Shown in pieces: positions 1 to 64,000 of a DNA stretch of 64,000 nucleotides. The position numbers were made by a program, and so were the translations under genes. The stretch is from Acidimicrobiales bacterium. Its GTDB lineage: Bacteria; Actinomycetota; Acidimicrobiia; Acidimicrobiales; MedAcidi-G1. A model generated the notes under the pieces. That model was not told the origin of the DNA. It was given only the letters and a program-made list of their open reading frames with translations, and searched no databases. The stretch's first letter is position 1. Each line of letters begins with the position of its first letter. The stretch is from positions 62,001 to 126,000 of the forward strand of contig JASLKK010000007.1 of assembly GCA_030747595.1 (NCBI GenBank), given 5' to 3'.

Positions 1-1215
1 GGAACCGTTGCCGCTATAAAGCTCGTAGCCCCAGCGAGCAATGTTGGCCGGGGTCGACACGATTCCCGCTGTAGCCCAAGCCAGCCGTGCATCTTGTTCG
101 TACCAGTCGTCAGCCGTGTTCCCGTACCGGGTCCTGTCCAACTCGATCATGTCGCCGAACCCACTTCCCCCCCAGTAATCAAGGTCCGTGTATGGGCGTG
201 CCGTGCCTTCGGGAACTGGTTCATCGGGGAGCAGTACGGCAGCAATGTCGAGCGGATCGAGGAATCGTTCTCGGTAGAGGACAGAGAGATCCTTTCCGGT
301 GTGTAGCTCAGCGACCATTCCAAGGAGAAAGTTGTTCGAATCGGAGTACTCGTACTCCCCGGGTTCAACCCATGGGTCCTTTATTAGACCAACTGTGTCC
401 ACTGGCTTCCACGACGGTTTCTTGACGACCCAGAGCAAATCCAGGTTGTTCTCTTCGCCTGCTCCCGCTGCGAAGGGACGAATACCTGAACGCATGCTCA
501 AGAGTTCGTGGACAGTTACGGCGCCGTTGATCGTCGTTGGGTCGAGCAACGAATAGTCAGGATCGGCTGACAGGACCGATTCGAGAGAGTCAGTGAGTTG
601 GAAGTGGCCGTCCTCGACTAGATCAAGGATCAGCGCAGCCAGAAATGTCTTAGAGGTGCTACGGATAAGTGTCGGCGTACTAGTCGTCATCGGCGTCGTT
701 GCCGAAGCGTCTCCGACCGCGTATGTCCACAGGAATCCATCGGTGAAGACGGCGACTGCCATACCAGACTTGTAGGTGCCCATGGCCGTGAACTCGCTGT
801 CCACGACTGCCTTGAATCCATCTTGGGTCTGGTTGTTAAACGCGCCGAAGTTTGTTGGTGCTTCAAAGTCAGGTGCAGGCAGTACGACCTTTGGTGCCGC
901 TGTCGTGGTTGGTGCCGCTGTCGTCGCAGGAGCCGCTGTAGTCGTAGGTGCCACCGTTGTGGTTGGTGCCGCTGTAGTGGTTGGAGCCGCTGTAGTGGTT
1001 GGTGCCGCTGTCGTCGCAGGAGCCGCTGTAGTGGTTGGTGCCGCTGTCGTCGCAGGAGCCGCTGTAGTGGTTGGTGCCGCTGTAGTGGTTGGTGCCGCTG
1101 TCGTCGTAATGGATGGTTCTTTAGTTGTCGTCGTGCCTGGTGCTGCTGTGTCTGAACTTCCACCACAGGCCGATGCAACCAGAACAAGCGTCATGACCAC
1201 TGCAAGTGTCCTCAT
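1..1215 (-). CDS. beta-lactamase-family serine hydrolase lipoprotein (partial, C-terminus off window)
   Basis: Predicted exported lipoprotein of the class C beta-lactamase / DD-peptidase-like serine hydrolase family. About 405 codons are visible and the C-terminal end lies beyond the left edge. The N-terminus is a short lipoprotein signal (MRTLAVVMTLVLVASAC) with Cys17 as the likely lipidated residue. Residues 37-108 are twelve hexapeptides of type (T/A)TTAAP, a flexible Thr/Ala/Pro linker holding the enzyme off the membrane. The catalytic domain shows the Ser-x-x-Lys motif STSK at 186-189. It has YSDSN at 290-294 in the place of the usual Tyr-x-Asn, and GIVSTPANIARW, a family-typical segment, further on. 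The third (KTG-like) motif would be off window. The start at ATG 1215 is chosen because it yields the signal peptide. The substrate (muropeptide, ester or beta-lactam) cannot be told. Confidence 0.85.
   Translation of the reverse strand, partial: MRTLAVVMTLVLVASACGGSSDTAAPGTTTTKEPSITTTAAPTTTAAPTTTAAPATTAAPTTTAAPATTAAPTTTAAPTTTAAPTTTVAPTTTAAPATTAAPTTTAAPKVVLPAPDFEAPTNFGAFNNQTQDGFKAVVDSEFTAMGTYKSGMAVAVFTDGFLWTYAVGDASATTPMTTSTPTLIRSTSKTFLAALILDLVEDGHFQLTDSLESVLSADPDYSLLDPTTINGAVTVHELLSMRSGIRPFAAGAGEENNLDLLWVVKKPSWKPVDTVGLIKDPWVEPGEYEYSDSNNFLLGMVAELHTGKDLSVLYRERFLDPLDIAAVLLPDEPVPEGTARPYTDLDYWGGSGFGDMIELDRTRYGNTADDWYEQDARLAWATAGIVSTPANIARWGYELYSGNGS
892..1107 (-). repeat. 12-copy 18-bp coding minisatellite (TTTAAP linker)
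   Basis: Exactly twelve in-frame 18-bp units encode (T/A)TTAAP, with one TTTVAP variant (unit 9). The units differ mainly at synonymous positions and at the first codon (acc/acg versus gcg), and some neighbouring units are near-identical. This suggests growth by slippage or unequal exchange. The tract is the linker of the serine hydrolase lipoprotein. Confidence 0.95.
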
Positions 1216-1327
1216 CTCGTAAGTCTGCCACCCCATCTCGGAGGTGGAGGTGGTCCTAGGTACGAACCCCTAGGTGTAGATACGTGCAGGCGGGTCAGCG
1301 CCTAGCGGTTAGGCCTACCATCAGCGC

Positions 1328-2581
1328 ATGGTCTCCGAGGGAACACTGAGCGGGCGCATGGCCCGCACCACCATCGCTGAGGGGTTTCACATCCTTCCTG
1401 GCATGGGCAACTGTCTGGCTGCGGAGACCGACGCCGGGATGGTCATCGTCGACGGCGGGCCGGTCGCGGTGGCGCCCCAGATGATTGATCACCTACGTGG
1501 AATCACCGACGCCCCTGTTCACGCGATCTGCTACAGCCATGGCCACAACTCGTACAACGCGGGGCTTGGAGCCTGGCTAGAGCACGCCGCAGACCGGGGG
1601 GACCCGCCACCTCGTCTGGTGGCTCACGTCAATATTTTGGACCGCTACTCCCGCTACCGAGAGACCCACCATCTCCAAGCCCGAATGGCCGCCGTGCAAT
1701 TCCCGGGGCGCAACGGGGTTCCCCTAGCCGCTCTTGATGACGTATTTGTCCACGTCGATCCCACCGAGACCTTCGAAGACCACCTGGTGCTCGTAGAGGG
1801 CTCCCGACCTGTGGAGGCCTACTGGGCTCCCTCGGAGACCGACGACGCTCTGGCCCTGTGGTTTCCTGCGGATGGTCTTCTCTACGGTGGCCCAGCCACC
1901 CCAGCCGACTCCATCCCCAACGTGGGTACTCCTCTACGTACCCAGAGGTTCACCGTCCGGTGGGCCGACACCCTGGACCGTCTGGCCGCCCTAGGCGCCC
2001 AGACTCTGGTCACCGAATTCGGTCCGGTGGTATCCGGTGCTGAGATGGTGCGAGAACGTCTGACCATGACCGCCGAAGCACTGCGCTGGCTTCGAGTCGA
2101 GGTGGTCCAAAGGATGAACCGAGGCATGAGCGAGGCTGAGATTCTCGCCGACATGTCTTACCCGCCCGAATTGTTTGACCACCCGTGGATGGCCCCTACT
2201 TACGGCTGTGCCGACTACATCGTGCGAGATCTCTACCGAGAGGAGAATGGGTGGTGGGACCGCAACCCCACCACTCTGCATCCATCCCCACCTGACCAGG
2301 CGGCTTTCGAGATTCTGTCCGCCCTAGGCGATCCAGCGACCGTGGTGGATAGGGCCAAGGATCTCGCACAAGGGGGGCAGACCCAACTGGCCCTCCACGT
2401 CATTGACCTGGTGGCCCTGGCCCCCGGCGATGACCCGGTGGTAGCCGAGGCCCGTGTCGTCAAGGCCGAGTTGTGTCGGGTGCGTTCCAAGGAGGTGGAG
2501 CCCTTCGTGTCGAAGTCCTGCTACCGCTCATCAGCCCGGCTTCTAGACGAGGGCCACACCTCCTGGCAAGACCTCCCCTGA
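1328..2581 (+). CDS. alkyl-sulfatase-like MBL-fold protein with altered metal-binding motif
   Basis: 417-residue protein resembling the BDS1/SdsA1 alkyl sulfatase branch of the metallo-beta-lactamase superfamily, without the C-terminal SCP2-like domain of full-length members. Residues ~15-245 fit the MBL fold. The signature that should read H-x-H-x-D-H is instead SHGHNSYN at 70-77, so the Asp and third His are Ser75 and Tyr76. The later metal-His segment appears as VTEFGPV instead of a His-containing GHGP-type motif. Residues ~255-330 match the alkyl sulfatase dimerisation domain, including NRGMSEAEI and the ENGWWDRNPTTLHP stretch (family: GWFDGNP..LHP). The protein may be catalytically changed or inactive. 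The start is uncertain: ATG 1358 is an in-frame alternative and neither has a strong Shine-Dalgarno sequence. It points toward, and ends just before, the tRNA-Val terminator. Confidence 0.7.
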   Translation: MVSEGTLSGRMARTTIAEGFHILPGMGNCLAAETDAGMVIVDGGPVAVAPQMIDHLRGITDAPVHAICYSHGHNSYNAGLGAWLEHAADRGDPPPRLVAHVNILDRYSRYRETHHLQARMAAVQFPGRNGVPLAALDDVFVHVDPTETFEDHLVLVEGSRPVEAYWAPSETDDALALWFPADGLLYGGPATPADSIPNVGTPLRTQRFTVRWADTLDRLAALGAQTLVTEFGPVVSGAEMVRERLTMTAEALRWLRVEVVQRMNRGMSEAEILADMSYPPELFDHPWMAPTYGCADYIVRDLYREENGWWDRNPTTLHPSPPDQAAFEILSALGDPATVVDRAKDLAQGGQTQLALHVIDLVALAPGDDPVVAEARVVKAELCRVRSKEVEPFVSKSCYRSSARLLDEGHTSWQDLP

Positions 2582-2630
2582 CGGGTCGACGTGCAGGCGG
2601 TGCGTCCGACGGTGCCCCATAACGCACAAA

Positions 2631-2652
2631 TGACCAGCATTTCCGCTGGTCA
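2631..2652 (-). terminator. probable rho-independent terminator after tRNA-Val
   Basis: Perfect 8-bp stem (TGACCAGC/GCTGGTCA) with a 6-nt loop. Reading on the minus strand it starts 4 nt after the tRNA-Val 3' end and is followed by TTTGTGCGTT. The T-tract is short, so termination strength is uncertain. It could also serve the converging alkyl-sulfatase-like gene. Confidence 0.65.
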
Positions 2653-2655
2653 CCG

Positions 2656-2732
2656 TGGTGGGCCGTGAGGGATTCGAACCCCCGACCCCCTGCGCGTCAT
2701 GCAGGTGCTCTAGCCAACTGAGCTAACGGCCC
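2656..2732 (-). tRNA. tRNA-Val (GAC)
   Basis: Full cloverleaf on the minus strand: 7-bp acceptor stem (GGGCCGT/ACGGCCC), D-arm TAGCTCAGTTGGCTAGAGC, a 5-bp anticodon stem CCTGC/GCAGG with loop ATGACGC (T33, anticodon GAC), and a T-arm with TTCGAAT loop. The 3' CCA is encoded in the DNA. Confidence 0.93.
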
Positions 2733-2787
2733 CGGAACGACACAGGCTAGCGGTCGCCCTTTAGTGGCACACCCAGCGAGAGATGGG

Positions 2788-3384
2788 TCAGCGGGAGCCA
2801 AACGACCAGGGACCACGGTCCAACAACGCGCCACCAACCAGCAGTACCCCACCGAGCGCCACCACTGGTAGGCCGCTGCCTACCGACCGTTCGAGCGACG
2901 AGACGGCGTCGACGGCCCGCACGTCGGAGATCTCCAGACCGGCCACTGCCAGCAGCACGCCCCCGGCTAGCAGCAGCACCAGCTTGTGCACCAGCCCCCG
3001 CTGTCCGATCCACAGTGCCCCGGTCACTCCGGCGGCAACCAGGCCGGTAACCAGCACGAGCACGGCATCGCCGGCGAGATCCCACCCGATCAGGTGGTCG
3101 ACGGCTCCGTCGGCCCGATCCACAACGATCCACGGCAGGAACGTCCCCATGATGGCCAGCACCACGCCGACCGTCGCCGCCATCGCCGCCAGGCCGTTGC
3201 CCGCGGGTCGTTCCCGACGCGGTGGGTCGCCCCCGAGGTCGGGTGGACCGACCGGCGGCGCGTCGCCGGGATGTACGGCCCTGATGCCGAACGGCGGCGT
3301 ATGGGGCAGCGGCGAATCAGCCCCGCGGGCACGGTCATCGCTGGTGCTGGCCTCGACCTCGTCGGCCGATTCCTGATCATCCAT
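2788..3384 (-). CDS. small integral membrane protein of unknown function
   Basis: 198-residue protein that I do not recognise. Residues 1-63 are a hydrophilic, acidic then Pro/Gly-rich cytoplasmic-type tail. They are followed by four probable membrane segments at about 64-85, 105-125, 134-150 and 172-190, with a short Asp/Arg-rich connection after the first (VDRADGAVDH). There is no signal peptide and no catalytic motif. The gene lies between tRNA-Cys (60 nt upstream) and tRNA-Val (55 nt downstream) on the same strand, so all three could share one transcript. The start is ATG 3384, preceded by a G-rich stretch. It is probably a lineage-specific membrane protein. Confidence 0.75.
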   Translation of the reverse strand: MDDQESADEVEASTSDDRARGADSPLPHTPPFGIRAVHPGDAPPVGPPDLGGDPPRRERPAGNGLAAMAATVGVVLAIMGTFLPWIVVDRADGAVDHLIGWDLAGDAVLVLVTGLVAAGVTGALWIGQRGLVHKLVLLLAGGVLLAVAGLEISDVRAVDAVSSLERSVGSGLPVVALGGVLLVGGALLDRGPWSFGSR

Positions 3385-3444
3385 GGGTTCCCCCGTTTCT
3401 CATCGGTCGCCCCGACCCGCTGTTGCGGATCGCCCGATCAGTCG

Positions 3445-3519
3445 AGCACCGGGCGGGATTTGAACCCGCGGCTTTACGGCTTTGCAGGCCGTCCCCTTGG
3501 GCCTCTCGGGCACCGGTGC
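3445..3519 (-). tRNA. tRNA-Cys (GCA)
   Basis: Cloverleaf on the minus strand with acceptor stem GCACCGG/CCGGTGC, anticodon stem ACGGC/GCCGT, loop CTGCAAA (anticodon GCA) and T-arm GCGGG-TTCAAAT-CCCGC. The discriminator base is U73, the known identity element of tRNA-Cys. CCA is not encoded, unlike in the tRNA-Val and tRNA-Gly genes of this window. Confidence 0.93.
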
Positions 3520-3572
3520 ATCTCTCCGGTCGGAACCGGAGCAGAGCCAATGGTAGCGCTGCGTCCCCGGCC

Positions 3573-4046
3573 TCAATCGGGCCGGTCCTCGGCCAACTTC
3601 ACCGTGCAGGTGCCCTGGGCCAGAGCCACCAGACGCATCCCGTCGTCGGCCAGGTTCTCGACCCGGATCGAGACCACCGCGGATCGCTTCGTCATGGCCT
3701 CGATGGTGGCCGTGGCCCGGCACGTCCCCTCCGACACCGGCTTGAGGTAGTTGACCTTGAACTCGGTGGTGGCCGCCCATGACCCCGGCGGCATCACCGG
3801 GTAGAGGACCACGCCCAGGCAGTGGTCACAGAGGGCGGCCAGGCAACCCCCGTGCATGTTTCCGATGAATGACAGGTGCTGGTCGTCCACGTCGAACTCG
3901 GCGACCAGGCGGCCGGCCGATATCTCCTCGTGGCGGATCCCCAGAAATCCGTCGATGCAGGTGTCGGACTTCCGCCCGACCATGAAATCGATGAAGCCCT
4001 GGTTCCGGACCTGTAGCCCGGACGCAGGAAGATCTTGTGTGGTCAT
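3573..4046 (-). CDS. PaaI-family hotdog thioesterase
   Basis: 157-residue single-domain hotdog protein, the usual size for PaaI/YbgC-like acyl-CoA thioesterases. The hallmark segment GNMHGGCLAALCDHCLG at 62-78 holds the conserved His-Gly-Gly and the helical Asp (His65, Asp74). It is followed by the beta-strand region TTEFKVNYLKPV. Members hydrolyse aryl- or acyl-CoA thioesters in the cytoplasm, but the substrate cannot be read from sequence. The start at ATG 4046 has GGAG about 9 nt upstream. It is divergent from the LLM-class oxidoreductase gene, with 66 bp between the starts. Confidence 0.85.
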   Translation of the reverse strand: MTTQDLPASGLQVRNQGFIDFMVGRKSDTCIDGFLGIRHEEISAGRLVAEFDVDDQHLSFIGNMHGGCLAALCDHCLGVVLYPVMPPGSWAATTEFKVNYLKPVSEGTCRATATIEAMTKRSAVVSIRVENLADDGMRLVALAQGTCTVKLAEDRPD

Positions 4047-4112
4047 CGTCGGCTCTCCTCACCCCGTCGGGGATGGTCGTCGCCCACGCTATGCACCAGC
4101 AAGGATGGGGCC

Positions 4113-5180
4113 ATGACCGGCCCGAGGATGCGAACCGCCATCCAACTGGCTGCCGAGCAGGCGCCGTGGCCCGAGCATGTCGCATGGGTCGTCGAAGCCG
4201 AACGCCTGGGCATCGACCACTGCTGGGTGGCCGAAGCGTGGGGTGGGGATGCCGCCACGCCGATCGCCGGCCTTTCCCAACACGTCGAGCGGATGACCTT
4301 CGGTTCGGGCGTCTTCCAGGTGGGTGCCCGGTCAGCGGCCAACACCGCCATGACGGCCCTCACTCTTCAGCACATCACGGGTGGTCGGTTCAGCCTTGGC
4401 CTCGGGGCGTCGGGACCCCAGGTGGTCGAAGGGCTACACGGCGTGCCGTTCGCTCGCCCGCTCACCCGGATGCGTGAGACCATCGAGGTGGTTCGGATGG
4501 CCGAGGCCGGTGATCGTCTGGCCATCAACGGTGAACAGATCTGCCTTCCCCTGCCCGGCGGGGAGGGCAAGGCTCTCCGTTTGGCCCTACGACCGCCGGC
4601 CGGATCGGACTATCCACCCCTTCCGATCTACATCGCCTCGTTGTCGCCGAGGATGCTGGCCCTCACCGGCGAGGTGGCCGACGGTTGGTTGGGGACGAGC
4701 TTTGTCCCGGAAGGGGCAGCATCGTCTTTCGAGTCCCTGACGGCGGGGGCTCAACGGGCCGGGAGGTCGCTAACCGACCTGGACCTCTGCCAGGGCGCCG
4801 AGGTGGCCTTCGCCCGCGACGAGGCGGACCTGACCGCCATGGTCGACATGCGACGGGCCGGGCTGGCGTTCAGCCTCGGCGGCATGGGGTCGGCCGACAC
4901 CAACTTCTACAACGACGCGTACGCCCGCCAGGGCTTCGCCGAGGTGGCCGCCGAATCCCAGCGCCTCTGGCTGGCTGGCGACCGGGCGGCCGCCTCCTCG
5001 GTCATCCCCGACGAGATGGTGCTGGCCACCACCCTGCTGGGCACTGAGGAGATGGTGGCCGAACGCCTCCGGGTGTGGCACGACGTCGGCATCACCCACG
5101 TCCGCCTCTACCCGGCCGGCGACAACATTGAGGAACGCCTCGAGACGCTTGGACGGGCGCTGGACCTCATTCCCACCTGA
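4113..5180 (+). CDS. LLM-class (F420-dependent type) oxidoreductase
   Basis: 355-residue TIM-barrel protein of the luciferase-like monooxygenase superfamily, most like actinobacterial F420-dependent oxidoreductases. Supporting segments are the N-terminal WVVEAERLGIDHCWVAEAWG, ITGGRFSLGLGASGPQVVEG (cofactor-binding loop), PIYIASLSPRMLALTGEVAD and the C-terminal THVRLYPAG. The start was set at ATG 4113 because AAGGA lies 7 nt upstream. An in-frame ATG 26 codons earlier would overlap the divergent thioesterase gene. It is followed 50 bp later by another F420-type gene on the same strand, which supports an F420-using organism. The substrate is unknown. Confidence 0.88.
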   Translation: MTGPRMRTAIQLAAEQAPWPEHVAWVVEAERLGIDHCWVAEAWGGDAATPIAGLSQHVERMTFGSGVFQVGARSAANTAMTALTLQHITGGRFSLGLGASGPQVVEGLHGVPFARPLTRMRETIEVVRMAEAGDRLAINGEQICLPLPGGEGKALRLALRPPAGSDYPPLPIYIASLSPRMLALTGEVADGWLGTSFVPEGAASSFESLTAGAQRAGRSLTDLDLCQGAEVAFARDEADLTAMVDMRRAGLAFSLGGMGSADTNFYNDAYARQGFAEVAAESQRLWLAGDRAAASSVIPDEMVLATTLLGTEEMVAERLRVWHDVGITHVRLYPAGDNIEERLETLGRALDLIPT

Positions 5181-5230
5181 GTGGAGTCCCGCTGGGAGGT
5201 CGCGCTGTGCCCGGCCATAGGGTCGATGCC

Positions 5231-5662
5231 ATGAGCGACACCGATTACGCACCGAGCCCCTGGGAGCCCGTTGCCGACCACGTCGAGCGCTATCTGGCTA
5301 CCGACGGCGTCGATGGCTTCGAGTTCAATGGTGCCGAATGCATCATCCTGACCACGATCGGTCGAAAGTCCGGCATGGTCCGGCGGTCGCCGCTGATCCG
5401 TGTCCACGACGGCGAGTTCTATCTCGTGGTTGCCTCGATGGGCGGTGCGCCCAGGAACCCGATCTGGTACCTGAATCTGGCGGCCAACCCGGAGGTCACC
5501 ATCCAGGACCGGGCTGAGGTCCACGAGCTGATGGCCCGCACTGCTTCGCCCGAGGAGAAAGCTGAACGCTGGCCGGCCGCATTGGCCGCATGGCCCGCCT
5601 ATGCCGAGTACCAGACGAAGACCGACCGCGACATCCCCTTGGTGGTCTGCGAACCCCGCTGA
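5231..5662 (+). CDS. deazaflavin (F420)-dependent nitroreductase-family protein
   Basis: 143-residue split-barrel protein of the Ddn family of actinobacterial F420H2-dependent reductases. The family signatures are GRKSGMVRRSPLI near residues 46-58 and NPIWYLNLAANPEVTI near 80-95. Members reduce quinones or nitroaromatics using deazaflavin F420. The ATG at 5231 is preferred to an earlier in-frame start at 5207 because family members begin close to this point and AGGG lies 8 nt upstream. It runs convergently toward the CoA-binding protein gene, which ends 19 bp away. Confidence 0.87.
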   Translation: MSDTDYAPSPWEPVADHVERYLATDGVDGFEFNGAECIILTTIGRKSGMVRRSPLIRVHDGEFYLVVASMGGAPRNPIWYLNLAANPEVTIQDRAEVHELMARTASPEEKAERWPAALAAWPAYAEYQTKTDRDIPLVVCEPR

Positions 5663-5680
5663 CCAGGACTTCTCTGTCGG

Positions 5681-6184
5681 TCAGCGTTTGCGACCGGACT
5701 CCCGCTTCGAGTTGATGACGCCGGTGTCGAAGCCGGCCAGGTGTAGGCCGCCGTGGAAGCGGGCGTGCTCGATCTTCAGGCAACGGTCCATCACCAGGTC
5801 CATGCCTGCGTCGAGCACGGTCCGGGCCGCCTCGGGGCTCCACAGACCGAACTGGGTCCAGAACACCGGGGCACCCGCGGCCACTGCCTCGTCGGCGACC
5901 TCGGGCACGTCGTCCAGCCGACGGAACACGTCCACGCAGTCGGGCACCACCGGTAGATCGGCAAGCGTCGGCACGCAGGGCCGACCGAGAATCTCGTCGG
6001 CCATCGGGTTCACGAAGTAGACCTCGTAGTCGGTACCCAGCAAGTAGGTAGCTACAAAGTTGCTGGGGCGGGAGGGGTTGGCCGACACCCCGACCATGGC
6101 GATGGTCCGTATCCTGGCCAGCAGATCGCGGCGCTCGACGGCCGATGGTGGGGTCCAGCCGTCGATGGCCGGCCACCCGCTCAC
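5681..6184 (-). CDS. CoA-binding domain protein (YccU-like)
   Basis: 167-residue protein with a single CoA-binding Rossmann domain like the N-terminal domain of succinyl-CoA synthetase alpha. Evidence is IAMVGVSANPSRPS near the N-terminus (nucleotide loop), the strand VYFVNPMADEILG, and VFWTQFGLWSPEAA, which family members show as W.Q.G. Such stand-alone proteins bind CoA but have no settled enzymatic role. The GTG start at 6184 overlaps the metY stop codon (GTGA), so the two genes are likely co-translated. The gene is the downstream member of the metY unit. Confidence 0.85.
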   Translation of the reverse strand: MSGWPAIDGWTPPSAVERRDLLARIRTIAMVGVSANPSRPSNFVATYLLGTDYEVYFVNPMADEILGRPCVPTLADLPVVPDCVDVFRRLDDVPEVADEAVAAGAPVFWTQFGLWSPEAARTVLDAGMDLVMDRCLKIEHARFHGGLHLAGFDTGVINSKRESGRKR

Positions 6185-7479
6185 TGGGCACCGCCGGTGA
6201 GGGCCTGGTCAAGGTCCCACAGGATGTCGTCGACGTCTTCGAGGCCGACAGAGAGCCGCACCATGTCGGAACTCACACCACCGGCGACCATGGCCTCCTC
6301 GGAGAGTTGCTGGTGGGTGGTCGACGCCGGGTGGATGACCAGCGTGCGGGCGTCGCCGATGTTGGCGAGGTGACTCACCAACTGCAATCGCTCGATGAAA
6401 GCCGCTCCGGCCGCCCGGCCGGCACCTCCCTCGGCAGCAATACCGAACGTGAACACGGCACCGGGTCCATCGGGCAGGTATCGATCGGCCAGGGCCCGAT
6501 ACGGAGAGCCAGCCAACCCTGGGTAGGCGACCCACGAGACTGCGGGGTGTCCGTCCAGGAACTCGGCGACGACCCGAGCGTTGGCCACGTGCTCGACCAT
6601 CCGTTGGGGCAGGGTTTCGAGACCCTGTAGGAGCAGGAAGGCGTTGAACGGCGACAGGGACGCTCCGACGTCACGGAGCTGCTCGGCCCGCAGCTTGGTA
6701 CAGAAGGCGAACTCGCCGAAATTCTCCCAGAACCGGAGGCCGTTGTACCCGGCGTTGGGTTCAGTCATCTGCGGGAAGCGGCCGCTCCCCCAATCGAACC
6801 GACCCGACTCGACGACCACACCGCCGATTGACGTGCCGTGACCACCGATGAACTTGGTGGCCGAGTGGACGACGATGTCGGCCCCGTGCTCTATGGGACG
6901 ACACAACCACGGAGTGGCGAACGTGGAATCCACCACCAGCGGCAGGTCGTGGGCATGGGCCACGTCGGCCACCGCCGCCACGTCGGCCACCGACCCTGAT
7001 GGGTTGCCGATGATCTCCGTGTACAGGAAGCGGGTGTCGTCGTCGATCCGGGCGGCGAAGGCTTCAGGGTCGTCGCCGTCCACGAAACGAGCGTCGATCC
7101 CGAATCGACCCAGGGTGGTGTCGAACATGGTGTGGGTGCCGCCGTACAGCGCGGACGAAGCTACGAAGTTGGTGCCCGCCTCAGCGAGGGCCGCTGCGGT
7201 GAGAAACTCGGCGGCCTGACCCGACGAAGTCGCCACCGCGCCGATGCCTCCCTCCAGGCTGGCCATGCGCTCCTCAAATGCCGCAACGGTCGGGTTGGAC
7301 ATCCTCGAGTAGATCGTCCCGTACTTCTGGAGGGCGAACAGGTCGGCAGCATCGGCCGCGTCGTCGAACACAAAGCTTGTGGACTGGTAGATGGGCACGG
7401 CCCGCGCCCCGGTGGTCGGATCAGGCTGTCCCCCAGCGTGCAGCGCCCGGGTCCGGAAACCCCACTCGCGGTCGGTCAT
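6181..7479 (-). CDS. metY: O-acetyl-L-homoserine sulfhydrylase (PLP)
   Basis: 432-residue PLP enzyme of the Cys/Met metabolism family, at the length typical of MetY (longer than cystathionine synthases). It makes homocysteine from O-acetylhomoserine and sulfide in the cytoplasm. The PLP lysine lies in HSATKFIGGHGT (Lys209) and the cofactor Asp in VVDSTFATPW (Asp184). The start RALHAGG and the motif YSRMSNPT fit the family. The gene is separate from metX, which lies 15 kb away. I saw no SAM riboswitch in the 70 bp upstream. It is followed by an overlapping CoA-binding gene and preceded by a sulfurtransferase gene on the same strand, suggesting a sulfur-metabolism group. Confidence 0.93.
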   Translation of the reverse strand: MTDREWGFRTRALHAGGQPDPTTGARAVPIYQSTSFVFDDAADAADLFALQKYGTIYSRMSNPTVAAFEERMASLEGGIGAVATSSGQAAEFLTAAALAEAGTNFVASSALYGGTHTMFDTTLGRFGIDARFVDGDDPEAFAARIDDDTRFLYTEIIGNPSGSVADVAAVADVAHAHDLPLVVDSTFATPWLCRPIEHGADIVVHSATKFIGGHGTSIGGVVVESGRFDWGSGRFPQMTEPNAGYNGLRFWENFGEFAFCTKLRAEQLRDVGASLSPFNAFLLLQGLETLPQRMVEHVANARVVAEFLDGHPAVSWVAYPGLAGSPYRALADRYLPDGPGAVFTFGIAAEGGAGRAAGAAFIERLQLVSHLANIGDARTLVIHPASTTHQQLSEEAMVAGGVSSDMVRLSVGLEDVDDILWDLDQALTGGAQ

Positions 7480-7549
7480 GGACAGAATCTAGGCGTCGTG
7501 CATGCTGATCAACCGGTGACCGTCAGACGTTGGGCCGCCTTCTCGCCGC

Positions 7550-8410
7550 TCATCCAGGTTCCGGACCGACGGCCGCCGGCCGGTCCGAGTGGCTCCACTG
7601 TGACCAGGACCCCACGAACAGGCGGCCCCGTCCCAGCCCGGCGTGCTCCATGGCCAACAGGTCGTGGCACGCGCTGACACCGGATCCGCAGTAGGCGACC
7701 ACGTTGGTGGCGTCCACCACCCCGATCTCCTCGTACCGGGAGACCAGGTCATCGGGTGACCGGAACCGGCCGGTCCGGGGGCCCTCGACCTCGAGGTTCA
7801 CAGCAAACGGTGCGCTCCTCGCCCCTGGGACGTGCCCAGCCCGCGGGTCCATTGGCTCACTCTCTCCCCGATACCGCTCAGCACCACGAGCGTCTAGCAC
7901 GATCCCCTCAGCCCCTCCCGACGCCGCCAGAGTGGCCACCTCGTCGATGGTGGCCACTGCACCGACAGGCCAAGGTTCGACCGGCATCACCACCGGCGAT
8001 CGGACGGTCGGCGAGGTCTCCAGCGGCCCATCCCAAGCCCCGACGCCACCGTCGAGCAACGCTGCAGGTCGGCCCAGTACACGCAGCATCCACACCAGGC
8101 GTCCGGCGGCCATCCCACCGGCATCGTCGTAGGCAACCACCGGGTCGTCCCGCCCGATGCCCAGATCTCTCATCGATCGAGCAAACGCCTCGGGCGTGGG
8201 CAGCGGATGGCGACCTACCTCGGAACCCGGTGTCGAGGTCAGGTGTTCGTCGAGGTCGACGAAGACGGCGCCCGGGAGGTGGCCGGCGTCGTAGGCATCG
8301 CGACCCGATCTGCCATCCAGGTACCACCGCACGTCGCACATCACGACGCCCCGAATAGCCGCCACCTCAGAGGCCTCGACAATGGGGGCGAACTCATATC
8401 GGGTCGGCAC
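7550..8410 (-). CDS. thiosulfate / 3-mercaptopyruvate sulfurtransferase
   Basis: 286-residue tandem rhodanese protein. The N-terminal inactive domain carries DVRWYLDGRSGRDAYDAGHLPGAV, cut here to its key parts: DVRW at ~26-29 and AGHLPGAV at ~42-49. The C-terminal active domain has LDAR, GHVPGA and the catalytic loop CGSGVSA with Cys241. CGSG(V/T) loops are usual in 3-mercaptopyruvate-type enzymes, but specificity is not certain. The start is GTG 8410. The gene sits 70 bp upstream of metY on the same strand and is divergent from the carboxylase operon. Confidence 0.9.
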   Translation of the reverse strand: MPTRYEFAPIVEASEVAAIRGVVMCDVRWYLDGRSGRDAYDAGHLPGAVFVDLDEHLTSTPGSEVGRHPLPTPEAFARSMRDLGIGRDDPVVAYDDAGGMAAGRLVWMLRVLGRPAALLDGGVGAWDGPLETSPTVRSPVVMPVEPWPVGAVATIDEVATLAASGGAEGIVLDARGAERYRGESEPMDPRAGHVPGARSAPFAVNLEVEGPRTGRFRSPDDLVSRYEEIGVVDATNVVAYCGSGVSACHDLLAMEHAGLGRGRLFVGSWSQWSHSDRPAAVGPEPG

Positions 8411-8454
8411 GCCACGAGCATCCCACCGGGAATGCCCCTCCTGATCCGCGCAGC

Positions 8455-8464
8455 CCCGTACGGG
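8455..8464. promoter_or_regulatory. palindrome CCCGTACGGG in the carboxylase-operon promoter region
   Basis: Perfect 10-bp palindrome between the divergent sulfurtransferase and carboxyltransferase genes, 54 bp before the ATG at 8518. It is flanked by CTGAT and ATCAG, which form outer inverted arms. Because the operon encodes its own TetR regulator, this is a candidate operator. That is inference only; no homologous operator is known to me. Confidence 0.35.
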
Positions 8465-8517
8465 TAATCAGATCGGTAACTTTGCACTCTTATTCTTACT
8501 GCCCTAAGGTTTCGGCC

Positions 8518-10164
8518 ATGCTTCACCGGCTCCTCGCCCCACCTCTTGCGTCCACTCTGGACACCCGCAGCGATGCCTTCGCCCAGAACCGCTCTGACAT
8601 GGAAGAACACCTGGCCGTGATCGAGGAACTCCTCGACGAGGCAGACGCCGGTGGGGGTCCCGAGTCGATGGCCCGCCTCCGCTCCCGGGACAAGATGCCC
8701 ATCAGGGAACGAATAGCCCATGTAGTCGACCCCGACAGCCCATTCCTCGAGATCAGCCCGCTGGCCGGATACGAGTCCTCGTACACGGTGGGCGGGGGCT
8801 TCGTGGTGGGGATCGGCGTGATCGCCGGCGTCGAGTGCGTCATCTGCGGAAACGACCCGACAGTGCTGGGCGGCGCCATGACCCCCTACATGGCCAAGAA
8901 GTGGATGCGGGCCATTGAGATCGCCCGCCACAACCGGATGCCCTACGTCAGCTTCGTGGAGTCCGCCGGTGCCGACCTACGGGTCCAGACTGGCGGCGGC
9001 TCCGGCGGGCGGCGGGCCAGAACCGACCACTTCGCCGAGACCGGTCGCTTTTTCTACGAGATGATCGAGCTCTCCAAGTTGGCCATCCCCACGATCTGCG
9101 TGGTGTTCGGGTCGTCAACGGCCGGCGGGGCCTACCAGCCCGGTATGTCCGACTACACGATCTTCATCAAGGAACAGTCCAAGGTCTTTCTGGCCGGGCC
9201 CCCGCTGGTGAAGATGGCCACCGGAGAGGACGCCGACGACGAGACCCTGGGCGGCGGCGCGATGCACGCCGAGAAGTCCGGTCTTGCCGACTACCTGGCT
9301 AATGACGAGATGGACGCCCTACGCATGTGCCGCGAGGTCGTGTCTCACCTCGACTGGCGCAAGGCCGGCCCCGATCGGTCATACGAGGTGACCGAACCGA
9401 TCCACGACGTTGAGGGCCTCATGGGCATGGTGTCCAAGGATCTCAAGCAGCCGGTCGACGTCAGGGAGATCATCGGTCGAGTTGTCGACGGTTCCCGATT
9501 CGAGGATTTCAAACCCCGGTACGGACCGACAATGATCTGCGGGTTCGCCACCATCCACGGCTACCCGGTTGGAATCCTCGGCAACAACGGCGTGATCTAC
9601 CCGGAGGCCGCCGAGAAGGCCGCCCACTTCATCCAGCTCTGCAACCGGCAGGACACACCGCTGGTTTTCCTTCAGAACATCACCGGGTTCATGGTGGGCA
9701 CCGACTTCGAAGAGGCGGGAATCATCAAGAAGGGCTCCCAGATGATCAACGCCCTGACCAACTCCACCGTGCCCCACCTCACGGTCATCATCGGCGCCTC
9801 CTACGGGGCGGGCACCTACGCCATGTCGGGGCGGGGCTACGAGAACCGGTTCACCTTCCTATGGCCGATGGCCAAGATCGCCGTCATGGGTCCCAAGCAG
9901 ATCGCCGGCGTCATGTCGATCGTGCGACGGGGCCAGGCAGCCCGCAAGGGCATCGAATTCGACGAGGAGGCAGACGCCGAGATCGTTCGACAGGTTGAGG
10001 CCGCTCAGGAGAAGGGGTCTCTCGCACTGGAAGCCACCGGGGCGGTTAGCGACGACGGGATCATCGACCCACGCGACACCCGCACGGTGCTCGGACTATG
10101 CCTGTCGGTGGTGAGGACAGCGCCTGTCGAAGGCGCCGAGAACTACGGGGTGTTCCGACTGTGA
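8518..10164 (+). CDS. acyl-CoA carboxylase beta subunit (carboxyltransferase; MCC/geranyl-CoA carboxylase type)
   Basis: 548-residue carboxyltransferase subunit with two crotonase-like halves. The N-terminal half binds acyl-CoA (GGGFVVGIGVIAGVECV; SFVESAGADLRVQ; FGSSTAGGAYQPGMSDY). The C-terminal half binds carboxybiotin (FLQNITGFMVGTDFEEAGI; GASYGAGTYAMSGRGY). The pattern RDKMPIRERI and the overall length fit methylcrotonyl- or geranyl-CoA carboxylase beta subunits more than propionyl-CoA carboxylase. The ATG at 8518 is chosen because AAGG lies 8 nt upstream; a TTG 12 codons earlier is possible. It is the first gene of a six-gene operon, and its stop overlaps the alpha-subunit GTG. Confidence 0.9.
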   Translation: MLHRLLAPPLASTLDTRSDAFAQNRSDMEEHLAVIEELLDEADAGGGPESMARLRSRDKMPIRERIAHVVDPDSPFLEISPLAGYESSYTVGGGFVVGIGVIAGVECVICGNDPTVLGGAMTPYMAKKWMRAIEIARHNRMPYVSFVESAGADLRVQTGGGSGGRRARTDHFAETGRFFYEMIELSKLAIPTICVVFGSSTAGGAYQPGMSDYTIFIKEQSKVFLAGPPLVKMATGEDADDETLGGGAMHAEKSGLADYLANDEMDALRMCREVVSHLDWRKAGPDRSYEVTEPIHDVEGLMGMVSKDLKQPVDVREIIGRVVDGSRFEDFKPRYGPTMICGFATIHGYPVGILGNNGVIYPEAAEKAAHFIQLCNRQDTPLVFLQNITGFMVGTDFEEAGIIKKGSQMINALTNSTVPHLTVIIGASYGAGTYAMSGRGYENRFTFLWPMAKIAVMGPKQIAGVMSIVRRGQAARKGIEFDEEADAEIVRQVEAAQEKGSLALEATGAVSDDGIIDPRDTRTVLGLCLSVVRTAPVEGAENYGVFRL

Positions 10165-12212
10165 ATCACACCTCCAACGTCCCGATCACGGGGGTACTCG
10201 TTGCCAACCGCGGCGAGATCGCCTCTCGGGTGTTCCGCACCGCCCGCTCCATGGGCATGCGTTGCGTCGCCGTGTATGTCGACGCAGATGCGACCGCGCC
10301 CTACGTGGCCGAGGCCGACGTGGCCGTCCGACTCGACGACGGGGGCTACCTCGACGGCGACGCTCTAGTAGCGGCCGCCAAGGCAGCCGGCGCCGATGCC
10401 GTGCATCCCGGCTACGGGTTCCTAGCCGAGGACGCGGCCTTCGCCATAGCGGTATCCGATGCCGGCCTGACGTGGATCGGCCCGACGCCCGACGTCATCG
10501 CCTCAATGGGCGACAAGATCTCGGCCAAGGTCACTGCGGTCGCCGCCGGAGTCCCCACCCTTCCGTCCTCGGACGACCCCACCAATGATGAGGCCGTGGG
10601 CTATCCGCTCCTGGTCAAGGCAGCAGCGGGCGGCGGCGGCAAGGGCATGCACCTCGTAGAACGACCCGAGGACCTGGCCGACGCGGTGGCAACCGCACAG
10701 CGGGAGGCCGCAGCATCGTTCGGCGACGACCGGGTGTTCCTCGAGCGGTACGTGGCCCACTCCCGCCATATCGAGATCCAGATCCTGGGTGACGCCCACG
10801 GGAACCTGGTGCACCTCGGTGAACGGGAGTGCTCCATCCAGCGCCGCCACCAGAAGGTGGTCGAAGAGTCCCCAGCCGCCGTGCTCGATGCCGACGACCG
10901 GAACGCCATGGGAGCAGCTGCCCGGCAACTGGCCGACGGGATCGGCTACCGGTCAGCCGGGACGGTCGAGTTCCTGGTCGACGACGCCAGCGGCGAGTTC
11001 TTCTTCCTGGAGGTCAACACCCGCCTCCAGGTCGAGCATGCGGTGACCGAAGAGGTCACCGGCATCGACCTGGTCCGCGAGCAACTACGAATCGCCGCCG
11101 GCGAACCGCTGGGCTACGGGCAGAACGACGTGACCTTTGACGGCCACGCCATCGAGGTGCGGCTCTACGCTGAGGACCCGTCAGCCGGCTTCCTCCCGGC
11201 CACCGGAACGCTGGAGGCCTGGGAGCCGGCCGACGAACCAGCCGTGCGTTGGGACACCGGGGTGACAGCGGGCAGCGTGGTCGGGGTCGACTTCGACCCC
11301 ATGCTGGCCAAGGTGGTGGCCCACGGGCCGACCCGCGCCGAGGCCGCTGGACGCCTGGCCCTGGCGCTTGAACGCATGCACCTCGGTGGGGTGACCACCA
11401 ACCGGGACTTCCTGGCCGCCACGCTGCGTCACGAGGCGTTCCTGGCCGGCGACACCACCACCGACTTCATCGAGAGGCACACCCCGGCGACGACCATGGT
11501 CCATGACGGCCCGACGGCCGACCGGGTGGCGACCACGGCCGCCCTGTGGATCCAGGGACGCAACCGGACCAACGCTCTCGTTCAGGGCCAGGCCCCCAGC
11601 GGTTGGCGCAACGCCCGCCTTCCCGATCAGGCGGTCACCCTCGCCCGGGTGGGAAGCGAAGACGCTCCGACCGCCGTCCGCTACCGCTCGGAGCGCGACG
11701 GGACGTTCTCGGTGAGTATCACCCAACCTGACTCCCGGTCCGACGACGACTCGGTCCGACATCAGGCGACGATCTACGCCTGGTCGGCCAACGGGATCGA
11801 CCTGGCGGTCGACGGCATTCGAACCACGGCACTGATCACCGCGGTGACCGCCGACGAGTTAGCCGGCCGGGGCGAGGTACTCCACGTCACCATGGCCAAC
11901 ACCACCACGTCGCTGGAGACGGTCCCCCGATTCAACCTGCCCGGGACCGAGGCTCCGACCGGTGGCCTGACGGCACCCATGCCCGGGAAGGTCCTCGACG
12001 TGCTCGCTGCAGCCGGTGACGTGGTCATCGCCGGACAGGCCATGGTCGTGCTGGAGGCCATGAAGATGGAACACCGCATGACCGCCCCGTTCGACGGCAC
12101 AGTGGCCGAGGTACGGGTGACGGCCGGCGATCAGGTCGACAACGGAGCCGTCCTCATGGTCATCGAACCCGCCGACGGTCACCCGATGGGCGAAGATGGC
12201 GCTGATGGCTGA
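10161..12212 (+). CDS. acyl-CoA carboxylase alpha subunit (biotin carboxylase + BCCP)
   Basis: 683-residue protein combining an N-terminal biotin carboxylase (ATP-grasp) and a C-terminal biotin carrier. Evidence is VLVANRGEIASRVFRTAR at the start, the Gly-rich ATP loop KAAAGGGGKGMHLV, FFLEVNTRLQVEHAVTE and ATGTLEAWE. The biotinyl motif EAMKMEH is near the end, with Lys635 the likely biotin site. It carboxylates biotin with ATP and bicarbonate for the neighbouring beta subunit. The start is GTG 10161, overlapping the previous stop as GTGA. The middle region (~450-600) is the poorly conserved BT-like linker typical of MCC/GCC alpha chains. Confidence 0.92.
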   Translation: MNHTSNVPITGVLVANRGEIASRVFRTARSMGMRCVAVYVDADATAPYVAEADVAVRLDDGGYLDGDALVAAAKAAGADAVHPGYGFLAEDAAFAIAVSDAGLTWIGPTPDVIASMGDKISAKVTAVAAGVPTLPSSDDPTNDEAVGYPLLVKAAAGGGGKGMHLVERPEDLADAVATAQREAAASFGDDRVFLERYVAHSRHIEIQILGDAHGNLVHLGERECSIQRRHQKVVEESPAAVLDADDRNAMGAAARQLADGIGYRSAGTVEFLVDDASGEFFFLEVNTRLQVEHAVTEEVTGIDLVREQLRIAAGEPLGYGQNDVTFDGHAIEVRLYAEDPSAGFLPATGTLEAWEPADEPAVRWDTGVTAGSVVGVDFDPMLAKVVAHGPTRAEAAGRLALALERMHLGGVTTNRDFLAATLRHEAFLAGDTTTDFIERHTPATTMVHDGPTADRVATTAALWIQGRNRTNALVQGQAPSGWRNARLPDQAVTLARVGSEDAPTAVRYRSERDGTFSVSITQPDSRSDDDSVRHQATIYAWSANGIDLAVDGIRTTALITAVTADELAGRGEVLHVTMANTTTSLETVPRFNLPGTEAPTGGLTAPMPGKVLDVLAAAGDVVIAGQAMVVLEAMKMEHRMTAPFDGTVAEVRVTAGDQVDNGAVLMVIEPADGHPMGEDGADG

Positions 12213-14007
12213 ACCGATCCGCATCGCCAACTGCTCCGGCTTCTACGGAGACCGCCTCTCGGCGGCCGCCGAGATGGTAGAAGGCGGCCACATCGACGTC
12301 CTGACCGGTGACTGGCTGGCCGAGTTGACGATGCTGATTTTGGCCCGCACCAAGGCCAAGCGGGCGGGCGGCGGCTTCGCCGGGAGCTTCGTCAAGCAGA
12401 TGGAACAGGTCATGGGCACCTGCCTCGACCGGGGCATCACGGTGGTCAGCAATGCCGGCGGTCTCGACCCCGCCGGCTGTGCCGAGGCGCTCGCCGAGGT
12501 GGCCGATCGCCTCGGGCTGTCACCCACCATCGCCTACGTGGCCGGCGACGACCTGCTGGGACGCCTCGACGACCTGCTGGCCGCCGGCGTGGACCTTCCC
12601 GACATGGTGACCGGCGAGCCGCTGGCCGACCCGGGCCGCTTCGTGAGTGCCAACGCCTACCTCGGCTGCTGGGGCATAGTCGACGCCCTGGACCGGGGTG
12701 CCGACATCGTGGTGACCGGTCGGGCCACCGACGCTGCCATTGTTTGCGGCCCGGCGGCGTGGCACCACGGCTGGGCCCGTGACGACTGGGACGCACTGGC
12801 CGGAGCCGTGGTAGCCGGCCACGTCATCGAGTGCGGCACCCAGGCCACCGGTGGCAACTACTCGTTCTTCACCGAGGTGCCGGGCATGGGCCGGGTGGGT
12901 TTCCCGTGGGCCGAGGTGGCCGCCGACGGATCATCGACCATCGGCAAGCACGACGGGACCGGCGGCCAGGTGTCGATCGGCACCGTGACCTCGCAGTTGC
13001 TGTACGAGATCGGATCACCGGCCTACCTGGGCCCTGACGTGACGTCACGATTCGACACCATCCAGCTCGACGAGGTCGGGCCGGACCGTGTGCGGATCCA
13101 CGGCGTACAGGGCGAACCACCCCCGACGACGTTGAAGGTCTCGATGAACGCCATGGGCGGCCACCGTGCCGACCTCTCCGTCGCCCTGACCGGCCTGGAC
13201 GTCGAAGCCAAGGCTGCACTGGCAGAGGAGGCATTCTGGATCGCTATGCCCGATGGGCCCGACGACTTCGAGTCGGTCGAATCCCGCATCGTCCGTACCG
13301 ACAAGATCGACCCGGCATCCAACGAGGAGGCGGTGGCCCAGTGGTGCCTAACCCTCAAGGACGCCGACGAGCGAAAAGTGGGTCGTGGAGTGTTCAACGC
13401 CATGACCGAGATGGCCTTGTCCACCATTCCCGGGTTCTTCTCGGTGCGTAGCAGCGCGTCCAGAACCTTCGGTGTCCACCGGGCAGGCCTCGTGCCCGCC
13501 GACCTCGTCCCGCAGGACGTGGTGGTGCTCGAAGCCGGCCAGGTGACCTCACGAACCATCGTGGAATCGGCTGCTCCAACCAGTGAAGCGGCCGATGTCT
13601 CTGTCGAACCCCGACCGGGGCCCGACGTGACCATCCCTGGGGGCCCAACGGTGGCCGTGCCCCTCGGCCGCATCGCCGGTGCCCGCTCGGGCGACAAGGG
13701 TGGCGATGCCAACCTCGGCCTATTCGTCCGCGACGATGCAGCCTGGGCGTGGCTGGACGACCACCTCACCGTGGACCGCCTCCGAGTCCTGCTACCCGAG
13801 ACGGCCGACCTGTCCATCGAGCGTCACCGGCTGCCGGCTATCCGGTCGCTCAACTTCATGATCCGTGGCCTATTGGGCGAGGGGGTGGCTGCGTCGTCCC
13901 GTCAGGATGGCCAAGCCAAGAGTCTCGGCGAATGGATCCGAGCCCGGATCGTGGACGTGCCCGCCTCACTGCTCCCCGCCGAGCAGTCGAACGAGGCCTC
14001 CGGCTGA
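12196..14007 (+). CDS. AtuA-like protein (acyclic terpene utilisation family, DUF1446)
   Basis: 603-residue protein. Residues ~5-460 are the DUF1446/AtuA domain (IRIANCSGFYGDR, GCWGIVDALDRGADIVVTGR, GTQATGGNYSFF). Residues ~495-600 are the AtuA C-terminal domain (IAGARSGDKGGDANLGLFV, AIRSLNFMIRGLLGEG). The founding member is needed for growth of Pseudomonas on citronellol/geraniol, but its biochemical reaction is not established. The start is ATG 12196, with ATG 12205 as an equally possible start. Both overlap the end of the alpha-subunit gene. Being next to a carboxylase and a crotonase, the arrangement resembles atu and liu clusters. Confidence 0.88.
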   Translation: MALMAEPIRIANCSGFYGDRLSAAAEMVEGGHIDVLTGDWLAELTMLILARTKAKRAGGGFAGSFVKQMEQVMGTCLDRGITVVSNAGGLDPAGCAEALAEVADRLGLSPTIAYVAGDDLLGRLDDLLAAGVDLPDMVTGEPLADPGRFVSANAYLGCWGIVDALDRGADIVVTGRATDAAIVCGPAAWHHGWARDDWDALAGAVVAGHVIECGTQATGGNYSFFTEVPGMGRVGFPWAEVAADGSSTIGKHDGTGGQVSIGTVTSQLLYEIGSPAYLGPDVTSRFDTIQLDEVGPDRVRIHGVQGEPPPTTLKVSMNAMGGHRADLSVALTGLDVEAKAALAEEAFWIAMPDGPDDFESVESRIVRTDKIDPASNEEAVAQWCLTLKDADERKVGRGVFNAMTEMALSTIPGFFSVRSSASRTFGVHRAGLVPADLVPQDVVVLEAGQVTSRTIVESAAPTSEAADVSVEPRPGPDVTIPGGPTVAVPLGRIAGARSGDKGGDANLGLFVRDDAAWAWLDDHLTVDRLRVLLPETADLSIERHRLPAIRSLNFMIRGLLGEGVAASSRQDGQAKSLGEWIRARIVDVPASLLPAEQSNEASG

Positions 14008-14705
14008 TGGCCAAGAGCACGGCCCTGCTGGCCGTCGAACAGGCCACCGAACAGGCCGCCGAACAGGCCCGCCGACTCCGGGCCGTGCCCGCCCCCCGTC
14101 CCGTCCTGGACCGCGAGCGGGAGGACCAGCTCACTGGCCGCCAGCGTGAAGTCCTGGACCAGTTGGTGGCCCTCTTCGCCGACGGCTTCGTCGAGCTCAC
14201 CATGGCCGACATTGCCGCCCAGGCCGGCTGCTCGTTGCGCACCCTCTACGACCTCGCACCCAGCAGGGACGAGCTGGTACTCACGGTCATCGACCGCAAC
14301 CTGCGACACATCGGACGAGCCGCCGTTGGCGCCATGGCTCCCGACATGGCCCCGCTGGAAGCCATCCGGGCCTACCTACGGGCGGCCAACCTGGCCGTGG
14401 CCTCAACCACGCCGGCATTCGCCCGCGACCAGGCGGCCACCCCGTCGACCCACCGGCTGGCCACCGCCCACTCCGACTATCTGGTGGCCGTCACCCGAAC
14501 TCTTCTGGACCTGGCCGTAGAGCGTGGCAACCTGGCCGATCCGAGCGGCGATCCGATCGACACCGCGGCAGTGGCAAGGGTGGTGGCCGGCCTGGGGGCC
14601 ATGTTCGCCCTTCCTGAACACATCGAAGCCATCGACTCGACACCCCGAGATGCCGCCAACACCATGGTCGACGTCATCCTTCGAGGACTGGAGAGCACAC
14701 CGTGA
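14007..14705 (+). CDS. TetR-family transcriptional regulator
   Basis: 232-residue DNA-binding regulator. An Ala/Glu/Gln-rich N-terminal extension (residues ~1-45, with EQATEQAAEQA) precedes the TetR helix-turn-helix TMADIAAQAGCSLRTLYDLA at about 64-83. The C-terminal helical region is a ligand-binding and dimerisation domain for an unknown ligand. The ATG at 14007 shares its A with the stop of the AtuA gene (TGATG), so translation is coupled. Lying inside the operon, it probably regulates the same operon in response to an acyl-CoA intermediate; this is an inference. Confidence 0.9.
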   Translation: MAKSTALLAVEQATEQAAEQARRLRAVPAPRPVLDREREDQLTGRQREVLDQLVALFADGFVELTMADIAAQAGCSLRTLYDLAPSRDELVLTVIDRNLRHIGRAAVGAMAPDMAPLEAIRAYLRAANLAVASTTPAFARDQAATPSTHRLATAHSDYLVAVTRTLLDLAVERGNLADPSGDPIDTAAVARVVAGLGAMFALPEHIEAIDSTPRDAANTMVDVILRGLESTP

Positions 14706-15514
14706 CCGACTCGCCTCTCACCATGGCGAATCTCACCGCCGACCTCACGGCCGAGCAGCAGGCCCTCGATGACGTCGTAGCCCACCTCGACCTCGACGCC
14801 TGGGATATGGCGACGGCCAGCCCCCGCTGGACGGTCGGCGACCAGATCGCCCACCTTGCCTACTTCGACGCGACCGCCACGTTGGCCATCACCGACCCCG
14901 AGGGCTTCCGCTCGGCGGTCGATGGCCTGATGGGCGTGGCCCGAGATGGCGAGGAGGCGATCGACGACCTAACCATGGGCGCCTACCGGCGACTCACGCC
15001 ACCCGAACGACTCGACGCATGGCGCGACGGCCGCCGACGGTTAGCCGCGGCGGCCGGCACACTGGCCGACGACGCCCAGGTGCCGTGGTACGGACCGTCG
15101 ATGGGTGGTAAGTCGTTTCTCACGGCCCGTCTCATGGAGGCGTGGGCCCACGGCCAGGACGTGGTGGACGCCGTGGGCGCCATCCGTCCGCCGACCGACC
15201 GTCTCCGCCACATCGCCCAACTTGGGGTCATGACCAGAGGGTGGTCCTACGCCAACCGACGAATGGAAGCTCCCGATGTGGCCGTCGACGTCGTGCTCGA
15301 GGCACCGTCGGGCGCCGTTTGGACGTGGGGCCCCGGTGATGCATCCGAAACGATCAGCGGGCCGGCCGAGGACTTCTGCCTGGTGGTCACCCAACGCCGA
15401 CACGTTGACGACACTGGGCTCCGGATGGCAGGTGACGGCGCCCGGGACTGGATGGTCCGGGCCCAGGCCTTCGCCGGCCCACCTACGAACGGACCCGATG
15501 CAGGGAGTTCCTGA
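14702..15514 (+). CDS. TIGR03084-like / DinB-maleylpyruvate isomerase-fold protein
   Basis: 270-residue protein of the actinobacterial group often called TIGR03084 family metal-binding protein, related to the DinB/mycothiol-dependent maleylpyruvate isomerase fold. Visible features are WTVGDQIAHLAYFD, with the helical His that normally binds metal, and LMEAWAHGQDVVDAVG, with the second metal His. A C-terminal SCP-like beta region follows (VDVVLEAPSGAVWTWG, ISGPAEDFCLVVTQRRH). Its reaction is unknown. It is regularly found near AtuA-like and acyl-CoA genes. The start is GTG 14702, overlapping the TetR stop (GTGA). Confidence 0.82.
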   Translation: MTDSPLTMANLTADLTAEQQALDDVVAHLDLDAWDMATASPRWTVGDQIAHLAYFDATATLAITDPEGFRSAVDGLMGVARDGEEAIDDLTMGAYRRLTPPERLDAWRDGRRRLAAAAGTLADDAQVPWYGPSMGGKSFLTARLMEAWAHGQDVVDAVGAIRPPTDRLRHIAQLGVMTRGWSYANRRMEAPDVAVDVVLEAPSGAVWTWGPGDASETISGPAEDFCLVVTQRRHVDDTGLRMAGDGARDWMVRAQAFAGPPTNGPDAGSS

Positions 15515-16299
15515 TGCCACTGGTAGAGACGACACGCGGTGAAGACGGCCTTGCCGGCGTCGTCACGGTCACCTTGGCCGACGAAGAGAACCGCAACGCC
15601 CTGAGCGCCGCGCTGGTCGGCGAACTGGTCGAGACACTGGACGCCGCGGACAGCGATCCAACCGTCCGGGTGGTGGTGCTGACCAACAGGGGTCGAGTGT
15701 TTTGTGCCGGCGCCGACCTATCGGAACGCTCGGGCGGCGGCGCCCGAGATGGTGGTCCTCCTCCAAAGTCAGTCGACCCCGCGGCACTGTTCTCGCGGTT
15801 TCGGTCGTCCCCCAAGATCTACGTGGGCCGAATCGCCGGTCACTGCGTAGCCGGCGGCATGGGACTAGCCGCCGCCATGGACCTGACGGTGGTCGACGAG
15901 TCGGCGAAGTTCGGCTTCACCGAGGTGAGGCGCGGTATCGCCCCGGCAATGATCTCGGTGCTGTGCCTACCGAAGATGCGGCCCACCCAGGCTGCTGAGG
16001 CCATGCTGCTGGGCAACCGAATGACAGGCGCCGACGCGGCCCGTCTCGGCCTTGTCAACCAGGCCGTCCCGGCCGACGAACTGGATGCCGCCGTCGAATC
16101 GTTCGTGACCGACCTGCTGGCCGGTGGCCCGGACGCACTGGCGGCCACCAAGCAACTGCTGACCCAGGTGCCGGGCATGGACGTCGACGAGGCCTTCGCC
16201 TGGACGGCCGAACTCTCGTCAACGATCTTCCGATCCGACGAAGCCAGAGAAGGCATGCGGGCCTTCCTCGAGAAGCGCCCCCCGTCCTGGACCGACTGA
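15514..16299 (+). CDS. enoyl-CoA hydratase/isomerase (methylglutaconyl-CoA hydratase-like)
   Basis: 261-residue crotonase-fold protein. The CoA-binding and oxyanion region is CAGADLS and GHCVAGGMGLAAAMD. The first catalytic Glu of classic crotonase is absent from this second segment (Gly-Leu instead). The second Glu is kept in FTEVRRGIAPAMIS. The TEVRxGxxPAxIS sequence is typical of LiuC/AtuE-type hydratases acting on 3-methylglutaconyl- or isohexenylglutaconyl-CoA. Such a hydratase would act directly after the carboxylase encoded in the same operon. The ATG at 15514 overlaps the previous stop (TGATG). It is the last gene of the operon and meets pntB convergently after 25 bp. Confidence 0.87.
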   Translation: MPLVETTRGEDGLAGVVTVTLADEENRNALSAALVGELVETLDAADSDPTVRVVVLTNRGRVFCAGADLSERSGGGARDGGPPPKSVDPAALFSRFRSSPKIYVGRIAGHCVAGGMGLAAAMDLTVVDESAKFGFTEVRRGIAPAMISVLCLPKMRPTQAAEAMLLGNRMTGADAARLGLVNQAVPADELDAAVESFVTDLLAGGPDALAATKQLLTQVPGMDVDEAFAWTAELSSTIFRSDEAREGMRAFLEKRPPSWTD

Positions 16300-16324
16300 C
16301 CACCGAATTGGCCAGCAATCCCCC

Positions 16325-17707
16325 TCAGCCGTTCAACAGGGCGGCCACCACGTCGAGCACCGCGTCCTTGCCGTCGCCAAACAGCATCAACGTGCCGTCA
16401 GCGGCGAACAGCGGATTCGGAACCCCCGCGAAACCCGGACTGAGCGACCGTTTCACAACCACCACCGTCCGGGATTCATCGACATCCAGGATCGGCATTC
16501 CAGCGATCGGCGAGTCTGGATCGGTCCGGGCCGAAGGGTTCACCACGTCGTTGGCGCCGATCACGATGGTCACATCCGTCTGGGCGAACGTCGGGTTGAT
16601 CTGATCCATATCGAGCAAGCGTTCGTAGTCGATCTCGGCCTCGGCCAGCAGGACGTTCATGTGGCCCGGCATCCGACCGGCCACCGGATGGATACCGAAC
16701 ACCACCTCTACACCGGAGTCGTTCAACGTCCGCATGAGGTCCCGGACAGCGTGCTGCGCCTGAGCCACGGCCAGGCCATAACCGGGGACGATGGCCACCC
16801 GCTCGGCCACCTCCAACAGCATCGCCACCTCCTCGGCAGACGTGGATATGACACGGTCGCCGTAGACGTCCGAGGCGTCGGGTGCCACCCCACTGGCCGC
16901 CAGGGAACCGAACACCACGTCGAACAGGGAACGGTTCATAGAGCGACACATGATCTGCGTGAGGACCAGCCCGCTGGCCCCGACGAGCGAACCGGCGACG
17001 ATGAGCAGCGAGTTGTCAAGGACGAAGCCCGCCGTGGACGCAGCGACACCCGAACAGGAGTTCAGGAGGGCGATCACCACCGGCATGTCGGCCCCTCCGA
17101 TGGCGATGGTGCCAAATACTCCCAATAGGGCCCCGGCGGCCACCAGTGCCCACATCCAGCCCTGATCGCCGGGCCGGGTGACCACCATCACCGAAGCCAC
17201 TACTGCGACGATGACCATGGTGGCACGCAGCACGGCGAGGCCCGGGAAGGAACGCAGGCTCCCGATCTCCTGGAGTTTGGTGAAGGCCACCATCGACCCG
17301 GTGAGGGTGACGGCGCCGATCAACGCTGTCAGGGCGGCAGCCACAGCGAACTGGTCGTCCACCAAGCCCTGATCTCCCACCTCGACGAGCGAGGCCGTGG
17401 CGACCAGCACCGACGCACCTCCTCCGAACCCGTTGAACAGGGCAACGAGCTGTGGCATCGCCGTCATCCGGACCTTGACGGCCAGCACCATGCCGATTGC
17501 AGAACCCACGACAAGCCCGGCCAGAAGGACGCGGAAGTCGACGATAGACCGGTCGAGCAGGGTCGCCAGAACAGCGACCAGCATCCCCGAAGCGCCGAGA
17601 AGGTTTCCCCGGGGGGCGGTCCGCGGCCGTCCGAGAGACTTGAGGCCCAGAACGAAAAGCACCGCGGCGACCAGATAGGCCGCGGCGACCAGGTCGAGCC
17701 GGCTCAT
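16325..17707 (-). CDS. pntB: NAD(P) transhydrogenase beta subunit
   Basis: 460-residue membrane subunit with about eight to nine hydrophobic segments in the N-terminal half, followed by the cytosolic NADP(H)-binding dIII domain. dIII shows PGYGLAVAQAQHAVRDL (Rossmann-like loop), FGIHPVAGRMPGHMN and GANDVVNPSA, all hallmarks of PntB. The complex couples hydride transfer between NADH and NADP+ to proton movement across the membrane. The ATG at 17707 overlaps the stop of the small subunit gene (ATGA). A longer upstream reading is only open frame running through the preceding gene. Confidence 0.95.
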   Translation of the reverse strand: MSRLDLVAAAYLVAAVLFVLGLKSLGRPRTAPRGNLLGASGMLVAVLATLLDRSIVDFRVLLAGLVVGSAIGMVLAVKVRMTAMPQLVALFNGFGGGASVLVATASLVEVGDQGLVDDQFAVAAALTALIGAVTLTGSMVAFTKLQEIGSLRSFPGLAVLRATMVIVAVVASVMVVTRPGDQGWMWALVAAGALLGVFGTIAIGGADMPVVIALLNSCSGVAASTAGFVLDNSLLIVAGSLVGASGLVLTQIMCRSMNRSLFDVVFGSLAASGVAPDASDVYGDRVISTSAEEVAMLLEVAERVAIVPGYGLAVAQAQHAVRDLMRTLNDSGVEVVFGIHPVAGRMPGHMNVLLAEAEIDYERLLDMDQINPTFAQTDVTIVIGANDVVNPSARTDPDSPIAGMPILDVDESRTVVVVKRSLSPGFAGVPNPLFAADGTLMLFGDGKDAVLDVVAALLNG

Positions 17708-18018
17708 GACGGTTCCTCCCCAACCGACGGTCGACGCTTCGTCGATCGGGCCGAGAACATGGCCAGCATCCGCCCGGTCACCAGGAACCCACCCACGACG
17801 TTCACCGTGGCCAGGACGACGGCAACGAAGCCGAGCCACGTGGTCAATGCCGAGTGGTCGGTCCCCGCCGAGACCATGGCCCCGATCAGGGTGATGCCCG
17901 ACACCGCGTTGGAGCCCGACATGAGGGGCGTGTGCAGGGTGGCCGGAACCTTGGTGATGAGTTCCAGGCCGAGGAAGACAGCCAGTACGAAAAGCGTGAG
18001 AGCGACCAGCAGGGTCAT
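17704..18018 (-). CDS. pntAB: NAD(P) transhydrogenase small membrane subunit
   Basis: 104-residue protein with three probable membrane helices (residues ~2-20, 33-52 and 60-82). It corresponds to the C-terminal membrane part of E. coli PntA, which is a separate chain here. HTPLMSGSNAVSGITLIGAM is the diagnostic segment. Both ends overlap the neighbouring pnt genes by 4 bp, giving a tightly coupled pntAA-pntAB-pntB operon of the three-subunit type. Confidence 0.94.
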   Translation of the reverse strand: MTLLVALTLFVLAVFLGLELITKVPATLHTPLMSGSNAVSGITLIGAMVSAGTDHSALTTWLGFVAVVLATVNVVGGFLVTGRMLAMFSARSTKRRPSVGEEPS

Positions 18019-19145
18019 GTGTTCGCCTCCCCGCGGCCCAACGCATCACGGACCACCGGGTGGACGATCTCGCCGCCGGTGGCTACCAGCATCCCGGCCA
18101 GCACCTCGTCGTCCGGGTCGACGAATGGTTCACCGTCTCTATCGAGCATCCGGACGAGGTTCACGAGGTTGGTGGCGAACATCCGGGACGCCGTCACCGC
18201 GGTACCAGTCGCCAGCTCGGAGGGCCCGAGGACGGTCACCCCGCCGAGAACCACATCTTCGTCGAGCCGGCTGACCGAACAGTTGCCGCCCCGCTGGACG
18301 GCTAGGTCAACGACCACCGATCCCGGACGCATGGTCTCAATCATGGCCTCGGTCACCAACAGCGGGCTCTGTCGACCGGGGATCTGGGCAGCGCCGATCA
18401 CCACGTCGGCGTCGACCACGTGAGGCGCAAGGACCTCGTGGATCCGGACGGCATCGGGGACCCCCCCGTCGGCGCCCACCGGCGGTTCGATCGAACGTCC
18501 ACCCAGCGACCGGATCTGCTCCAAGGCCTCGGGACGGATGTCGAACCCCTCGACGATCGCACCTAGGCGCCTGGCCGTCGCCACCGCCTGAAGTCCAGCC
18601 ACGCCGGCACCCAGCACCAGTACCCGGGCCGGGGGTACCGTTCCCGCCGCGGTCATGAGGAGGGGAAACATCCGGTACGAACGTGTAGCCGCCAGCACAA
18701 CGGCCTGGAAGCCGGCCACGGTGGCCATCGACGACAGTACGTCGACAGCCTGGGCCCGAGTGCTGCGCGGAACAAGGTCCAGCGATATGGCCGTTGCCCC
18801 GGTGGTGGCCAGGGCCGTGACTCCCTCGGGTCGCCAGACCGGATCCAGCAGGCCGATCACGACGTGCCCCGGACCCAACAGACCGATCGTGGACAGATTC
18901 CCGGGGCCACCGATCGAGGTGACCAAACCGGTATCACCGACCACCGATCCCACATTGGACTCCACCAACGCTCCCGCCGAGCGGTAGTCCCCGTCAGCCA
19001 TCCCGGCTCCATCGCCAGCACCCGCCTCGACCACAACCTCGTGACCGTCCGAGACCAGGGTCCCGACAGCCTCCGGGGTTAACGAGACACGGGTCTCGCC
19101 ATCGCCCCGTTCTCGCAGCACCGCAATCCGCACGATCCCCTCCAT
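18015..19145 (-). CDS. pntAA: NAD(P) transhydrogenase alpha subunit, NAD-binding part
   Basis: 376-residue soluble dI subunit related to alanine dehydrogenase. It starts IAVLRERGDGETRVSLTPEAV, whose ETRV(S/A)L(T/S)P core is family-typical, and has the NAD-binding loop VLVLGAGVAGLQA near residues 170-182. The segments AQIPGRQSPLLVTEAMI and VVDLAVQRGGNC also fit. It ends close to the Rossmann domain, consistent with a split PntA. The start is ATG 19145; a GTG four codons later is possible. It is the first gene of the pnt operon. Confidence 0.94.
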   Translation of the reverse strand: MEGIVRIAVLRERGDGETRVSLTPEAVGTLVSDGHEVVVEAGAGDGAGMADGDYRSAGALVESNVGSVVGDTGLVTSIGGPGNLSTIGLLGPGHVVIGLLDPVWRPEGVTALATTGATAISLDLVPRSTRAQAVDVLSSMATVAGFQAVVLAATRSYRMFPLLMTAAGTVPPARVLVLGAGVAGLQAVATARRLGAIVEGFDIRPEALEQIRSLGGRSIEPPVGADGGVPDAVRIHEVLAPHVVDADVVIGAAQIPGRQSPLLVTEAMIETMRPGSVVVDLAVQRGGNCSVSRLDEDVVLGGVTVLGPSELATGTAVTASRMFATNLVNLVRMLDRDGEPFVDPDDEVLAGMLVATGGEIVHPVVRDALGRGEANT

Positions 19146-19327
19146 CCGCGCCGATCGGCGTCGGTCGAGGATGGTAGCGCTCGTCGACTGGGCCGGTCAC
19201 TCCCTGCCAGATCAGGACATGGGTCGGTTACGGACGTCAACGTCGACTGCATCGACCCATCCGGCGACCACGAACTCACCGACGACGGCCTGGGCGGAAC
19301 TCAGTGTGTTGATTCCGAAAACAGGCA

Positions 19328-19352
19328 GAACCCCCTGCTGGGCAGGGGGTTC
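19328..19352 (-). terminator. probable terminator after tRNA-Gly
   Basis: Perfect 11-bp G+C-rich stem (arms GAACCCCCTGC / GCAGGGGGTTC) with a 3-nt loop, starting 3 nt after the tRNA-Gly CCA end. On the minus strand it is followed by TGCCTGTTTTC, a modest T-tract. It is the strongest simple hairpin in the window. Confidence 0.75.
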
Positions 19353-19355
19353 ATT

Positions 19356-19431
19356 TGGAGCGGACGACGAGATTCGAACCCGCGACCCTCACCTTGGCAA
19401 GGTGATGCTCTACCAGCTGAGCTACGTCCGC
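19356..19431 (-). tRNA. tRNA-Gly (GCC)
   Basis: Cloverleaf on the minus strand: acceptor GCGGACG/CGTCCGC, D-arm TAGCTCAGCTGGTAGAGC, anticodon stem TCACC/GGTGA with loop TTGCCAA (anticodon GCC), T-arm with TTCGAAT loop, and encoded CCA. It is followed at once by a strong hairpin terminator. Confidence 0.95.
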
Positions 19432-19478
19432 GTCAGACCGAAACGATAGCGGTCGGGCGCTGCTTTGCGCCCCATGGG

Positions 19479-19709
19479 TCAGTCGTCGACTGTCGACCGG
19501 AGGTCGATCCGCATGGTCAGTACCCCATCGACAAGATCCGCTTCGGCGTCACCAACGATGCCGAAGTCCAACAAGTCGTTCTGGGCCTGGTCGATGAACC
19601 GCTGGCGCTCCTCGCCTCCCACCGGAGGAAGAGTTCGGGTTCGCACGGCGGCGGCCCGCTCCCGGAAACGCTGCAACATCGCGTCGACATCCAGCATCGG
19701 CTCGGTCAT
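19479..19709 (-). CDS. small acidic protein of unknown function
   Basis: 76-residue soluble protein that I do not recognise. It starts MTEPMLDVDAMLQRFRERAA, then VGGEERQRFIDQAQNDLLDFG, and ends in an acidic strand-like stretch (EADLVDGVLTMRIDL). It is rich in charged residues and lacks membrane segments. Its ATG overlaps the stop of the upstream membrane-protein gene (ATGA), so the pair is co-translated and the product probably works with that protein. The start was placed at 19709 because a longer frame runs only inside the neighbouring gene. Confidence 0.7.
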   Translation of the reverse strand: MTEPMLDVDAMLQRFRERAAAVRTRTLPPVGGEERQRFIDQAQNDLLDFGIVGDAEADLVDGVLTMRIDLRSTVDD

Positions 19710-20053
19710 CGGGCTACCTCCTCGTTCTCGATCCGGATCTCGTCCTCGGCCGCCACCTGAAGCTCGTCCCGGTTCTGGTTGCGGACACCATTGACATTGG
19801 GGCGGGTCCTCCACCAGTAGGCCGCGGTCGACACGACCACAACCACACCAAGAACCCTCAACATGACCACCGCCTGGTCGATTCGTTCGCCGGCCGTCCG
19901 GCCCTCGTCGTCGACGTCGGGCGGCACGGTCTCGATGGTCGTGACCTGAGCGTCAGCGGGCAGGGCAAATGTCCCCAGCCACAGGCTGGCCAGAAACACC
20001 AGCGCCAGGACATGGGCGCGCCGATGCACCGCGATCAGGCCCCTTCTCCGCAT
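19706..20053 (-). CDS. small exported/membrane protein of unknown function
   Basis: 115-residue protein with an N-terminal signal or anchor (basic RRRGLIAVHRRAH, then a hydrophobic core ending LPADAQ, possible signal peptidase I site). An acidic extracytoplasmic stretch follows (ETVPPDVDDEGRTAGERIDQ), then a second membrane segment (~66-82, AVVMLRVLGVVVVVSTAAYW) and a charged cytoplasmic tail rich in Glu/Asn/Arg. No known domain is seen. It overlaps the next small gene by 4 bp. The pair sits between the Fpg-like gene and tRNA-Gly. Confidence 0.72.
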   Translation of the reverse strand: MRRRGLIAVHRRAHVLALVFLASLWLGTFALPADAQVTTIETVPPDVDDEGRTAGERIDQAVVMLRVLGVVVVVSTAAYWWRTRPNVNGVRNQNRDELQVAAEDEIRIENEEVAR

Positions 20054-20089
20054 ACCTGAATCGTACTTCCGCTGCCTAGCACCGACAGT

Positions 20090-20869
20090 TCAGCGCTGGT
20101 GTCCGGGACACCACCAACTGGTTCGACCACCCACCGTGTCCCGTCGAAGGGGCTCCCCGTCCCGGGGACACGCCCCGCCGGGTCGGCGATGCTCAAAAAG
20201 GTCGCCCGTGTGGCTCCCACCCCGCCGAGCCATCTGGTCCAACGTGCGTCGGATCACCCGGTGGAGGTGCCGGGCCTCGTTGGGATCCAAGCCGCCCGAC
20301 GCTCGGAGCGGCGACAGTCCGGCCCGCCACAGCACCTCGTCGACCAGCAGGTTCCCGAGGCCGGCCAGCCGCCCCTGGTCCAACAGCCGGGCCTTCAACG
20401 GCCCCCGCCCACCGGTCAACGCCATCCGCAACTGAACAACGCCTAGCGTCCACGCATCAGGACCGAGCGAACCGAGGTTGGGTTCCAGCTCGGCACCCCC
20501 AAGGCGTCGGGGGTCATCGATCCACAGTCGCCCTCCCCCGCGGAACCTCAGCCCGAACCGCTCCCATACGGGATTAGACCGCCGCCCTCCCCATTTCAGA
20601 TACTCAATGGCCGCCCGACCATCGACCAGCAGTCGTCCGGTCATCCCGAACCGCAGGCCCAACGTCGGACCACCGGAATCCAACAACAGGACCTTTCCGT
20701 GCCGCCGGGCCGCGGTGATCCGCCGCCCGGTCAGGGCATCAGCCATCCCGGTCGGCGTGACCCCGCCCTTGAGGAACCAGTGATCTGGCGCCTCGACCGT
20801 GGCGATGGTCCGTCCGACCACCTGCTCAGCCAGGCGTCGATACGCCTCGACTTCGAGAATCTCCGGCAC
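20090..20869 (-). CDS. formamidopyrimidine-DNA glycosylase family protein with altered zinc finger
   Basis: 259-residue Fpg/Nei-family base-excision glycosylase-like protein. The N-terminus is MPEILEVE, keeping the catalytic Pro2 and Glu3 (Fpg: MPELPEVE). Lys59 in RRHGKVLLL matches the conserved DNA-binding Lys, and the H2TH region follows (LLDQGRLAGLGNLLVDEVLW). The C-terminal zinc finger, normally four Cys, reads CPRD...CPGH, so the ligands would be Cys234, Asp237, Cys254 and His257. The metal may be bound differently, or the family may be a distinct Fpg-like branch rather than true MutM. It lies 21 bp after the CGS-type gene, probably in the metX operon. Confidence 0.82.
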   Translation of the reverse strand: MPEILEVEAYRRLAEQVVGRTIATVEAPDHWFLKGGVTPTGMADALTGRRITAARRHGKVLLLDSGGPTLGLRFGMTGRLLVDGRAAIEYLKWGGRRSNPVWERFGLRFRGGGRLWIDDPRRLGGAELEPNLGSLGPDAWTLGVVQLRMALTGGRGPLKARLLDQGRLAGLGNLLVDEVLWRAGLSPLRASGGLDPNEARHLHRVIRRTLDQMARRGGSHTGDLFEHRRPGGACPRDGEPLRRDTVGGRTSWWCPGHQR

Positions 20870-20890
20870 GATTCCTCCCGGCGGGCCCGC

Positions 20891-22126
20891 CTATTGGGGG
20901 TCTCGGGCGCCTGCCGCGTTAAGTCCACGGTCGAAGTCGTCCACCAGGTCATCGACGTGCTCCAGCCCACATGACACACGAACCGTCCCCTCTCCGATGT
21001 CTGATGTCTCGAGCTCTTCCGGCGTGAGGCTCACGTGTGTGGTGGTCGCTGAATGGCACACCAGGGTCTCTGGTCCACCCAACGACGTGGCCTGGCGGGC
21101 AATGGACGTGGCCTCCACGAATCGACGACCGGCATCGATGCCGCCCGCCAGGTCGAAGGTGAGCAGACCACCCATGGACTGCATCTGTCGGACAGCCAGT
21201 TCGTGCTGGGGATGGGAGGCAAGGCCCGGGTAGCGAACGCTCGCTACCTCGGGTCGGCCTTCGAGGAACTCGGCTAGGACCAGCGCCGTCTCGGACTGCT
21301 GCCGGAGCCGGGCACCGAGGGTCCGGACGCCCCGGTGGGCGTTGTAGGCGTCATACGGCGAGGCGTTGGCCCCGTGGAGGGTGGCAAACCCCCACAACCA
21401 CGAGATGAGGTCCTGGGATCCGGCGATCACTCCGAGGGTGGCGTCGTTGTGACCGACAATGCCCTTGGTGGCGGAGTGGAGGACCAGATCTACCCCATGG
21501 TCCAGAGGTCGCTGGCCCAACGGCGTCGCGAACGTGGAATCAACCACGGTCAAGGCGTTGGCGATCAACCCGAGGTCGTCGAGGTCGACCAAGTCGAGAC
21601 GGGGGTTGGACGGTGTCTCGGCGATCACCAGCATCGTCCGTCCGGGCACGACGGCCTCCGTGAAGGCGCTGGGCGTGGTGCCATCCACGAACGTAACGTC
21701 GATACCCATGCGGGGACACACCGTCTGGAGGAACAACTGGGTACCCGCATACAACTGACGTTGGGCCACCACGTGGTCACCCGACGAACAGATCCCGAGC
21801 ACCACGGCACTGACTGCTCCCATGCCCGAAGCAAACGCCCGAGCGGCCTCCGCCCCCTCAAGATCGGCGATGGTCGACTCAAAGGCGTTGATGGTGGGAT
21901 TCCCGTAGCGGCTGTAGAAGCGGTCGGGACCCATAGCGGTGGCCAGGCGACGCCCTTCGTCGACGCTGTCGAACGCGAAGGTCGACGTCGGGTATAGCAC
22001 GGGAGCCAGAGAACCCTCCCCGGCGGGCCGGCCACCCAGAACGGCCGCCGTCTCGGGATGAAACCTTGCCGGCTGAGGCGCTTCCGGCTGTTCGGACTCG
22101 AGGCCCTGATCGTGGGTATCGGTCAT
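20891..22126 (-). CDS. cystathionine gamma-synthase / homoserine sulfhydrylase-type PLP enzyme
   Basis: 411-residue PLP enzyme of the Cys/Met metabolism family. The PLP lysine is Lys221 in HSATKGIVGHND, with cofactor Asp in VVDSTFATP and YSRYGNPT upstream. An extra ~20-residue Glu/Gln/Pro-rich N-terminus precedes the fold. ATKGIVGHND together with GGLLTFDLAGG is closer to cystathionine gamma-synthase, MetZ or gamma-lyase types than to MetY. Exact specificity cannot be settled. Its ATG overlaps the metX stop (ATGA), so it is translated together with the enzyme that makes O-acetylhomoserine and shares its riboswitch control. Confidence 0.88.
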   Translation of the reverse strand: MTDTHDQGLESEQPEAPQPARFHPETAAVLGGRPAGEGSLAPVLYPTSTFAFDSVDEGRRLATAMGPDRFYSRYGNPTINAFESTIADLEGAEAARAFASGMGAVSAVVLGICSSGDHVVAQRQLYAGTQLFLQTVCPRMGIDVTFVDGTTPSAFTEAVVPGRTMLVIAETPSNPRLDLVDLDDLGLIANALTVVDSTFATPLGQRPLDHGVDLVLHSATKGIVGHNDATLGVIAGSQDLISWLWGFATLHGANASPYDAYNAHRGVRTLGARLRQQSETALVLAEFLEGRPEVASVRYPGLASHPQHELAVRQMQSMGGLLTFDLAGGIDAGRRFVEATSIARQATSLGGPETLVCHSATTTHVSLTPEELETSDIGEGTVRVSCGLEHVDDLVDDFDRGLNAAGARDPQ

Positions 22127-23400
22127 GTGGATTCCACCTCCCGAAGGAATGTGTCGAGTAGCGATCCGATCTGCCGGGTGGCCAGCAGGAAACCGTCGTG
22201 ACCATCGGGACTCTGGATCACATGGTGGACGCAGCGTCCACCAGCCTCCCGGATCGCGTCCCGTATGGCCGTCTGCTGACCGGTCGGATACAGGGTGTCG
22301 GAACTGATGCTGAGGGTCAACGCCGGCAGATGGGCCAGACGCCTAACAGCATGGTCCATGCCACCACGGTCACGGGCGAGATCGTGGAGGTCCATGACCC
22401 GGTTCAGGACGAGGTAGCTGTTGGCGTCGAAGCGTCGCACCAACTTCTCACCTTGGTAGTCGAGGTACGACTCGACCTGGAAACGGTCCCACCGACCGAA
22501 CAACGCACGAGGATTAACGAGATCCCGGGCGAACCGGTCGTCGAACACCTCCTTGCTGCGATACGTGATATGGGCCACCGCCCGGGCCAAGGCCAGGCCG
22601 GCGAACGGACCATCACCCGGTTCGGCTTCGTAGTAGTCGCCGCCACGGAACCGAGGATCGAGGGCCAGCGCCGTGCGTCCAACCGCGCTCCACGCCACCT
22701 GCTGGGCGCTAGCGGCCAACGCGGTGGCGATCGGCGAGAGGGCGCGCACCCGGTCCGGATACATCACACCCCACTCGAGGACCTGCATGCCGCCCATCGA
22801 GCCGCCGACCACGGCCAGCCAACGGTCGATGCCCAGATCGTCGGCCACCGCGGCCTGACATCGCACGATGTCCCGAGTGGTCACCGTGGGAAAGGTTGAA
22901 CCGTATGGGCTACCGGTCGACGGATCGATAGTGGCCGGGCCGGTCGAACCCTGACAGCCGCCGAGCGAGTTGACACACACCACGAAATGACGGTCAGTGT
23001 CGATGCCGCACCCCGGCCCGACCACGCCGTTCCACCACCCCTCGGTGGCATGACCGCCACCTGAGGCACCGTAGGCGTGGCTGTCGGCGGTCAGGGCGTG
23101 ACAGATGAGGATGGCATTGTCGGCGGTCGGCGACAGTTCACCCCATGTTTCGTAGGCGACCTCGATGTCGGATAGGGCCTCGCCGCTCTCCAACGAAAGG
23201 GGCCGGCCTCCACCTACCGAGGTGAACCTCCGTCCGCCGACCGGATCTCCATGGCGCCATGCTCCGGTGACCGGAAGCCCATCCGTGTAGGCGCGCGGAT
23301 GCACCGGCAGAGCGCCTGGGAGGTCCACGGGCCGGAGAATGGGCGGCTCAAGGGTCGGGTCAACGGGGTATCCGTCGTCGCTCCTCGGTTTGTCCGTCAT
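22123..23400 (-). CDS. metX: homoserine O-acetyltransferase
   Basis: 425-residue alpha/beta-hydrolase-fold acyltransferase making O-acyl-L-homoserine, the first committed step of methionine synthesis. Evidence is IEVAYETWGELSPTADNAIL, CHALTADSHAYG, the nucleophile elbow GGSMGGMQVLEW with the catalytic Ser, SDTLYPTGQQ holding the acid Asp, and SPDGHDGFL with the catalytic His. The start is ATG 23400, with GGAG 8 to 9 nt upstream. A longer open frame upstream is not coding: it runs through a riboswitch. The following PLP enzyme gene overlaps by 4 bp. Succinyl- versus acetyl-CoA use cannot be judged by eye. Confidence 0.93.
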   Translation of the reverse strand: MTDKPRSDDGYPVDPTLEPPILRPVDLPGALPVHPRAYTDGLPVTGAWRHGDPVGGRRFTSVGGGRPLSLESGEALSDIEVAYETWGELSPTADNAILICHALTADSHAYGASGGGHATEGWWNGVVGPGCGIDTDRHFVVCVNSLGGCQGSTGPATIDPSTGSPYGSTFPTVTTRDIVRCQAAVADDLGIDRWLAVVGGSMGGMQVLEWGVMYPDRVRALSPIATALAASAQQVAWSAVGRTALALDPRFRGGDYYEAEPGDGPFAGLALARAVAHITYRSKEVFDDRFARDLVNPRALFGRWDRFQVESYLDYQGEKLVRRFDANSYLVLNRVMDLHDLARDRGGMDHAVRRLAHLPALTLSISSDTLYPTGQQTAIRDAIREAGGRCVHHVIQSPDGHDGFLLATRQIGSLLDTFLREVEST

Positions 23401-23440
23401 GGCGCCGTTCTCCAACAGGACCTTCCACGCGCTCGGCGCC
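23401..23440 (-). promoter_or_regulatory. possible SD-sequestering hairpin upstream of metX
   Basis: On the minus strand GGCGCCG (23440-23434) can pair with CGGCGCC (23407-23401), which directly abuts the ATG. The loop between the arms contains the GGAGAA Shine-Dalgarno sequence. This could be the switching part of the upstream SAM riboswitch, controlling translation. It is inferred from complementarity only. Confidence 0.5.
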
Positions 23441-23461
23441 GACAGCGTGACTCGAAAGCCA

Positions 23462-23584
23462 GCCGGCGGACACTTCGTTGCCCCTCTCAAGGCCACATCC
23501 CCACCGTCTCCGACGGGCGAGCACCTTGGGTGTCCGTCCCAGGTTGCCGGACCCGGCGAACCGGGCCTCTCGTGATGTCGTCGT
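23462..23584 (-). promoter_or_regulatory. SAM riboswitch, SAM-I/IV clan (closest to SAM-IV)
   Basis: The minus strand upstream of metX carries the conserved core of SAM-binding riboswitches. P1 is formed by ACAUC (23578-23574) and GAUGU (23499-23495). Next comes CACGAG, then a 7-bp P2 hairpin with UUCG loop (23567-23550), the invariant GGCAACC (23548-23542) and a P3 region, then AGGUGC (23526-23521). After P1 comes CCUUGAGAGGGGC, resembling the GGUUGAG pseudoknot region of the mycobacterial SAM-IV RNA. Position and order fit; outer limits are approximate. It would lower metX expression when SAM is plentiful. Confidence 0.8.
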
Positions 23585-23656
23585 ACCAGTGTAGGCGGGG
23601 TGGCTCGCAAGGACGCCAATGCATTGATCTCGGCCAGTCGATGTCCGCCCGACGGC

Positions 23657-25342
23657 TCAGTGCCTCGCCGGGTGGCGGGACCACCACCAGTCCACGAGCG
23701 TGGCCGCCGCTTCCGGATCGACAACGCCGTAGGCCGCGACCATGACCCGACCGAACTCCCGCCACGTATCGGAAGCCGCAGGTGCCCCGGAGGAACGGTG
23801 CAGCGTTCGGGCTAGCGCCGTCCCTTCGTTCCAGGCCCCAGCATCGGTCGGCAGCGGAAGGTCGGAGACCTGGGCGGCCGAGAGCCGGAGCCGACCAGAG
23901 GACCGGGCCGCCCCGAGGAATCGGCGGACGGCAAGGGCGGTGATCGACGGTGCCGACAACGCTGCCGCCAGTCGCCACAACACCTCGAGGTCGACCTCCC
24001 GGCTCCTACCGTCCGGCTCGACGACGATCAGCGGGGTGACGGGCACGAGATCGCCCGTCTGGTCAACAACCACCTCGACCACGGCGGTCTGAGAAGCCAC
24101 CAACAGCTTGGGTCGGCGACGCTCAGCGAACCATCGTCCAACCTCGGGATCACCGGCGGTCACGGCATCGAGATCAACCACCGGCGCCTGCCAACGGCGG
24201 CCGTCAAAACGGCAGGGCCGATCTCCCCAACGAAGGTGTAGGGGATCTACCGACCCCGTGGTCACCATCGACGGGCGCGGGTCATCCGGACCGGATCGCT
24301 CGACGACGCCGGCCACCAACCCGTAGAAGTGCTGCCGGAAACCCGCTGTTACCGCGCCCATGGTCCCGATGGAGCCGCCCGTCGTAGTCCCGCCGCCGGA
24401 CGGCACCCCCGGAGGTACACCGAGCACACTGGCCAGCACTCCGCCCCACGTCTCACCCACGGCGGGTTCCGGCGACCGGCCGGCGATGACTACCTCCCGA
24501 TCCACGAACACCTTCACGGGTGCCTCGACGCGGGGGCTACGCCGGCAGGGAGACCGTTCGACCACCGGGGCACAGACCTCGGCATGGCCAGCGAACACCT
24601 CCGAGCGGTCCCACCAAATCCCGGCCAGCCGGGCCGTCGAGATGACGAGATCACGGACCGGTCCCGCATCACGGGCGGCCAGCACCGACTGGGGCTGGAT
24701 CAGCACCATCCGTCCACCGTCGGCCAACAGTTCTAGACCGGCAGCCAGGAACAACCAGGCCACGTCGGTGTAGGCGGCGACCAGTCCCGGAAACCGATAC
24801 CGGAGCCGTTCCCGGTCAGCGGCAGACACAACAGTGGACGCCCGGAGCTGACCCAGAAACGGAGGATTGCCCACCACGGCATCGAACCCGGTGGTAGCAC
24901 CTCCGCCGGGACATCCAGCCCAGACGTCACGACCGTGGTGGAGCGGATCGCCGACCACCACCCCCTCAACCTGACCGGGCTCGATGCCCGCCCACGTCGC
25001 CAGAAGGCGGCGGGTCACCTCAACCGATGTTGGGTCGATGTCGGCGCCAAACAGGTGGCGCCGAACCACGGTGGCCGGATCAGCGACCCCCTGATCTACG
25101 AGAAGCCGGCCGGCGGCCAGCAGAAACACCCCGGCCCCACACGCCGGGTCGGCCACAGTGCCGGCTGTTGAACCGTTCGTGGGAACGAGCGCGAGCGCTG
25201 TTAGTCGTTCGGCTATGTCAGATGGCGTGAAGAAAACACCACGCTCGCGACGGTCATCGACCCGCTGCAGGTCGGCCGCCAGGACGGCGGCCAGATCATC
25301 GACCTCGTGGGAGGTCAGGCTGCGTCGGCGGCCGGGTCCCAC
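23657..25342 (-). CDS. N6-adenine DNA methyltransferase (orphan, Eco57I/type IIG-like)
   Basis: 561-residue DNA methylase. Residues ~34-40 RGVFFTP and the SAM loop DPACGAGVFLLAA (motif I) are followed by the catalytic NPPF in AVVGNPPFLGQ (motif IV, gamma-class order). GGRMVLIQP follows, then a long C-terminal part that probably holds target recognition (~340-520). No nuclease motif or neighbouring restriction gene is visible, so it looks like a solitary regulatory or protective methylase. The GTG start at 25342 lies inside the 3' end of the helicase gene (28-bp overlap), implying co-transcription. The 561-residue length is shorter than complete type IIG enzymes. Base use resembles the neighbours, so recent transfer is not obvious. 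Confidence 0.83.
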   Translation of the reverse strand: MGPGRRRSLTSHEVDDLAAVLAADLQRVDDRRERGVFFTPSDIAERLTALALVPTNGSTAGTVADPACGAGVFLLAAGRLLVDQGVADPATVVRRHLFGADIDPTSVEVTRRLLATWAGIEPGQVEGVVVGDPLHHGRDVWAGCPGGGATTGFDAVVGNPPFLGQLRASTVVSAADRERLRYRFPGLVAAYTDVAWLFLAAGLELLADGGRMVLIQPQSVLAARDAGPVRDLVISTARLAGIWWDRSEVFAGHAEVCAPVVERSPCRRSPRVEAPVKVFVDREVVIAGRSPEPAVGETWGGVLASVLGVPPGVPSGGGTTTGGSIGTMGAVTAGFRQHFYGLVAGVVERSGPDDPRPSMVTTGSVDPLHLRWGDRPCRFDGRRWQAPVVDLDAVTAGDPEVGRWFAERRRPKLLVASQTAVVEVVVDQTGDLVPVTPLIVVEPDGRSREVDLEVLWRLAAALSAPSITALAVRRFLGAARSSGRLRLSAAQVSDLPLPTDAGAWNEGTALARTLHRSSGAPAASDTWREFGRVMVAAYGVVDPEAAATLVDWWWSRHPARH

Positions 25343-26481
25343 GCCATCAGGTCATCGAGCCGCTCGTCGTTGGAGTACACCTCGACGATCGGCTGCTTCA
25401 TTCCGAGGCGGCGTAGCAGCTTGCGGACCTCGAGTTCCTCGTTCCAGAGCACGAGGCTGACCACCACGCCGGACTCGCCGGCCCGGGCGGTCCGACCCGA
25501 CCGGTGGAGGTATGTCTTGGCATCGGACGGCGGGTCGTAGTGGATCACCACATCGACATCATCCACGTGAATGCCGCGGGCAGCCACGTCGGTGGCAACC
25601 AGGCACTTGATCCTGCCGCCGGTGAAGTCCGCTAACGCCTTCTCCCGCTGAGCCTGACGGAGATCGCCGTGAATCGGTGCCGCGTCCACCCCAGCGTCCA
25701 CAAGCTTTGCAGCCAACTTGTCGGCACCCCACTTGGTACGGGAGAAGACGATCGTCCGCTTCGATGCCTCAATGATCCGAGCCGCCACCCGTATCCGGTC
25801 CATCTCGTGGACGGTGAGGAAGCGGTGCTCCATCTCGGCAACGGTGACCTCCCGCGACGCCACCTCGTGGGTCACCGGATCGGTCTGGTATCGGGCGATG
25901 AGCGCGCCGACCATACCGTCCAAGGTCGCTGAGAAGAGCAGCGTCTGGTGCTCTTTCTCGGCCCGCCGAAGGATCCATTCGACCTGGGGCATGAACCCCA
26001 TGTCGGCCATGCGGTCGGCCTCGTCGATGACGACGCCGGCCAGGTCGACCACCGAAAGCTCCTCCTGCTGGATGAGGTCGATCATGCGACCCGGGGTGGC
26101 GACCACAAAGTCGACTCCACTGGTAAGCGCTGCAATCTGCTTCTCGATCGGGGTGCCGCCGTAGATGGCCTCGATACGAAGCCCACGAACCTCGGCCAGG
26201 GGCTCAAGATCTTTGCAGACCTGAACAGCCAACTCGCGAGTAGGCACAAGGACCAGGCCGGTAGGCCGCTTCGGGTTTCCTCGGGGCAGTCGCTGGATCA
26301 GCGGGATGCCGAAGGCCAGGGTCTTGCCCGAGCCGGTCTTAGCCTTTCCGCAGACATCCCGTCCGGCGAGGCCGTCGGGGATGGTCAGCGACTGAATATC
26401 GAACGGGGTGGTTATGCCCCGCTCGGAGAGGACTTCGACCAGGTCCTGGTCAATGCCCAGATCGGCGAACTGGATCGTCAT
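25315..26481 (-). CDS. DEAD-box RNA helicase (RhlE-like)
   Basis: 388-residue helicase core with almost no C-terminal tail. The ordered motifs are FDIQSLTIP (Q motif), AKTGSGKT (I), PTRELAVQ (Ia), ATPGRMIDL (Ib), DEAD (II), SAT (III), [11 protein letters not shown] (V) and [10 protein letters not shown] (VI). Such minimal enzymes remodel structured RNA or ribosome precursors in the cytoplasm. The 191-bp leader before ATG 26481 holds no gene. The overlapping methylase gene lies downstream. Confidence 0.93.
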
Positions 26482-26672
26482 GGTGAACCTGTGCTTCCCG
26501 ACGGCTGTGCCGCCGTGTCGTCACCCGCTCCTTGGCGGGTCCGCCACCACTCTTCCCGGGTGACGAGACCGTCAGGGGTCGGCGTACAAGCGGCCGACGG
26601 ACCCCGACGGGTATCGCCAGCCTACCGGCGAGTGCCTCCAACCCTGAGATTCGAGGCGCCACCTACCGGTCG

Positions 26673-26939
26673 TCAGGTAGGACGGACCCGACCGTCGCTT
26701 ACGTCCACGCCCTCGGCAGCCAGAAGGCGGGCCTGTTCGACCTCGTGGCCGGGCACCAACCGACCCGTTGAGGTCACAACACGCCACCAGTGGTGCCCGC
26801 CGTAGTCCCGCAGGAACCGGCCGACGGCCCGGTGAGCACCCGGATGGCCGGCCTCGGCGGCAACTTCACCGTAGGTCACGACCTCGCCGTCACAGAGCGC
26901 GGCGAGCACAGTGGCGACGTCGGTCTCAAACGGTGTCAT
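26673..26939 (-). CDS. alkyltransferase-like protein (ATL, MGMT family)
   Basis: 88-residue stand-alone MGMT DNA-binding domain. It has the TYGEVAAEAGHPGAHRAVGR helix region and HHWWRVVTSTGRL where active O6-alkylguanine transferases have PCHRV. The acceptor Cys is therefore replaced by Trp, as in ATL proteins, which flip and bind O6-alkylguanine and recruit nucleotide excision repair. The start at ATG 26939 is preferred to a longer frame that would overlap the cyclase gene, because ATL proteins begin with F...V...I/L at this point. It is 37 bp downstream of the cyclase gene, probably in the same operon. Confidence 0.85.
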   Translation of the reverse strand: MTPFETDVATVLAALCDGEVVTYGEVAAEAGHPGAHRAVGRFLRDYGGHHWWRVVTSTGRLVPGHEVEQARLLAAEGVDVSDGRVRPT

Positions 26940-26976
26940 GGAACAGGGTTCATGGAACCGGATCCCTCCAAGGTGG

Positions 26977-27534
26977 TCAGTACCAACCGCCACCGGATCC
27001 GTGGGCGTCTCCGCCCAACGGCACCAGCCGGACAACGTCGATCCCCTTCTCGAACCCCTTGATCTGCTGCCTAATGAACGCCTGTTCCTCGACGTTTGTC
27101 ATCAGCGGGGTGACAGTTCCCTTTTCGGCCAGCACCTGGTGGGCTTCGGCGAGGTCGCAGAGCCGGGATGCCAGATTGACTGCCGGCCCGACGTAGTCGT
27201 CGCCGCCAATGAGCATGACTGGACCCCGGGCGATGCCGGCCCGCATGGGCAACGGAGAGTTCGCCTCATCGATCAGGACCTCGATGTCAACCACAGCCTC
27301 AACCAGGTCCTCCGGTTCGACGCCGACCATCATGACCCCGTCACCCAACCACTTAGCGAGTCGTACCCCCCGTTCAGATGCCACCTGTCGTACGACGGCC
27401 CGGAACGCGGTCACCACGTCGAATGCCGCGACGTCACCCTCTTGATCCGTGAAGGCCGTGAAGTTGCACAGGTCGAGGAATGAGAACGTGCGGTCGATCC
27501 TCTTGATGGGGCGTCGGATCATCTCCCCGGTCAT
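26977..27534 (-). CDS. class III adenylate/guanylate cyclase, single catalytic domain
   Basis: 185-residue protein consisting only of a class III nucleotide cyclase domain. Metal ligands appear in FLDLCNFTAFTD (Asp21) and KWLGDGV (Asp65), and the transition-state Asn and Arg in VNLASRLCDLA. Lys61 may be the base-recognising residue. All key residues are present, so activity as a homodimer is plausible. ATP versus GTP preference is uncertain. No sensor or membrane domain is attached. Its ATG overlaps the lgt stop by 4 bp (ATGA), so it is co-translated with the lipoprotein enzyme. Confidence 0.85.
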   Translation of the reverse strand: MTGEMIRRPIKRIDRTFSFLDLCNFTAFTDQEGDVAAFDVVTAFRAVVRQVASERGVRLAKWLGDGVMMVGVEPEDLVEAVVDIEVLIDEANSPLPMRAGIARGPVMLIGGDDYVGPAVNLASRLCDLAEAHQVLAEKGTVTPLMTNVEEQAFIRQQIKGFEKGIDVVRLVPLGGDAHGSGGGWY

Positions 27535-28343
27535 CGATCCCCCACCTCCATGGGCGCTAGGTCGGCCGGAATCCGGCCCCGCCAGGCCACCAGACCACCG
27601 ATGAGGATGGCCGCGAGGGCCATCCAGACATTGACCCTGACCCCAACCACCAGCGAGGCGACATCGCTACGGAGCATCTCCACCCAGAGTCGGCCCAGGC
27701 CGTAGCCACATACCCATAGACCGGTCACGTACCCCGGGCGAAGCACCCCACGTCGTTCGACCCTGACCAGCACCATGGCGAGGGCCACGTTCCACAGGCC
27801 CTCGTAGAGGAAGGTCGGATGAAAGGTCGGCGAAGCTGCGTATTCAGAGGGTCGGTGCATGGCATCGATCTCGAGTGCCCACGGAAGGTCACTGGGACGG
27901 CCGAACACCTCTTGGTTGAACCAGTTCCCCCAGCGGCCGATGGCCTGGGCCAACGGGATGGTGGGCACCATCACGTCCATCGCGGCGGACATGGTCAGCC
28001 CCCGCCGCCGGGCCACCAGCGTTCCGACGAGCACACCGGCCATCAGGCCGCCGGGAATCCCGAGACCACCCTGCCAGAGGGCCGGCACGTCCTCCCATCG
28101 TCCACGGAACGACCGCCAGTCCGTGGCCACGTGGTACAGCCGGGATCCAACGAGGCCCGCCGGAATGGCCCACATCGAAATCGAGGCGATGGTCTCCGCA
28201 TTGCCACCACGCGCCGCGTACCGACGTTGGCTCCAGGTCACGGCGGCGAACGCCCCGAGGGCGATCATCAGCCCATAGGCCTGCAACTCCAACGGCCCGA
28301 TGGACAGGGAGTTGACCGACGGGCTGGGGATCGAGGCAAACAC
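27531..28343 (-). CDS. lgt: prolipoprotein diacylglyceryl transferase
   Basis: 270-residue integral membrane enzyme that adds diacylglycerol from phosphatidylglycerol to the lipobox Cys of prelipoproteins. About seven membrane helices are visible. The Lgt signature GRWGNWFNQEVFG is near 137-149, with the essential Arg of GSRLYHV (~67-73) and the conserved LYEGLWN. The size is normal for actinobacterial Lgt cores. It is preceded after 14 bp by an acyl-CoA dehydrogenase gene and overlaps the cyclase gene. At least one substrate, the serine hydrolase lipoprotein, is encoded in this window. Confidence 0.93.
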   Translation of the reverse strand: MFASIPSPSVNSLSIGPLELQAYGLMIALGAFAAVTWSQRRYAARGGNAETIASISMWAIPAGLVGSRLYHVATDWRSFRGRWEDVPALWQGGLGIPGGLMAGVLVGTLVARRRGLTMSAAMDVMVPTIPLAQAIGRWGNWFNQEVFGRPSDLPWALEIDAMHRPSEYAASPTFHPTFLYEGLWNVALAMVLVRVERRGVLRPGYVTGLWVCGYGLGRLWVEMLRSDVASLVVGVRVNVWMALAAILIGGLVAWRGRIPADLAPMEVGDR

Positions 28344-28357
28344 CTGTGATCCTCCAG

Positions 28358-30166
28358 TCAGGCAGAGAATGCGTCAGCAGGAATCTCGAACAGGTCGGCC
28401 TTGCCGGCCATCACCGCTCCCATCTGTGCGCGCGCTATCGGCAGGAGTTGTTCGGCGTAGAAGCGGGCGGCCACCACCTTGGTGCCAAGGTGGGTGGCAT
28501 CGCCTTCGCCGGCGTCGATTCGACGCTGTGCTCCCAGGGCCAGACGGGCCAGCAGCCATCCGCCGACCAGTTGTCCGAACATCCGGAGATACGGCGTCGC
28601 TCCGGCCATGGCGTCGTTGGGGTCGTTTAGTCCGTTGGCCACCAACCATCTGGTTGCCTCCTCCGTGGCGGCCAGAGCATCGGCTAGGCCCTTGCGGATT
28701 GAGGCGAATGTCTCGCCGGCGGCGGCCAACTCGATGTCGAGACCGGCGATCTCGGCCAGCAGGTCGACCATGACGGCCCCACCGTTCATAGCTAGCTTGC
28801 GACCCACCAGGTCCATGGCCTGAATCCCGTTTGTGCCCTCGTAGATAGGCGAGATCCGTGAATCGCGCCAGTGCTGGGCAGCCCCGGTTTCTTCGATGTA
28901 GCCGTATCCGCCGTGGACCTGGATGCCCAGCGACGACATCTCGACGCCCACGTCGGTGCACCACGCCTTGGAGATCGGTGTGAGCAGCTCAGCACGGTCT
29001 GACGCCGCTTGACGAACGTCGGAGTCGGGGTGACGGGCGGCCACGTCGAGTGATGCGGCATTGAGGTACAGCAGGCAACGCATGGCGTCGGTGTAGGCCC
29101 TCATGGTGAGCAGCATCCGACGGACGTCGGCGTGGTCCACGATGGCCGACTGCTCGCCGGCCGGTGCACCAATGGCCCGACCCTGCTGTCGCTCAATGGC
29201 GTAGTCGGCAGCCTGCTGGAGGGCACGTTCGGTGACGGCCAGGCCTTCGACACCCACGCCTAGCCGGGCGTTGTTCATCATCTTGAACATGTAGCGCATG
29301 CCCTGGTGTTCCTCGCCAATGAGGAAGCCAACGGCACCGTCACCCCCATCACCGTACGAAAGGACGCAGGTCGGACTGGCGTGCAGACCCAGCTTGTGTT
29401 CTACGGACAAGCATCGGTAGTCGTTTCGCTCGCCGAGGCTGCCGTCGTCGTTCACGAGGTACTTGGGAACGATGAACAGCGAGATTCCCTTGGTTCCCGG
29501 GGGGCTGTCGGGTGTGCGGGCCAGCACCAGTTGGATGATGTTCTCAGTCATTTCATGCTCGCCGAAGGTGATGAAGATCTTGGTTCCAAAGATCCGGTAC
29601 GACCCGTCGTCGGCAGGTACGGCCCGAGAGGTCAACGCCCCGACGTCGGAACCGGCCTGAGGCTCGGTCAGGTTCATGGTCCCCGACCACTCGGCGGTCA
29701 CCATCTTCGGGAGGTAGGTCTCCTTCTGTCCCTCGTCAGCGAACGAGTGCAAGGCGTCTAGCGCTCCGACGGTCAGCATGGGCCCCATGGACCATGCCCG
29801 TGAGGCCGTGGCGAGCAGTTCGGTCAGGACAGTCTGCACGGAGCCCGGAAAGCCGCCGCCGCCATAGTCCGGGTCCTGGGAGATCGCCGCCCAGCCGGAC
29901 TCGACGAACTTGTCCCACGCCGTGCCGAAGGCTTCAGGCGCGGAAACCACCCCGTCGGTCACCGAGCAACCTTCCTCGTCGCCGATCCGGTTGACTGGGG
30001 CCACCACCTCGGCCACGAATCGGCCCAGTTCGTCGAGCACCCCGTCGACCGTCTCGGGGTCGACGTGTTCGTAGCCCGGCAAGTCGCAGATTGTGGCGAG
30101 ATCACTGATCTCGGCCAATACGAGGCGGATGTCGTCCAACGGCGGTCGGTAGTCACTCATGACCAT
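28358..30166 (-). CDS. acyl-CoA dehydrogenase, large (DmdC-like) type
   Basis: 602-residue flavoprotein, longer than the ~380 residues of simple acyl-CoA dehydrogenases. It carries the extra C-terminal domain of the family containing 3-methylmercaptopropionyl-CoA dehydrogenase DmdC. Features are MNLTEPQAGSDVGALTSRA (FAD/substrate loop), GTKIFITFGEHEMTENI, EHKLGLHASPTCVL and the catalytic Glu in ISPIYEGTNGIQAMDL. An acyl-CoA is oxidised to 2-enoyl-CoA with electron-transfer flavoprotein as acceptor. The substrate is not determinable; no dmdB or dmdD is nearby. ATG 30166 or ATG 30160 may be the start. Confidence 0.88.
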   Translation of the reverse strand: MVMSDYRPPLDDIRLVLAEISDLATICDLPGYEHVDPETVDGVLDELGRFVAEVVAPVNRIGDEEGCSVTDGVVSAPEAFGTAWDKFVESGWAAISQDPDYGGGGFPGSVQTVLTELLATASRAWSMGPMLTVGALDALHSFADEGQKETYLPKMVTAEWSGTMNLTEPQAGSDVGALTSRAVPADDGSYRIFGTKIFITFGEHEMTENIIQLVLARTPDSPPGTKGISLFIVPKYLVNDDGSLGERNDYRCLSVEHKLGLHASPTCVLSYGDGGDGAVGFLIGEEHQGMRYMFKMMNNARLGVGVEGLAVTERALQQAADYAIERQQGRAIGAPAGEQSAIVDHADVRRMLLTMRAYTDAMRCLLYLNAASLDVAARHPDSDVRQAASDRAELLTPISKAWCTDVGVEMSSLGIQVHGGYGYIEETGAAQHWRDSRISPIYEGTNGIQAMDLVGRKLAMNGGAVMVDLLAEIAGLDIELAAAGETFASIRKGLADALAATEEATRWLVANGLNDPNDAMAGATPYLRMFGQLVGGWLLARLALGAQRRIDAGEGDATHLGTKVVAARFYAEQLLPIARAQMGAVMAGKADLFEIPADAFSA

Positions 30167-30252
30167 GAACCTACCGTCCGGTCACCTGACCGACCCGAGT
30201 GGGCCAGCCTCCGGCAGGCACCTCCGGGATTGCCGCGACTACCTTCCGCGAC

Positions 30253-30708
30253 ATGTCCGACGCTCCGACCGCCATAGCCAACCTCCTGTACCGGTACGCC
30301 GAGTTGATGGACGCTGGCCGGCTCGACGAGTGCGTCGACCTGTTCACCCATGCCCGCGTACTGCTGGGCGACCCGGCCAACGACGACACCCCGATCGTGG
30401 ACCGCGACGGCCTGGCTGCCGTATGGCAGTCAATGGTCCGCCTCCACGGGGACGGGACACCGCGGACCCGCCATCTGGTGGCCACGCCGATCATCGAGGT
30501 AGCCGATGATGAGATGAAGGCGACGTGCCGGAGCACCTACACGGTGTTCCAGCAGGTCGGCGACGGGCCGCTCCAGCCGATCATCACCGGTCGGTACCAC
30601 GACCGATTCGAGTTGGTCGACGGAGCCTGGCAGTTCGCTGAACGGGCCTACCTGATGGACCTCACCGGAGACCTCTCAAGCCACCTCATGGGCGGGCTCG
30701 GCACCTGA
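30253..30708 (+). CDS. SnoaL/NTF2-like protein
   Basis: 151-residue single-domain protein with NTF2-like fold features: an N-terminal helix region (IANLLYRYAELMDAGRLDEC), VDLFTHARVLLGD and the C-terminal strand pair GRYHDRFELVDGAWQFAER. Related proteins are small cyclases, isomerases or ring-hydroxylating dioxygenase beta-like subunits, so the function is open. ATG 30253 is taken because the earlier in-frame GTG lacks a ribosome site and family similarity starts here. The 3' end overlaps the convergent thymidine kinase gene by 33 bp. Confidence 0.78.
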   Translation: MSDAPTAIANLLYRYAELMDAGRLDECVDLFTHARVLLGDPANDDTPIVDRDGLAAVWQSMVRLHGDGTPRTRHLVATPIIEVADDEMKATCRSTYTVFQQVGDGPLQPIITGRYHDRFELVDGAWQFAERAYLMDLTGDLSSHLMGGLGT

Positions 30709-31323
30709 GTCCAGGAGCGATCCGGCCTGGCCCCGGACACCGGAGTCGCCCGCCGTCCAGTGCCGGCGGCACCGGAGTTCGTAGGTGACGACGTGGTCCT
30801 CGGGATCGTCCACCACGAACAGCGCTCCGTCGTAGACCTGCACCCCGTCCACTAGGCGGGCGTTGTGGGTGGCCCGCTCACCACACCAGCACCGGGCCTC
30901 GACCTGGACCTCAACCCGCTCATCAGCCACCTCGAGGAGCCGGCGGGTACCGTCGAACAGTTGACCCTGAAAGCTGGTGAGCAACCCGAAGGCGAAGACG
31001 TCAGCACCTAGGTCGTCGACAATGCGGGCTAACTGGTCGATCTGACTCGGAAGGTAGAACTGGGCCTCATCGCAGACCAAATAGTCGATACGTCCTCGTC
31101 GGGAAGCCGCTGCCAGGGCCATCTCGAACAGGTCTAGGCGAGGACCAACCTCCACAGCGTCAGCGGACACTCCAAGGGCGCTGGACACCCGACCGTCTGC
31201 CCGGTCCAGCTGACTACACAGGATTCCCTGAAGGCCCCGCTCTCGCAGGTTGTGGTGGATCTGCAGGGCCAGCGTGCTCTTGCCGGACCCCATCGTCCCG
31301 AAGGAGAAGCGAAGAATCGCCAT
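30676..31323 (-). CDS. tdk: thymidine kinase (type II)
   Basis: 215-residue TK1-like kinase phosphorylating thymidine for dTTP salvage. P-loop GTMGSGKS is at 9-16, DEAQFY follows (Walker B and catalytic Glu), and LLTSFQGQLFDG is the substrate-side segment. Two half zinc sites are CWCGERATHNARL and YELRCRRHW. The start is ATG 31323, where the N-terminal strand precedes the P-loop; a longer frame upstream only reads through nrdJ. It lies 28 bp after nrdJ, forming a nucleotide-metabolism operon. The tail of ~20 residues overlaps the SnoaL-like gene. Confidence 0.92.
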   Translation of the reverse strand: MAILRFSFGTMGSGKSTLALQIHHNLRERGLQGILCSQLDRADGRVSSALGVSADAVEVGPRLDLFEMALAAASRRGRIDYLVCDEAQFYLPSQIDQLARIVDDLGADVFAFGLLTSFQGQLFDGTRRLLEVADERVEVQVEARCWCGERATHNARLVDGVQVYDGALFVVDDPEDHVVTYELRCRRHWTAGDSGVRGQAGSLLDSGAEPAHEVA

Positions 31324-31351
31324 CAGTAACGGCCCTCGAGGGGACTTGGGA

Positions 31352-34162
31352 TCACGAGCATCCGCTGGTCGCACCACAGTCGGTGCACACGTAGCACGAC
31401 CCGGCCCGCTGCATGGCCACGCCGCACTGCATGCACAGCGGTGCGTTGGCCGATGCCCGGACCGACGGTGCGTCAGCGAGGGACAGTTGGGCGGCGAACT
31501 GCGACGCCGACGGCACGGTCGGCGGATCCGCCGGCACGTCGTTGCCCTGACGGGTCTCGGTGGCCGATTCCTCGACACCGGGCAACGTCGGCTGGGTGCG
31601 TTCACTGGTGGTGAGGATGTTCAACTCGGCCCGTTCCTCGGGGCTGAGGTATTCCACCGCTAGGCGGCGGAATAGATAGTCGATGAGGCTTGTGGCGATC
31701 CTGAGGTCGGGATCGTCGGTCATGCCGGCCGGCTCAAAGCGCATGCCGGTGAAGGCGTCCACGAAGGCCCGAAGCGGAACCCCGTACTGCAGTCCGTGAC
31801 TGAGCGAGATGGCGAACGCATCCATGATTCCCGCCATGGTCGAGCCCTGCTTGGAAACCCGCACGAAGACCTCGCCGGGTCGGCCATCCTCGTATTCGCC
31901 GACCGTGACAAAGCCTTTACAGTCGGCAACCCGGAACTCAAAGGTGCGTGACGCACGGCTACGGGGCAGGCGACGCCGGACCGGTTCTGGCAGTTCGGCG
32001 TTCACCTGTTCAGTTACCCGGGCTGCCACGTCAGCGGGCCCACCGGCGGACGTTGACGAGGCGTCGCCAACCGTAAGGGGCTGGGCCACCTTGCAGTTGT
32101 CGCGGTAGATAGCCACTGCCTTGAGGCCGAGGCGCCATGCCTCGAGGTAGAGCTCCTCGACATCGTCGACGGTGACCTCTTCAGGCATGTTGCAGGTCTT
32201 TGAGATGGCGCCCGACAGAAACGGCTGGACGGCACCCATCATCCGGATATGTCCCATGTGGTGGATGGGGTTGTCGCCCATCGAGGTGGCGAACACCGCC
32301 ATGTGTTCCGCACTGACGTCGGGGCAACCGATCACCGTCTGGTGCTCATCTATCCATGCCAAGACGGCTGCCGTAGCAACGTCGTCGTAACCGAGGCGCC
32401 GCAGGGCCCGAGGCACGGTCCGGTTGACGATCGACATCGTGCCGCCGCCGACCAGGCGCTTGTGCTTGACCAGGCTGAGATCTGGCTCGATGCCGGTCGT
32501 GTCGCAGTCCATGAGCAAGCCGATGGTGCCGGTGGGCGCCAGCACGGTGGCCTGACTGTTCCGCACGCCCACCCGCTGCGCCAACGCGCAAGCCTCGAAC
32601 CACGCTGTACGACCCGCGGTGACCAGCTCAGGTGCCACCGCGTCGTCAAGCAATTCGGCGGCCTCCCGGTGCATCTCGAGCACGCTGAGCATCGGTTCGC
32701 GGTTGTGTTCGAAGCCCTCGAACGGCCCCATCCGGTCAGCCATACGAGCCGAAGTGCGGTAGGCGTGACCGGTCATGAGCGAGGTAATCGCAGCGGCCAC
32801 CGACCGACCCTCATCGCTGTCGTAGGGCAGTCCGAGAGCCATGAGCAGCGCACCGAGGTTGGCATAGCCCAGGCCGAGTTGACGGAAGGCCCGGGTGGTC
32901 TCGCCAATGGCCTCGGTCGGATAGTCCGCGTTGCCGACCAGAATCTCCTGGGCGGTGAACACCACCTCGACGGCATGGCAGAAGCCCTCCACGTCGAACC
33001 CACCGATGACTCCGGTGTCGTCGTCTGACGAACCGAGGAAGGTCAGCAAGTTGAGGCTGGCCAGATTGCAGGCCGAATCGTCGAGGTGCACATATTCCGA
33101 GCATGGATTACTGGCGGTGATCCGGCCGGTGTTGGAGGCCGTGTGCCAACGGTTGATCGTGGTGTCGAACTGGATGCCGGGATCGGCGCACTCCCAGGCA
33201 GCCTCGGACATCTGTCGGAACAGGTCACGGGCACCGATCGTGTCGAGCACCGAACCGTCCGTGACGGCCTTGAGGTCCCAGACGGCGTCGGCCTCGACGG
33301 CCATCATGAACTCGTCAGTCACCCGGACCGAATTGTTGGCGTTCTGGTACATGATCGAATGACTGTCAGCGCCGTCGAACCCGACGTCGAACCCGGCCTG
33401 TTCCAGGACACGGACCTTGCGCTCCTCGCGGGCCTTGCACCAGACGAACTCCTCAACGTCAGGGTGAGCCACGTCGAGAACGACCATTTTCGCGGCCCGG
33501 CGGGTTGTGCCTCCGCTCTTGATGGTTCCGGCCGAGGCATCGGCACCACGCATGAAGCTGACCGGCCCGCTGGCCTGGCCTCCGCCCCGCAGGGCCTCTC
33601 TGGAGGATCGGATGGCACTTAGGTTGATGCCGGCGCCCGAACCGCCCTTGAAGATCGTGCCTTCCTCCACGTACCAGTTGAGAATGGACGACATCTGGTC
33701 ATCGACCGAGAGGATGAAACAGGCGGATGCCTGTTGCGGTACTTCGGGGACGCCGATGTTGAACCAGACCGGCGAGTTGAAGGCAGCCCTCTGGGTGATC
33801 ACCAGGTGGCGCAACTCGTCGGCGAACGCCGCAGCTTCGTCGGCGTCGACGAAGTACCCATCTCGCAGGCCCCAGTCGGCAATGGTGCCGGCCACCCGGT
33901 CGGCGACCTGACGCAGAGAGGATTCCCGCTCCGGGGCATCGAGCGCCCCCCGGAAGTACTTCTGGGCGAGGATGTTCGTGGCGTTGACCGACCAGTCCGC
34001 GGGGACCTCGACGTCATCCTGTTCGAAGGCCACCGATCCATCACGGTGGTCGATCAGGCGGGAGGTCCGAACCTCCCACTCAATGTCGTCGTAGGGATCC
34101 ACCCCGTCGCGTGTGAATCGACGGCGGATCCCCAGGATCCCCCGCTCCGGCGCCATCGACAT
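31352..34162 (-). CDS. nrdJ: adenosylcobalamin-dependent ribonucleoside reductase (class II)
   Basis: 936-residue class II reductase producing deoxyribonucleotides with a B12 radical, independent of oxygen. Core motifs are AFNSPVWFNIGV, SACFILSVDD, GSGAGINLSAIRS, NPCSEYVHLDDSACNLAS (redox and radical Cys region) and APTGTIGLLMDCDTTGIEPD (phosphate loop). The C-terminal ~150 residues include the TSCPD-like domain of large NrdJ proteins, ending in a Cys-rich zinc-ribbon tail (CMQCG...CYVCTDCG). The start is ATG 34162, or ATG 34156. No nrdR gene or cobalamin riboswitch was recognised beside it. tdk follows. Confidence 0.95.
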   Translation of the reverse strand: MSMAPERGILGIRRRFTRDGVDPYDDIEWEVRTSRLIDHRDGSVAFEQDDVEVPADWSVNATNILAQKYFRGALDAPERESSLRQVADRVAGTIADWGLRDGYFVDADEAAAFADELRHLVITQRAAFNSPVWFNIGVPEVPQQASACFILSVDDQMSSILNWYVEEGTIFKGGSGAGINLSAIRSSREALRGGGQASGPVSFMRGADASAGTIKSGGTTRRAAKMVVLDVAHPDVEEFVWCKAREERKVRVLEQAGFDVGFDGADSHSIMYQNANNSVRVTDEFMMAVEADAVWDLKAVTDGSVLDTIGARDLFRQMSEAAWECADPGIQFDTTINRWHTASNTGRITASNPCSEYVHLDDSACNLASLNLLTFLGSSDDDTGVIGGFDVEGFCHAVEVVFTAQEILVGNADYPTEAIGETTRAFRQLGLGYANLGALLMALGLPYDSDEGRSVAAAITSLMTGHAYRTSARMADRMGPFEGFEHNREPMLSVLEMHREAAELLDDAVAPELVTAGRTAWFEACALAQRVGVRNSQATVLAPTGTIGLLMDCDTTGIEPDLSLVKHKRLVGGGTMSIVNRTVPRALRRLGYDDVATAAVLAWIDEHQTVIGCPDVSAEHMAVFATSMGDNPIHHMGHIRMMGAVQPFLSGAISKTCNMPEEVTVDDVEELYLEAWRLGLKAVAIYRDNCKVAQPLTVGDASSTSAGGPADVAARVTEQVNAELPEPVRRRLPRSRASRTFEFRVADCKGFVTVGEYEDGRPGEVFVRVSKQGSTMAGIMDAFAISLSHGLQYGVPLRAFVDAFTGMRFEPAGMTDDPDLRIATSLIDYLFRRLAVEYLSPEERAELNILTTSERTQPTLPGVEESATETRQGNDVPADPPTVPSASQFAAQLSLADAPSVRASANAPLCMQCGVAMQRAGSCYVCTDCGATSGCS

Positions 34163-34566
34163 CGTGTACCACCCTCATCCGTTCGAACTCTCGGGCCCGT
34201 TGCCCGGACCACCCGCCGCAGTTCAGACCGTACGGCCGACCAGTGACAGTTACCGGTCAACTCCGACCGGACAGGACCCGATGGGTCGTGGCCGGCGGCG
34301 GAAGGCCCAGGTCGAGGACCGACCACCCGGAATCCCGAGGGAGTCCGGACTCTCAGTCCCAACGTCGATCCGGACGAACCGATGCGACGGGTTTCAGCCG
34401 GGCCGACCGCCGCCGGCCACGAAGACCGACATTAGGGACGTCTCCCTGTGGACAGATAGAGGGAGGAGCTGGGGATTTCCCGGTGGATGACGTGGCGGTT
34501 CTCCACAGGGATGTGATGGTCGCCTGCAGAGTCCGGCGCCACCCCGCCGAGGGCTACGGTCGTCAC
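34163..34566. other. 404-bp intergenic region between nrdJ and the RibD-like gene
   Basis: Divergent promoter region without a supported gene. It contains a perfect 12-bp palindrome GAGTCCGGACTC (34341-34352). A separate 9-bp inverted repeat has CCCTGTGGA at 34444-34452 and TCCACAGGG at 34502-34510. Each arm carries an 8-of-9 match to a DnaA box (TTGTCCACA/TTATCCACA type). There is also a small hairpin TCTCCCT/AGGGAGG near 34441-34467. No cobalamin riboswitch core was found. Confidence 0.6.
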
Positions 34567-35328
34567 GTGCGACGAATCCATCCTGAACCGGGCCGCGACG
34601 TCGATCCGGTCGGGCTGCACCTCGACGATGATCGACCGGTTCCGCCGGGCCGCCCCTGGGTAATGGTCAACATGGTGGCCTCCGTCGACGGAGCCACCGC
34701 TGTGGCTGGACGATCAGAGGGACTCGGGGGGCCGGCCGACCGGCAGGTCTTCCAGACCATCCGGGGATGCGCCGACATGATCTTGGTGGGTGCGGGGACT
34801 GTCCGGGCCGAGGGCTACCGGCCACCCCGGTCCCTGAAGGAGACGGTGCCGGAAAGCCGGGCTGCATCGGACCGCTCACGGAGACCCCGTCTGGTGGTCG
34901 TGTCGGCCAGCCTGGACCTGGATCCGACGGCGCCACTGTTCGCTGACCGAGACCCGACGGATCCACCACCCATCGTGGCCACCGTCGCCTCGGCACCCGC
35001 CGATCGACGGGCCGGGCTGGAACCAGTGGCCGAAGTCATGGCCTGTGGCGAGACCCTGGTCGACCTCACCGGCCTGCTCGCCGTGCTGGACGACATCGGG
35101 GCCCGCACTGTCCTGTGTGAAGGCGGACCGGATCTCAACCACCAACTCTTCGCTGCCGGTCTGGTCGACGAACTCTGCATCAGTTTCTCGCCGAAGCTCG
35201 TCGGCGGTATCGGCAGGGAGGGCCGCAGCCTGTTGGACGGTCCGCCGCTCGCCGCGGCCACCCGCTTGGTACTGGATCGCGTCCTGACCGAGGACGGTTT
35301 CCTCTTCTGCCGTTACCTCGTCTCCTAG
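34567..35328 (+). CDS. RibD C-terminal (pyrimidine reductase / DHFR-like) family protein
   Basis: 253-residue reductase-fold protein without the N-terminal deaminase of full RibD. It has RPWVMVNMVASVDGATAV, GGPADRQVFQTIRGCADMIL, VGAGTVRAEGY (NADPH loop) and VLCEGGPDLNHQLFAAGLVDEL, all typical of actinobacterial pyrimidine reductase family proteins. It may act in riboflavin/F420-related synthesis or another reduction. The GTG at 34567 is chosen because homologues start with MRR...P about 35 residues before the PW-NMVASVDG strand. Earlier in-frame starts at 34483, 34513 and 34516 are possible. Confidence 0.8.
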   Translation: MRRIHPEPGRDVDPVGLHLDDDRPVPPGRPWVMVNMVASVDGATAVAGRSEGLGGPADRQVFQTIRGCADMILVGAGTVRAEGYRPPRSLKETVPESRAASDRSRRPRLVVVSASLDLDPTAPLFADRDPTDPPPIVATVASAPADRRAGLEPVAEVMACGETLVDLTGLLAVLDDIGARTVLCEGGPDLNHQLFAAGLVDELCISFSPKLVGGIGREGRSLLDGPPLAAATRLVLDRVLTEDGFLFCRYLVS

Positions 35329-35337
35329 CGACTGGCG

Positions 35338-35871
35338 CTAGCCGACGGGTAAGGCGATTCGCTGGCCCGGTTGGAGGATCGATCCGCCCGCCGCATCGAC
35401 CAATCGGTCGACTGTGGCCCGTAGGTCCCGACCGTTCGGGTTGATCGACACGGCGATTGACCAAAGGGTGTCACCCGGCTGGACCACGTGGACGATCGGC
35501 TCGCCCACCGCGGCGACCGCCGGTGCCCCCGTTGTGCCCGTGACCCGACCAATGAGTTCGCCACCCAACAGGGAGAGCGCCGAGACGAGCAACCCGAGGA
35601 CCACCGCGGCCAAGAACCGGCGCTGCCGGTAGACCCTCGGGGAGACCGCCGATGCGGCAGGAACCACCCCCTCGGCGGTGGTCTGTCGCCGAACGGCATT
35701 CACCACGGCGGGCTCGGCAGCGAAGACGTCGGTGACCAGTCGGTGCACGGTGGCCAGTCGCTCGGCGGGTGCCGGTTCGACCGGCGGGACCACCCGCAGG
35801 AGGGTCGGAGACTCGACGTCCGGGAACCGGGGGAAGTCGAGCGGAGGTTGGGAGGCGGTGGCGGTATTCAT
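35338..35871 (-). CDS. LysM membrane protein divergent from lexA (YneA/ChiZ-like SOS cell-division suppressor candidate)
   Basis: 177-residue protein with a ~85-residue cytoplasmic Pro/Glu-rich N-terminus, one membrane helix (~86-105, FLAAVVLGLLVSALSLLGG) and an extracytoplasmic LysM domain (~127-175, VVQPGDTLWSIAVSI ... LQPGQRIALPVG). Divergent position from lexA, shared LexA boxes, a single helix and a LysM match the architecture of Bacillus YneA and the lexA-linked mycobacterial Rv2719c/ChiZ and corynebacterial DivS. These delay division during SOS, so a similar role is likely but inferred. The start is ATG 35871, with AAGGA 8 nt upstream; an earlier ATG 30 bp away lacks this. Confidence 0.8.
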   Translation of the reverse strand: MNTATASQPPLDFPRFPDVESPTLLRVVPPVEPAPAERLATVHRLVTDVFAAEPAVVNAVRRQTTAEGVVPAASAVSPRVYRQRRFLAAVVLGLLVSALSLLGGELIGRVTGTTGAPAVAAVGEPIVHVVQPGDTLWSIAVSINPNGRDLRATVDRLVDAAGGSILQPGQRIALPVG

Positions 35872-35927
35872 GAGGACCATCCTTTCGATCGAGTGTGACA
35901 ACCCCCAGGGAGGGGGTACTTGACACG

Positions 35928-35969
35928 GAACGTCCGTTCGACGAACATGGTTTCGACGTACACGTGTTC
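35928..35969. promoter_or_regulatory. three tandem LexA boxes at 15-bp pitch
   Basis: Box 1 at 35928-35939 is GAACGTCCGTTC (perfect GAAC-N4-GTTC). Box 2 at 35943-35954 is GAACATGGTTTC (one mismatch). Box 3 at 35958-35969 is GTACACGTGTTC (one mismatch). Each is followed by GA(C/T) in a 15-bp unit, so the array is a direct repeat. It lies 57 to 98 bp upstream of the LysM gene start and should repress it until SOS induction. Confidence 0.85.
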
Positions 35970-35990
35970 GATCATGAGATGCAGTATATC

Positions 35991-36002
35991 GAACACCTGT
36001 TC
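35991..36002. promoter_or_regulatory. LexA box of the lexA promoter
   Basis: GAACACCTGTTC is a perfect GAAC-N4-GTTC box embedded in a longer palindrome with 9-bp arms (ATATCGAAC/GTTCGATAT). It lies 87 bp upstream of the lexA ATG. It is the strongest site of the cluster and expected to give lexA autorepression. Confidence 0.9.
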
Positions 36003-36088
36003 GATATCAAGAGATGGCGACGGAGTACATAGCCGGTACGACGAGACCGCACGACGAAACCCACCGTGCAGAGAGAAGGAACCCCGAC

Positions 36089-36721
36089 ATGAGCGCCACG
36101 GGACTTACCCCACGCCAGCAGGAGATCCTCGAGTTCATCGACATCCAGATCAGTGACCGTGGCTATCCGCCGTCCGTCCGCGAGATCGGCGATGCGGTCG
36201 GTCTCACCTCCCCGTCGACGGTGCACTCCCACCTGGCGACCCTTCAGGACCGGGGCTTCATCCGACGCGACCCGAGCAAGCCCCGGGCCATCGAGGTTCG
36301 CCTCGATCCGGCGAGCGGTGCGGCGGTCGATCGGGGCTCCGTGCGCCACGTACCCCTGCTTGGCGACGTGGCGGCCGGTACCGGTGTCATCGCCGCCGAG
36401 AACGTCGAGGAGTCCCTCCCTCTGCCGGCCGAGTTCACCGGCGACGGCGAGCTCTTCATGCTCCGGGTGCGAGGCGACTCGATGATCGGAGCCGGCATTT
36501 TGGATGGCGACCACGTGGTGGCCCGGGTCCAGCAGAACGCCGATGCCGGCGACCTGGTGGTTGCCGGGATCGACGGCGAGGAGGCCACCGTCAAGCACTT
36601 CCAGCGTGATGGTTCGGCCATCGTTCTGGTTCCCTCCAATCCGAGCTACGAGGAGATCCGTCGGTCGGCCGACGAAGTCACCATCTACGGCCGGGTGGTC
36701 ACCGTTCTCCGACGGATCTGA
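36089..36721 (+). CDS. lexA: LexA repressor
   Basis: 210-residue SOS repressor and self-cleaving protease. The N-terminal winged helix (TPRQQEILEFI, SVREIGDAVGLTSPSTVHSHL) binds GAAC-N4-GTTC boxes. The cleavage site is Ala96-Gly97 in GDVAAGTGV. The serine/lysine dyad is Ser131 (RGDSMIGAGI) and Lys169 (ATVKHF). All functional residues are intact. The start is ATG 36089, with AAGGA 8 nt upstream; a longer open frame begins just after the LexA box and has no such site. It is divergent from the LysM gene, with which it shares the control region. Confidence 0.97.
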   Translation: MSATGLTPRQQEILEFIDIQISDRGYPPSVREIGDAVGLTSPSTVHSHLATLQDRGFIRRDPSKPRAIEVRLDPASGAAVDRGSVRHVPLLGDVAAGTGVIAAENVEESLPLPAEFTGDGELFMLRVRGDSMIGAGILDGDHVVARVQQNADAGDLVVAGIDGEEATVKHFQRDGSAIVLVPSNPSYEEIRRSADEVTIYGRVVTVLRRI

Positions 36722-36748
36722 CCCGGCAACGCGCCGCCCAGGTCCGGT

Positions 36749-37810
36749 TCAGGCTCCGTTCAGGAGCAGGTCTCGGAGCACCTGGTAGCAGGACTCCAAC
36801 GCCGATCGCTCCACCCGCTCGTCCGCCGTGTGGGCCAACGTCGGCTCACCCGGCCCCAGGTTCACCGCGGGCACGCCGTGCTCGGAGAAGAACGCCACGT
36901 CGGTCCACCCCAACTTGGCCCTGACCTCCAGACCACCTTCGGTGGCCAGACGCTGCAATAGCGGGTGAGACATTCCCGGGAGGGCGGCTGGCGAGTGGTC
37001 GACTAGCGCCACCTGGTCACCGTCGTCCAGGTACGGGGCCAGGACAGAGCGAACATGGGCCTCGGCCTCGTCACCCGTCCGGTCCGGTGCATAACGGTGG
37101 TTGATCCGGACCATGGACCGGTCAGGTACAACGTTTCCGGCCACGCCACCTTCCACGTGGACGGCCTGGAGGGCTTCGCGGTAGCGACAACCGTCGATTA
37201 CCGGCTCCCGGTGCTCATAGGAGCCGAGTGCGGTCAACAACGCACCCAGACGGTGGACGGCGTTGCGACCCATCCACGGGCGAGCTGTGTGGGCGCGGAC
37301 GCCCGCCAGGGTGACCTCGAAACGCATCGTTCCCTGACAACCCGCCTCGACGGCTCCACCGGTGGGCTCTCCCAGAATGGCCACGTCGCCGACCAGCAGG
37401 TCGGGGGCCTCAGCGAACAATTCCCGCAGGCCGTTGTGGGCAATGGCCACTTCTTCGCGTGCGTAAAACACCCAGGTGACGTCGACCGCCGGTTCGGCCA
37501 CCGTGCGGGCCAGTTCCAGCATCACGGCGAGGCCGCTCTTCATGTCAGCGGCACCCAGTCCCCAGAGGGTGTCTCCGTCGAGTCTGGAGCCAGAGGTTTC
37601 ACCGGGAACGGTATCGGTGTGTCCACCGAGCACCAGACGATGACCCCGACCGAGGGTGGTGCGGGCCACCAGGTTGTCGCCGATCCGATCCACGGCCAGA
37701 CCGGGAACAGCTCGCAACTCGGCTTCGAGGTACGCGACGAGGTCAGCCTCGTCGAAACTGACCGACGGGATATCGACCAGTCCCGCGGTCAGGGCTAGGA
37801 GATCGGTCAC
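36749..37810 (-). CDS. dapE: succinyl-diaminopimelate desuccinylase
   Basis: 353-residue M20-family metallopeptidase that removes succinate from N-succinyl-LL-diaminopimelate. Zinc and catalytic motifs are GGHTDTVPGE, WGLGAADMKSG, YAREEVA (Glu pair), ILGEPTGGAVEAGCQG and TLAHTADERV near the end. The GTG at 37810 has GAAGGA 7 to 8 nt upstream and sits 32 bp after dapD. The succinylase route is confirmed by the adjacent dapD. A longer open frame upstream runs into dapD and is not used. Confidence 0.9.
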   Translation of the reverse strand: MTDLLALTAGLVDIPSVSFDEADLVAYLEAELRAVPGLAVDRIGDNLVARTTLGRGHRLVLGGHTDTVPGETSGSRLDGDTLWGLGAADMKSGLAVMLELARTVAEPAVDVTWVFYAREEVAIAHNGLRELFAEAPDLLVGDVAILGEPTGGAVEAGCQGTMRFEVTLAGVRAHTARPWMGRNAVHRLGALLTALGSYEHREPVIDGCRYREALQAVHVEGGVAGNVVPDRSMVRINHRYAPDRTGDEAEAHVRSVLAPYLDDGDQVALVDHSPAALPGMSHPLLQRLATEGGLEVRAKLGWTDVAFFSEHGVPAVNLGPGEPTLAHTADERVERSALESCYQVLRDLLLNGA

Positions 37811-37842
37811 GGGATAGTCCTTCGGTCCGGAGGCGACCCGGC

Positions 37843-38685
37843 TCAGGTGGTCACGCCGTGGGTGCGCAGGACATCGTTCAGTACCGACTTGTCGTGCCGC
37901 TCCCCCGGGTCGAGATACTTGAGAACCAGCACGCACGGCAGGCCGAACTCGCCGCCGTCAAACGTCCTTGGTCGGGTGGCCTGGACGGCCACGCACCAAT
38001 CGGGGACCATGCCACGGCCCAGTTCTTCGCCACTGGCAGCGTCGATCACCGGGATCGACGCGGTCAGCACGGCACCGGCGCCCAGCACCACGCCATCACC
38101 TACTCGGGCACCTTCGGCAACAATGCAGCGGCTCCCGATGAGGCAGTCGTCGCCGATCACCACCGGCACGGCGTTTGCCGGTTCGAGTACGCCCCCGATG
38201 CCGACCCCGCCAGAAAGGTGGACATTGCGGCCGATCTGGGCACATGAACCCACGGTGGCCCACGTGTCCACCATTGTGTTGTCCCCCACGTACGCACCGA
38301 TGTTCGTGTAGCTCGGCATCATCACCACGCCGGGGCCCTGGTAGCTACCCCAGCGGGCCTGGGCGCCGGGCACGACGCGAACCTGGCGGGCTATCCAGTC
38401 GGTCTTGAGCGGGATCTTGTCAGCGAACTCGAACGGCCCCATCTCAATGGTCTCCATCTCGGACACCCGAAAGAGCAGCAGGATGGCCAGTTTCAACCAC
38501 TCGTTGACGACCACGCCGCCCTCCGTGTCGGACTCGGCCACCCGGGCCGCTCCGGTGTCGAGCAGGTCGATAGCGGCGTGGATGGTGGCGACGGCTTCGG
38601 TGTCGTCATGCGACAGGCCGTCACGGCCTGCCCACAACTCCTCAATCCGTGCCTTCAGGGCATCATGTGAAGAATCGGTCAGCAT
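37843..38685 (-). CDS. dapD: tetrahydrodipicolinate N-succinyltransferase
   Basis: 280-residue left-handed beta-helix acyltransferase using succinyl-CoA. VVNEWLKLAILLLFR, MMPSYTNIGAYVGDNTMVDT and TWATVGSCAQIGRNVHLSG closely follow the E. coli DapD pattern. The protein is shorter than the ~315-residue form usual in Mycobacterium and other actinobacteria, so it is of the proteobacterial type. It lies just upstream of dapE and 63 bp after dapC, forming a dapC-dapD-dapE group that continues from hflX and dapF. Confidence 0.94.
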   Translation of the reverse strand: MLTDSSHDALKARIEELWAGRDGLSHDDTEAVATIHAAIDLLDTGAARVAESDTEGGVVVNEWLKLAILLLFRVSEMETIEMGPFEFADKIPLKTDWIARQVRVVPGAQARWGSYQGPGVVMMPSYTNIGAYVGDNTMVDTWATVGSCAQIGRNVHLSGGVGIGGVLEPANAVPVVIGDDCLIGSRCIVAEGARVGDGVVLGAGAVLTASIPVIDAASGEELGRGMVPDWCVAVQATRPRTFDGGEFGLPCVLVLKYLDPGERHDKSVLNDVLRTHGVTT

Positions 38686-38717
38686 CGGGCGAGGCTACCG
38701 GTCGGTTTCCGTCGGGC

Positions 38718-38731
38718 CGGAACCGGTTCCG
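38718..38731. repeat. 14-bp palindrome between dapC and dapD
   Basis: CGGAACCGGTTCCG is a perfect palindrome, 18 bp after the dapC stop and 33 bp before the dapD start. It could be a weak hairpin or a protein-binding site. It is not a LexA box, as the spacer is 2 rather than 4 bases. Confidence 0.6.
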
Positions 38732-38748
38732 TCGGATTCAGGTCAGGT

Positions 38749-39876
38749 TTACGTCAGGCCAGCCCGGGCACGAACTAGAGCCAACTGCTCGTCGGGCACT
38801 ACGGCGGCGATCCGAACGTGACCGGCTCCGTCGGGACCGAACGTCGTGCCGGGGCTGGTCAAGATCCCCAGCTCACGAGCTAGGGATCGGGTGAGGGCCA
38901 GCTCGTCTCCGTCGGGGGCGGTGATCCATAGGTAAAAGCCCCCCTCGGGCATCGAAGCCGACAGACCGAGGGCAGCCAACACCTCGATGAGCGATTCCAG
39001 GCGCCGCCGATAGCGGCCGGCCTGCACCTGTACGTGGTCCTGATCCCGCAGCGACGCAGCTCCCGCGGCCTGAGCCGGCCCCGGAATCAGAAAGCCCTGA
39101 TGTCGTCGGGTCTCGCGTAGGTACCAGACGAGGTCCGGATCGCCGGCGTAGAAGCCGACCCGCAATCCAGCGAGATTGGAACGCTTGGACAACGAATGGA
39201 CGGCTAGCACCCCGTCCAGGCCGTGCTGTAGCACCGAGCGGGACGGCTCGTGCCACGTGAACTCCACGTAGCACTCGTCGGACACCACCGGAACGCCTCT
39301 GCCCCGACCCCACTCGGCGGCCGCCCCAAGGTCGTCGAGCGCACCGGCCGGGTTGCCGGGCGTGTTCACCCATAGGCATAACGCACGCGAGGCGTCGTTC
39401 TCGTCGATGGCCGACAGATCGATCCGCCAGTCGGCGGTCATAGGGACCGGTACAGCCCGGCAACCAGCCAAAATGGCCCCCATCTCGTAGGAGGGGTAGG
39501 ACACCGCCGGGTAGAGGACGGTATCCCGTTCAGGGTTCCGCAGCCGCAGCAGGTGGGGCAGGCCGGTGACCATCTCCTTGGTGCCGACACAGGCTCCGAT
39601 GGACAACGGGTCGAGCGGTACACCGAGTTGTCGATCACACCAACCGGCGACAGCGTCGAGAAGTTCTGGCGTACCCACCGACGGCGGGTAGGGCCGTGCC
39701 GAATCCGGCTCAGCGAGTGCCGCAGCCACCACGTCGGGTACCGGATCGCAGGGAACGCCGCGGGACAGGTCGACTGCTCCCCCGTCGATCGCCGAGGCTG
39801 TCCGGACCACGTCGGCTGGAACGTCAAATGGATAGGGCGGAGGAACGAAGCCGGTGGGTTCGGGAACGGAGGTCAC
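38749..39876 (-). CDS. dapC: PLP aminotransferase, probable N-succinyldiaminopimelate aminotransferase
   Basis: 375-residue class I/II aminotransferase. The PLP lysine is in HSLSKRSNLAGLRVGFY, with WVNTPGNPAGA (cofactor Asn) and SDECYVEFTW (Asp and Tyr) before it, and the carboxylate-binding Arg in AGHVRIAA. Actinobacterial DapC proteins share the SKRSN-AG-R pattern and the N-terminal PYPFD. The position between hflX/dapF and dapD supports the assignment, though family members are similar to each other. The GTG start at 39876 is 4 bp after the hflX stop. Confidence 0.87.
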   Translation of the reverse strand: MTSVPEPTGFVPPPYPFDVPADVVRTASAIDGGAVDLSRGVPCDPVPDVVAAALAEPDSARPYPPSVGTPELLDAVAGWCDRQLGVPLDPLSIGACVGTKEMVTGLPHLLRLRNPERDTVLYPAVSYPSYEMGAILAGCRAVPVPMTADWRIDLSAIDENDASRALCLWVNTPGNPAGALDDLGAAAEWGRGRGVPVVSDECYVEFTWHEPSRSVLQHGLDGVLAVHSLSKRSNLAGLRVGFYAGDPDLVWYLRETRRHQGFLIPGPAQAAGAASLRDQDHVQVQAGRYRRRLESLIEVLAALGLSASMPEGGFYLWITAPDGDELALTRSLARELGILTSPGTTFGPDGAGHVRIAAVVPDEQLALVRARAGLT

Positions 39877-39880
39877 ATGC

Positions 39881-41362
39881 TCACCCTGTCACGTCGGTTC
39901 CATTTTGGTTACCTGATCCGGAGGCCGGTGATTCAGGGGGTAGATCATCGACCCGAAACTCGGTGAGACGACCGGCCGAGCCCTCGTCGACCCGTACCAG
40001 AATGTGCCACCCGTCCTCCGATTCCTTGGTCTCCATAACCTCGCCCTCCCGGTGGGCGAGGGCCAGCACGTCACCTCGCTGATAGGGAACGTGCAGTTCA
40101 GCCACGATCGTCTGACGTCGGAGCCGTCGGGCCACTACGGCCAGCATCTCGTCGATCCCCTCACCGGTGGTCGACGAGATAGCCACCGACCCCGGTTCCC
40201 GGTCGACGAGTCGTCGGGCGGCCAAGGGTTCCACATCGGCCTTGTTGAACACGTAGAGCTCAGGCACCTCACCGGCCCCGATCTCGTCGAGCACGACACG
40301 CACCGCGGCAATGCTGCCCTCCGGGTCAGGATCCGACGAATCGACCACATGGACCAGCAGATCGGCGTCGATTACCACGTCGAGCGTTGACTTGAAGGCT
40401 TCGACCAGTTGATGGGGCAGCTTGCGGACGAAACCCACCGTGTCGCTCACGAAGACCGCCTCACCACCCGGTAGTTGCAGGCGGCGGGTCGTGGCGTCCA
40501 GCGTGGCGAAGAGGCGGTCCTCGACTAGCACGCCTGCGTCGGTCAACCGGTTCAGGAGAGTCGACTTTCCGGCGTTGGTGTAACCGACAATAGCCACGGC
40601 CTGGTTGCTGGTGCGGCGACGGGCTTTGGACTGGGTGGATCGGTTCCGTCGGATCTGCTTCAGGTCGGATTCCAATCGGGTGACCCGTCGCATGAGACGA
40701 CGGCGATCTACCTCCAACTGGGTCTCGCCGGGGCCACGGGTGCCGATGCCGCCACCCTGCTGACTGAACGTCTTCCCGGACCGGCGGAGCCGAGGCAGGC
40801 GATATCGGAGTTGGGCCAACTCAACCTGGGCTCGGCCCTCGGGGCTGCTGGCGTTTTGGGCAAAGATGTCGAGGATGACCGCCGTGCGGTCCAGCGCTGT
40901 CCGCTTAAGGGTCTCTTCAAGGTTTCCCTGCTGGGCCGGGGAGAGCTCATTATCGAATATCACGGTGTCGGCATCCAGCGACTCGGAGACCGCTCGTAGC
41001 TCCTCGACCTTGCCTTTGCCGATGTAGGTCGCCCGGTCCGGGGTGTCGCGGTGCTGAAGTACCCGGGCCACGGGGTCGGCCCCCGCGGTGTCGACCAGGC
41101 GGGCCAGTTCATCCATGGACGCGTCGGTGGCTTCAGGATCGGCTCGACCGAGGGTGACGCCGGCCAGCACGATGCGCTCCCGGAACGTCCGGTCGATGAG
41201 GCCGGTGGCCTCGCCGCCGAACTCGCCGAAGGCACCACGGTGCGAGTCGTCGTCCCCGTCACCTGGAATATCGTGGGGCTCCAGCGGGCCCATTGGTTCT
41301 GATGGTTCCAGCGGCGCCAAGGGCTCCGTCGACTCGAGCGGGTCCGGCGACTGGTCACCCAC
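39881..41362 (-). CDS. hflX: ribosome-associated GTPase HflX
   Basis: 493-residue GTPase that splits stalled 70S ribosomes. The HflX-specific domain holds ATYIGKGKVEEL and FSQQGGGIGTRGPGETQLE before the G domain. G1 GYTNAGKST is at 260-268, then SDTVGFVRKLP (G3) and VFNKAD (G4). The first ~50 residues are an unusual Pro/Glu/Asp-rich extension with PLE/PLxP repeats, absent from shorter homologues. It could be cut back by a later start, but no better start is visible. The start is GTG 41362, overlapping the dapF end by 8 bp. Confidence 0.94.
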   Translation of the reverse strand: MGDQSPDPLESTEPLAPLEPSEPMGPLEPHDIPGDGDDDSHRGAFGEFGGEATGLIDRTFRERIVLAGVTLGRADPEATDASMDELARLVDTAGADPVARVLQHRDTPDRATYIGKGKVEELRAVSESLDADTVIFDNELSPAQQGNLEETLKRTALDRTAVILDIFAQNASSPEGRAQVELAQLRYRLPRLRRSGKTFSQQGGGIGTRGPGETQLEVDRRRLMRRVTRLESDLKQIRRNRSTQSKARRRTSNQAVAIVGYTNAGKSTLLNRLTDAGVLVEDRLFATLDATTRRLQLPGGEAVFVSDTVGFVRKLPHQLVEAFKSTLDVVIDADLLVHVVDSSDPDPEGSIAAVRVVLDEIGAGEVPELYVFNKADVEPLAARRLVDREPGSVAISSTTGEGIDEMLAVVARRLRRQTIVAELHVPYQRGDVLALAHREGEVMETKESEDGWHILVRVDEGSAGRLTEFRVDDLPPESPASGSGNQNGTDVTG

Positions 41363-42188
41363 GATGGGCGTTCCCGTCGTCGAGATCTGCGGTCCAGATC
41401 GCCGGCCCGGTCAAGCGGATGGGATCGCCGACGGCCACGGTGGCCGAACCACCGGGCATCTGGACCTCAACCACATCGTCCACGAGACCCCGACCGTGGG
41501 CCACGTGGGCCGCTGCGCAGGCACCCGACCCACAAGCCTCGGTGAGCCCGGCGCCCCGCTCCCACGGTCGTAACCGGATAACCGAGCGGGTCTCGACGAC
41601 AACCAGGTGGACATTGCAGCCCACCGGCGAGAAATGGGCTTCAATGGCCGGCCCCACAACCCCCAGATCCACCGCCTCGGGGTCATCGACCATGAGTACG
41701 AGATGGGGGTTCCCGAGGTTCGCACTATCGGCGTGGAGCACCTCTACGCCCACTAGGCCTAGGTCTAGACCGTCGCAGGTCGGGCCGGGCCCGGCGACGC
41801 CCATCTCTACGGTGGCCAGCACCTCGATAGCCGTCGGGTCGCCGCGGACGGCAACATGACGAGAACCCGCCGCCGTGTCGACCACCACCTCGAGGTCAGC
41901 GACGCCATCACGACGAGCCAGAGCCTGCCCGAAGCAGCGTAGGCCGTTGCCACTTACCTCGGCCCTGCTCCCATCGCTGTTGAACAGCGTGAACACGGGG
42001 CGGCCGTCGACACCGGTGGTGCCGAGAACGAGCCCGTCGGCGCCTCTCGAGGATGCTGCAGGGGTGGCGGCGATGCCAGTCGCCCGGTCACAGAGACGGC
42101 GCGCCATCTCGGCCCCGTCGGCGGGAACCTCGTCGACGAATCCGATCAGGAAATCGTTTCCCAGACCGTGGTGGTGAGTTAGGCGCAC
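41355..42188 (-). CDS. dapF: diaminopimelate epimerase
   Basis: 277-residue PLP-independent epimerase turning LL- into meso-diaminopimelate for cell wall and lysine. The two catalytic cysteines are Cys85 (SGNGLRCFGQAL) and Cys219 (TEACGSGACAAAHVA). HHHGLGNDF at the N-terminus and NLGNPHLVL also match. The GTG at 42188 is used because the family begins directly before the H-GLGNDF strand; a longer open frame upstream runs into miaA. The gene order miaB-miaA-dapF-hflX is typical for actinobacteria. Confidence 0.95.
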   Translation of the reverse strand: MRLTHHHGLGNDFLIGFVDEVPADGAEMARRLCDRATGIAATPAASSRGADGLVLGTTGVDGRPVFTLFNSDGSRAEVSGNGLRCFGQALARRDGVADLEVVVDTAAGSRHVAVRGDPTAIEVLATVEMGVAGPGPTCDGLDLGLVGVEVLHADSANLGNPHLVLMVDDPEAVDLGVVGPAIEAHFSPVGCNVHLVVVETRSVIRLRPWERGAGLTEACGSGACAAAHVAHGRGLVDDVVEVQMPGGSATVAVGDPIRLTGPAIWTADLDDGNAHRG

Positions 42189-42237
42189 GACGACATTCTT
42201 CCCCACCCCGGCGTCAGACTCTCGCCAGATTCGCCCA

Positions 42238-43164
42238 CTACACGCCAACCTGCGCAGCGTCGAAACGGTCGAGGACCTGATCGAGGACCACCATTGGCTC
42301 GTCGCCCACGTCGAACCACTCGATTCTCGGGTCCCGTCGGAACCACCGGTCCTGTCGGCGGGCGAACTGCCGGGTGGCCGCCATCGCCTCATCAACCGCC
42401 TCATCCAAGGTGCATTCGCCTCGCAGGTGAGACAGCAACTCCCGATAGCCCAATGCCTGAGCGGCCGATCTCGACGGCCCGCCGGGAAGGTCGGCTAGAC
42501 GGCGAACCTCGTCGAGGAACCCTTCATCCATTTGGCGGCGGTAACGGTCAGCGATCCGTCGGTCCAACAGATCACGATCGACCCGGAGGCCCACCTGGGT
42601 GAAGGGGGTGGGCGGGTAGGCATCCAGTCCCGGTCCAAACGACGAGAACGGCCGACCCGATCCGATCGAGACCTCGAGCGCCCGAATCACCCGGCGACGG
42701 TTTGTAGGCTCCATTCGTCGTGCGGCCAAGGGATCCAGCTCGACGAGACGAGCGTGCAATGCGGTGGTGTCGGACTGAGCATTGAGGTCTGAGCGCACAT
42801 CGGCCCACTCACCTGGGATCTCCAAGTCGTCGACGACGGCTCGGACGTGGAGCCCGGTCCCCCCGACCATCAACGCCCGACAGTTCCGAGCGGTGATGTC
42901 ACCAATGGCCGTTTGGGCCGCCTCTTGGAACATGGAGACCGAATAGTCTTCGTTGGGATCGACCAGATCCAGCAGGTGAATGGGAACCTCGGCCCGCTCT
43001 GCGGCCGTCGGAGACGCCGTACCGATATCCATACCCCGGTATAGGGCCATGGAGTCCATGGAGACCAACTCGGTGCCCGGGCGATGCCGGGCCACCTCGA
43101 GGGCCAGAGACGACTTGCCTGAGGCCGTGGCCCCAATGATCGCGAGATGCCCGTTGGGCTGCAC
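42238..43164 (-). CDS. miaA: tRNA dimethylallyltransferase
   Basis: 308-residue enzyme prenylating A37 of tRNAs reading UNN codons. P-loop GATASGKSS is at 11-19. SMDSMALYRGMDIGTAS, MVGGTGLHVRAV and the C-terminal AQALGYRELLSHL with TRQFARRQDRWFRRD are MiaA signatures. It lies 3 bp after miaB with a GTG start, so the two tRNA-A37 modifiers are made together. Confidence 0.96.
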   Translation of the reverse strand: MQPNGHLAIIGATASGKSSLALEVARHRPGTELVSMDSMALYRGMDIGTASPTAAERAEVPIHLLDLVDPNEDYSVSMFQEAAQTAIGDITARNCRALMVGGTGLHVRAVVDDLEIPGEWADVRSDLNAQSDTTALHARLVELDPLAARRMEPTNRRRVIRALEVSIGSGRPFSSFGPGLDAYPPTPFTQVGLRVDRDLLDRRIADRYRRQMDEGFLDEVRRLADLPGGPSRSAAQALGYRELLSHLRGECTLDEAVDEAMAATRQFARRQDRWFRRDPRIEWFDVGDEPMVVLDQVLDRFDAAQVGV

Positions 43165-43167
43165 CGA

Positions 43168-44655
43168 TCAGGCCGAGGCGACGGGAATGCGCCGGCGATG
43201 TCGGGGCGGTGCGGTCACCTCGACCAACTCACCAAGCAGGTAGTGGGTAGCGGCGTCTGTGATACGGACCGTGGCGTAGGCCCCGGTCCGCAGCCCGTCT
43301 CCGGCCGCTAGGTGCACGAGCTTGTTCTGGCGGGTCCGTCCGGTCACCTGGTCGGGCTCCCGCTTCGCCGGGCCCTCGATCACGACCTCTTCGGTCCGTC
43401 CGATCCGAGCCCGGTGGGTAATGGTGGCCGATCGCTTTAGAACACGCTGGAGCCGCTCGAAGCGGTCGACGCACACTTCATGATCCACGAAGTCTTCCAC
43501 CATGGTTGCTGCCTCTGTGCCCTCCCGTGGCGAAAAAACGAAACAGTAGGCCGAGTCGTAGCCGGCCTCGGCCACCACCTCGAGCGTGCGCTCAAAGTCG
43601 TCGCCGGTCTCACCGGGGAACCCCACGATGAGGTCCGTGGTTACGGCCAGGTCGTCGATCCCCATCCGGGCAGCTTCGAGGCGTTCGAGGTACCGCTCGG
43701 CCGTGTAGCCACGGTGCATGGCAGACAGAATTCGATCACTGCCCGACTGGAGGGGCAGGTGGAGGTGCTCGCATACCTCCGGGGTGTCGGCCATGGCGGA
43801 GATCGTCTCGGGACGGAGGTCCTTGGGGTGTGGGCTGGTGAACCGGACCCGGCGGATCCCCTCAACAGCACCACTGGCCACCAACAGGTCGGCAAAGAGC
43901 GGTCTGGCCCGACGGGTCGGGTCGGCCGTCCAGACCGCTCCCGCCTCATAGGCATCGGCCGGTCCCGCATCTATGCCGCGAAGTCGCAGCGTCAGGTCAC
44001 GTCCGTAGGAGTTCACGTTCTGGCCAAGCAGGGTGATCTCGCTGACCCCGTCGGCAGCCAGGGCCGCCACCTCGTCCACCATCTGCCCAAAGGGTCGGCT
44101 GATCTCGGGCCCCCGCACCGCTGGCACGATGCAGAATGCGCAGCTGTTGTCACAGCCGATCTGAATGGTCACCCAGGCCTTGTGGTCAGCGTCCCGCTGG
44201 GCCGGTAGCGCCGAGGGGAAGGAATCGGCGTCGTCGCGAGCCGTCTCCTCAAGGATCTCTATCACCGGGCCGTGACCACGCGCCTCGGCCAGAAGTTCGA
44301 CCGCCCGGTGGACGTTGTGGGTACCGAAAACGACATCAACGTGTCCAGCCCGCTGCTGGATGAGGTCACGGTCCTTCTGGGCCAGACAACCTCCCACCGC
44401 CACCTGGACATCGGGCCGTTCGGTCTTCAGAGCTTTTAGGTTGCCGAGGGCGCCGTAGAGCTTGTTGTCGGCGTTCTCCCGGATACAGCAGGTATTTAGA
44501 ACGATGACGTCTGCCTCAGCCTCCGACTCGGCGGGGACCATCCCGTCGGCCTCGAGAAGACCGGCGATCCGTTCGCTGTCGTGCTCGTTCATCTGACACC
44601 CGTAGGTACGCACGGCGTAGGACCGCACGACGGTCTGCTCGTTCGGGGATGTCAC
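43168..44655 (-). CDS. miaB: tRNA-2-methylthio-N6-dimethylallyladenosine synthase
   Basis: 495-residue methylthiotransferase with two Fe-S clusters. The N-terminal cluster ligands are Cys20, Cys56 and Cys90 (YGCQMNEHDSE, LNTCCIRENA, GGCLAQKD). The radical-SAM cluster is CDNSCAFC (Cys168, 172, 175). A TRAM domain closes the chain (VVIEGPAKREPDQVTGRT). It adds the methylthio group to the MiaA product. The GTG start is 99 bp downstream of the recA stop; this gap has no recX gene. Confidence 0.96.
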   Translation of the reverse strand: MTSPNEQTVVRSYAVRTYGCQMNEHDSERIAGLLEADGMVPAESEAEADVIVLNTCCIRENADNKLYGALGNLKALKTERPDVQVAVGGCLAQKDRDLIQQRAGHVDVVFGTHNVHRAVELLAEARGHGPVIEILEETARDDADSFPSALPAQRDADHKAWVTIQIGCDNSCAFCIVPAVRGPEISRPFGQMVDEVAALAADGVSEITLLGQNVNSYGRDLTLRLRGIDAGPADAYEAGAVWTADPTRRARPLFADLLVASGAVEGIRRVRFTSPHPKDLRPETISAMADTPEVCEHLHLPLQSGSDRILSAMHRGYTAERYLERLEAARMGIDDLAVTTDLIVGFPGETGDDFERTLEVVAEAGYDSAYCFVFSPREGTEAATMVEDFVDHEVCVDRFERLQRVLKRSATITHRARIGRTEEVVIEGPAKREPDQVTGRTRQNKLVHLAAGDGLRTGAYATVRITDAATHYLLGELVEVTAPPRHRRRIPVASA

Positions 44656-44754
44656 GGAAGAAAGGCTACGGCCCCGACACCATCCCCAGCCCGCCGAAGC
44701 GGAGAGACGTTGCCGAGGCCGACGAGCCAGCGACTTGTCAGCCCTTCAGGGAGA

Positions 44755-45888
44755 TCAGGTGTCCAAGGAGATGGGCAGATCGTCGACCTCGGAGAACTCC
44801 TCACCGCCGAGAGCCACTGCATCGGCTCCCACTTCGACAGCCTCGAGCTCCTCGGACTCTGCTGGCTGGACCTCCCGCCAGACACGGTCGGTGATCTCGA
44901 CCATGACCTCGGGGTTGTCGAGCAGGAACTTCTTGGCGTTCTCCCGGCCTTGGCCGAGCTGTTCGCCCTCGTACGTGTACCAGGCACCCGACTTCTTGAC
45001 GATGCCCAAGTCAACTGCCAGATCAACCACCGAGCCCTCGCGGCTGATGCCCTTCCCGTACATGATGTCAAACTCGGCCTGGCGGAACGGCGGGGCGCAC
45101 TTGTTCTTGACGACCTTCACCCGGGTGCGGTTGCCCACTACCTCGACACCGTCCTTGATCGCCTCGATACGGCGGATGTCGAGACGGACCGACGAGTAGA
45201 ACTTCAAGGCCCGTCCACCCGGCGTGGTCTCCGGCGAGCCGAACATCACGCCGATCTTTTCCCGCAACTGGTTGATGAAGATGAGGATCGTCTGGGACTT
45301 GTTGAGATTCGAGGTGAGCTTGCGAAGAGCCTGGGACATGAGCCGGGCCTGCAGGCCGACATGGGAGTCGCCCATCTCACCCTCGATCTCGGCTCGTGGG
45401 GTCAGGGCGGCCACCGAGTCGACGACCACCACGTCGAGCGCCCCGGAGCGGACGAGCATGTCGGCGATCTCGAGAGCCTGCTCGCCGGTGTCGGGCTGGG
45501 AGATCAAAAGTTCGTCCACATCGACGCCGATGGCTCGAGCGTAGGTTGGGTCCATGGCGTGCTCGGCGTCGATGTAGGCACAGATGCCTCCATTGCGTTG
45601 GGCTTCGGCCACCACGTGGGTGGCCAGCGTGGTCTTGCCCGAGCCCTCCGGCCCGTAGATCTCGACCACCCGGCCCCGCGGAATGCCCCCGATGCCGAGA
45701 GCCAGGTCGAGGGCCAGCGCCCCGGTGGGCACTGTCTCGATCGACATGGAGCCCTTGTCGCCCATCTTCATGACGGCACCGGTGCCGAACTGCTTCTCGA
45801 TCTGACCTAGGGCCATGTCGAGTGCCTTGGTGCGCTCGGATCCAGCCTCAAGTGCTCCGCCGCTCATCGTCCTGCCGTGCTTTGCCAT
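44755..45888 (-). CDS. recA: recombinase RecA
   Basis: 377-residue strand-exchange ATPase and LexA co-protease. The Walker A motif GPEGSGKT is at 79-86, with [20 protein letters not shown] (Walker B), the L2 loop region [13 protein letters not shown] and [13 protein letters not shown]. The acidic tail is normal. The ATG at 45888 has GGAGA 8 nt upstream. A LexA box lies at 46059-46070, 170 bp upstream. No intein or insertion is present. Confidence 0.98.
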
Positions 45889-46058
45889 GTGGTGTTCTCC
45901 AGTGTGTCTGTCGGCCCGGTGGCCGGTTCCAGTTGATCTGTTGTCGAGTTCGGGGTTGTTGGCGGTGAACTTAGGGATGGCCTGTGACAGCGTTTCTGAA
46001 GTTGCTCCTGAAGCGGGCTTCAGGAACGCTTCCCTTTGAATAACAGGAGTGTATTTCC

Positions 46059-46070
46059 GAACAGGCGTTC
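46059..46070. promoter_or_regulatory. LexA box between recA and msrB
   Basis: GAACAGGCGTTC is a perfect GAAC-N4-GTTC site within TTTCCGAACAGGCGTTCGATGC. It lies in the 219-bp divergent region, 170 bp from the recA ATG and 38 bp from the msrB ATG. recA is the expected target; msrB could also be affected. Confidence 0.88.
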
Positions 46071-46107
46071 GATGCAAGCACTCGGCCTTTCGAACTACCG
46101 TCAGACC

Positions 46108-46551
46108 ATGGAAACCCGCACCGGAGACCCGAACCCCGAGCAGAAGCGAGCCGCCCACGCGGCCGCCAACCCAGATCTGGCCGAGCGGTTGGACCCCATG
46201 GCCTGGCACTGCACCCAGGAGGCGGGCACCGAGCGAGCCTTTACCGGCACCTACTGGGACGAGAAGAGGGCTGGCACCTACCGCTGTGCGGCGTGTGACG
46301 CCGCGGTGTTCGACAGTGACGCCAAGTTCGACTCGGGTTGCGGCTGGCCTAGCTTCACTGCGCCGGTGCCCAGCGGCCCCGATGGCGCTGTGGTCGACGC
46401 CCGGACCGACTCGAGCCGCGGCATGGTCCGTACCGAGACCACCTGTTCATCGTGCGGCGCCCACCTCGGTCACGTGTTCCCCGACGGCCCCGGCCCTACC
46501 GGCGACCGGTACTGCATTAACTCGGCCTGCATAACCCTCGAGGAGCGTTGA
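46108..46551 (+). CDS. msrB: peptide-methionine (R)-S-oxide reductase
   Basis: 147-residue MsrB repairing oxidised methionine. Zinc Cys pairs CAAC and [22 protein letters not shown] and the catalytic Cys in RYCINSA are all present. Residues ~1-25 are a hydrophilic extension. The ATG at 46108 is used; two earlier in-frame ATGs (46036 and 46072) exist, but the first would place the LexA box inside the coding region. It is divergent from recA. Confidence 0.93.
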
Positions 46552-46564
46552 CTCGACCACCGGA

Positions 46565-47083
46565 TCATCCGCCCAACGGGAACGCGGCGATCACCTGGTA
46601 GACGGCACCCTCGGGCAACGTCCGACTTGCCATCAGGAGCACCTCATCGACCCGGAACGAAACGGTCACCGGTGATCCGACCGAGCCGGACGGGAGTTCG
46701 TCCCTGAAACGACCCAGCGTCAGGTGCCCGACAAACGGGCGATACCCCCGGGGGGCGATCTCCACCGGCTGGTCGAGATGTTCGGTGGCCGCCACCATCA
46801 GGGCCGCCAGATCGTCGCAGCCTTCGGCCGGCACCATCACCACGCCATCTCCGAGCAGAGCGGTGGCCGGACCGAGCCTCACGTCCACCGGAGCGATCTC
46901 GCCCCACGGGGCTGCGGCAAGCACCGCCGCCACCTCGCCGGGATCAGCGTCACCCAGAAACCGGAGGGTGACATGCCACTGGGCCCGTGGCAGCCAACGC
47001 AGCCGGGGCGCCTCAGGCCGAAAAAGCTGATCGAGCACGTCGGCTGCCTCGGTCGACGGCCGTACGGCCACAAAGAGGCGCAC
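46565..47083 (-). CDS. thpR: RNA 2',3'-cyclic phosphodiesterase
   Basis: 172-residue member of the 2H phosphoesterase family, with the two H-x-T-x motifs in WHVTLRFLG (His37) and VGHLTLGRF. MRLFVAVRP at the start is typical. It opens 2',3'-cyclic phosphates on RNA ends; the physiological substrate is uncertain. The start is GTG 47083. It follows cinA by 27 bp and meets msrB convergently after 13 bp. Confidence 0.92.
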   Translation of the reverse strand: MRLFVAVRPSTEAADVLDQLFRPEAPRLRWLPRAQWHVTLRFLGDADPGEVAAVLAAAPWGEIAPVDVRLGPATALLGDGVVMVPAEGCDDLAALMVAATEHLDQPVEIAPRGYRPFVGHLTLGRFRDELPSGSVGSPVTVSFRVDEVLLMASRTLPEGAVYQVIAAFPLGG

Positions 47084-47110
47084 GGCGACCTAACTCGCCG
47101 AATCTGCCGG

Positions 47111-48397
47111 TCAGGCGTTCCGACGGGCCAGCAGGCGGATGCGGAGCGCGTCGAGGACCGTGATGACGGTGAACTGCCGGATGCGTGTCCGGTCGAACGG
47201 CCAACGGGTCCGAACCGCCTGGACTTCGCCGTCCACACAAGTGGCCATCCACACGGTGCCCGGTTCCTGGCCCTCCTGCGGGTCGGGTCCAGCCACGCCA
47301 GTCACGGCCACCGACACGTCAGCCCCCAGGCGTTCGCACGCCCCGAGCGCCATGGCCCTCACGGTCTCCTCGGATACCACCGGCCCCTCGGGCACGCCCA
47401 GTAACGACCGCTTCACTTCGCCGTCGTAGGCGACAATCGACCCCATGAAGGCCCGGCTGGATCCCGGCACCTCGGTCAAGCGGGTGCCGATCATGCCTCC
47501 GGTCAGTGACTCGGCGGTGGCCAAGCGAAGCCCCTGTGCGACCAGCAGGTCCAGCACCACAGACTCCATGGTCTGGTCGTCCACACCGAACACGATCGGT
47601 CCGGCAATAGCCCGCACGCGGGCCTCGCCGTCGGCCAGTAGCGCATCCACCTCGGCGTCGGTGGCCGCCTTGGCCGTGAGCCGTACCTTGAGCCCCTCCA
47701 TGCCACTGGCCAGAAAGGCAATGGTGGCCCCACCGTCACGGTCGATGCGATCGATCTCGTCGGCCAGGTCCTCGGCCAACCCCGATTCAGACCGCCCCCA
47801 GGTACGAAGAGTGCGCGATCGTATGACGCTCGAGATGCCGGCCCGCCGCTTGAGGTCCGGGAGGATGGTGCCCTCCACCATCTGGTGCATCTCCCACGGC
47901 ACACCGGGCACCGCGTACATGACCTTTGGACTGTCGTCACCATCGCCATCGGCGTCACCGGAAGAGGGGGCGCCCACCGGGCAGACCAGTCCCGGGGCCG
48001 TCCCCGGCATCTGGTCGATGGTCCGGGCCCCCACCGGTACGTCCGCCTGACGCAGGTTGTTGGCCGGCATTGGACGCCCCCGACCGCCGAACACAGCCTC
48101 GATTCGGGCCACCAACGATTCATCGCGCACGAGCTCCACGCCGAGTAGCTCGGCGATCACGTCACGGGTGATGTCGTCTTGGGTGGGCCCGAGGCCACCA
48201 GTGACTATCACCGCGTCGGACCGCTCCAGAGCCTCGCCCATGGCAGCCAGCATGCGGTCCCGGTTGTCCCCCACCGAGGTGTGGCGATGGCAGTCAATGC
48301 CTGCCAGGGCCAACTGCTCGCCGATCCACGCCGAGTTCGTGTCAACGATCTGACCCAGCAGGAGTTCGGTGCCCACGGCGACGATCTCGCAACGCAT
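47111..48397 (-). CDS. cinA: CinA-family protein (ADP-ribose / NMN metabolism)
   Basis: 428-residue two-domain protein. The N-terminal MoCF-like domain has VGTELLLGQIVDTNSAWI and VIVTGGLGPTQDDITRD. The C-terminal nicotinamide-nucleotide amidase domain has LATAESLTGGMIGTRLTEV and SVAVTGVAGPDPQEG. An acidic insertion (SSGDADGDGDD) follows the first domain. It is linked to damage responses and pyridine-nucleotide recycling in known bacteria. The order pgsA-cinA upstream of recA is common in actinobacteria and firmicutes. Confidence 0.95.
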   Translation of the reverse strand: MRCEIVAVGTELLLGQIVDTNSAWIGEQLALAGIDCHRHTSVGDNRDRMLAAMGEALERSDAVIVTGGLGPTQDDITRDVIAELLGVELVRDESLVARIEAVFGGRGRPMPANNLRQADVPVGARTIDQMPGTAPGLVCPVGAPSSGDADGDGDDSPKVMYAVPGVPWEMHQMVEGTILPDLKRRAGISSVIRSRTLRTWGRSESGLAEDLADEIDRIDRDGGATIAFLASGMEGLKVRLTAKAATDAEVDALLADGEARVRAIAGPIVFGVDDQTMESVVLDLLVAQGLRLATAESLTGGMIGTRLTEVPGSSRAFMGSIVAYDGEVKRSLLGVPEGPVVSEETVRAMALGACERLGADVSVAVTGVAGPDPQEGQEPGTVWMATCVDGEVQAVRTRWPFDRTRIRQFTVITVLDALRIRLLARRNA

Positions 48398-48425
48398 GCC
48401 CTGCTCCCCTCCCCGACCCGGCCGC

Positions 48426-48998
48426 TCAGGCCGACTTGGCGCCCGTGGCGCTGGTGGCCCGACTGCCGTCCAGCAAATACTGCGCGCCCGTCATCAGGGT
48501 GAAAGCCACGGCCAGCCACAACAACACGCCGACCACCAGGTCGGCGTCACGCAGCGGCGGCAGCACGGCGACCAACAAGGCAGTGCCCTGCACGATGGTC
48601 TTCCACTTGGCCGACTGGCGGGCCGGCACGGCCAGGCCGCGACGAGCAAACCACAGGCGGTACATCGTGATGACGGCCTCACGGAAGGCCAGCAGAGCCA
48701 CCGGTACCCAGTGGTAGCGGCCGACCATGCCCAAGCAGACGGCCACGCCAATCACCACGACCTTGTCGGCCAACGGATCCAGGAAGGCCCCCCAGCGGCT
48801 CACCGTGCCACGGCGGCGGGCCAGGATCCCGTCGAAGTAGTCGGTGGACGCTAGGACCACGCCGAGCACGAAGCCGGCCCACGTCACGCCATCGACGTCC
48901 CGGGCGTCGAGTACGAAGGCGAACAACACCGGGGCCAGTAGCAGCCTGGCCAGAGTCACCAGGTTGGCCGGCGAGACCACGGTACGGACGTGCTTCAC
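48426..48998 (-). CDS. pgsA: CDP-diacylglycerol-glycerol-3-phosphate 3-phosphatidyltransferase
   Basis: 190-residue membrane enzyme of phosphatidylglycerol synthesis. The CDP-alcohol phosphotransferase signature D-G-x2-A-R-x8-G-x3-D-x3-D is read in FDGILARRRGTVSRWGAF and LDPLADK. About five membrane helices are visible. The GTG at 48998 overlaps the rimO stop by 4 bp. Its product lipid is the diacylglycerol donor used by Lgt, also encoded in this window. Confidence 0.93.
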   Translation of the reverse strand: MKHVRTVVSPANLVTLARLLLAPVLFAFVLDARDVDGVTWAGFVLGVVLASTDYFDGILARRRGTVSRWGAFLDPLADKVVVIGVAVCLGMVGRYHWVPVALLAFREAVITMYRLWFARRGLAVPARQSAKWKTIVQGTALLVAVLPPLRDADLVVGVLLWLAVAFTLMTGAQYLLDGSRATSATGAKSA

Positions 48999-50269
48999 GC
49001 TGCCACCGGTCCGAGTGCCATGGCCTCCAGGTCGGGCCCGAGGGCTCCGGTCACCGTCACAGACTGGAAGGTACCCACCGCAAGGTCCTCGGGCACGGAC
49101 ACCACACCGTCGATCTCCGGCGCCTCGCGGTGAGTGCGTCCCACGCCGGGCTCGTCAACCAGTACCTCGACGGTCCGGCCAATGAGTTCATCCCGGCGAT
49201 CGGCGGTGATCCGGTCCTGGATCTCGGTCAACTCGCCGAGCCGCTCGGCCATAAGGCCGGGGTCCACCACGGCGTCCAAGTCCGCCGCGTAGGTGCCTTC
49301 CTCGGCGCTGTAGGCGAAGAATCCGCACCAGTCGACCTGAGCCTCGACCACGAAGTCGAGCAGTGCGTCGTGATCCTCCTCGGTCTCGCCGGGGTAGCCG
49401 ACGATGAAGTTGGACCGGAACGCCGCCTCGGGTTCACGTGCCCGTATCGCCTCGATGCGCTCCAGGAACCGTCCGCCGTCACCCCACCGGCGCATGCGGC
49501 GCATGAGCGGCGACGACACGTGCTGCAACGACAGGTCGAAGTACGGCACACCGGTGACGCACACGGCGTCCACCAGGCGATCGGTGAGCTCCGACGGATA
49601 CAGGTAGAGGAGTCGCACCCGGTCGACCCGGGCGGCCACCGCCTCGACGAGAGGGACAATGGCCTTGTCGCCCACGCCCTGGTCACGTCCGAAAGCCGCC
49701 AGGTCTTGGGCCACAAGGATGATCTCGCGGGCATCCAGGGCGTCAACCTCAGCCAGCACATCGTCCATGGACCGGCTCCGCTGCGGTCCACGGAATGTGG
49801 GGATGGCGCAGAATCCGCAGGCCCGATCGCAGCCCTCGGCCACCTTCACGTAGGCCCACGGCCGATCCGACGCCGGGCGGGGCAGGTTCAACAGGTCGAA
49901 CAATGGGGCGGTCTCGGGCTGGATGCCGCTGGACGGCTTAGGTCCCAGCGTGACGGGCACGCCAAAGCCGGCCACCCGGTCAACCTCTGGGAGCGCCTCG
50001 GCTAGTTCGTCGCCGTACCGCTCGGCCATGCAGCCAGTAACCACTAGACGGGCACCGTCACGACGCTTGTCTGCCAGGGCCAGCACCGTGTCGATGGACT
50101 CTCGGCGGGCCTCGTCGACGAAGGCGCACGTGTTGACCACGATCAGGTCGGCCTCGCCCGCACCGTTGACGGCCTGCATCCCGTCAGCCGCCAGGGTGCC
50201 GGCCAACTTGTCGGAGTCGACCTGGTTCTTGGGGCAGCCCAGCGTCACCAGGTGGTAGGTGCCGGTCAT
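48995..50269 (-). CDS. rimO: ribosomal protein uS12 methylthiotransferase
   Basis: 424-residue radical-SAM methylthiotransferase modifying an Asp of ribosomal protein S12. N-terminal cluster ligands are Cys12, Cys48 and Cys80 (TLGCPKNQVDSD, NTCAFVDEA, TGCMAERY). The radical-SAM motif is CDRACGFC (Cys147, 151, 154), with SLQHVSSPLMRRMRR and a C-terminal TRAM domain. LGCPKN distinguishes RimO from MiaB. It is translationally coupled to pgsA. Confidence 0.96.
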   Translation of the reverse strand: MTGTYHLVTLGCPKNQVDSDKLAGTLAADGMQAVNGAGEADLIVVNTCAFVDEARRESIDTVLALADKRRDGARLVVTGCMAERYGDELAEALPEVDRVAGFGVPVTLGPKPSSGIQPETAPLFDLLNLPRPASDRPWAYVKVAEGCDRACGFCAIPTFRGPQRSRSMDDVLAEVDALDAREIILVAQDLAAFGRDQGVGDKAIVPLVEAVAARVDRVRLLYLYPSELTDRLVDAVCVTGVPYFDLSLQHVSSPLMRRMRRWGDGGRFLERIEAIRAREPEAAFRSNFIVGYPGETEEDHDALLDFVVEAQVDWCGFFAYSAEEGTYAADLDAVVDPGLMAERLGELTEIQDRITADRRDELIGRTVEVLVDEPGVGRTHREAPEIDGVVSVPEDLAVGTFQSVTVTGALGPDLEAMALGPVAA

Positions 50270-50282
50270 TGGATGCGGACCA

Positions 50283-51227
50283 TCAGGTCGTGGACTGGAT
50301 CGCGAAGACGACCATCAATCCCAAGTAGCCGGCTAACAGGGCTGCGCCTTCGGCCCGCTCGATCCGGCGGCTGCGAATGGGGAGGAGAAACGCCATGACG
50401 ACCATCACGGCCCCGACCATGGCCACCGGACCCCAGCGCCGTAGCCACGGGTCGCCCAGCACTCCGTCTCCGGCCAGGAACAGGCCGGCACCTACGGCCA
50501 GGCTGTTGAACACGTTGGAGCCCAGCAAACTGCCCAGTATGAGGCTGGCCTCGTTGCGTCGGGCGGCAGCCACCACGGTCACCAACTCGGGCAGTGACGT
50601 GCCGAAGGCCACGATGGAGAGGCCCACGAATCCGCCTTGGAGTCCGAACTGGTCGGCCAACTCAGTAGCCGACCAGACGACGGCCTGAGCGGTCACCAGG
50701 GTCACCAGCAGGCTGCCCACCGTCCAGCACCAGGCGGCCGCCGTGGATCCCACCGGCGATAAGGCAGGTGGGGCCAGGTCGTCGGTGTCGATCACGAACA
50801 TCAGGTAGACGGCCACCAGAACGCCAACGACCAGTACGGGACCGTGCCACCACGACCCCTGGACCTGGACGAGTAGCGCGAAGCCGAGCATCGCCGCCAC
50901 ACACACTCCAGCCCTGCGCTTGGTTCCCTCTGGGATGTCGATCGGCCGGATCAGAGCGCCGATGCCCAGCACCAGGGTGAGGTTGGCAATATTAGATCCG
51001 ACGATATTGCCTAGGCCGAGGTCCATCTGACCCTGCCCTGCGGCCACCGTAGACACGACTAGTTCGGGGGCGCTGGTGCCGAATCCGAGGACCACGGCAC
51101 CGATCACCAGAGGTGAGATCTGGAGGCGAACGGCGATCGACGACGCACCGGACACGAACCGATCGGCGGCCAACATCAACAGTTTCATGCCTCCGGCCAG
51201 CACGACGATGGCAAGCAGGACGTCCAC
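50283..51227 (-). CDS. calcium/sodium antiporter (CaCA family)
   Basis: 314-residue membrane transporter with about ten helices in two inverted halves. Each half has an alpha-repeat: GFGTSAPELVVS with GNIVGSNIANL, and AFGTSLPELVT with GSLLGSNVFNSL. The Glu of each PEL is the ion site. It probably exports Ca2+ (or K+/Ca2+) against Na+. The start is GTG 51227. It is close upstream of rimO (13 bp) and downstream of ftsK. Confidence 0.92.
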   Translation of the reverse strand: MDVLLAIVVLAGGMKLLMLAADRFVSGASSIAVRLQISPLVIGAVVLGFGTSAPELVVSTVAAGQGQMDLGLGNIVGSNIANLTLVLGIGALIRPIDIPEGTKRRAGVCVAAMLGFALLVQVQGSWWHGPVLVVGVLVAVYLMFVIDTDDLAPPALSPVGSTAAAWCWTVGSLLVTLVTAQAVVWSATELADQFGLQGGFVGLSIVAFGTSLPELVTVVAAARRNEASLILGSLLGSNVFNSLAVGAGLFLAGDGVLGDPWLRRWGPVAMVGAVMVVMAFLLPIRSRRIERAEGAALLAGYLGLMVVFAIQSTT

Positions 51228-51304
51228 GTATCGAGGGTACTAAACCTCCCCCGCTGCCGGGCTCGACGAGAGGGGCAACCGGGCCACGACGGGACCCGTA
51301 GGAA

Positions 51305-53950
51305 CTAGTAGCCCTGCTCCTGGAGGTCAGTGAGTTCTTCGGGGGCGATCAGAACCTCCCGGGCCTTGGAGCCGATGGACGGTCCGACCACGCCAGCCTC
51401 CTCCATGAGGTCCATGAGGCGCCCGGCCCGGGCGAACCCGACCCGTAGCTTGCGTTGCAGCATCGAAGTGGACCCCAACTGGCTGGTTACCACGAGGCGT
51501 CGGGCCTCCTCGAACAGTTCGTCGTCGTTGCCGGAATCGGCCCCGGTGGCCGTCGGACGAGAGGAGTCGGTGGTGATGTCTTCTAGGGGCGGCATAGACG
51601 TGCCAGCAGGCCATTTCGCCGCCGGGGATGCCGGCACGCTGGCCGGATCGATGGGCGCAGCAGCGGTAGCTGTGTCGCCGGTCGAGTCCATCAGTGCACC
51701 GGTGACCGGATCGGTGGCCGCCTCGGCGGCCGACCGCGCCTGGGCCACCCAGGACTCCACGATCTGACGGATCTCGTTCTCATCCACCCAGGCACCTTGG
51801 ATTCGTTGGGCCACACTCGAACTGGGGCCCAGGAGGAGCATGTCGCCCCTTCCCACCAGACGCTCGGCGCCCGGCTGGTCCAAGATGACCCGGCTGTCGG
51901 CCAGGCTGGACACGGCGAAGGCCAGCCGCGCCGGGATGTTGGCCTTAATGACGCCGGTGATGACGTTGACCGATGGACGCTGGGTGGCCACCACGAGGTG
52001 GATGCCCACGGCCCGGGCCATCTGGGCCAGCCGGGTGATGGAGTCCTCGACGTCGCGGGCCGCCACCATCATCAGGTCAGCCAGCTCGTCGACCACCACG
52101 AGGATGAACGGCAGGCGCTGGTACGACACCGACTCGCCGTCCTCGTCGGCGAGGCCCAACGGGGCCTTCAGGTCGCCCCGGTCGTAGGCAGCGTTGTAGC
52201 CCCCGATGTCACGAAAGCCGCAATCCGAGAGCAGGTCGTAGCGGCGCTCCATCTCCTTGACGGCCCAGTGCAGTGCGTTGGCCGCCTTGCGGGGGTCGGT
52301 CACCGGTGCGGTCAGAAGGTGGGGCACGCCCTCGTACTGGCCCATCTCAACTCGCTTGGGATCCACGAGGATCATCCGCACCTGGTCCGGCGTGGAACGC
52401 ATCAGCACCGAAGTGATGAGTGAGTTGATGCACGACGACTTGCCCGCGCCGGTAGCCCCGGCGATGAGAAGATGAGGCATGGTCGAGAGGTTCAGTAGTA
52501 CCGAGCGGCCGCTGATGTCGCGCCCGATGCCCACCTCAAGGGGATGGCGGGCCTTAGCAGCCTCGGGTGAGGTGAGGATGTCTCCGAGGGCCACCACCAC
52601 CCGGTCCTCGTTGGGTACCTCGATGCCGATGGCCTGCTGGCCGGGGATGGGGGCCAGGATCCGGACGTCGGCGGCGGCCAGCGCATAGGCGATGTCCTTG
52701 TGGAGACTGGTGATCCGGGCCACCTTGACGCCCTCGCCCAACTGCAGGGCGTAGCGGGTGACGGTGGGGCCCACGGTCATCTCTGACAGGCGGGTCTCGA
52801 CGCCGTGCGCCGCCAGAGCCTCCTGTAGGCGCAACCCGCGCTCCTCGACGACCTTGGCGTCCACGTCGTGGGTTTCGCTGCGTGACAGGTAGCCGGCGGT
52901 CGGGAGTCGCCACGTCGAATCGGCGATGGCCGGACCTAGCTCGATGGTCAGCTGCTCGCTGCCGTCGGTGCCCTTCGTCCGGGCCTTGCGTTTCTTGGCC
53001 TTAGCCGGGGCGCGTTCCGGCGCGGGACCGGTGGCGGTCGTCGGCGCCGGCTCCACGGGCGGTACTGGCTCCGGCTCGGCGACCGGAACCGGTGGTCGGC
53101 GATCGCCCATCCCTCCGACGGGTGGCGGCCCGTGACCGCCGGGGGGCGTGAGGAGGTTGCGAAGCCAGGTTCGGAGGCCCCGAACTGCGGGACGGAGACC
53201 GGCCACCATGCCCCGCGTCGCATGGCGAGCCGTGAAAGCCACCCCCTTGGCAGCACCACGGGCTGCCTGTCGTGCCGTAGTCCGGGTGATGACTGCGGCG
53301 GCCACAAGGCCCACACCGATCAGCACCAGCAGGGCACCCCACGTCGCCACCACGGCTTCGAGGCCACCGCCGATGCCCACGCCAACCAGACCACCCGCAC
53401 GACCCAGGCCGTCGGCGCCGTCGTCGAGACCCGGGCGATCCCGGGCGATGTGGAGAATACCGGTCACCGACACCACGGCCATGACCAGCCCGACGGGAAG
53501 CCGTCGGGAGATCTCGCCGAACTCACTGCGTTCACGGAACATGGCCAGACCGGTGCCCACCATGGCCACGGGCAGCAGGACACGAGTCGAACCGACCGAC
53601 CAGCCGAGGCCCGAGTCGAGGAGACGACCGAAGACACCGGCCCGCTCTAGATAGACCGAGAGGCCCGTCAGGAGGCCACCGACCACCAGCAGGAGCCCGA
53701 GGATCTCATCGCCCCGCCCACCGAAGGCGGCCCGGGCCATGCGCCGCACGGTGGACTCGCGGGGCTCTCCGTCCCCACGCCTGCGGCCGACCGGCCGTTC
53801 CAGCGCCGTTTTCGGCTTCCGTTCAGTGGGTTCAGCCGAGGAGGCGCCGCGGCCGGACACTGCCGCACGAGCGCCCTTCACCCGCTCGGATCCCTTCGGG
53901 GAATCCGCAGTAGGCGACTTCGAATCCGGGCGCGCGGGACGTCTGGCCAT
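51305..53950 (-). CDS. ftsK: DNA translocase FtsK
   Basis: 881-residue septal DNA pump. Residues 1-80 are basic and hydrophilic. Membrane helices lie at ~83-101, 121-137, 151-169 and 187-221 (one or two). A Pro/Ala/Glu-rich linker (~265-330) leads to the motor: alpha region, Walker A GATGAGKS (498-505), FILVVVDELADLMM (Walker B) and VATQRPSVNVITGVIK. The C-terminal gamma domain that reads KOPS is present (RVGFARAGRLMDLMEEAGVVG). ATG 53950 is preferred; a GTG 18 bp earlier is possible. It is followed by the antiporter gene. Confidence 0.95.
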   Translation of the reverse strand: MARRPARPDSKSPTADSPKGSERVKGARAAVSGRGASSAEPTERKPKTALERPVGRRRGDGEPRESTVRRMARAAFGGRGDEILGLLLVVGGLLTGLSVYLERAGVFGRLLDSGLGWSVGSTRVLLPVAMVGTGLAMFRERSEFGEISRRLPVGLVMAVVSVTGILHIARDRPGLDDGADGLGRAGGLVGVGIGGGLEAVVATWGALLVLIGVGLVAAAVITRTTARQAARGAAKGVAFTARHATRGMVAGLRPAVRGLRTWLRNLLTPPGGHGPPPVGGMGDRRPPVPVAEPEPVPPVEPAPTTATGPAPERAPAKAKKRKARTKGTDGSEQLTIELGPAIADSTWRLPTAGYLSRSETHDVDAKVVEERGLRLQEALAAHGVETRLSEMTVGPTVTRYALQLGEGVKVARITSLHKDIAYALAAADVRILAPIPGQQAIGIEVPNEDRVVVALGDILTSPEAAKARHPLEVGIGRDISGRSVLLNLSTMPHLLIAGATGAGKSSCINSLITSVLMRSTPDQVRMILVDPKRVEMGQYEGVPHLLTAPVTDPRKAANALHWAVKEMERRYDLLSDCGFRDIGGYNAAYDRGDLKAPLGLADEDGESVSYQRLPFILVVVDELADLMMVAARDVEDSITRLAQMARAVGIHLVVATQRPSVNVITGVIKANIPARLAFAVSSLADSRVILDQPGAERLVGRGDMLLLGPSSSVAQRIQGAWVDENEIRQIVESWVAQARSAAEAATDPVTGALMDSTGDTATAAAPIDPASVPASPAAKWPAGTSMPPLEDITTDSSRPTATGADSGNDDELFEEARRLVVTSQLGSTSMLQRKLRVGFARAGRLMDLMEEAGVVGPSIGSKAREVLIAPEELTDLQEQGY

Positions 53951-54023
53951 CGATTTCGACGGTACCACCGGGGCGTGACAACCCTGGGGCAGGAACCGTT
54001 ACCTGAACCACCCATTGGAGGGT

Positions 54024-55694
54024 TCAGCGGACCTCGACGATGGGCACGAGCGTCGGCTTGCGGCCCGTCTTCCGGGACACCAGTTGTCCAGTGGCCCGCC
54101 GGGTGAGACGACTCAACTCGTGGGCGTCCCGGTTCCCGTCGGCCAACGGCCCGGCCAGCGCCTCGGTCACCTCGCTCACCACCTGACCGTGCCAGTCCTC
54201 CCGGACCGCTGGCTCCACCCAACCCCGACTCTCGACCATCGGCGGCTCGGCCAGGCGACCCTTCCGACCGTCCACCAGCACCCGGATCAGGACGAACCCT
54301 TCGCCGGAAATGGCCCGTCGCTCCTCCAACAGGTCGACCGACACCGGCCGGCCCGCCTCGTCGACCATCACGTAGCCGTCGGGTACCCGCCCCGCATGAG
54401 CCACACCCTCACCGGTCAGCTTCACCCGGTCACCGTCGGTGCACCGAAGCACCCGGTCCTCGTCCATCCCTCGACTGAGGGCCAACTCGTGGTGGGCCAC
54501 GAGATGGGAGTACTCCCCGTGAACCGGGATGAACAGATCGGGATCGGCCACGTCGTGCAGGGCCAGCAGTTCGTCAGCCTTGCCATGGCCGGTGGTATGC
54601 ACGCCGAGTTGGCCGCTGTGGACCAGCCGGGCTCCCCGGCGGGCCAGCGAGTTATGCAGTCGGGCCACCGCTGCCTCGTTACCGGGAATGGGGTGCGACG
54701 AGAACACCACAGTGTCGGTGTCGCCCACCGTCACGAACCGGTGGCGCCCTTGTCCCATCAGGTTCAATGCGGCCCGCGACTCGCCCTGGGAGCCGGTACA
54801 CACGATGCAGGTGCGGGCCGGGTCCAGGTCGTCCAGATCGCTGTCCCGGGCCAGCATCTTGTCGGAGATGTTCAACAACCCCAGCTCACGGGCCAGCGTC
54901 GTGTTACGGACCATCGACGGCCCCATGACAACCAGCTTGCGGCTCGTAGCCGCCGCGGCGTCGGCCACCTGCTGGATGCGATGCACATGGCTCGAGAACG
55001 CTCCGATGATGATACGGCGGCCCTCGTTCTCGTCGAACACCCGACGTAGCACCGGACCAACGGTCGACTCCGACGTCGACGATCCGGCAGAACCGGCATT
55101 GGTCGAGTCGGCCAAAAGCAGGCGGATGCCACCGTCGGCGGCGATCTCGCGAACCCGATCCAGATCGGTGACCCGGCCGTCGATGGGCGTCGGGTCCAAC
55201 TTGAAATCACTCGAGTGGAGAATGTTCCCCTGGGGCGTATGGAACACCGTCATCAGCCCGCTGGGCGTGGAGTGAGTGACGGGCAGGAACTCGCAGTCGA
55301 AGGGACCGATGGGCAGACGGTCGTAGTCGCCCAACGGAATTAGATCGGGCACGGGCACGCCGGCGAACTTCAACTTGCCGCGTACCATCCCGAGAGTGAA
55401 CGGCGAACCGTAGATGGGCAGGGTGGCGCCCCGCTCGCCGAGGGCCCGGAGCAGGTACGGCAATCCACCGATGTGGTCCTCGTGGGCATGGGTCACCACG
55501 CAGGCCTCAAGACGGTCAGCCCGCTCCAGTAGCCAGCCGAAGTCGGGCAGCACGGCGTCGACGCCGGGCATGTCGTCGGGAAAGAGTTGGCCGCAGTCGA
55601 GCATCACGATGCGGCCGTGGGCCTCGAGGGCCGCGCAGTTGCGGCCGATCTCGCCGAGGCCGCCGAGAAACGTCAGATGTACGGGTGCTGCCAT
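54024..55694 (-). CDS. rnj: ribonuclease J
   Basis: 556-residue beta-CASP metallo-beta-lactamase nuclease for mRNA decay and rRNA processing. Residues 69-74 are HAHEDH, preceded by LGGLGEIGRN. VTHSTPSG, SSDFKLDPTP, STNAGSAG and the C-terminal FIPVHGEYSHLVAHHELA follow. Both endo- and 5'-exonuclease activities are known in the family. It lies 27 bp after dapA, as in many actinobacteria, and is followed by ftsK. Confidence 0.96.
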   Translation of the reverse strand: MAAPVHLTFLGGLGEIGRNCAALEAHGRIVMLDCGQLFPDDMPGVDAVLPDFGWLLERADRLEACVVTHAHEDHIGGLPYLLRALGERGATLPIYGSPFTLGMVRGKLKFAGVPVPDLIPLGDYDRLPIGPFDCEFLPVTHSTPSGLMTVFHTPQGNILHSSDFKLDPTPIDGRVTDLDRVREIAADGGIRLLLADSTNAGSAGSSTSESTVGPVLRRVFDENEGRRIIIGAFSSHVHRIQQVADAAAATSRKLVVMGPSMVRNTTLARELGLLNISDKMLARDSDLDDLDPARTCIVCTGSQGESRAALNLMGQGRHRFVTVGDTDTVVFSSHPIPGNEAAVARLHNSLARRGARLVHSGQLGVHTTGHGKADELLALHDVADPDLFIPVHGEYSHLVAHHELALSRGMDEDRVLRCTDGDRVKLTGEGVAHAGRVPDGYVMVDEAGRPVSVDLLEERRAISGEGFVLIRVLVDGRKGRLAEPPMVESRGWVEPAVREDWHGQVVSEVTEALAGPLADGNRDAHELSRLTRRATGQLVSRKTGRKPTLVPIVEVR

Positions 55695-55721
55695 GGGGAA
55701 GATTCTCGGGAGGTAGTTGAA

Positions 55722-56609
55722 TCAGGTCCGACCGAGGCCGGCCAAGACCTGGCGGGCGAGGTCCTGAAGGCCCTCGGGCTCGGGACCCATGGGGGGACGA
55801 CAGTCTCCTCCGGGCAGGCCCAGGACCTTCATCATGGCCTTGGCCGGTAGAGGGTTGGGCTTCAGGTCACCGGACTCGAAGTCCCACGACTCGACGAGCC
55901 GCTGGTTGGTTTCGGTCGCCCGGGCCACGTCGCCGGAGAAGAAAGCATCCATCATGACCACCGTCTCGGGTGTCGCCCAGTGCGAGGCCACGCTGACCAC
56001 GCCAACGGCGCCGACGGCCAGCAGAGCCAGCGTCAGTGCGTCCTCACCGCTGTAGATCTCGAAACCGTCCGGTGCAGCGGCGGCCAACCGGGCCGTCTCG
56101 GCCACGTCGCCGGCCGCGTCCTTCACGGCCACCACGTTGACCACGTCGTCAGCCAACTGGAGGATGGTGGCGTTGTCGATCTTGCGTCCCGAGCGGGGTG
56201 GGATGTCATAGAGCATCACCGGCAGGTCGGTGGCCCCGGCAACAGCCGTGAAGTGGTGCAACAGCCCCAACTGGGACGGGCGGTTGTAGTACGGGGTGAC
56301 GGTGAGTATGGCGTCAGCGCCGGCCTCGGTGCAGCGCTCCGTAAGCTCCACGGCGGCTGCCGTGTCGTTGCTGCCCGCCCCAGCGATCACGTGGCAGTCC
56401 ACGGCGCCTGACACGGCCTCCACGAGAGCGATCTGCTCGTCGTGGGTGAGCGTCGGCGACTCCCCGGTAGTGCCGGCCAGCACCAGACCGTCGTTGCCTT
56501 GTTCGACCAGCCAACGGGCCAGCTCGACGGCACCGCCGAGGTCCAGCTCGCCGTGGGCGTCAAAAGGCGTGATCATGGCGGTGACGACCCGCCCGAACCT
56601 GGGTTCCAT
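55722..56609 (-). CDS. dapA: 4-hydroxy-tetrahydrodipicolinate synthase
   Basis: 295-residue TIM-barrel aldolase condensing pyruvate with aspartate semialdehyde. The Schiff-base lysine is Lys163 (VVAVKDAAGDV). The catalytic Tyr is Tyr134 (LYDIPPRSG), with VTPYYNRPSQ and AGTTGESPTL also present. The ATG at 56609 is supported by GGAAGGG about 9 nt upstream; a longer frame lies inside the upstream gene. It begins the dapA-rnj pair. Confidence 0.96.
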   Translation of the reverse strand: MEPRFGRVVTAMITPFDAHGELDLGGAVELARWLVEQGNDGLVLAGTTGESPTLTHDEQIALVEAVSGAVDCHVIAGAGSNDTAAAVELTERCTEAGADAILTVTPYYNRPSQLGLLHHFTAVAGATDLPVMLYDIPPRSGRKIDNATILQLADDVVNVVAVKDAAGDVAETARLAAAAPDGFEIYSGEDALTLALLAVGAVGVVSVASHWATPETVVMMDAFFSGDVARATETNQRLVESWDFESGDLKPNPLPAKAMMKVLGLPGGDCRPPMGPEPEGLQDLARQVLAGLGRT

Positions 56610-56644
56610 CGTGTGTTCCCTTCCGGTCCTGTACAGCCCGGCGC

Positions 56645-57304
56645 TCAGCCGACCTGCTCGCGGGCTCGCTCGATGCCGAGCGTGGCCAGCAGGTTCTCGT
56701 GCAGTTCGAACCAGACCGTGTGGTACGAGTCGATCATCGGTCGGGTGAACCACTCCGCCTCGCCAACCCGCACACGGGCTAGGGCTTCGGCGAAACGCTC
56801 GCCGTACCCGTCGAAGCGGGCCAATACCTCTGCCAGACCACCGCACACCTCGCGCATGACGTCATCGGCCTCACCCAGTCGGGCCACCACGGCCGCATCG
56901 TGGACGGCATCCGCATGGTCGTTCACGATGGGATCGCCATCCGGCGCGTCGGGATCAGGACGCAACTGCCAGTCGGTGCATAACCCCAGGAAGCCCTGGT
57001 TGAGCTCCAGGAAGTCGCGGTAGGCGGCCTCGACGGCCGGACGGACTCCGGTGGCCTCCAACTCGGCGGCCAGCAGGGACTCGCCGTAAGCGCGCCCCTC
57101 AGGAGTCAGCATCCAGCCCGACATCCGACCCTCACGGTGACGGGCATGACCGGCGTCGGCCAGCCCGGCCAGCATGGCGTCGACTACGTCGGCGTCCAGG
57201 CCGGTGGCGGCGACCACCGCCTCCGCGTCCACGAAACCCTTCACCCGGAGAGCTTGTACGACCATCAGGTCAGGGGAACTGGTGTGGGACCCGACTGCAG
57301 ACAT
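56645..57304 (-). CDS. winged-helix-like protein of unknown function
   Basis: 219-residue actinobacterial protein. An N-terminal ~75-residue winged-helix-like part (VVQALRVKGFVDAEAVVAAT, GLDADVVDAMLAGLADAGHA, GWMLTPEGR) is followed by an all-helical domain with conserved TDWQLRP, NDHADAVHD and SYHTVWFELHENLLATLG. I recall similar regulators annotated in actinobacteria near pyruvate, phosphate dikinase-like genes, but no such gene is here. The role is unknown. The start is ATG 57304, five bp after the SURF1 stop. Confidence 0.75.
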   Translation of the reverse strand: MSAVGSHTSSPDLMVVQALRVKGFVDAEAVVAATGLDADVVDAMLAGLADAGHARHREGRMSGWMLTPEGRAYGESLLAAELEATGVRPAVEAAYRDFLELNQGFLGLCTDWQLRPDPDAPDGDPIVNDHADAVHDAAVVARLGEADDVMREVCGGLAEVLARFDGYGERFAEALARVRVGEAEWFTRPMIDSYHTVWFELHENLLATLGIERAREQVG

Positions 57305-57309
57305 GGTGG

Positions 57310-58116
57310 TCACGCTACCGGCGCGTCCCATTCGGGAACGGATCGGTTCGATCGGCTTCCCGAATGGCTGGCGAGCCGGAGCAGGACCAACGGGTACCCG
57401 AGGATCCCGATGATCGAGAAGACGAACCACTGGACGGCATAGGAGCGATGGGAGCCGTCTCCCACGTCGACCACCGGCACCGGGGCCGGCCAGGTGCCGA
57501 CACCAGTCGACTCGGCGGCCCGTAGCCACAAGGGGGCCAACGTGGTATCCCAGCGCGTCGCCAGCGCCTCCCGGTCAATGCGGTCCACCTCGCCGCCGTG
57601 ACCCCGCTCGCCGGCCCGGAATAGGTCCAACGAACCGGTGAGGACGACCTCTCCGGCATCTGGAGCCCAGACGCTCGGATCGCCCGCCACCTGGACCTGG
57701 CGCGGCACGAATCCCCGATCTACGACCAGTCCCCCAGCCGGGCCTACATCCGAAGCAGCGCCGAGGCTGGCTCTGTCGACCAGGAGGAGCGACACGGCAT
57801 GGACTCCGGGCACCCCGTCCCTTGAACGATTGGCCAGCAGAACCTCGCGGTCGGTGTCCCACACCCCGGTGACGATGACCCGCACGAAACGAAGGTCGGC
57901 GGGATCGGTGCCCGCGGCGATCGACGTCAGGACCTCAACCAGGGGAAGCACCGGTTCGGCGGCCCGAACCGACACCGAGGCGTTGTAGGCCTGCCGACCG
58001 TCGAGACGGCGGAGCTGCCAGAAGCCCATGTTGACAGTAGCCACCAACAGCCCGGCCACCAGCAGGTGCGAAACGATCCACGCCGGCCGTAGCAGGCGAC
58101 GGCTACCCGGATCCAC
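57310..58116 (-). CDS. SURF1-family cytochrome oxidase assembly protein
   Basis: 268-residue SURF1 protein with two membrane helices, near residues 11-30 and 228-246. NMGFWQLRRLDGR holds the G-W-Q-L-R family motif. LLVDRGFVP-type VVDRGFVPRQV and SYAVQWFVFSIIG close to the second helix complete the picture. It helps insert heme a in aa3-type oxidases. The start is GTG 58116. No oxidase subunit gene is nearby. Confidence 0.9.
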   Translation of the reverse strand: MDPGSRRLLRPAWIVSHLLVAGLLVATVNMGFWQLRRLDGRQAYNASVSVRAAEPVLPLVEVLTSIAAGTDPADLRFVRVIVTGVWDTDREVLLANRSRDGVPGVHAVSLLLVDRASLGAASDVGPAGGLVVDRGFVPRQVQVAGDPSVWAPDAGEVVLTGSLDLFRAGERGHGGEVDRIDREALATRWDTTLAPLWLRAAESTGVGTWPAPVPVVDVGDGSHRSYAVQWFVFSIIGILGYPLVLLRLASHSGSRSNRSVPEWDAPVA

Positions 58117-58136
58117 GGTCGGAACTCCGGCTCAGA

Positions 58137-58949
58137 TCAGAGGCCCAGGAGGGCATCCAGGCCGAGGGTCACGCCGCGGACCTCGGCGATGCGTCGGACG
58201 GCCAGCACCACGCCGGGCATGAACGAGGCTCGATCGGTGGTGTCGTGCCGGATGGTCAGGGTCTGCCCGGTGGTTCCCAGCACAACCTCCTGGTCGGCAA
58301 CGGCGCCGCGCATGCGGAGGCTGTGGATGTGGATGTCCGCCGGCCCGACCCCGCCACGGGCCCCCGGCACCACCTCGCGGGTGGTCGGATCGGGCGCCCA
58401 TTCTGCGGAGGATGCGGCCATTCGCTCGGCGGTGGCCACCGCTGTCCCAGACGGGGCATCGACCTTGCCGTCATGGTGGGTCTCGATGATCTCCGCTGTG
58501 TCGAACCATGGAGCGGCCATCTCGGCGAAACGCATCATGAGCACCGCACCAATGGCGAAGTTGGGGGCCACCACGCAGTTGCTCGTGGTGAAAGCGCAGC
58601 GCAGAGCAGTCAGGTCGTCGTCACCTAGGCCGCTGGTACCGACCACGGCGTGCACCCCGGCAGCGGCTAGCACGGGGAGGGTGACCCGGCTGGCCTCGGC
58701 CACCGTGAAGTCGATCACCACGTCAAGGCCCTTATTGGACAGACCCGTATCGGCCGGTGCTGCGAGCAGCGCATCAACATCAGCCACCACGGTGACACCG
58801 TGGACGTCGGTACCCACCGACGACGGGTCAGCGGCCGCGGCCAGCATCAGACCCTCGGCATCGTGCACAGCATCAGCTACGGCGCGGCCCATACGTCCGG
58901 CCACGCCAAGTACCCCGACGCGGATCAGCCCGGCATCGGTCGTTCCCAT
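58137..58949 (-). CDS. dapB: 4-hydroxy-tetrahydrodipicolinate reductase
   Basis: 270-residue NAD(P)H reductase. The nucleotide loop GVLGVAGRMG is at 12-21. The substrate/catalytic stretch is IIETHHDGKVDAPSGTA (His pair and Lys), with DFTVAEA and GTSGL between. The start at ATG 58949 removes an upstream stretch without similarity. It lies upstream of SURF1 and about 1.5 kb from dapA. Confidence 0.95.
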   Translation of the reverse strand: MGTTDAGLIRVGVLGVAGRMGRAVADAVHDAEGLMLAAAADPSSVGTDVHGVTVVADVDALLAAPADTGLSNKGLDVVIDFTVAEASRVTLPVLAAAGVHAVVGTSGLGDDDLTALRCAFTTSNCVVAPNFAIGAVLMMRFAEMAAPWFDTAEIIETHHDGKVDAPSGTAVATAERMAASSAEWAPDPTTREVVPGARGGVGPADIHIHSLRMRGAVADQEVVLGTTGQTLTIRHDTTDRASFMPGVVLAVRRIAEVRGVTLGLDALLGL

Positions 58950-59034
58950 GGATCCGAGGCTATCGGTCGCCGACCCGCCGCTCTGGAAGCGTTTCCACCT
59001 CAGCCCCATCCTTCGAGACCAGGACATCACCCGT

Positions 59035-60267
59035 TCAGGCAGTGGGTCCGACCTCGGCCACCACGGCGTCGGGGGCCAGAACCTCGGCCAGCACGGTGTT
59101 GACCTCGTCAAGGGTCACGGCCCGCAGGATCTCGACGTACTCATCCAGCGGGACCACCCGACCCAGAAGACTCTGGCTGGCACCCAGACGCGACATCCGG
59201 CTGCCCGAACCCTCGAGGCCCAGCAGGAGCGAACCTTCGAATCCATCGCGGGCAATGGACAGTTCAGCATCGGTAATGCCGTGGGCCGCCACCTCGCCTA
59301 CCTCGTGGGCCACCACACGCTTGAGCTCGTCGGACCGCTCAGGTGCCGTACCGGCGTACACCGACACCACGCCGGCGTCCGAGTAGGCGGCCATTGACGA
59401 AAACACGCTGTAGGCCAGCCCGTGTTCCTCGCGCACCGTCTGGAACAGGCGACTGGACAGTCCCCCACCCAGCACGTGTACGCCAATGGCCAGCGCGTGC
59501 CTTCGCGGATCCTTGCGGTCCAGGCCCCGCCAACCCCAGGCCACGTGGTCGGCCTCGGTCGGACGGCTGATACGTCGAGCCGTCACCGCTGGTACTGCCG
59601 GCTTGGTTCGTTCCGGCGTCAAACCACCGGTCCGACCGGCGAACGCCTCACCTACCTGAGACACGAGCGCCTCATGATCAACAGCGCCAGCGGCGGCCAC
59701 CACCAGATTGGGGGCGCGGTACCAGTGGTCGTGGAACCCGGCGATGTCATCTCGACTCAGCGCTCCCACCGATGCCTCCGAACCCAGAACCTCCCGGCCC
59801 AACGTATGGTCGGGAAACAGCGCCTCGTAGAGCAGGTCGAAGACGACGTCATCTGGGTCGTCGGCCGCCAGGTGGATCTCTTCGAGGATCACCTGCCGTT
59901 CAGTCTCAACGTCGGAAGCCCGTAGGGCGGGCTCACGCAGCACGTCGGCCAACAGGGCCACGGCGGTTTCCTGGCCACCCACCGGAAGACGGGCGTAATA
60001 CGCCGTGTATTCCTTGGTGGTGAAGGCATTCATCTCGCCGCCGGTGGCGTCCACCAGCTCGGCAATGGCCCGCGCCGAGCGGTCCTCGGTGCCCTTGAAC
60101 AGCAGGTGCTCCAGAAAGTGCGAAGTACCGGCCAGTGCCGGATCCTCGTCACGGCCACCGACGCCCACCCACACGCCGACCGAGACCGAGTGGGCGTCCG
60201 GCATGTGCTCGGACACCACACCCGGTCCATCGGTCGGACCGTGTTCGGGCAGGCTCAGTTCGACCAC
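59035..60267 (-). CDS. M16-family zinc protease (processing peptidase-like)
   Basis: 410-residue M16 peptidase of the size of mitochondrial processing peptidase beta. The inverted zinc motif HFLEH is at 50-54, and the distal Glu lies in VILEEIHLAADDP. The second half keeps GGGLSSRLFQTVREEHGLAYS. The first ~20 residues (SLPEHGPTDGPGVV) differ from the usual LPNGLRVV start. GTG 60267 is the only suitable start seen. It lies 81 bp after pnp, a gene order conserved in actinobacteria. Substrates are unknown. Confidence 0.92.
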   Translation of the reverse strand: MVELSLPEHGPTDGPGVVSEHMPDAHSVSVGVWVGVGGRDEDPALAGTSHFLEHLLFKGTEDRSARAIAELVDATGGEMNAFTTKEYTAYYARLPVGGQETAVALLADVLREPALRASDVETERQVILEEIHLAADDPDDVVFDLLYEALFPDHTLGREVLGSEASVGALSRDDIAGFHDHWYRAPNLVVAAAGAVDHEALVSQVGEAFAGRTGGLTPERTKPAVPAVTARRISRPTEADHVAWGWRGLDRKDPRRHALAIGVHVLGGGLSSRLFQTVREEHGLAYSVFSSMAAYSDAGVVSVYAGTAPERSDELKRVVAHEVGEVAAHGITDAELSIARDGFEGSLLLGLEGSGSRMSRLGASQSLLGRVVPLDEYVEILRAVTLDEVNTVLAEVLAPDAVVAEVGPTA

Positions 60268-60348
60268 CGAACCGGTGGTCGTGTCGGCACCACGAGGGCG
60301 CCGGGGGTCAACGGGTCCGTCGTGCAGGACGGACCGACGATCCGGTGC

Positions 60349-62832
60349 TTAGCGGCGGCGTCGACGGCCACCGCCGCCGCCGCCACCGCGGTTGGTCGGG
60401 GCGGCGGCGCCCAGGTCGCCGTGGACCGTCTCGAGTTCAGCCTTAAAGGCGTCCTCAAAGCTGGCCACGACCGGAGCGTCATCGTCGTCGAACGAATCGT
60501 CCTCATCGAAGTTGTCGCCGCCGCCGGCGTAGTCGCCGTCGTTCACGTCGTCCTCGAAAGAGTCGACCGGAGCGTCATCGTCGTCGGACGAATCGTCCTG
60601 GTCCGGCGCAGTCGCGGGGGCGTCGGAGCCACCCGCAGCCTCGTCCTTTGACGATGCTGCGGGACCGTCGCCGGCCGGCTTGAGTGAGATCTTCCCATTG
60701 GGATCGACGTCCTCGACGATCACCGTCAGGGGCTGACCCAGCTCCAGAACGTCCTCCACCTTGTCGATACGCTTGCCGGCACCAAGTTTGGAGATGTGCA
60801 CGAGGCCGTCACGGCCCGGGAGGATGCTGACGAAGGCACCAAACTTGGTGATGTTCACCACGCGGCCCTCGTAAACGGCGCCGACCTCGGCGGTCGGCGG
60901 ATCCACGATCAGCATGACCTGGCGCTTGGCCTCAGCCACCTTGGCCCGGTCCGGCGAGGCGATCGACACGATGCCGACCATCCCGTCGTCGTCCACGCTG
61001 ATGTCGGCACCCGTCTCGGCCTGGATGGTGTTGATCATCTTGCCCTTAGGGCCGATGACCTCACCGATCTTCTCGACCGGGATCTCGAAGGCCTCAATCT
61101 TCGGGGCGCTCTCGCCGACGTCGTCGCGCGGGGCGGGAATGGCGTCGGCCATGACCTCGAGGATGGCCAGACGGGCTTCCTTGGCCTGGTTCAGCGCGGC
61201 AGCCAGGACGTCGGCGGGAATGCCGTCGATCTTGGTGTCGAGCTGAAGGGCGGTCACGAACTCAGCCGTGCCTGCCACCTTGAAGTCCATGTCGCCGAAT
61301 GCGTCCTCCGCTCCGAGAATGTCGGTGAGGGTGACATACTCGCCGTCCTTGCAGATGAGGCCCATGGCGATACCTGCCACCGGGGCCTTGATCGGTACGC
61401 CGGCGTCCATCATCGAGAGGCTCGACGAACACACCGAACCCATCGAGCTGGAGCCGTTGGAGGCCAGAACCTCCGACACCAGACGCAGCGTGTAGGGGAA
61501 CTCCTCGAAGCTCGGGATGATCGGGAACAGGGCACGCTCGGCGAGCGCACCGTGGCCGATCTCACGACGCTTCGGACCCCGCATGAAACCGGTCTCACCG
61601 GTCGAGAAGGGCGGAAAGTTGTAGTGGTGCATAAACCGCTTGCGGTCGATCGGGTCGATGCCGTCGATCATCTGGTCCATGCGGCCGGTGCCCAGGGTGG
61701 TGAAGTTCAGCACCTGGGTCTCGCCCCTCTGGAACAGGCCGGATCCATGCGCCGTGGGGACGATCGCCACCTCCGACGAGACTGGCCGGAGGTCGCCCGT
61801 GCCGCGCCCGTCGATACGAACACCTTCGGTGAGGATGCGTGACCGCACCAGCTCCTTGGTGACCGCCCGGATGGCTCCACCGATCTGACGATCGGCGTTG
61901 TCCACGTCGGCGAACTGCGGAAGCAGCTCGGCGATCAGCTCAGCCTTGAGGGCCGCCTCGGCGGTGCCGCGCTCAGCCTTGTCGGCAATGGTCTGGGTCG
62001 CGGCGATCCGCTCGGCACCAGCGGCCTCGACCGCGGTGAACACCTCATCGGAATAGTCGCTCGAGACCTCGTAGGCCATGATCTCGGGTGCACCCACCGC
62101 GGCCACCATCTCCAGCTGGAGCTCGATGACCTCACGGATGTACTGCTTGGAGAAGTCCAGGCCACTGGCCAGGACAGCCTCGTCGACCATCGGGGCGCCG
62201 GCCTCGTAGACGTCGCAGGTGGCCTCGGTGCCACCGGCCTCGACCATCATGACCGCGACGTCGCCGTCGTCGAGCAGACGACCGGCGACCACCATCTCGA
62301 AGGCGGACTCGCTGCCCTCTTCGTAGGTCGGATGGGCAATCCACTCGCCGGCGGCCGACCAGGCGATGCGCACCGCGCCGACCGGACCATCGAACGGGAT
62401 GCCCGACAGCATGAGGGCTGCCGAGGCGCCGTTCAGGGCCAGGACGTCGTGGGGGTTCTCCATGTCGGCGCCCACCACGGTGCCCACGATGTGGACCTCG
62501 TTGCGGAACCCATCGGGGAACATCGGCCGCAACGGGCGGTCGATCAGGCGACAGGTCAGAATCGCCGACTCGGGCGCCCGACCTTCACGACGGAAGAACG
62601 AGCCGGGGATCTTGCCCGCCGCGTACATCCGCTCTTCAATGTCGACCGTCAGGGGAAAGAAGTCCGCCCCGGGACGGGGGGACTTGGCGCCGGTGGCGGT
62701 CACCAGCACCGTTGAACGGCCGATCTTGGCCAATACGGATCCGCCGGCCAGAGGGGCCATTCGGCCCGTCTCGAACGACATGGTCTTTTCGGTCCCGCTG
62801 AATGTGCGGGAAACCGTGGTTGCTTCAGTCAT
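60349..62832 (-). CDS. pnp: polyribonucleotide nucleotidyltransferase (PNPase / GpsI)
   Basis: 827-residue phosphorolytic 3'-5' exoribonuclease of the degradosome type. Two RNase PH domains (residues ~15-235 and ~330-560; GSFFRREGRAPESAIL, RIDGRGTGDLRP, MGSVCSSSLSMMDAG), a KH domain (KIGEVIGPKGKMINTIQ) and an S1 domain (YEGRVVNITKFGAFV) are present in normal order. The last ~105 residues are unusual: an acidic Asp/Ser-rich duplicated tract, then Gly-rich RGGGGGGG and a final RRRRR. The start is ATG 62832. A 9-bp hairpin lies 18 bp upstream. rpsO precedes it. Confidence 0.97.
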   Translation of the reverse strand: MTEATTVSRTFSGTEKTMSFETGRMAPLAGGSVLAKIGRSTVLVTATGAKSPRPGADFFPLTVDIEERMYAAGKIPGSFFRREGRAPESAILTCRLIDRPLRPMFPDGFRNEVHIVGTVVGADMENPHDVLALNGASAALMLSGIPFDGPVGAVRIAWSAAGEWIAHPTYEEGSESAFEMVVAGRLLDDGDVAVMMVEAGGTEATCDVYEAGAPMVDEAVLASGLDFSKQYIREVIELQLEMVAAVGAPEIMAYEVSSDYSDEVFTAVEAAGAERIAATQTIADKAERGTAEAALKAELIAELLPQFADVDNADRQIGGAIRAVTKELVRSRILTEGVRIDGRGTGDLRPVSSEVAIVPTAHGSGLFQRGETQVLNFTTLGTGRMDQMIDGIDPIDRKRFMHHYNFPPFSTGETGFMRGPKRREIGHGALAERALFPIIPSFEEFPYTLRLVSEVLASNGSSSMGSVCSSSLSMMDAGVPIKAPVAGIAMGLICKDGEYVTLTDILGAEDAFGDMDFKVAGTAEFVTALQLDTKIDGIPADVLAAALNQAKEARLAILEVMADAIPAPRDDVGESAPKIEAFEIPVEKIGEVIGPKGKMINTIQAETGADISVDDDGMVGIVSIASPDRAKVAEAKRQVMLIVDPPTAEVGAVYEGRVVNITKFGAFVSILPGRDGLVHISKLGAGKRIDKVEDVLELGQPLTVIVEDVDPNGKISLKPAGDGPAASSKDEAAGGSDAPATAPDQDDSSDDDDAPVDSFEDDVNDGDYAGGGDNFDEDDSFDDDDAPVVASFEDAFKAELETVHGDLGAAAPTNRGGGGGGGRRRRR
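60469..60599 (-). repeat. duplicated segment encoding the acidic PNPase tail
   Basis: Two 35-bp copies (60469-60503 and 60565-60599) differ by a single base and are offset by 96 bp, a whole number of codons. They encode the paired DDS(F/S)DDDDAPV blocks of the PNPase tail. The flanks also show weaker similarity, which points to an in-frame 32-codon duplication. Confidence 0.85.
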
Positions 62833-62850
62833 GTTCTCTCTTCTCGTAGA

Positions 62851-62873
62851 CCATCCGGAACGACTCCGGACGG
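62851..62873 (-). promoter_or_regulatory. stem-loop in the pnp leader
   Basis: On the minus strand CCGTCCGGA and TCCGGATGG form a 9-bp stem (one G-U pair) around a 5-nt loop, 18 nt before the pnp ATG. In E. coli the rpsO-pnp leader hairpin is cut by RNase III and mediates PNPase autocontrol. A similar role here is an inference from position and shape. Confidence 0.5.
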
Positions 62874-62978
62874 TTCGATGGCCGCGGATGCGGCACGTTG
62901 GGGAGTGGGCGCGGCGCGCCGTCCCCGTTCATCGATCTGGTTGTCGGTCCCGTGGATCCGGTCCCCGACGCGACTCGG

Positions 62979-62994
62979 GTGGCCCGTAGGCCAC
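62979..62994 (-). terminator. small hairpin after rpsO
   Basis: GTGGCC/GGCCAC stem of 6 bp with a 4-nt loop, 17 bp downstream of the rpsO stop and without a T-tract. It may be a weak attenuator or an RNA 3'-end stabiliser between rpsO and pnp. Confidence 0.4.
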
Positions 62995-63011
62995 TCGAAA
63001 TCTGATTCGAC

Positions 63012-63281
63012 CTAACGGCGCAGGCCCAACTTGGCGATGATCGCCCGGTAGCGCTCGACGTCGTTCTTCTTAACGTAGTCGAGCATCCGCCGGCGGCGAC
63101 CCACCAGCATCAACAGGCCTCGCCGACTGTGATGATCCTTCTTGTGGACCTTCAGGTGATCGGTGAGATGGTTGATGCGGTCGCTCAGGAGTGCGATCTG
63201 CACCTCGGGAGAACCGGTGTCACTCTCGTGCAACCGGTTCGTCTCAATGGTGGCGCCCTTGGGAGGCAGGTTGGTCGGCAT
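63012..63281 (-). CDS. rpsO: 30S ribosomal protein uS15
   Basis: 89-residue ribosomal protein binding 16S rRNA in the platform. It carries the S15 signature [20 protein letters not shown] and [20 protein letters not shown]. The length matches the family exactly. ATG 63281 has GAGG 6 nt upstream; a longer open frame upstream is not coding. It is followed by pnp on the same strand, the widespread rpsO-pnp pair. Confidence 0.97.
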
Positions 63282-63434
63282 CGGAACCTCGGGTATCGGA
63301 CCCGGCCTCATGGCACGCTGTGCGTCGCCTGAAGCCATACGGAGGGTCGGAGTTCTTCGATTCCGACCCTGGACGACCCCGGTCGGGTCCTCCACGGAGA
63401 AACAGGGTACCGGCGCGGTAGGTATTCTCACCCT

Positions 63435-63851
63435 ATGAGTGCACGGTTCACCCACTTGGCACTGCCGTCCCACGACCTGGACGCCACCGTTGCATGGTAC
63501 GAAACCCATACGCCGATGCGGGCCTTCCATCGGCGGACCGACCCGGACGCCGAGGTGGCGTGGTTGGCCGAGGACGATAACGCTGTGGGGATCGTGGTTG
63601 TCCAGACGTTGGAGGACCACAAAGCCGGTCAGCCTCTTCCCATCCTGACCCCGTTCGCCCACCTGGGCTTCGACGTGGACTCACCCGGAGAGGTCGACCA
63701 AGCGGCCGAACTGGGGCGAGCGTCGGGTTGTCTGCACTGGGAGCCAGCGAACCACCCACCGCCGGTCGGCTACCTCTGTGCGGTGACCGATCCCGACGGC
63801 AACGTGGTCGAGTTCAGCTTCGGCCAGGGCTTGGGCGCGGTTGGCGACTGA
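63435..63851 (+). CDS. VOC (glyoxalase/dioxygenase-fold) family protein
   Basis: 138-residue vicinal oxygen chelate protein. [19 protein letters not shown] (first beta-alpha module, His7), [10 protein letters not shown] (His near 74) and [15 protein letters not shown] (metal Glu) give the usual metal-ligand set. The reaction cannot be told. The start is ATG 63435, with no Shine-Dalgarno but a TATTCT -10-like element 6 bp upstream, so the mRNA may be leaderless. It is divergent from rpsO and convergent with ribH. Confidence 0.85.
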
Positions 63852-63891
63852 CGACCATCCCCGGTTCCCGAACCCGATCAGGAGTCGATCT

Positions 63892-64000
63892 TCAGGAGCC
63901 CAGCGCGGCGAGTAGGCGGGCCATCTCGACGGCGGCATCCGCGCAGTCGGCACCCTTGTCGCCCCGGTCCACGTCAGCCCGCTCCATGGCCTGCTCCACC
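63892..64000 (-). CDS. ribH: 6,7-dimethyl-8-ribityllumazine synthase, C-terminal fragment
   Basis: Only the last 35 codons are in the window; the gene continues off the right edge. The fragment VEQAMERADVDRGDKGADCA continuing to AAVEMARLLAAL matches the RibH C-terminus (EQA..RA....NKG.EAA..A.EM..L). RibH builds lumazine, the direct riboflavin precursor and a relative of the F420 pathway. It is convergent with the VOC gene after 40 bp. Confidence 0.85.
   Translation of the reverse strand, partial: VEQAMERADVDRGDKGADCADAAVEMARLLAALGS

Follow-up and report, generated by a model that had tools for sequence, protein, structure and literature searches.

A conserved row of three LexA boxes on the predicted lexA promoter, and a probable second, PafBC-like promoter for the divergent LysM gene, in Acidimicrobiales

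Introduction

In Mycobacterium tuberculosis, lexA is described as being under the control of a single SOS box, with three further boxes and a PafBC motif assigned to the divergent operon, which is named Rv2019c in the text of the report and rv2719c in the title of its supplement (PMC8151990). In Bacillus subtilis, the neighbor of lexA, yneA, is reported to encode an SOS-induced division inhibitor with a transmembrane segment and a LysM domain (PMC13396833). Close tandem LexA sites have been described in colicin operators, where two overlapping SOS boxes are linked to tight repression with no detectable basal expression (PMC2994835, PMC4482635). For PafBC-dependent promoters, the consensus tTGTCRgtg-8 nt-TAnnnT has been given (PMC5656591); the motif reported for M. 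tuberculosis is TGTCGG, TGTCAG or TGTCAC-10xN-TA-3xN-T (PMC8151990), and PafB is described as contacting a motif at -26 (PMC11804915).

Here we describe the lexA control region of a marine actinobacterium, a member of the Acidimicrobiales, analyzed within a stretch of 64 kb (the window). Like M. tuberculosis lexA/rv2719c (chiZ), the locus has lexA opposite a gene for a LysM protein predicted to inhibit division, four SOS boxes in total and a PafBC-type motif pointing away from lexA; unlike the arrangement described there, with one box for lexA and three for the divergent operon, a row of three boxes at a fixed 15-bp pitch lies on the predicted lexA promoter (PMC8151990). The close tandem sites recall those of colicin operators, although the latter consist of two E. 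coli-type boxes, for two LexA dimers, at the colicin gene and here there are three, at lexA (PMC2994835, PMC4482635). The gene pair likewise resembles B. subtilis lexA-yneA, except that division inhibition by the LysM protein is a prediction here, in contrast to what is reported for YneA (PMC13396833). The parts are, then, already known, and what is new is a three-box row of fixed pitch fused with the lexA core promoter, over five families. A search of one collection of papers for LexA or PafBC in the Acidimicrobiales found none on the lexA/LysM control region.

Results

The window contains lexA (36089..36721, plus strand), whose product, an S24 repressor/protease, matched Pfam LexA_DNA_bind (1.6e-26) and Peptidase_S24 (3.6e-31) and scored above the cut-off of NCBIfam TIGR00498. 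Divergent from it lies a gene for a 177-aa protein (35338..35871, minus strand) with a C-terminal LysM domain (Pfam LysM, 3.9e-6) and one hydrophobic segment, at residues 86-104; a search of NCBIfam gave no match for this protein. The locus thus has the layout of the lexA/YneA-ChiZ divergent loci, in which lexA stands opposite a gene for a transmembrane LysM protein, and tblastn found a LysM relative in 68 of 72 array loci. Judged by topology and locus only, the protein is YneA/ChiZ-like and a predicted division inhibitor.

Four boxes of the GAAC-N4-GTTC type, none assigned a strand, all lie between these two genes. Box 1 (35928..35939; GAACGTCCGTTC) and box 4 (35991..36002; GAACACCTGTTC) are perfect, and box 2 (35943..35954; GAACATGGTTTC) and box 3 (35958..35969; GTACACGTGTTC) have one mismatch each, that of box 2 in its right half. 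From one box start to the next the distances are 15, 15 and 33 bp, and box 4 lies within a palindrome with 9-bp arms, ATATCGAAC-ACCT-GTTCGATAT (35986-36007). The sequence therefore bears out the original prediction of three boxes at 15-bp pitch, one perfect and two with a single mismatch, followed by a fourth, perfect box in a 9-bp-arm palindrome. The GAAC-N4-GTTC palindrome also precedes recA, imuA' and dnaE2 in the same genome. Sites with at most one mismatch numbered 36 in the window vs. 24.3 expected, and by our own estimate three of them would be expected at one fixed pitch only ~4e-6 times. Considering this expectation, the absence of any match to the control pattern and, above all, the conservation of the array throughout the family (37/37 genomes), a chance origin was rejected. 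Elsewhere in the window's genome, single perfect extended LexA boxes stand immediately upstream of dnaE2, of imuA' and of an unassigned gene that we take, by eye, to be AlkB-like (L003, L004 and L005, respectively); no box array was found at these three loci.

To follow the array in relatives, LexA was identified in 58 of 61 genomes, and upstream DNA was read for the LexA-bearing genomes and for further relatives. Every genome of the window's family (37/37) had three boxes at 15-bp pitch, one of them with 16 and then 15 bp; boxes 2 and 3, on whose conservation the original prediction depended, are thus kept. In the order, a strict pattern, which demands (A/G)AACAT, matched 44 of 397 genomes, belonging to families f1, f17, f27, f28 and f53 (reversed control, 0), so that the triplet also occurs in members of four families besides the window's own. 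Removal of copies reduced 205 loci to 148 distinct ones, which are not a random sample since families were added where the strict pattern matched; the loci of family f1 were found by LexA protein alone, with the same result. A triplet at a pitch of 14-16 bp was found in 79 of the 148 distinct upstream regions, and TTGAC stands eight bases before box 1 in 73 of these 79. In the 73 loci, for which TTGAC was a selection criterion, the pitch is 15/15 in all but one (72/73), and the distance from box 3 to box 4 ranges from 21 to 51 bp; the predicted 15-bp phasing is thus conserved, with box 4 loosely placed, which fits tight side-by-side binding of LexA. The array required 6 changes on a LexA tree with 147 rows (one row was dropped for a short LexA), vs. 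a shuffled mean of 49.3.

Two perfect boxes within 30 bp of each other occurred in 268 of the 397 genomes of the order, at many distances; close boxes are thus common, and what sets the array apart is its fixed pitch. Pairs 15 bp apart were also frequent among the other loci (26 adjacent pairs), with more peaks near 24 and 29-31 bp. A draw of 395 genomes of the class, members of the order included, gave 10 matches, all in the window's family, and in 40 out-of-class loci the 15-bp pitch occurred just once among the distances between adjacent boxes. Where a name is available, the organisms are mostly uncultured Acidimicrobiales, including several marine ones. Public records titled Bifidobacterium breve (L141, L142, L201 and L205) have an Acidimicrobiales-like LexA and are probably mislabelled metagenome bins. 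In L101 and L104, four LexA-like boxes stand in a row before lexA at 15-bp pitch.

The likely lexA promoter is TTGACA-N17-GAACAT, in which the -35 element (35920..35925, plus strand) is followed by a 17-nt spacer containing box 1 and by a -10 element (35943..35948, plus strand) that is at the same time the left half of box 2. Across the 73 loci the latter reads GAACAT in 70 and AAACAT in 3, and xAxxxT occurs at a spacer of 17 in 72; TAxxxT was found there in 0 of 73, and the first base is other than T in all 73, which counts against the promoter reading. Alternative spacings of 13-21 nt were examined and rejected. A LexA box places no constraint on its inner bases, and on the LexA tree bases 5 and 6 changed 7 and 19 times in box 1, 8 and 13 times in box 3 and 2 and 17 times in box 4, vs. 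0 and 0 times in box 2; background columns that were sampled changed 19-26 times each. Fixation of these two bases is what would be expected of a -10 element with an essential final T, and the first base has presumably been kept as G, not T, because LexA needs it. The lexA ATG of L059 follows box 4 after only 25 nt, too short a gap for a promoter downstream of the array; the start of lexA transcription should therefore lie within or upstream of the array. We predict from these alignments that the triple array is first of all the operator of lexA.

At 10.5 bp per turn, 15 bp corresponds to 1.43 turns, and no shorter pitch would keep two CGAACN4GTTCG cores from overlapping and still leave one spare base. 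Such a pitch would favor some rule of LexA packing or contact, though it does not prove cooperativity. The six triple-box loci that lack TTGAC have a pitch of 14-15 bp (5 changes on the LexA tree), and this recurrence at other positions in the order could point to contact between LexA molecules there.

A scan for promoters of the LysM gene gave one promoter-like site, TTGATA-N16-TATACT (36010 to 35983; shuffle mean, 0.0), hereafter P1, with its -35 element at 36005..36010 and its -10 element at 35983..35988, both on the minus strand. TTG occurs near the former position in 72 of 73 loci, and TAxxxT at a spacer of 15-18 in 64, vs. 22 for a control hexamer pattern; the 9 loci that lack such a TAxxxT count against P1. 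Box 4 fills the 16-nt spacer and is the only one of the four boxes inside the LysM core promoter. Transcription would begin at about 35955 (plus strand) for lexA and at about 35976 (minus strand) for P1. The two promoters would then face each other, and their transcripts would start ~22 bp apart and overlap by ~22 nt across box 3, which lies between the two presumed start points.

A second candidate promoter, P2, reads TGTCACAC-N8-AAGGAT on the minus strand (35900-35879) directly before the LysM ATG. Its -26 element, TGTCACAC (35893..35900), is of the PafBC type according to the consensus in PMC8151990, resembling the published variant TGTCAC-N10-TA-N3-T, and would sit where PafB is described as making contact. 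Its -10 element (35879..35884), which is also Shine-Dalgarno-like, ends 7 nt before the ATG, so that a leaderless mRNA would be expected. TGT(C/T)(A/G)CAC was present in 99 of the 148 loci and absent from the stretch examined in 49. Where the hexamer could be read, xAxxxT followed at exactly N8 in 95 of 97 loci; other spacings from N3 to N14 reached 13 at most and were rejected. The start codon lies 6-7 nt past the hexamer in 88 of the 99 loci. A TGTC(A/G)-type element 8 nt before a -10 is what the PafBC motif calls for, and A is found at position 2 of the hexamer; since TA opens it in only 3 of 97 loci, we call P2 PafBC-like and do not class it as a PafBC promoter. Most hexamers have a base other than T in first place, and many resemble a Shine-Dalgarno sequence.

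The genome encodes both PafB and PafC, in that WYL/WCX and HTH_PafC proteins adjoin pafA and the proteasome genes, both matching the PafBC chains in the PDB (entries 7p5x, 9fnd and 6sj9). In 17 genomes of the genus the motif had 112 matches, vs. 10 for the reversed control. The genes read downstream of it include recN (L218) and topoisomerase IIA subunit A (L215), both in this genome, radA (L234, a relative) and, at some sites, small leaderless ORFs. Seven of the 40 out-of-class loci have a PafBC-type motif opposite lexA (our own chance estimate, ~1). A search for RNA families in the P2 region and three other motif sites (4 loci) found none. Taken together, the motif, its spacing and its neighbors suggest that the LysM gene probably has a second, LexA-independent damage promoter, and the P2 hexamer may be both the ribosome site of a long P1 mRNA and the -10 element of P2.

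Mycobacterial recA is described as having a LexA-controlled promoter paired with one of the PafBC type. At recA in the window (45888-46070, minus strand), a LexA box (46059) lies between TTGCAT and TACACT, and TGTCACAG-N8-TAAGTT (45989-45968), closely related to TGTCACAC, lies nearer the gene and downstream of the LexA box, a predicted pair of promoters, one with LexA control and one of the PafBC type. A small conserved ORF of 55-101 aa begins 6 nt after TGTCACAC-N8-xAxxxT at L214, L233, L235, L236, L240 and L248; the one tested had no Pfam match, and its product is a candidate new DNA-damage protein. Right behind the same motif at L224, L238 and L249 stands another small ORF, of 67-85 aa and with cysteines; again the one tested had no Pfam match. 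Products that we take, by eye, to be sigma-like regulators follow the motif at L230 and L243 and could relay a damage signal; L229 and L231 we take to be DUF222/HNH-like.

Discussion

We lean, with moderate confidence, toward a two-gene SOS switch, consisting of a lexA promoter with boxes 1 and 2, LysM P1 with box 4, and the PafBC-type P2 beyond the reach of LexA. The boxes, their pitch, the geometries of both promoters, the P2 motif and pafBC are supplied by sequence and conservation, to which the model adds presumed start sites, LexA binding, a roadblock, PafBC action and division-inhibitor function. In this model, transcription of lexA would use TTGACA-N17-GAACAT, with box 1 in the spacer and box 2 at the -10 element, and the LysM gene would be read toward lexA from TTGATA-N16-TATACT, with box 4 as the spacer. 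Dimers of LexA sitting on boxes 1-3, at the tightest packing that 14-bp cores permit, would shut lexA and also block the path of the P1 transcript, and a dimer on box 4 would shut P1 itself. RecA-driven cleavage of LexA would free both promoters, and P2, beyond the array and out of the reach of LexA, would yield a leaderless LysM mRNA.

The original prediction had placed the regulatory effect elsewhere, with the triple array holding down the division inhibitor so that it would be induced later, and controlled more tightly, than lexA. Transcripts from P1 must indeed traverse boxes 3, 2 and 1, and M. tuberculosis offers a precedent in that three of its four SOS boxes, together with a PafBC motif, are described as acting on the rv2719c side (PMC8151990). 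We nevertheless regard this reading as unlikely, since in every one of the 73 loci boxes 1 and 2 lie on the lexA core promoter, the LysM core promoter holds only box 4, and P2 bypasses the array. What stands of the predicted mechanism is a real and conserved array; it is sited on lexA, and the inhibitor is left with one LexA box and a likely LexA-independent promoter. Somewhat less likely still is that neither box 2 nor box 3 acts as an operator, box 2 being a -10 element that resembles a half-site, box 3 a weak site, and LexA binding only boxes 1 and 4. Drift at the second base of box 3 and in the right half of box 2 (4, 1, 8 and 3 changes on the tree, vs. mostly 0 in other boxes) would agree with it. 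However, the right halves change far less than background; that of box 2, though relaxed, would thus still be selected as an operator. Furthermore, 17 of the 73 loci have a perfect sequence in each of the three boxes, and the four-box rows of L101 and L104 keep the 15-bp pitch.

It is also improbable, to about the degree given for an array acting on the inhibitor, that the P2 hexamer is a mere Shine-Dalgarno sequence and TGTCACAC a leader element, with no promoter there. Most P2 hexamers are AGGA- or GAGA-like and at a proper distance from the ATG, as this reading would have it. Against it, some hexamers have no Shine-Dalgarno look (TACGGT, TACAAC, CATGAT, AATACT and CACACT), and a few of these have the start at least 30 nt on; the spacing is exactly N8, copies of the motif stand before recN and radA, and the near-copy TGTCACAG stands before recA. 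For these reasons we retain P2 as a promoter within the two-gene switch. A stronger version of that switch, which we offer tentatively and regard as rather doubtful, would have three LexA dimers form a cooperative, helically wound block at closest packing, fused with the lexA -10 element and lying across the facing promoters. In that case lexA and the division inhibitor would each hinder the other's transcription, and a leaderless mRNA made under PafBC would render division arrest independent of LexA.

The locus presents a deeply conserved operator with natural variation, some of whose bases have to suit both LexA and RNA polymerase. It further indicates that the double control of lexA's LysM neighbor by LexA and PafBC, reported for M. 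tuberculosis, extends to the Acidimicrobiales, a distant and mostly uncultured order.
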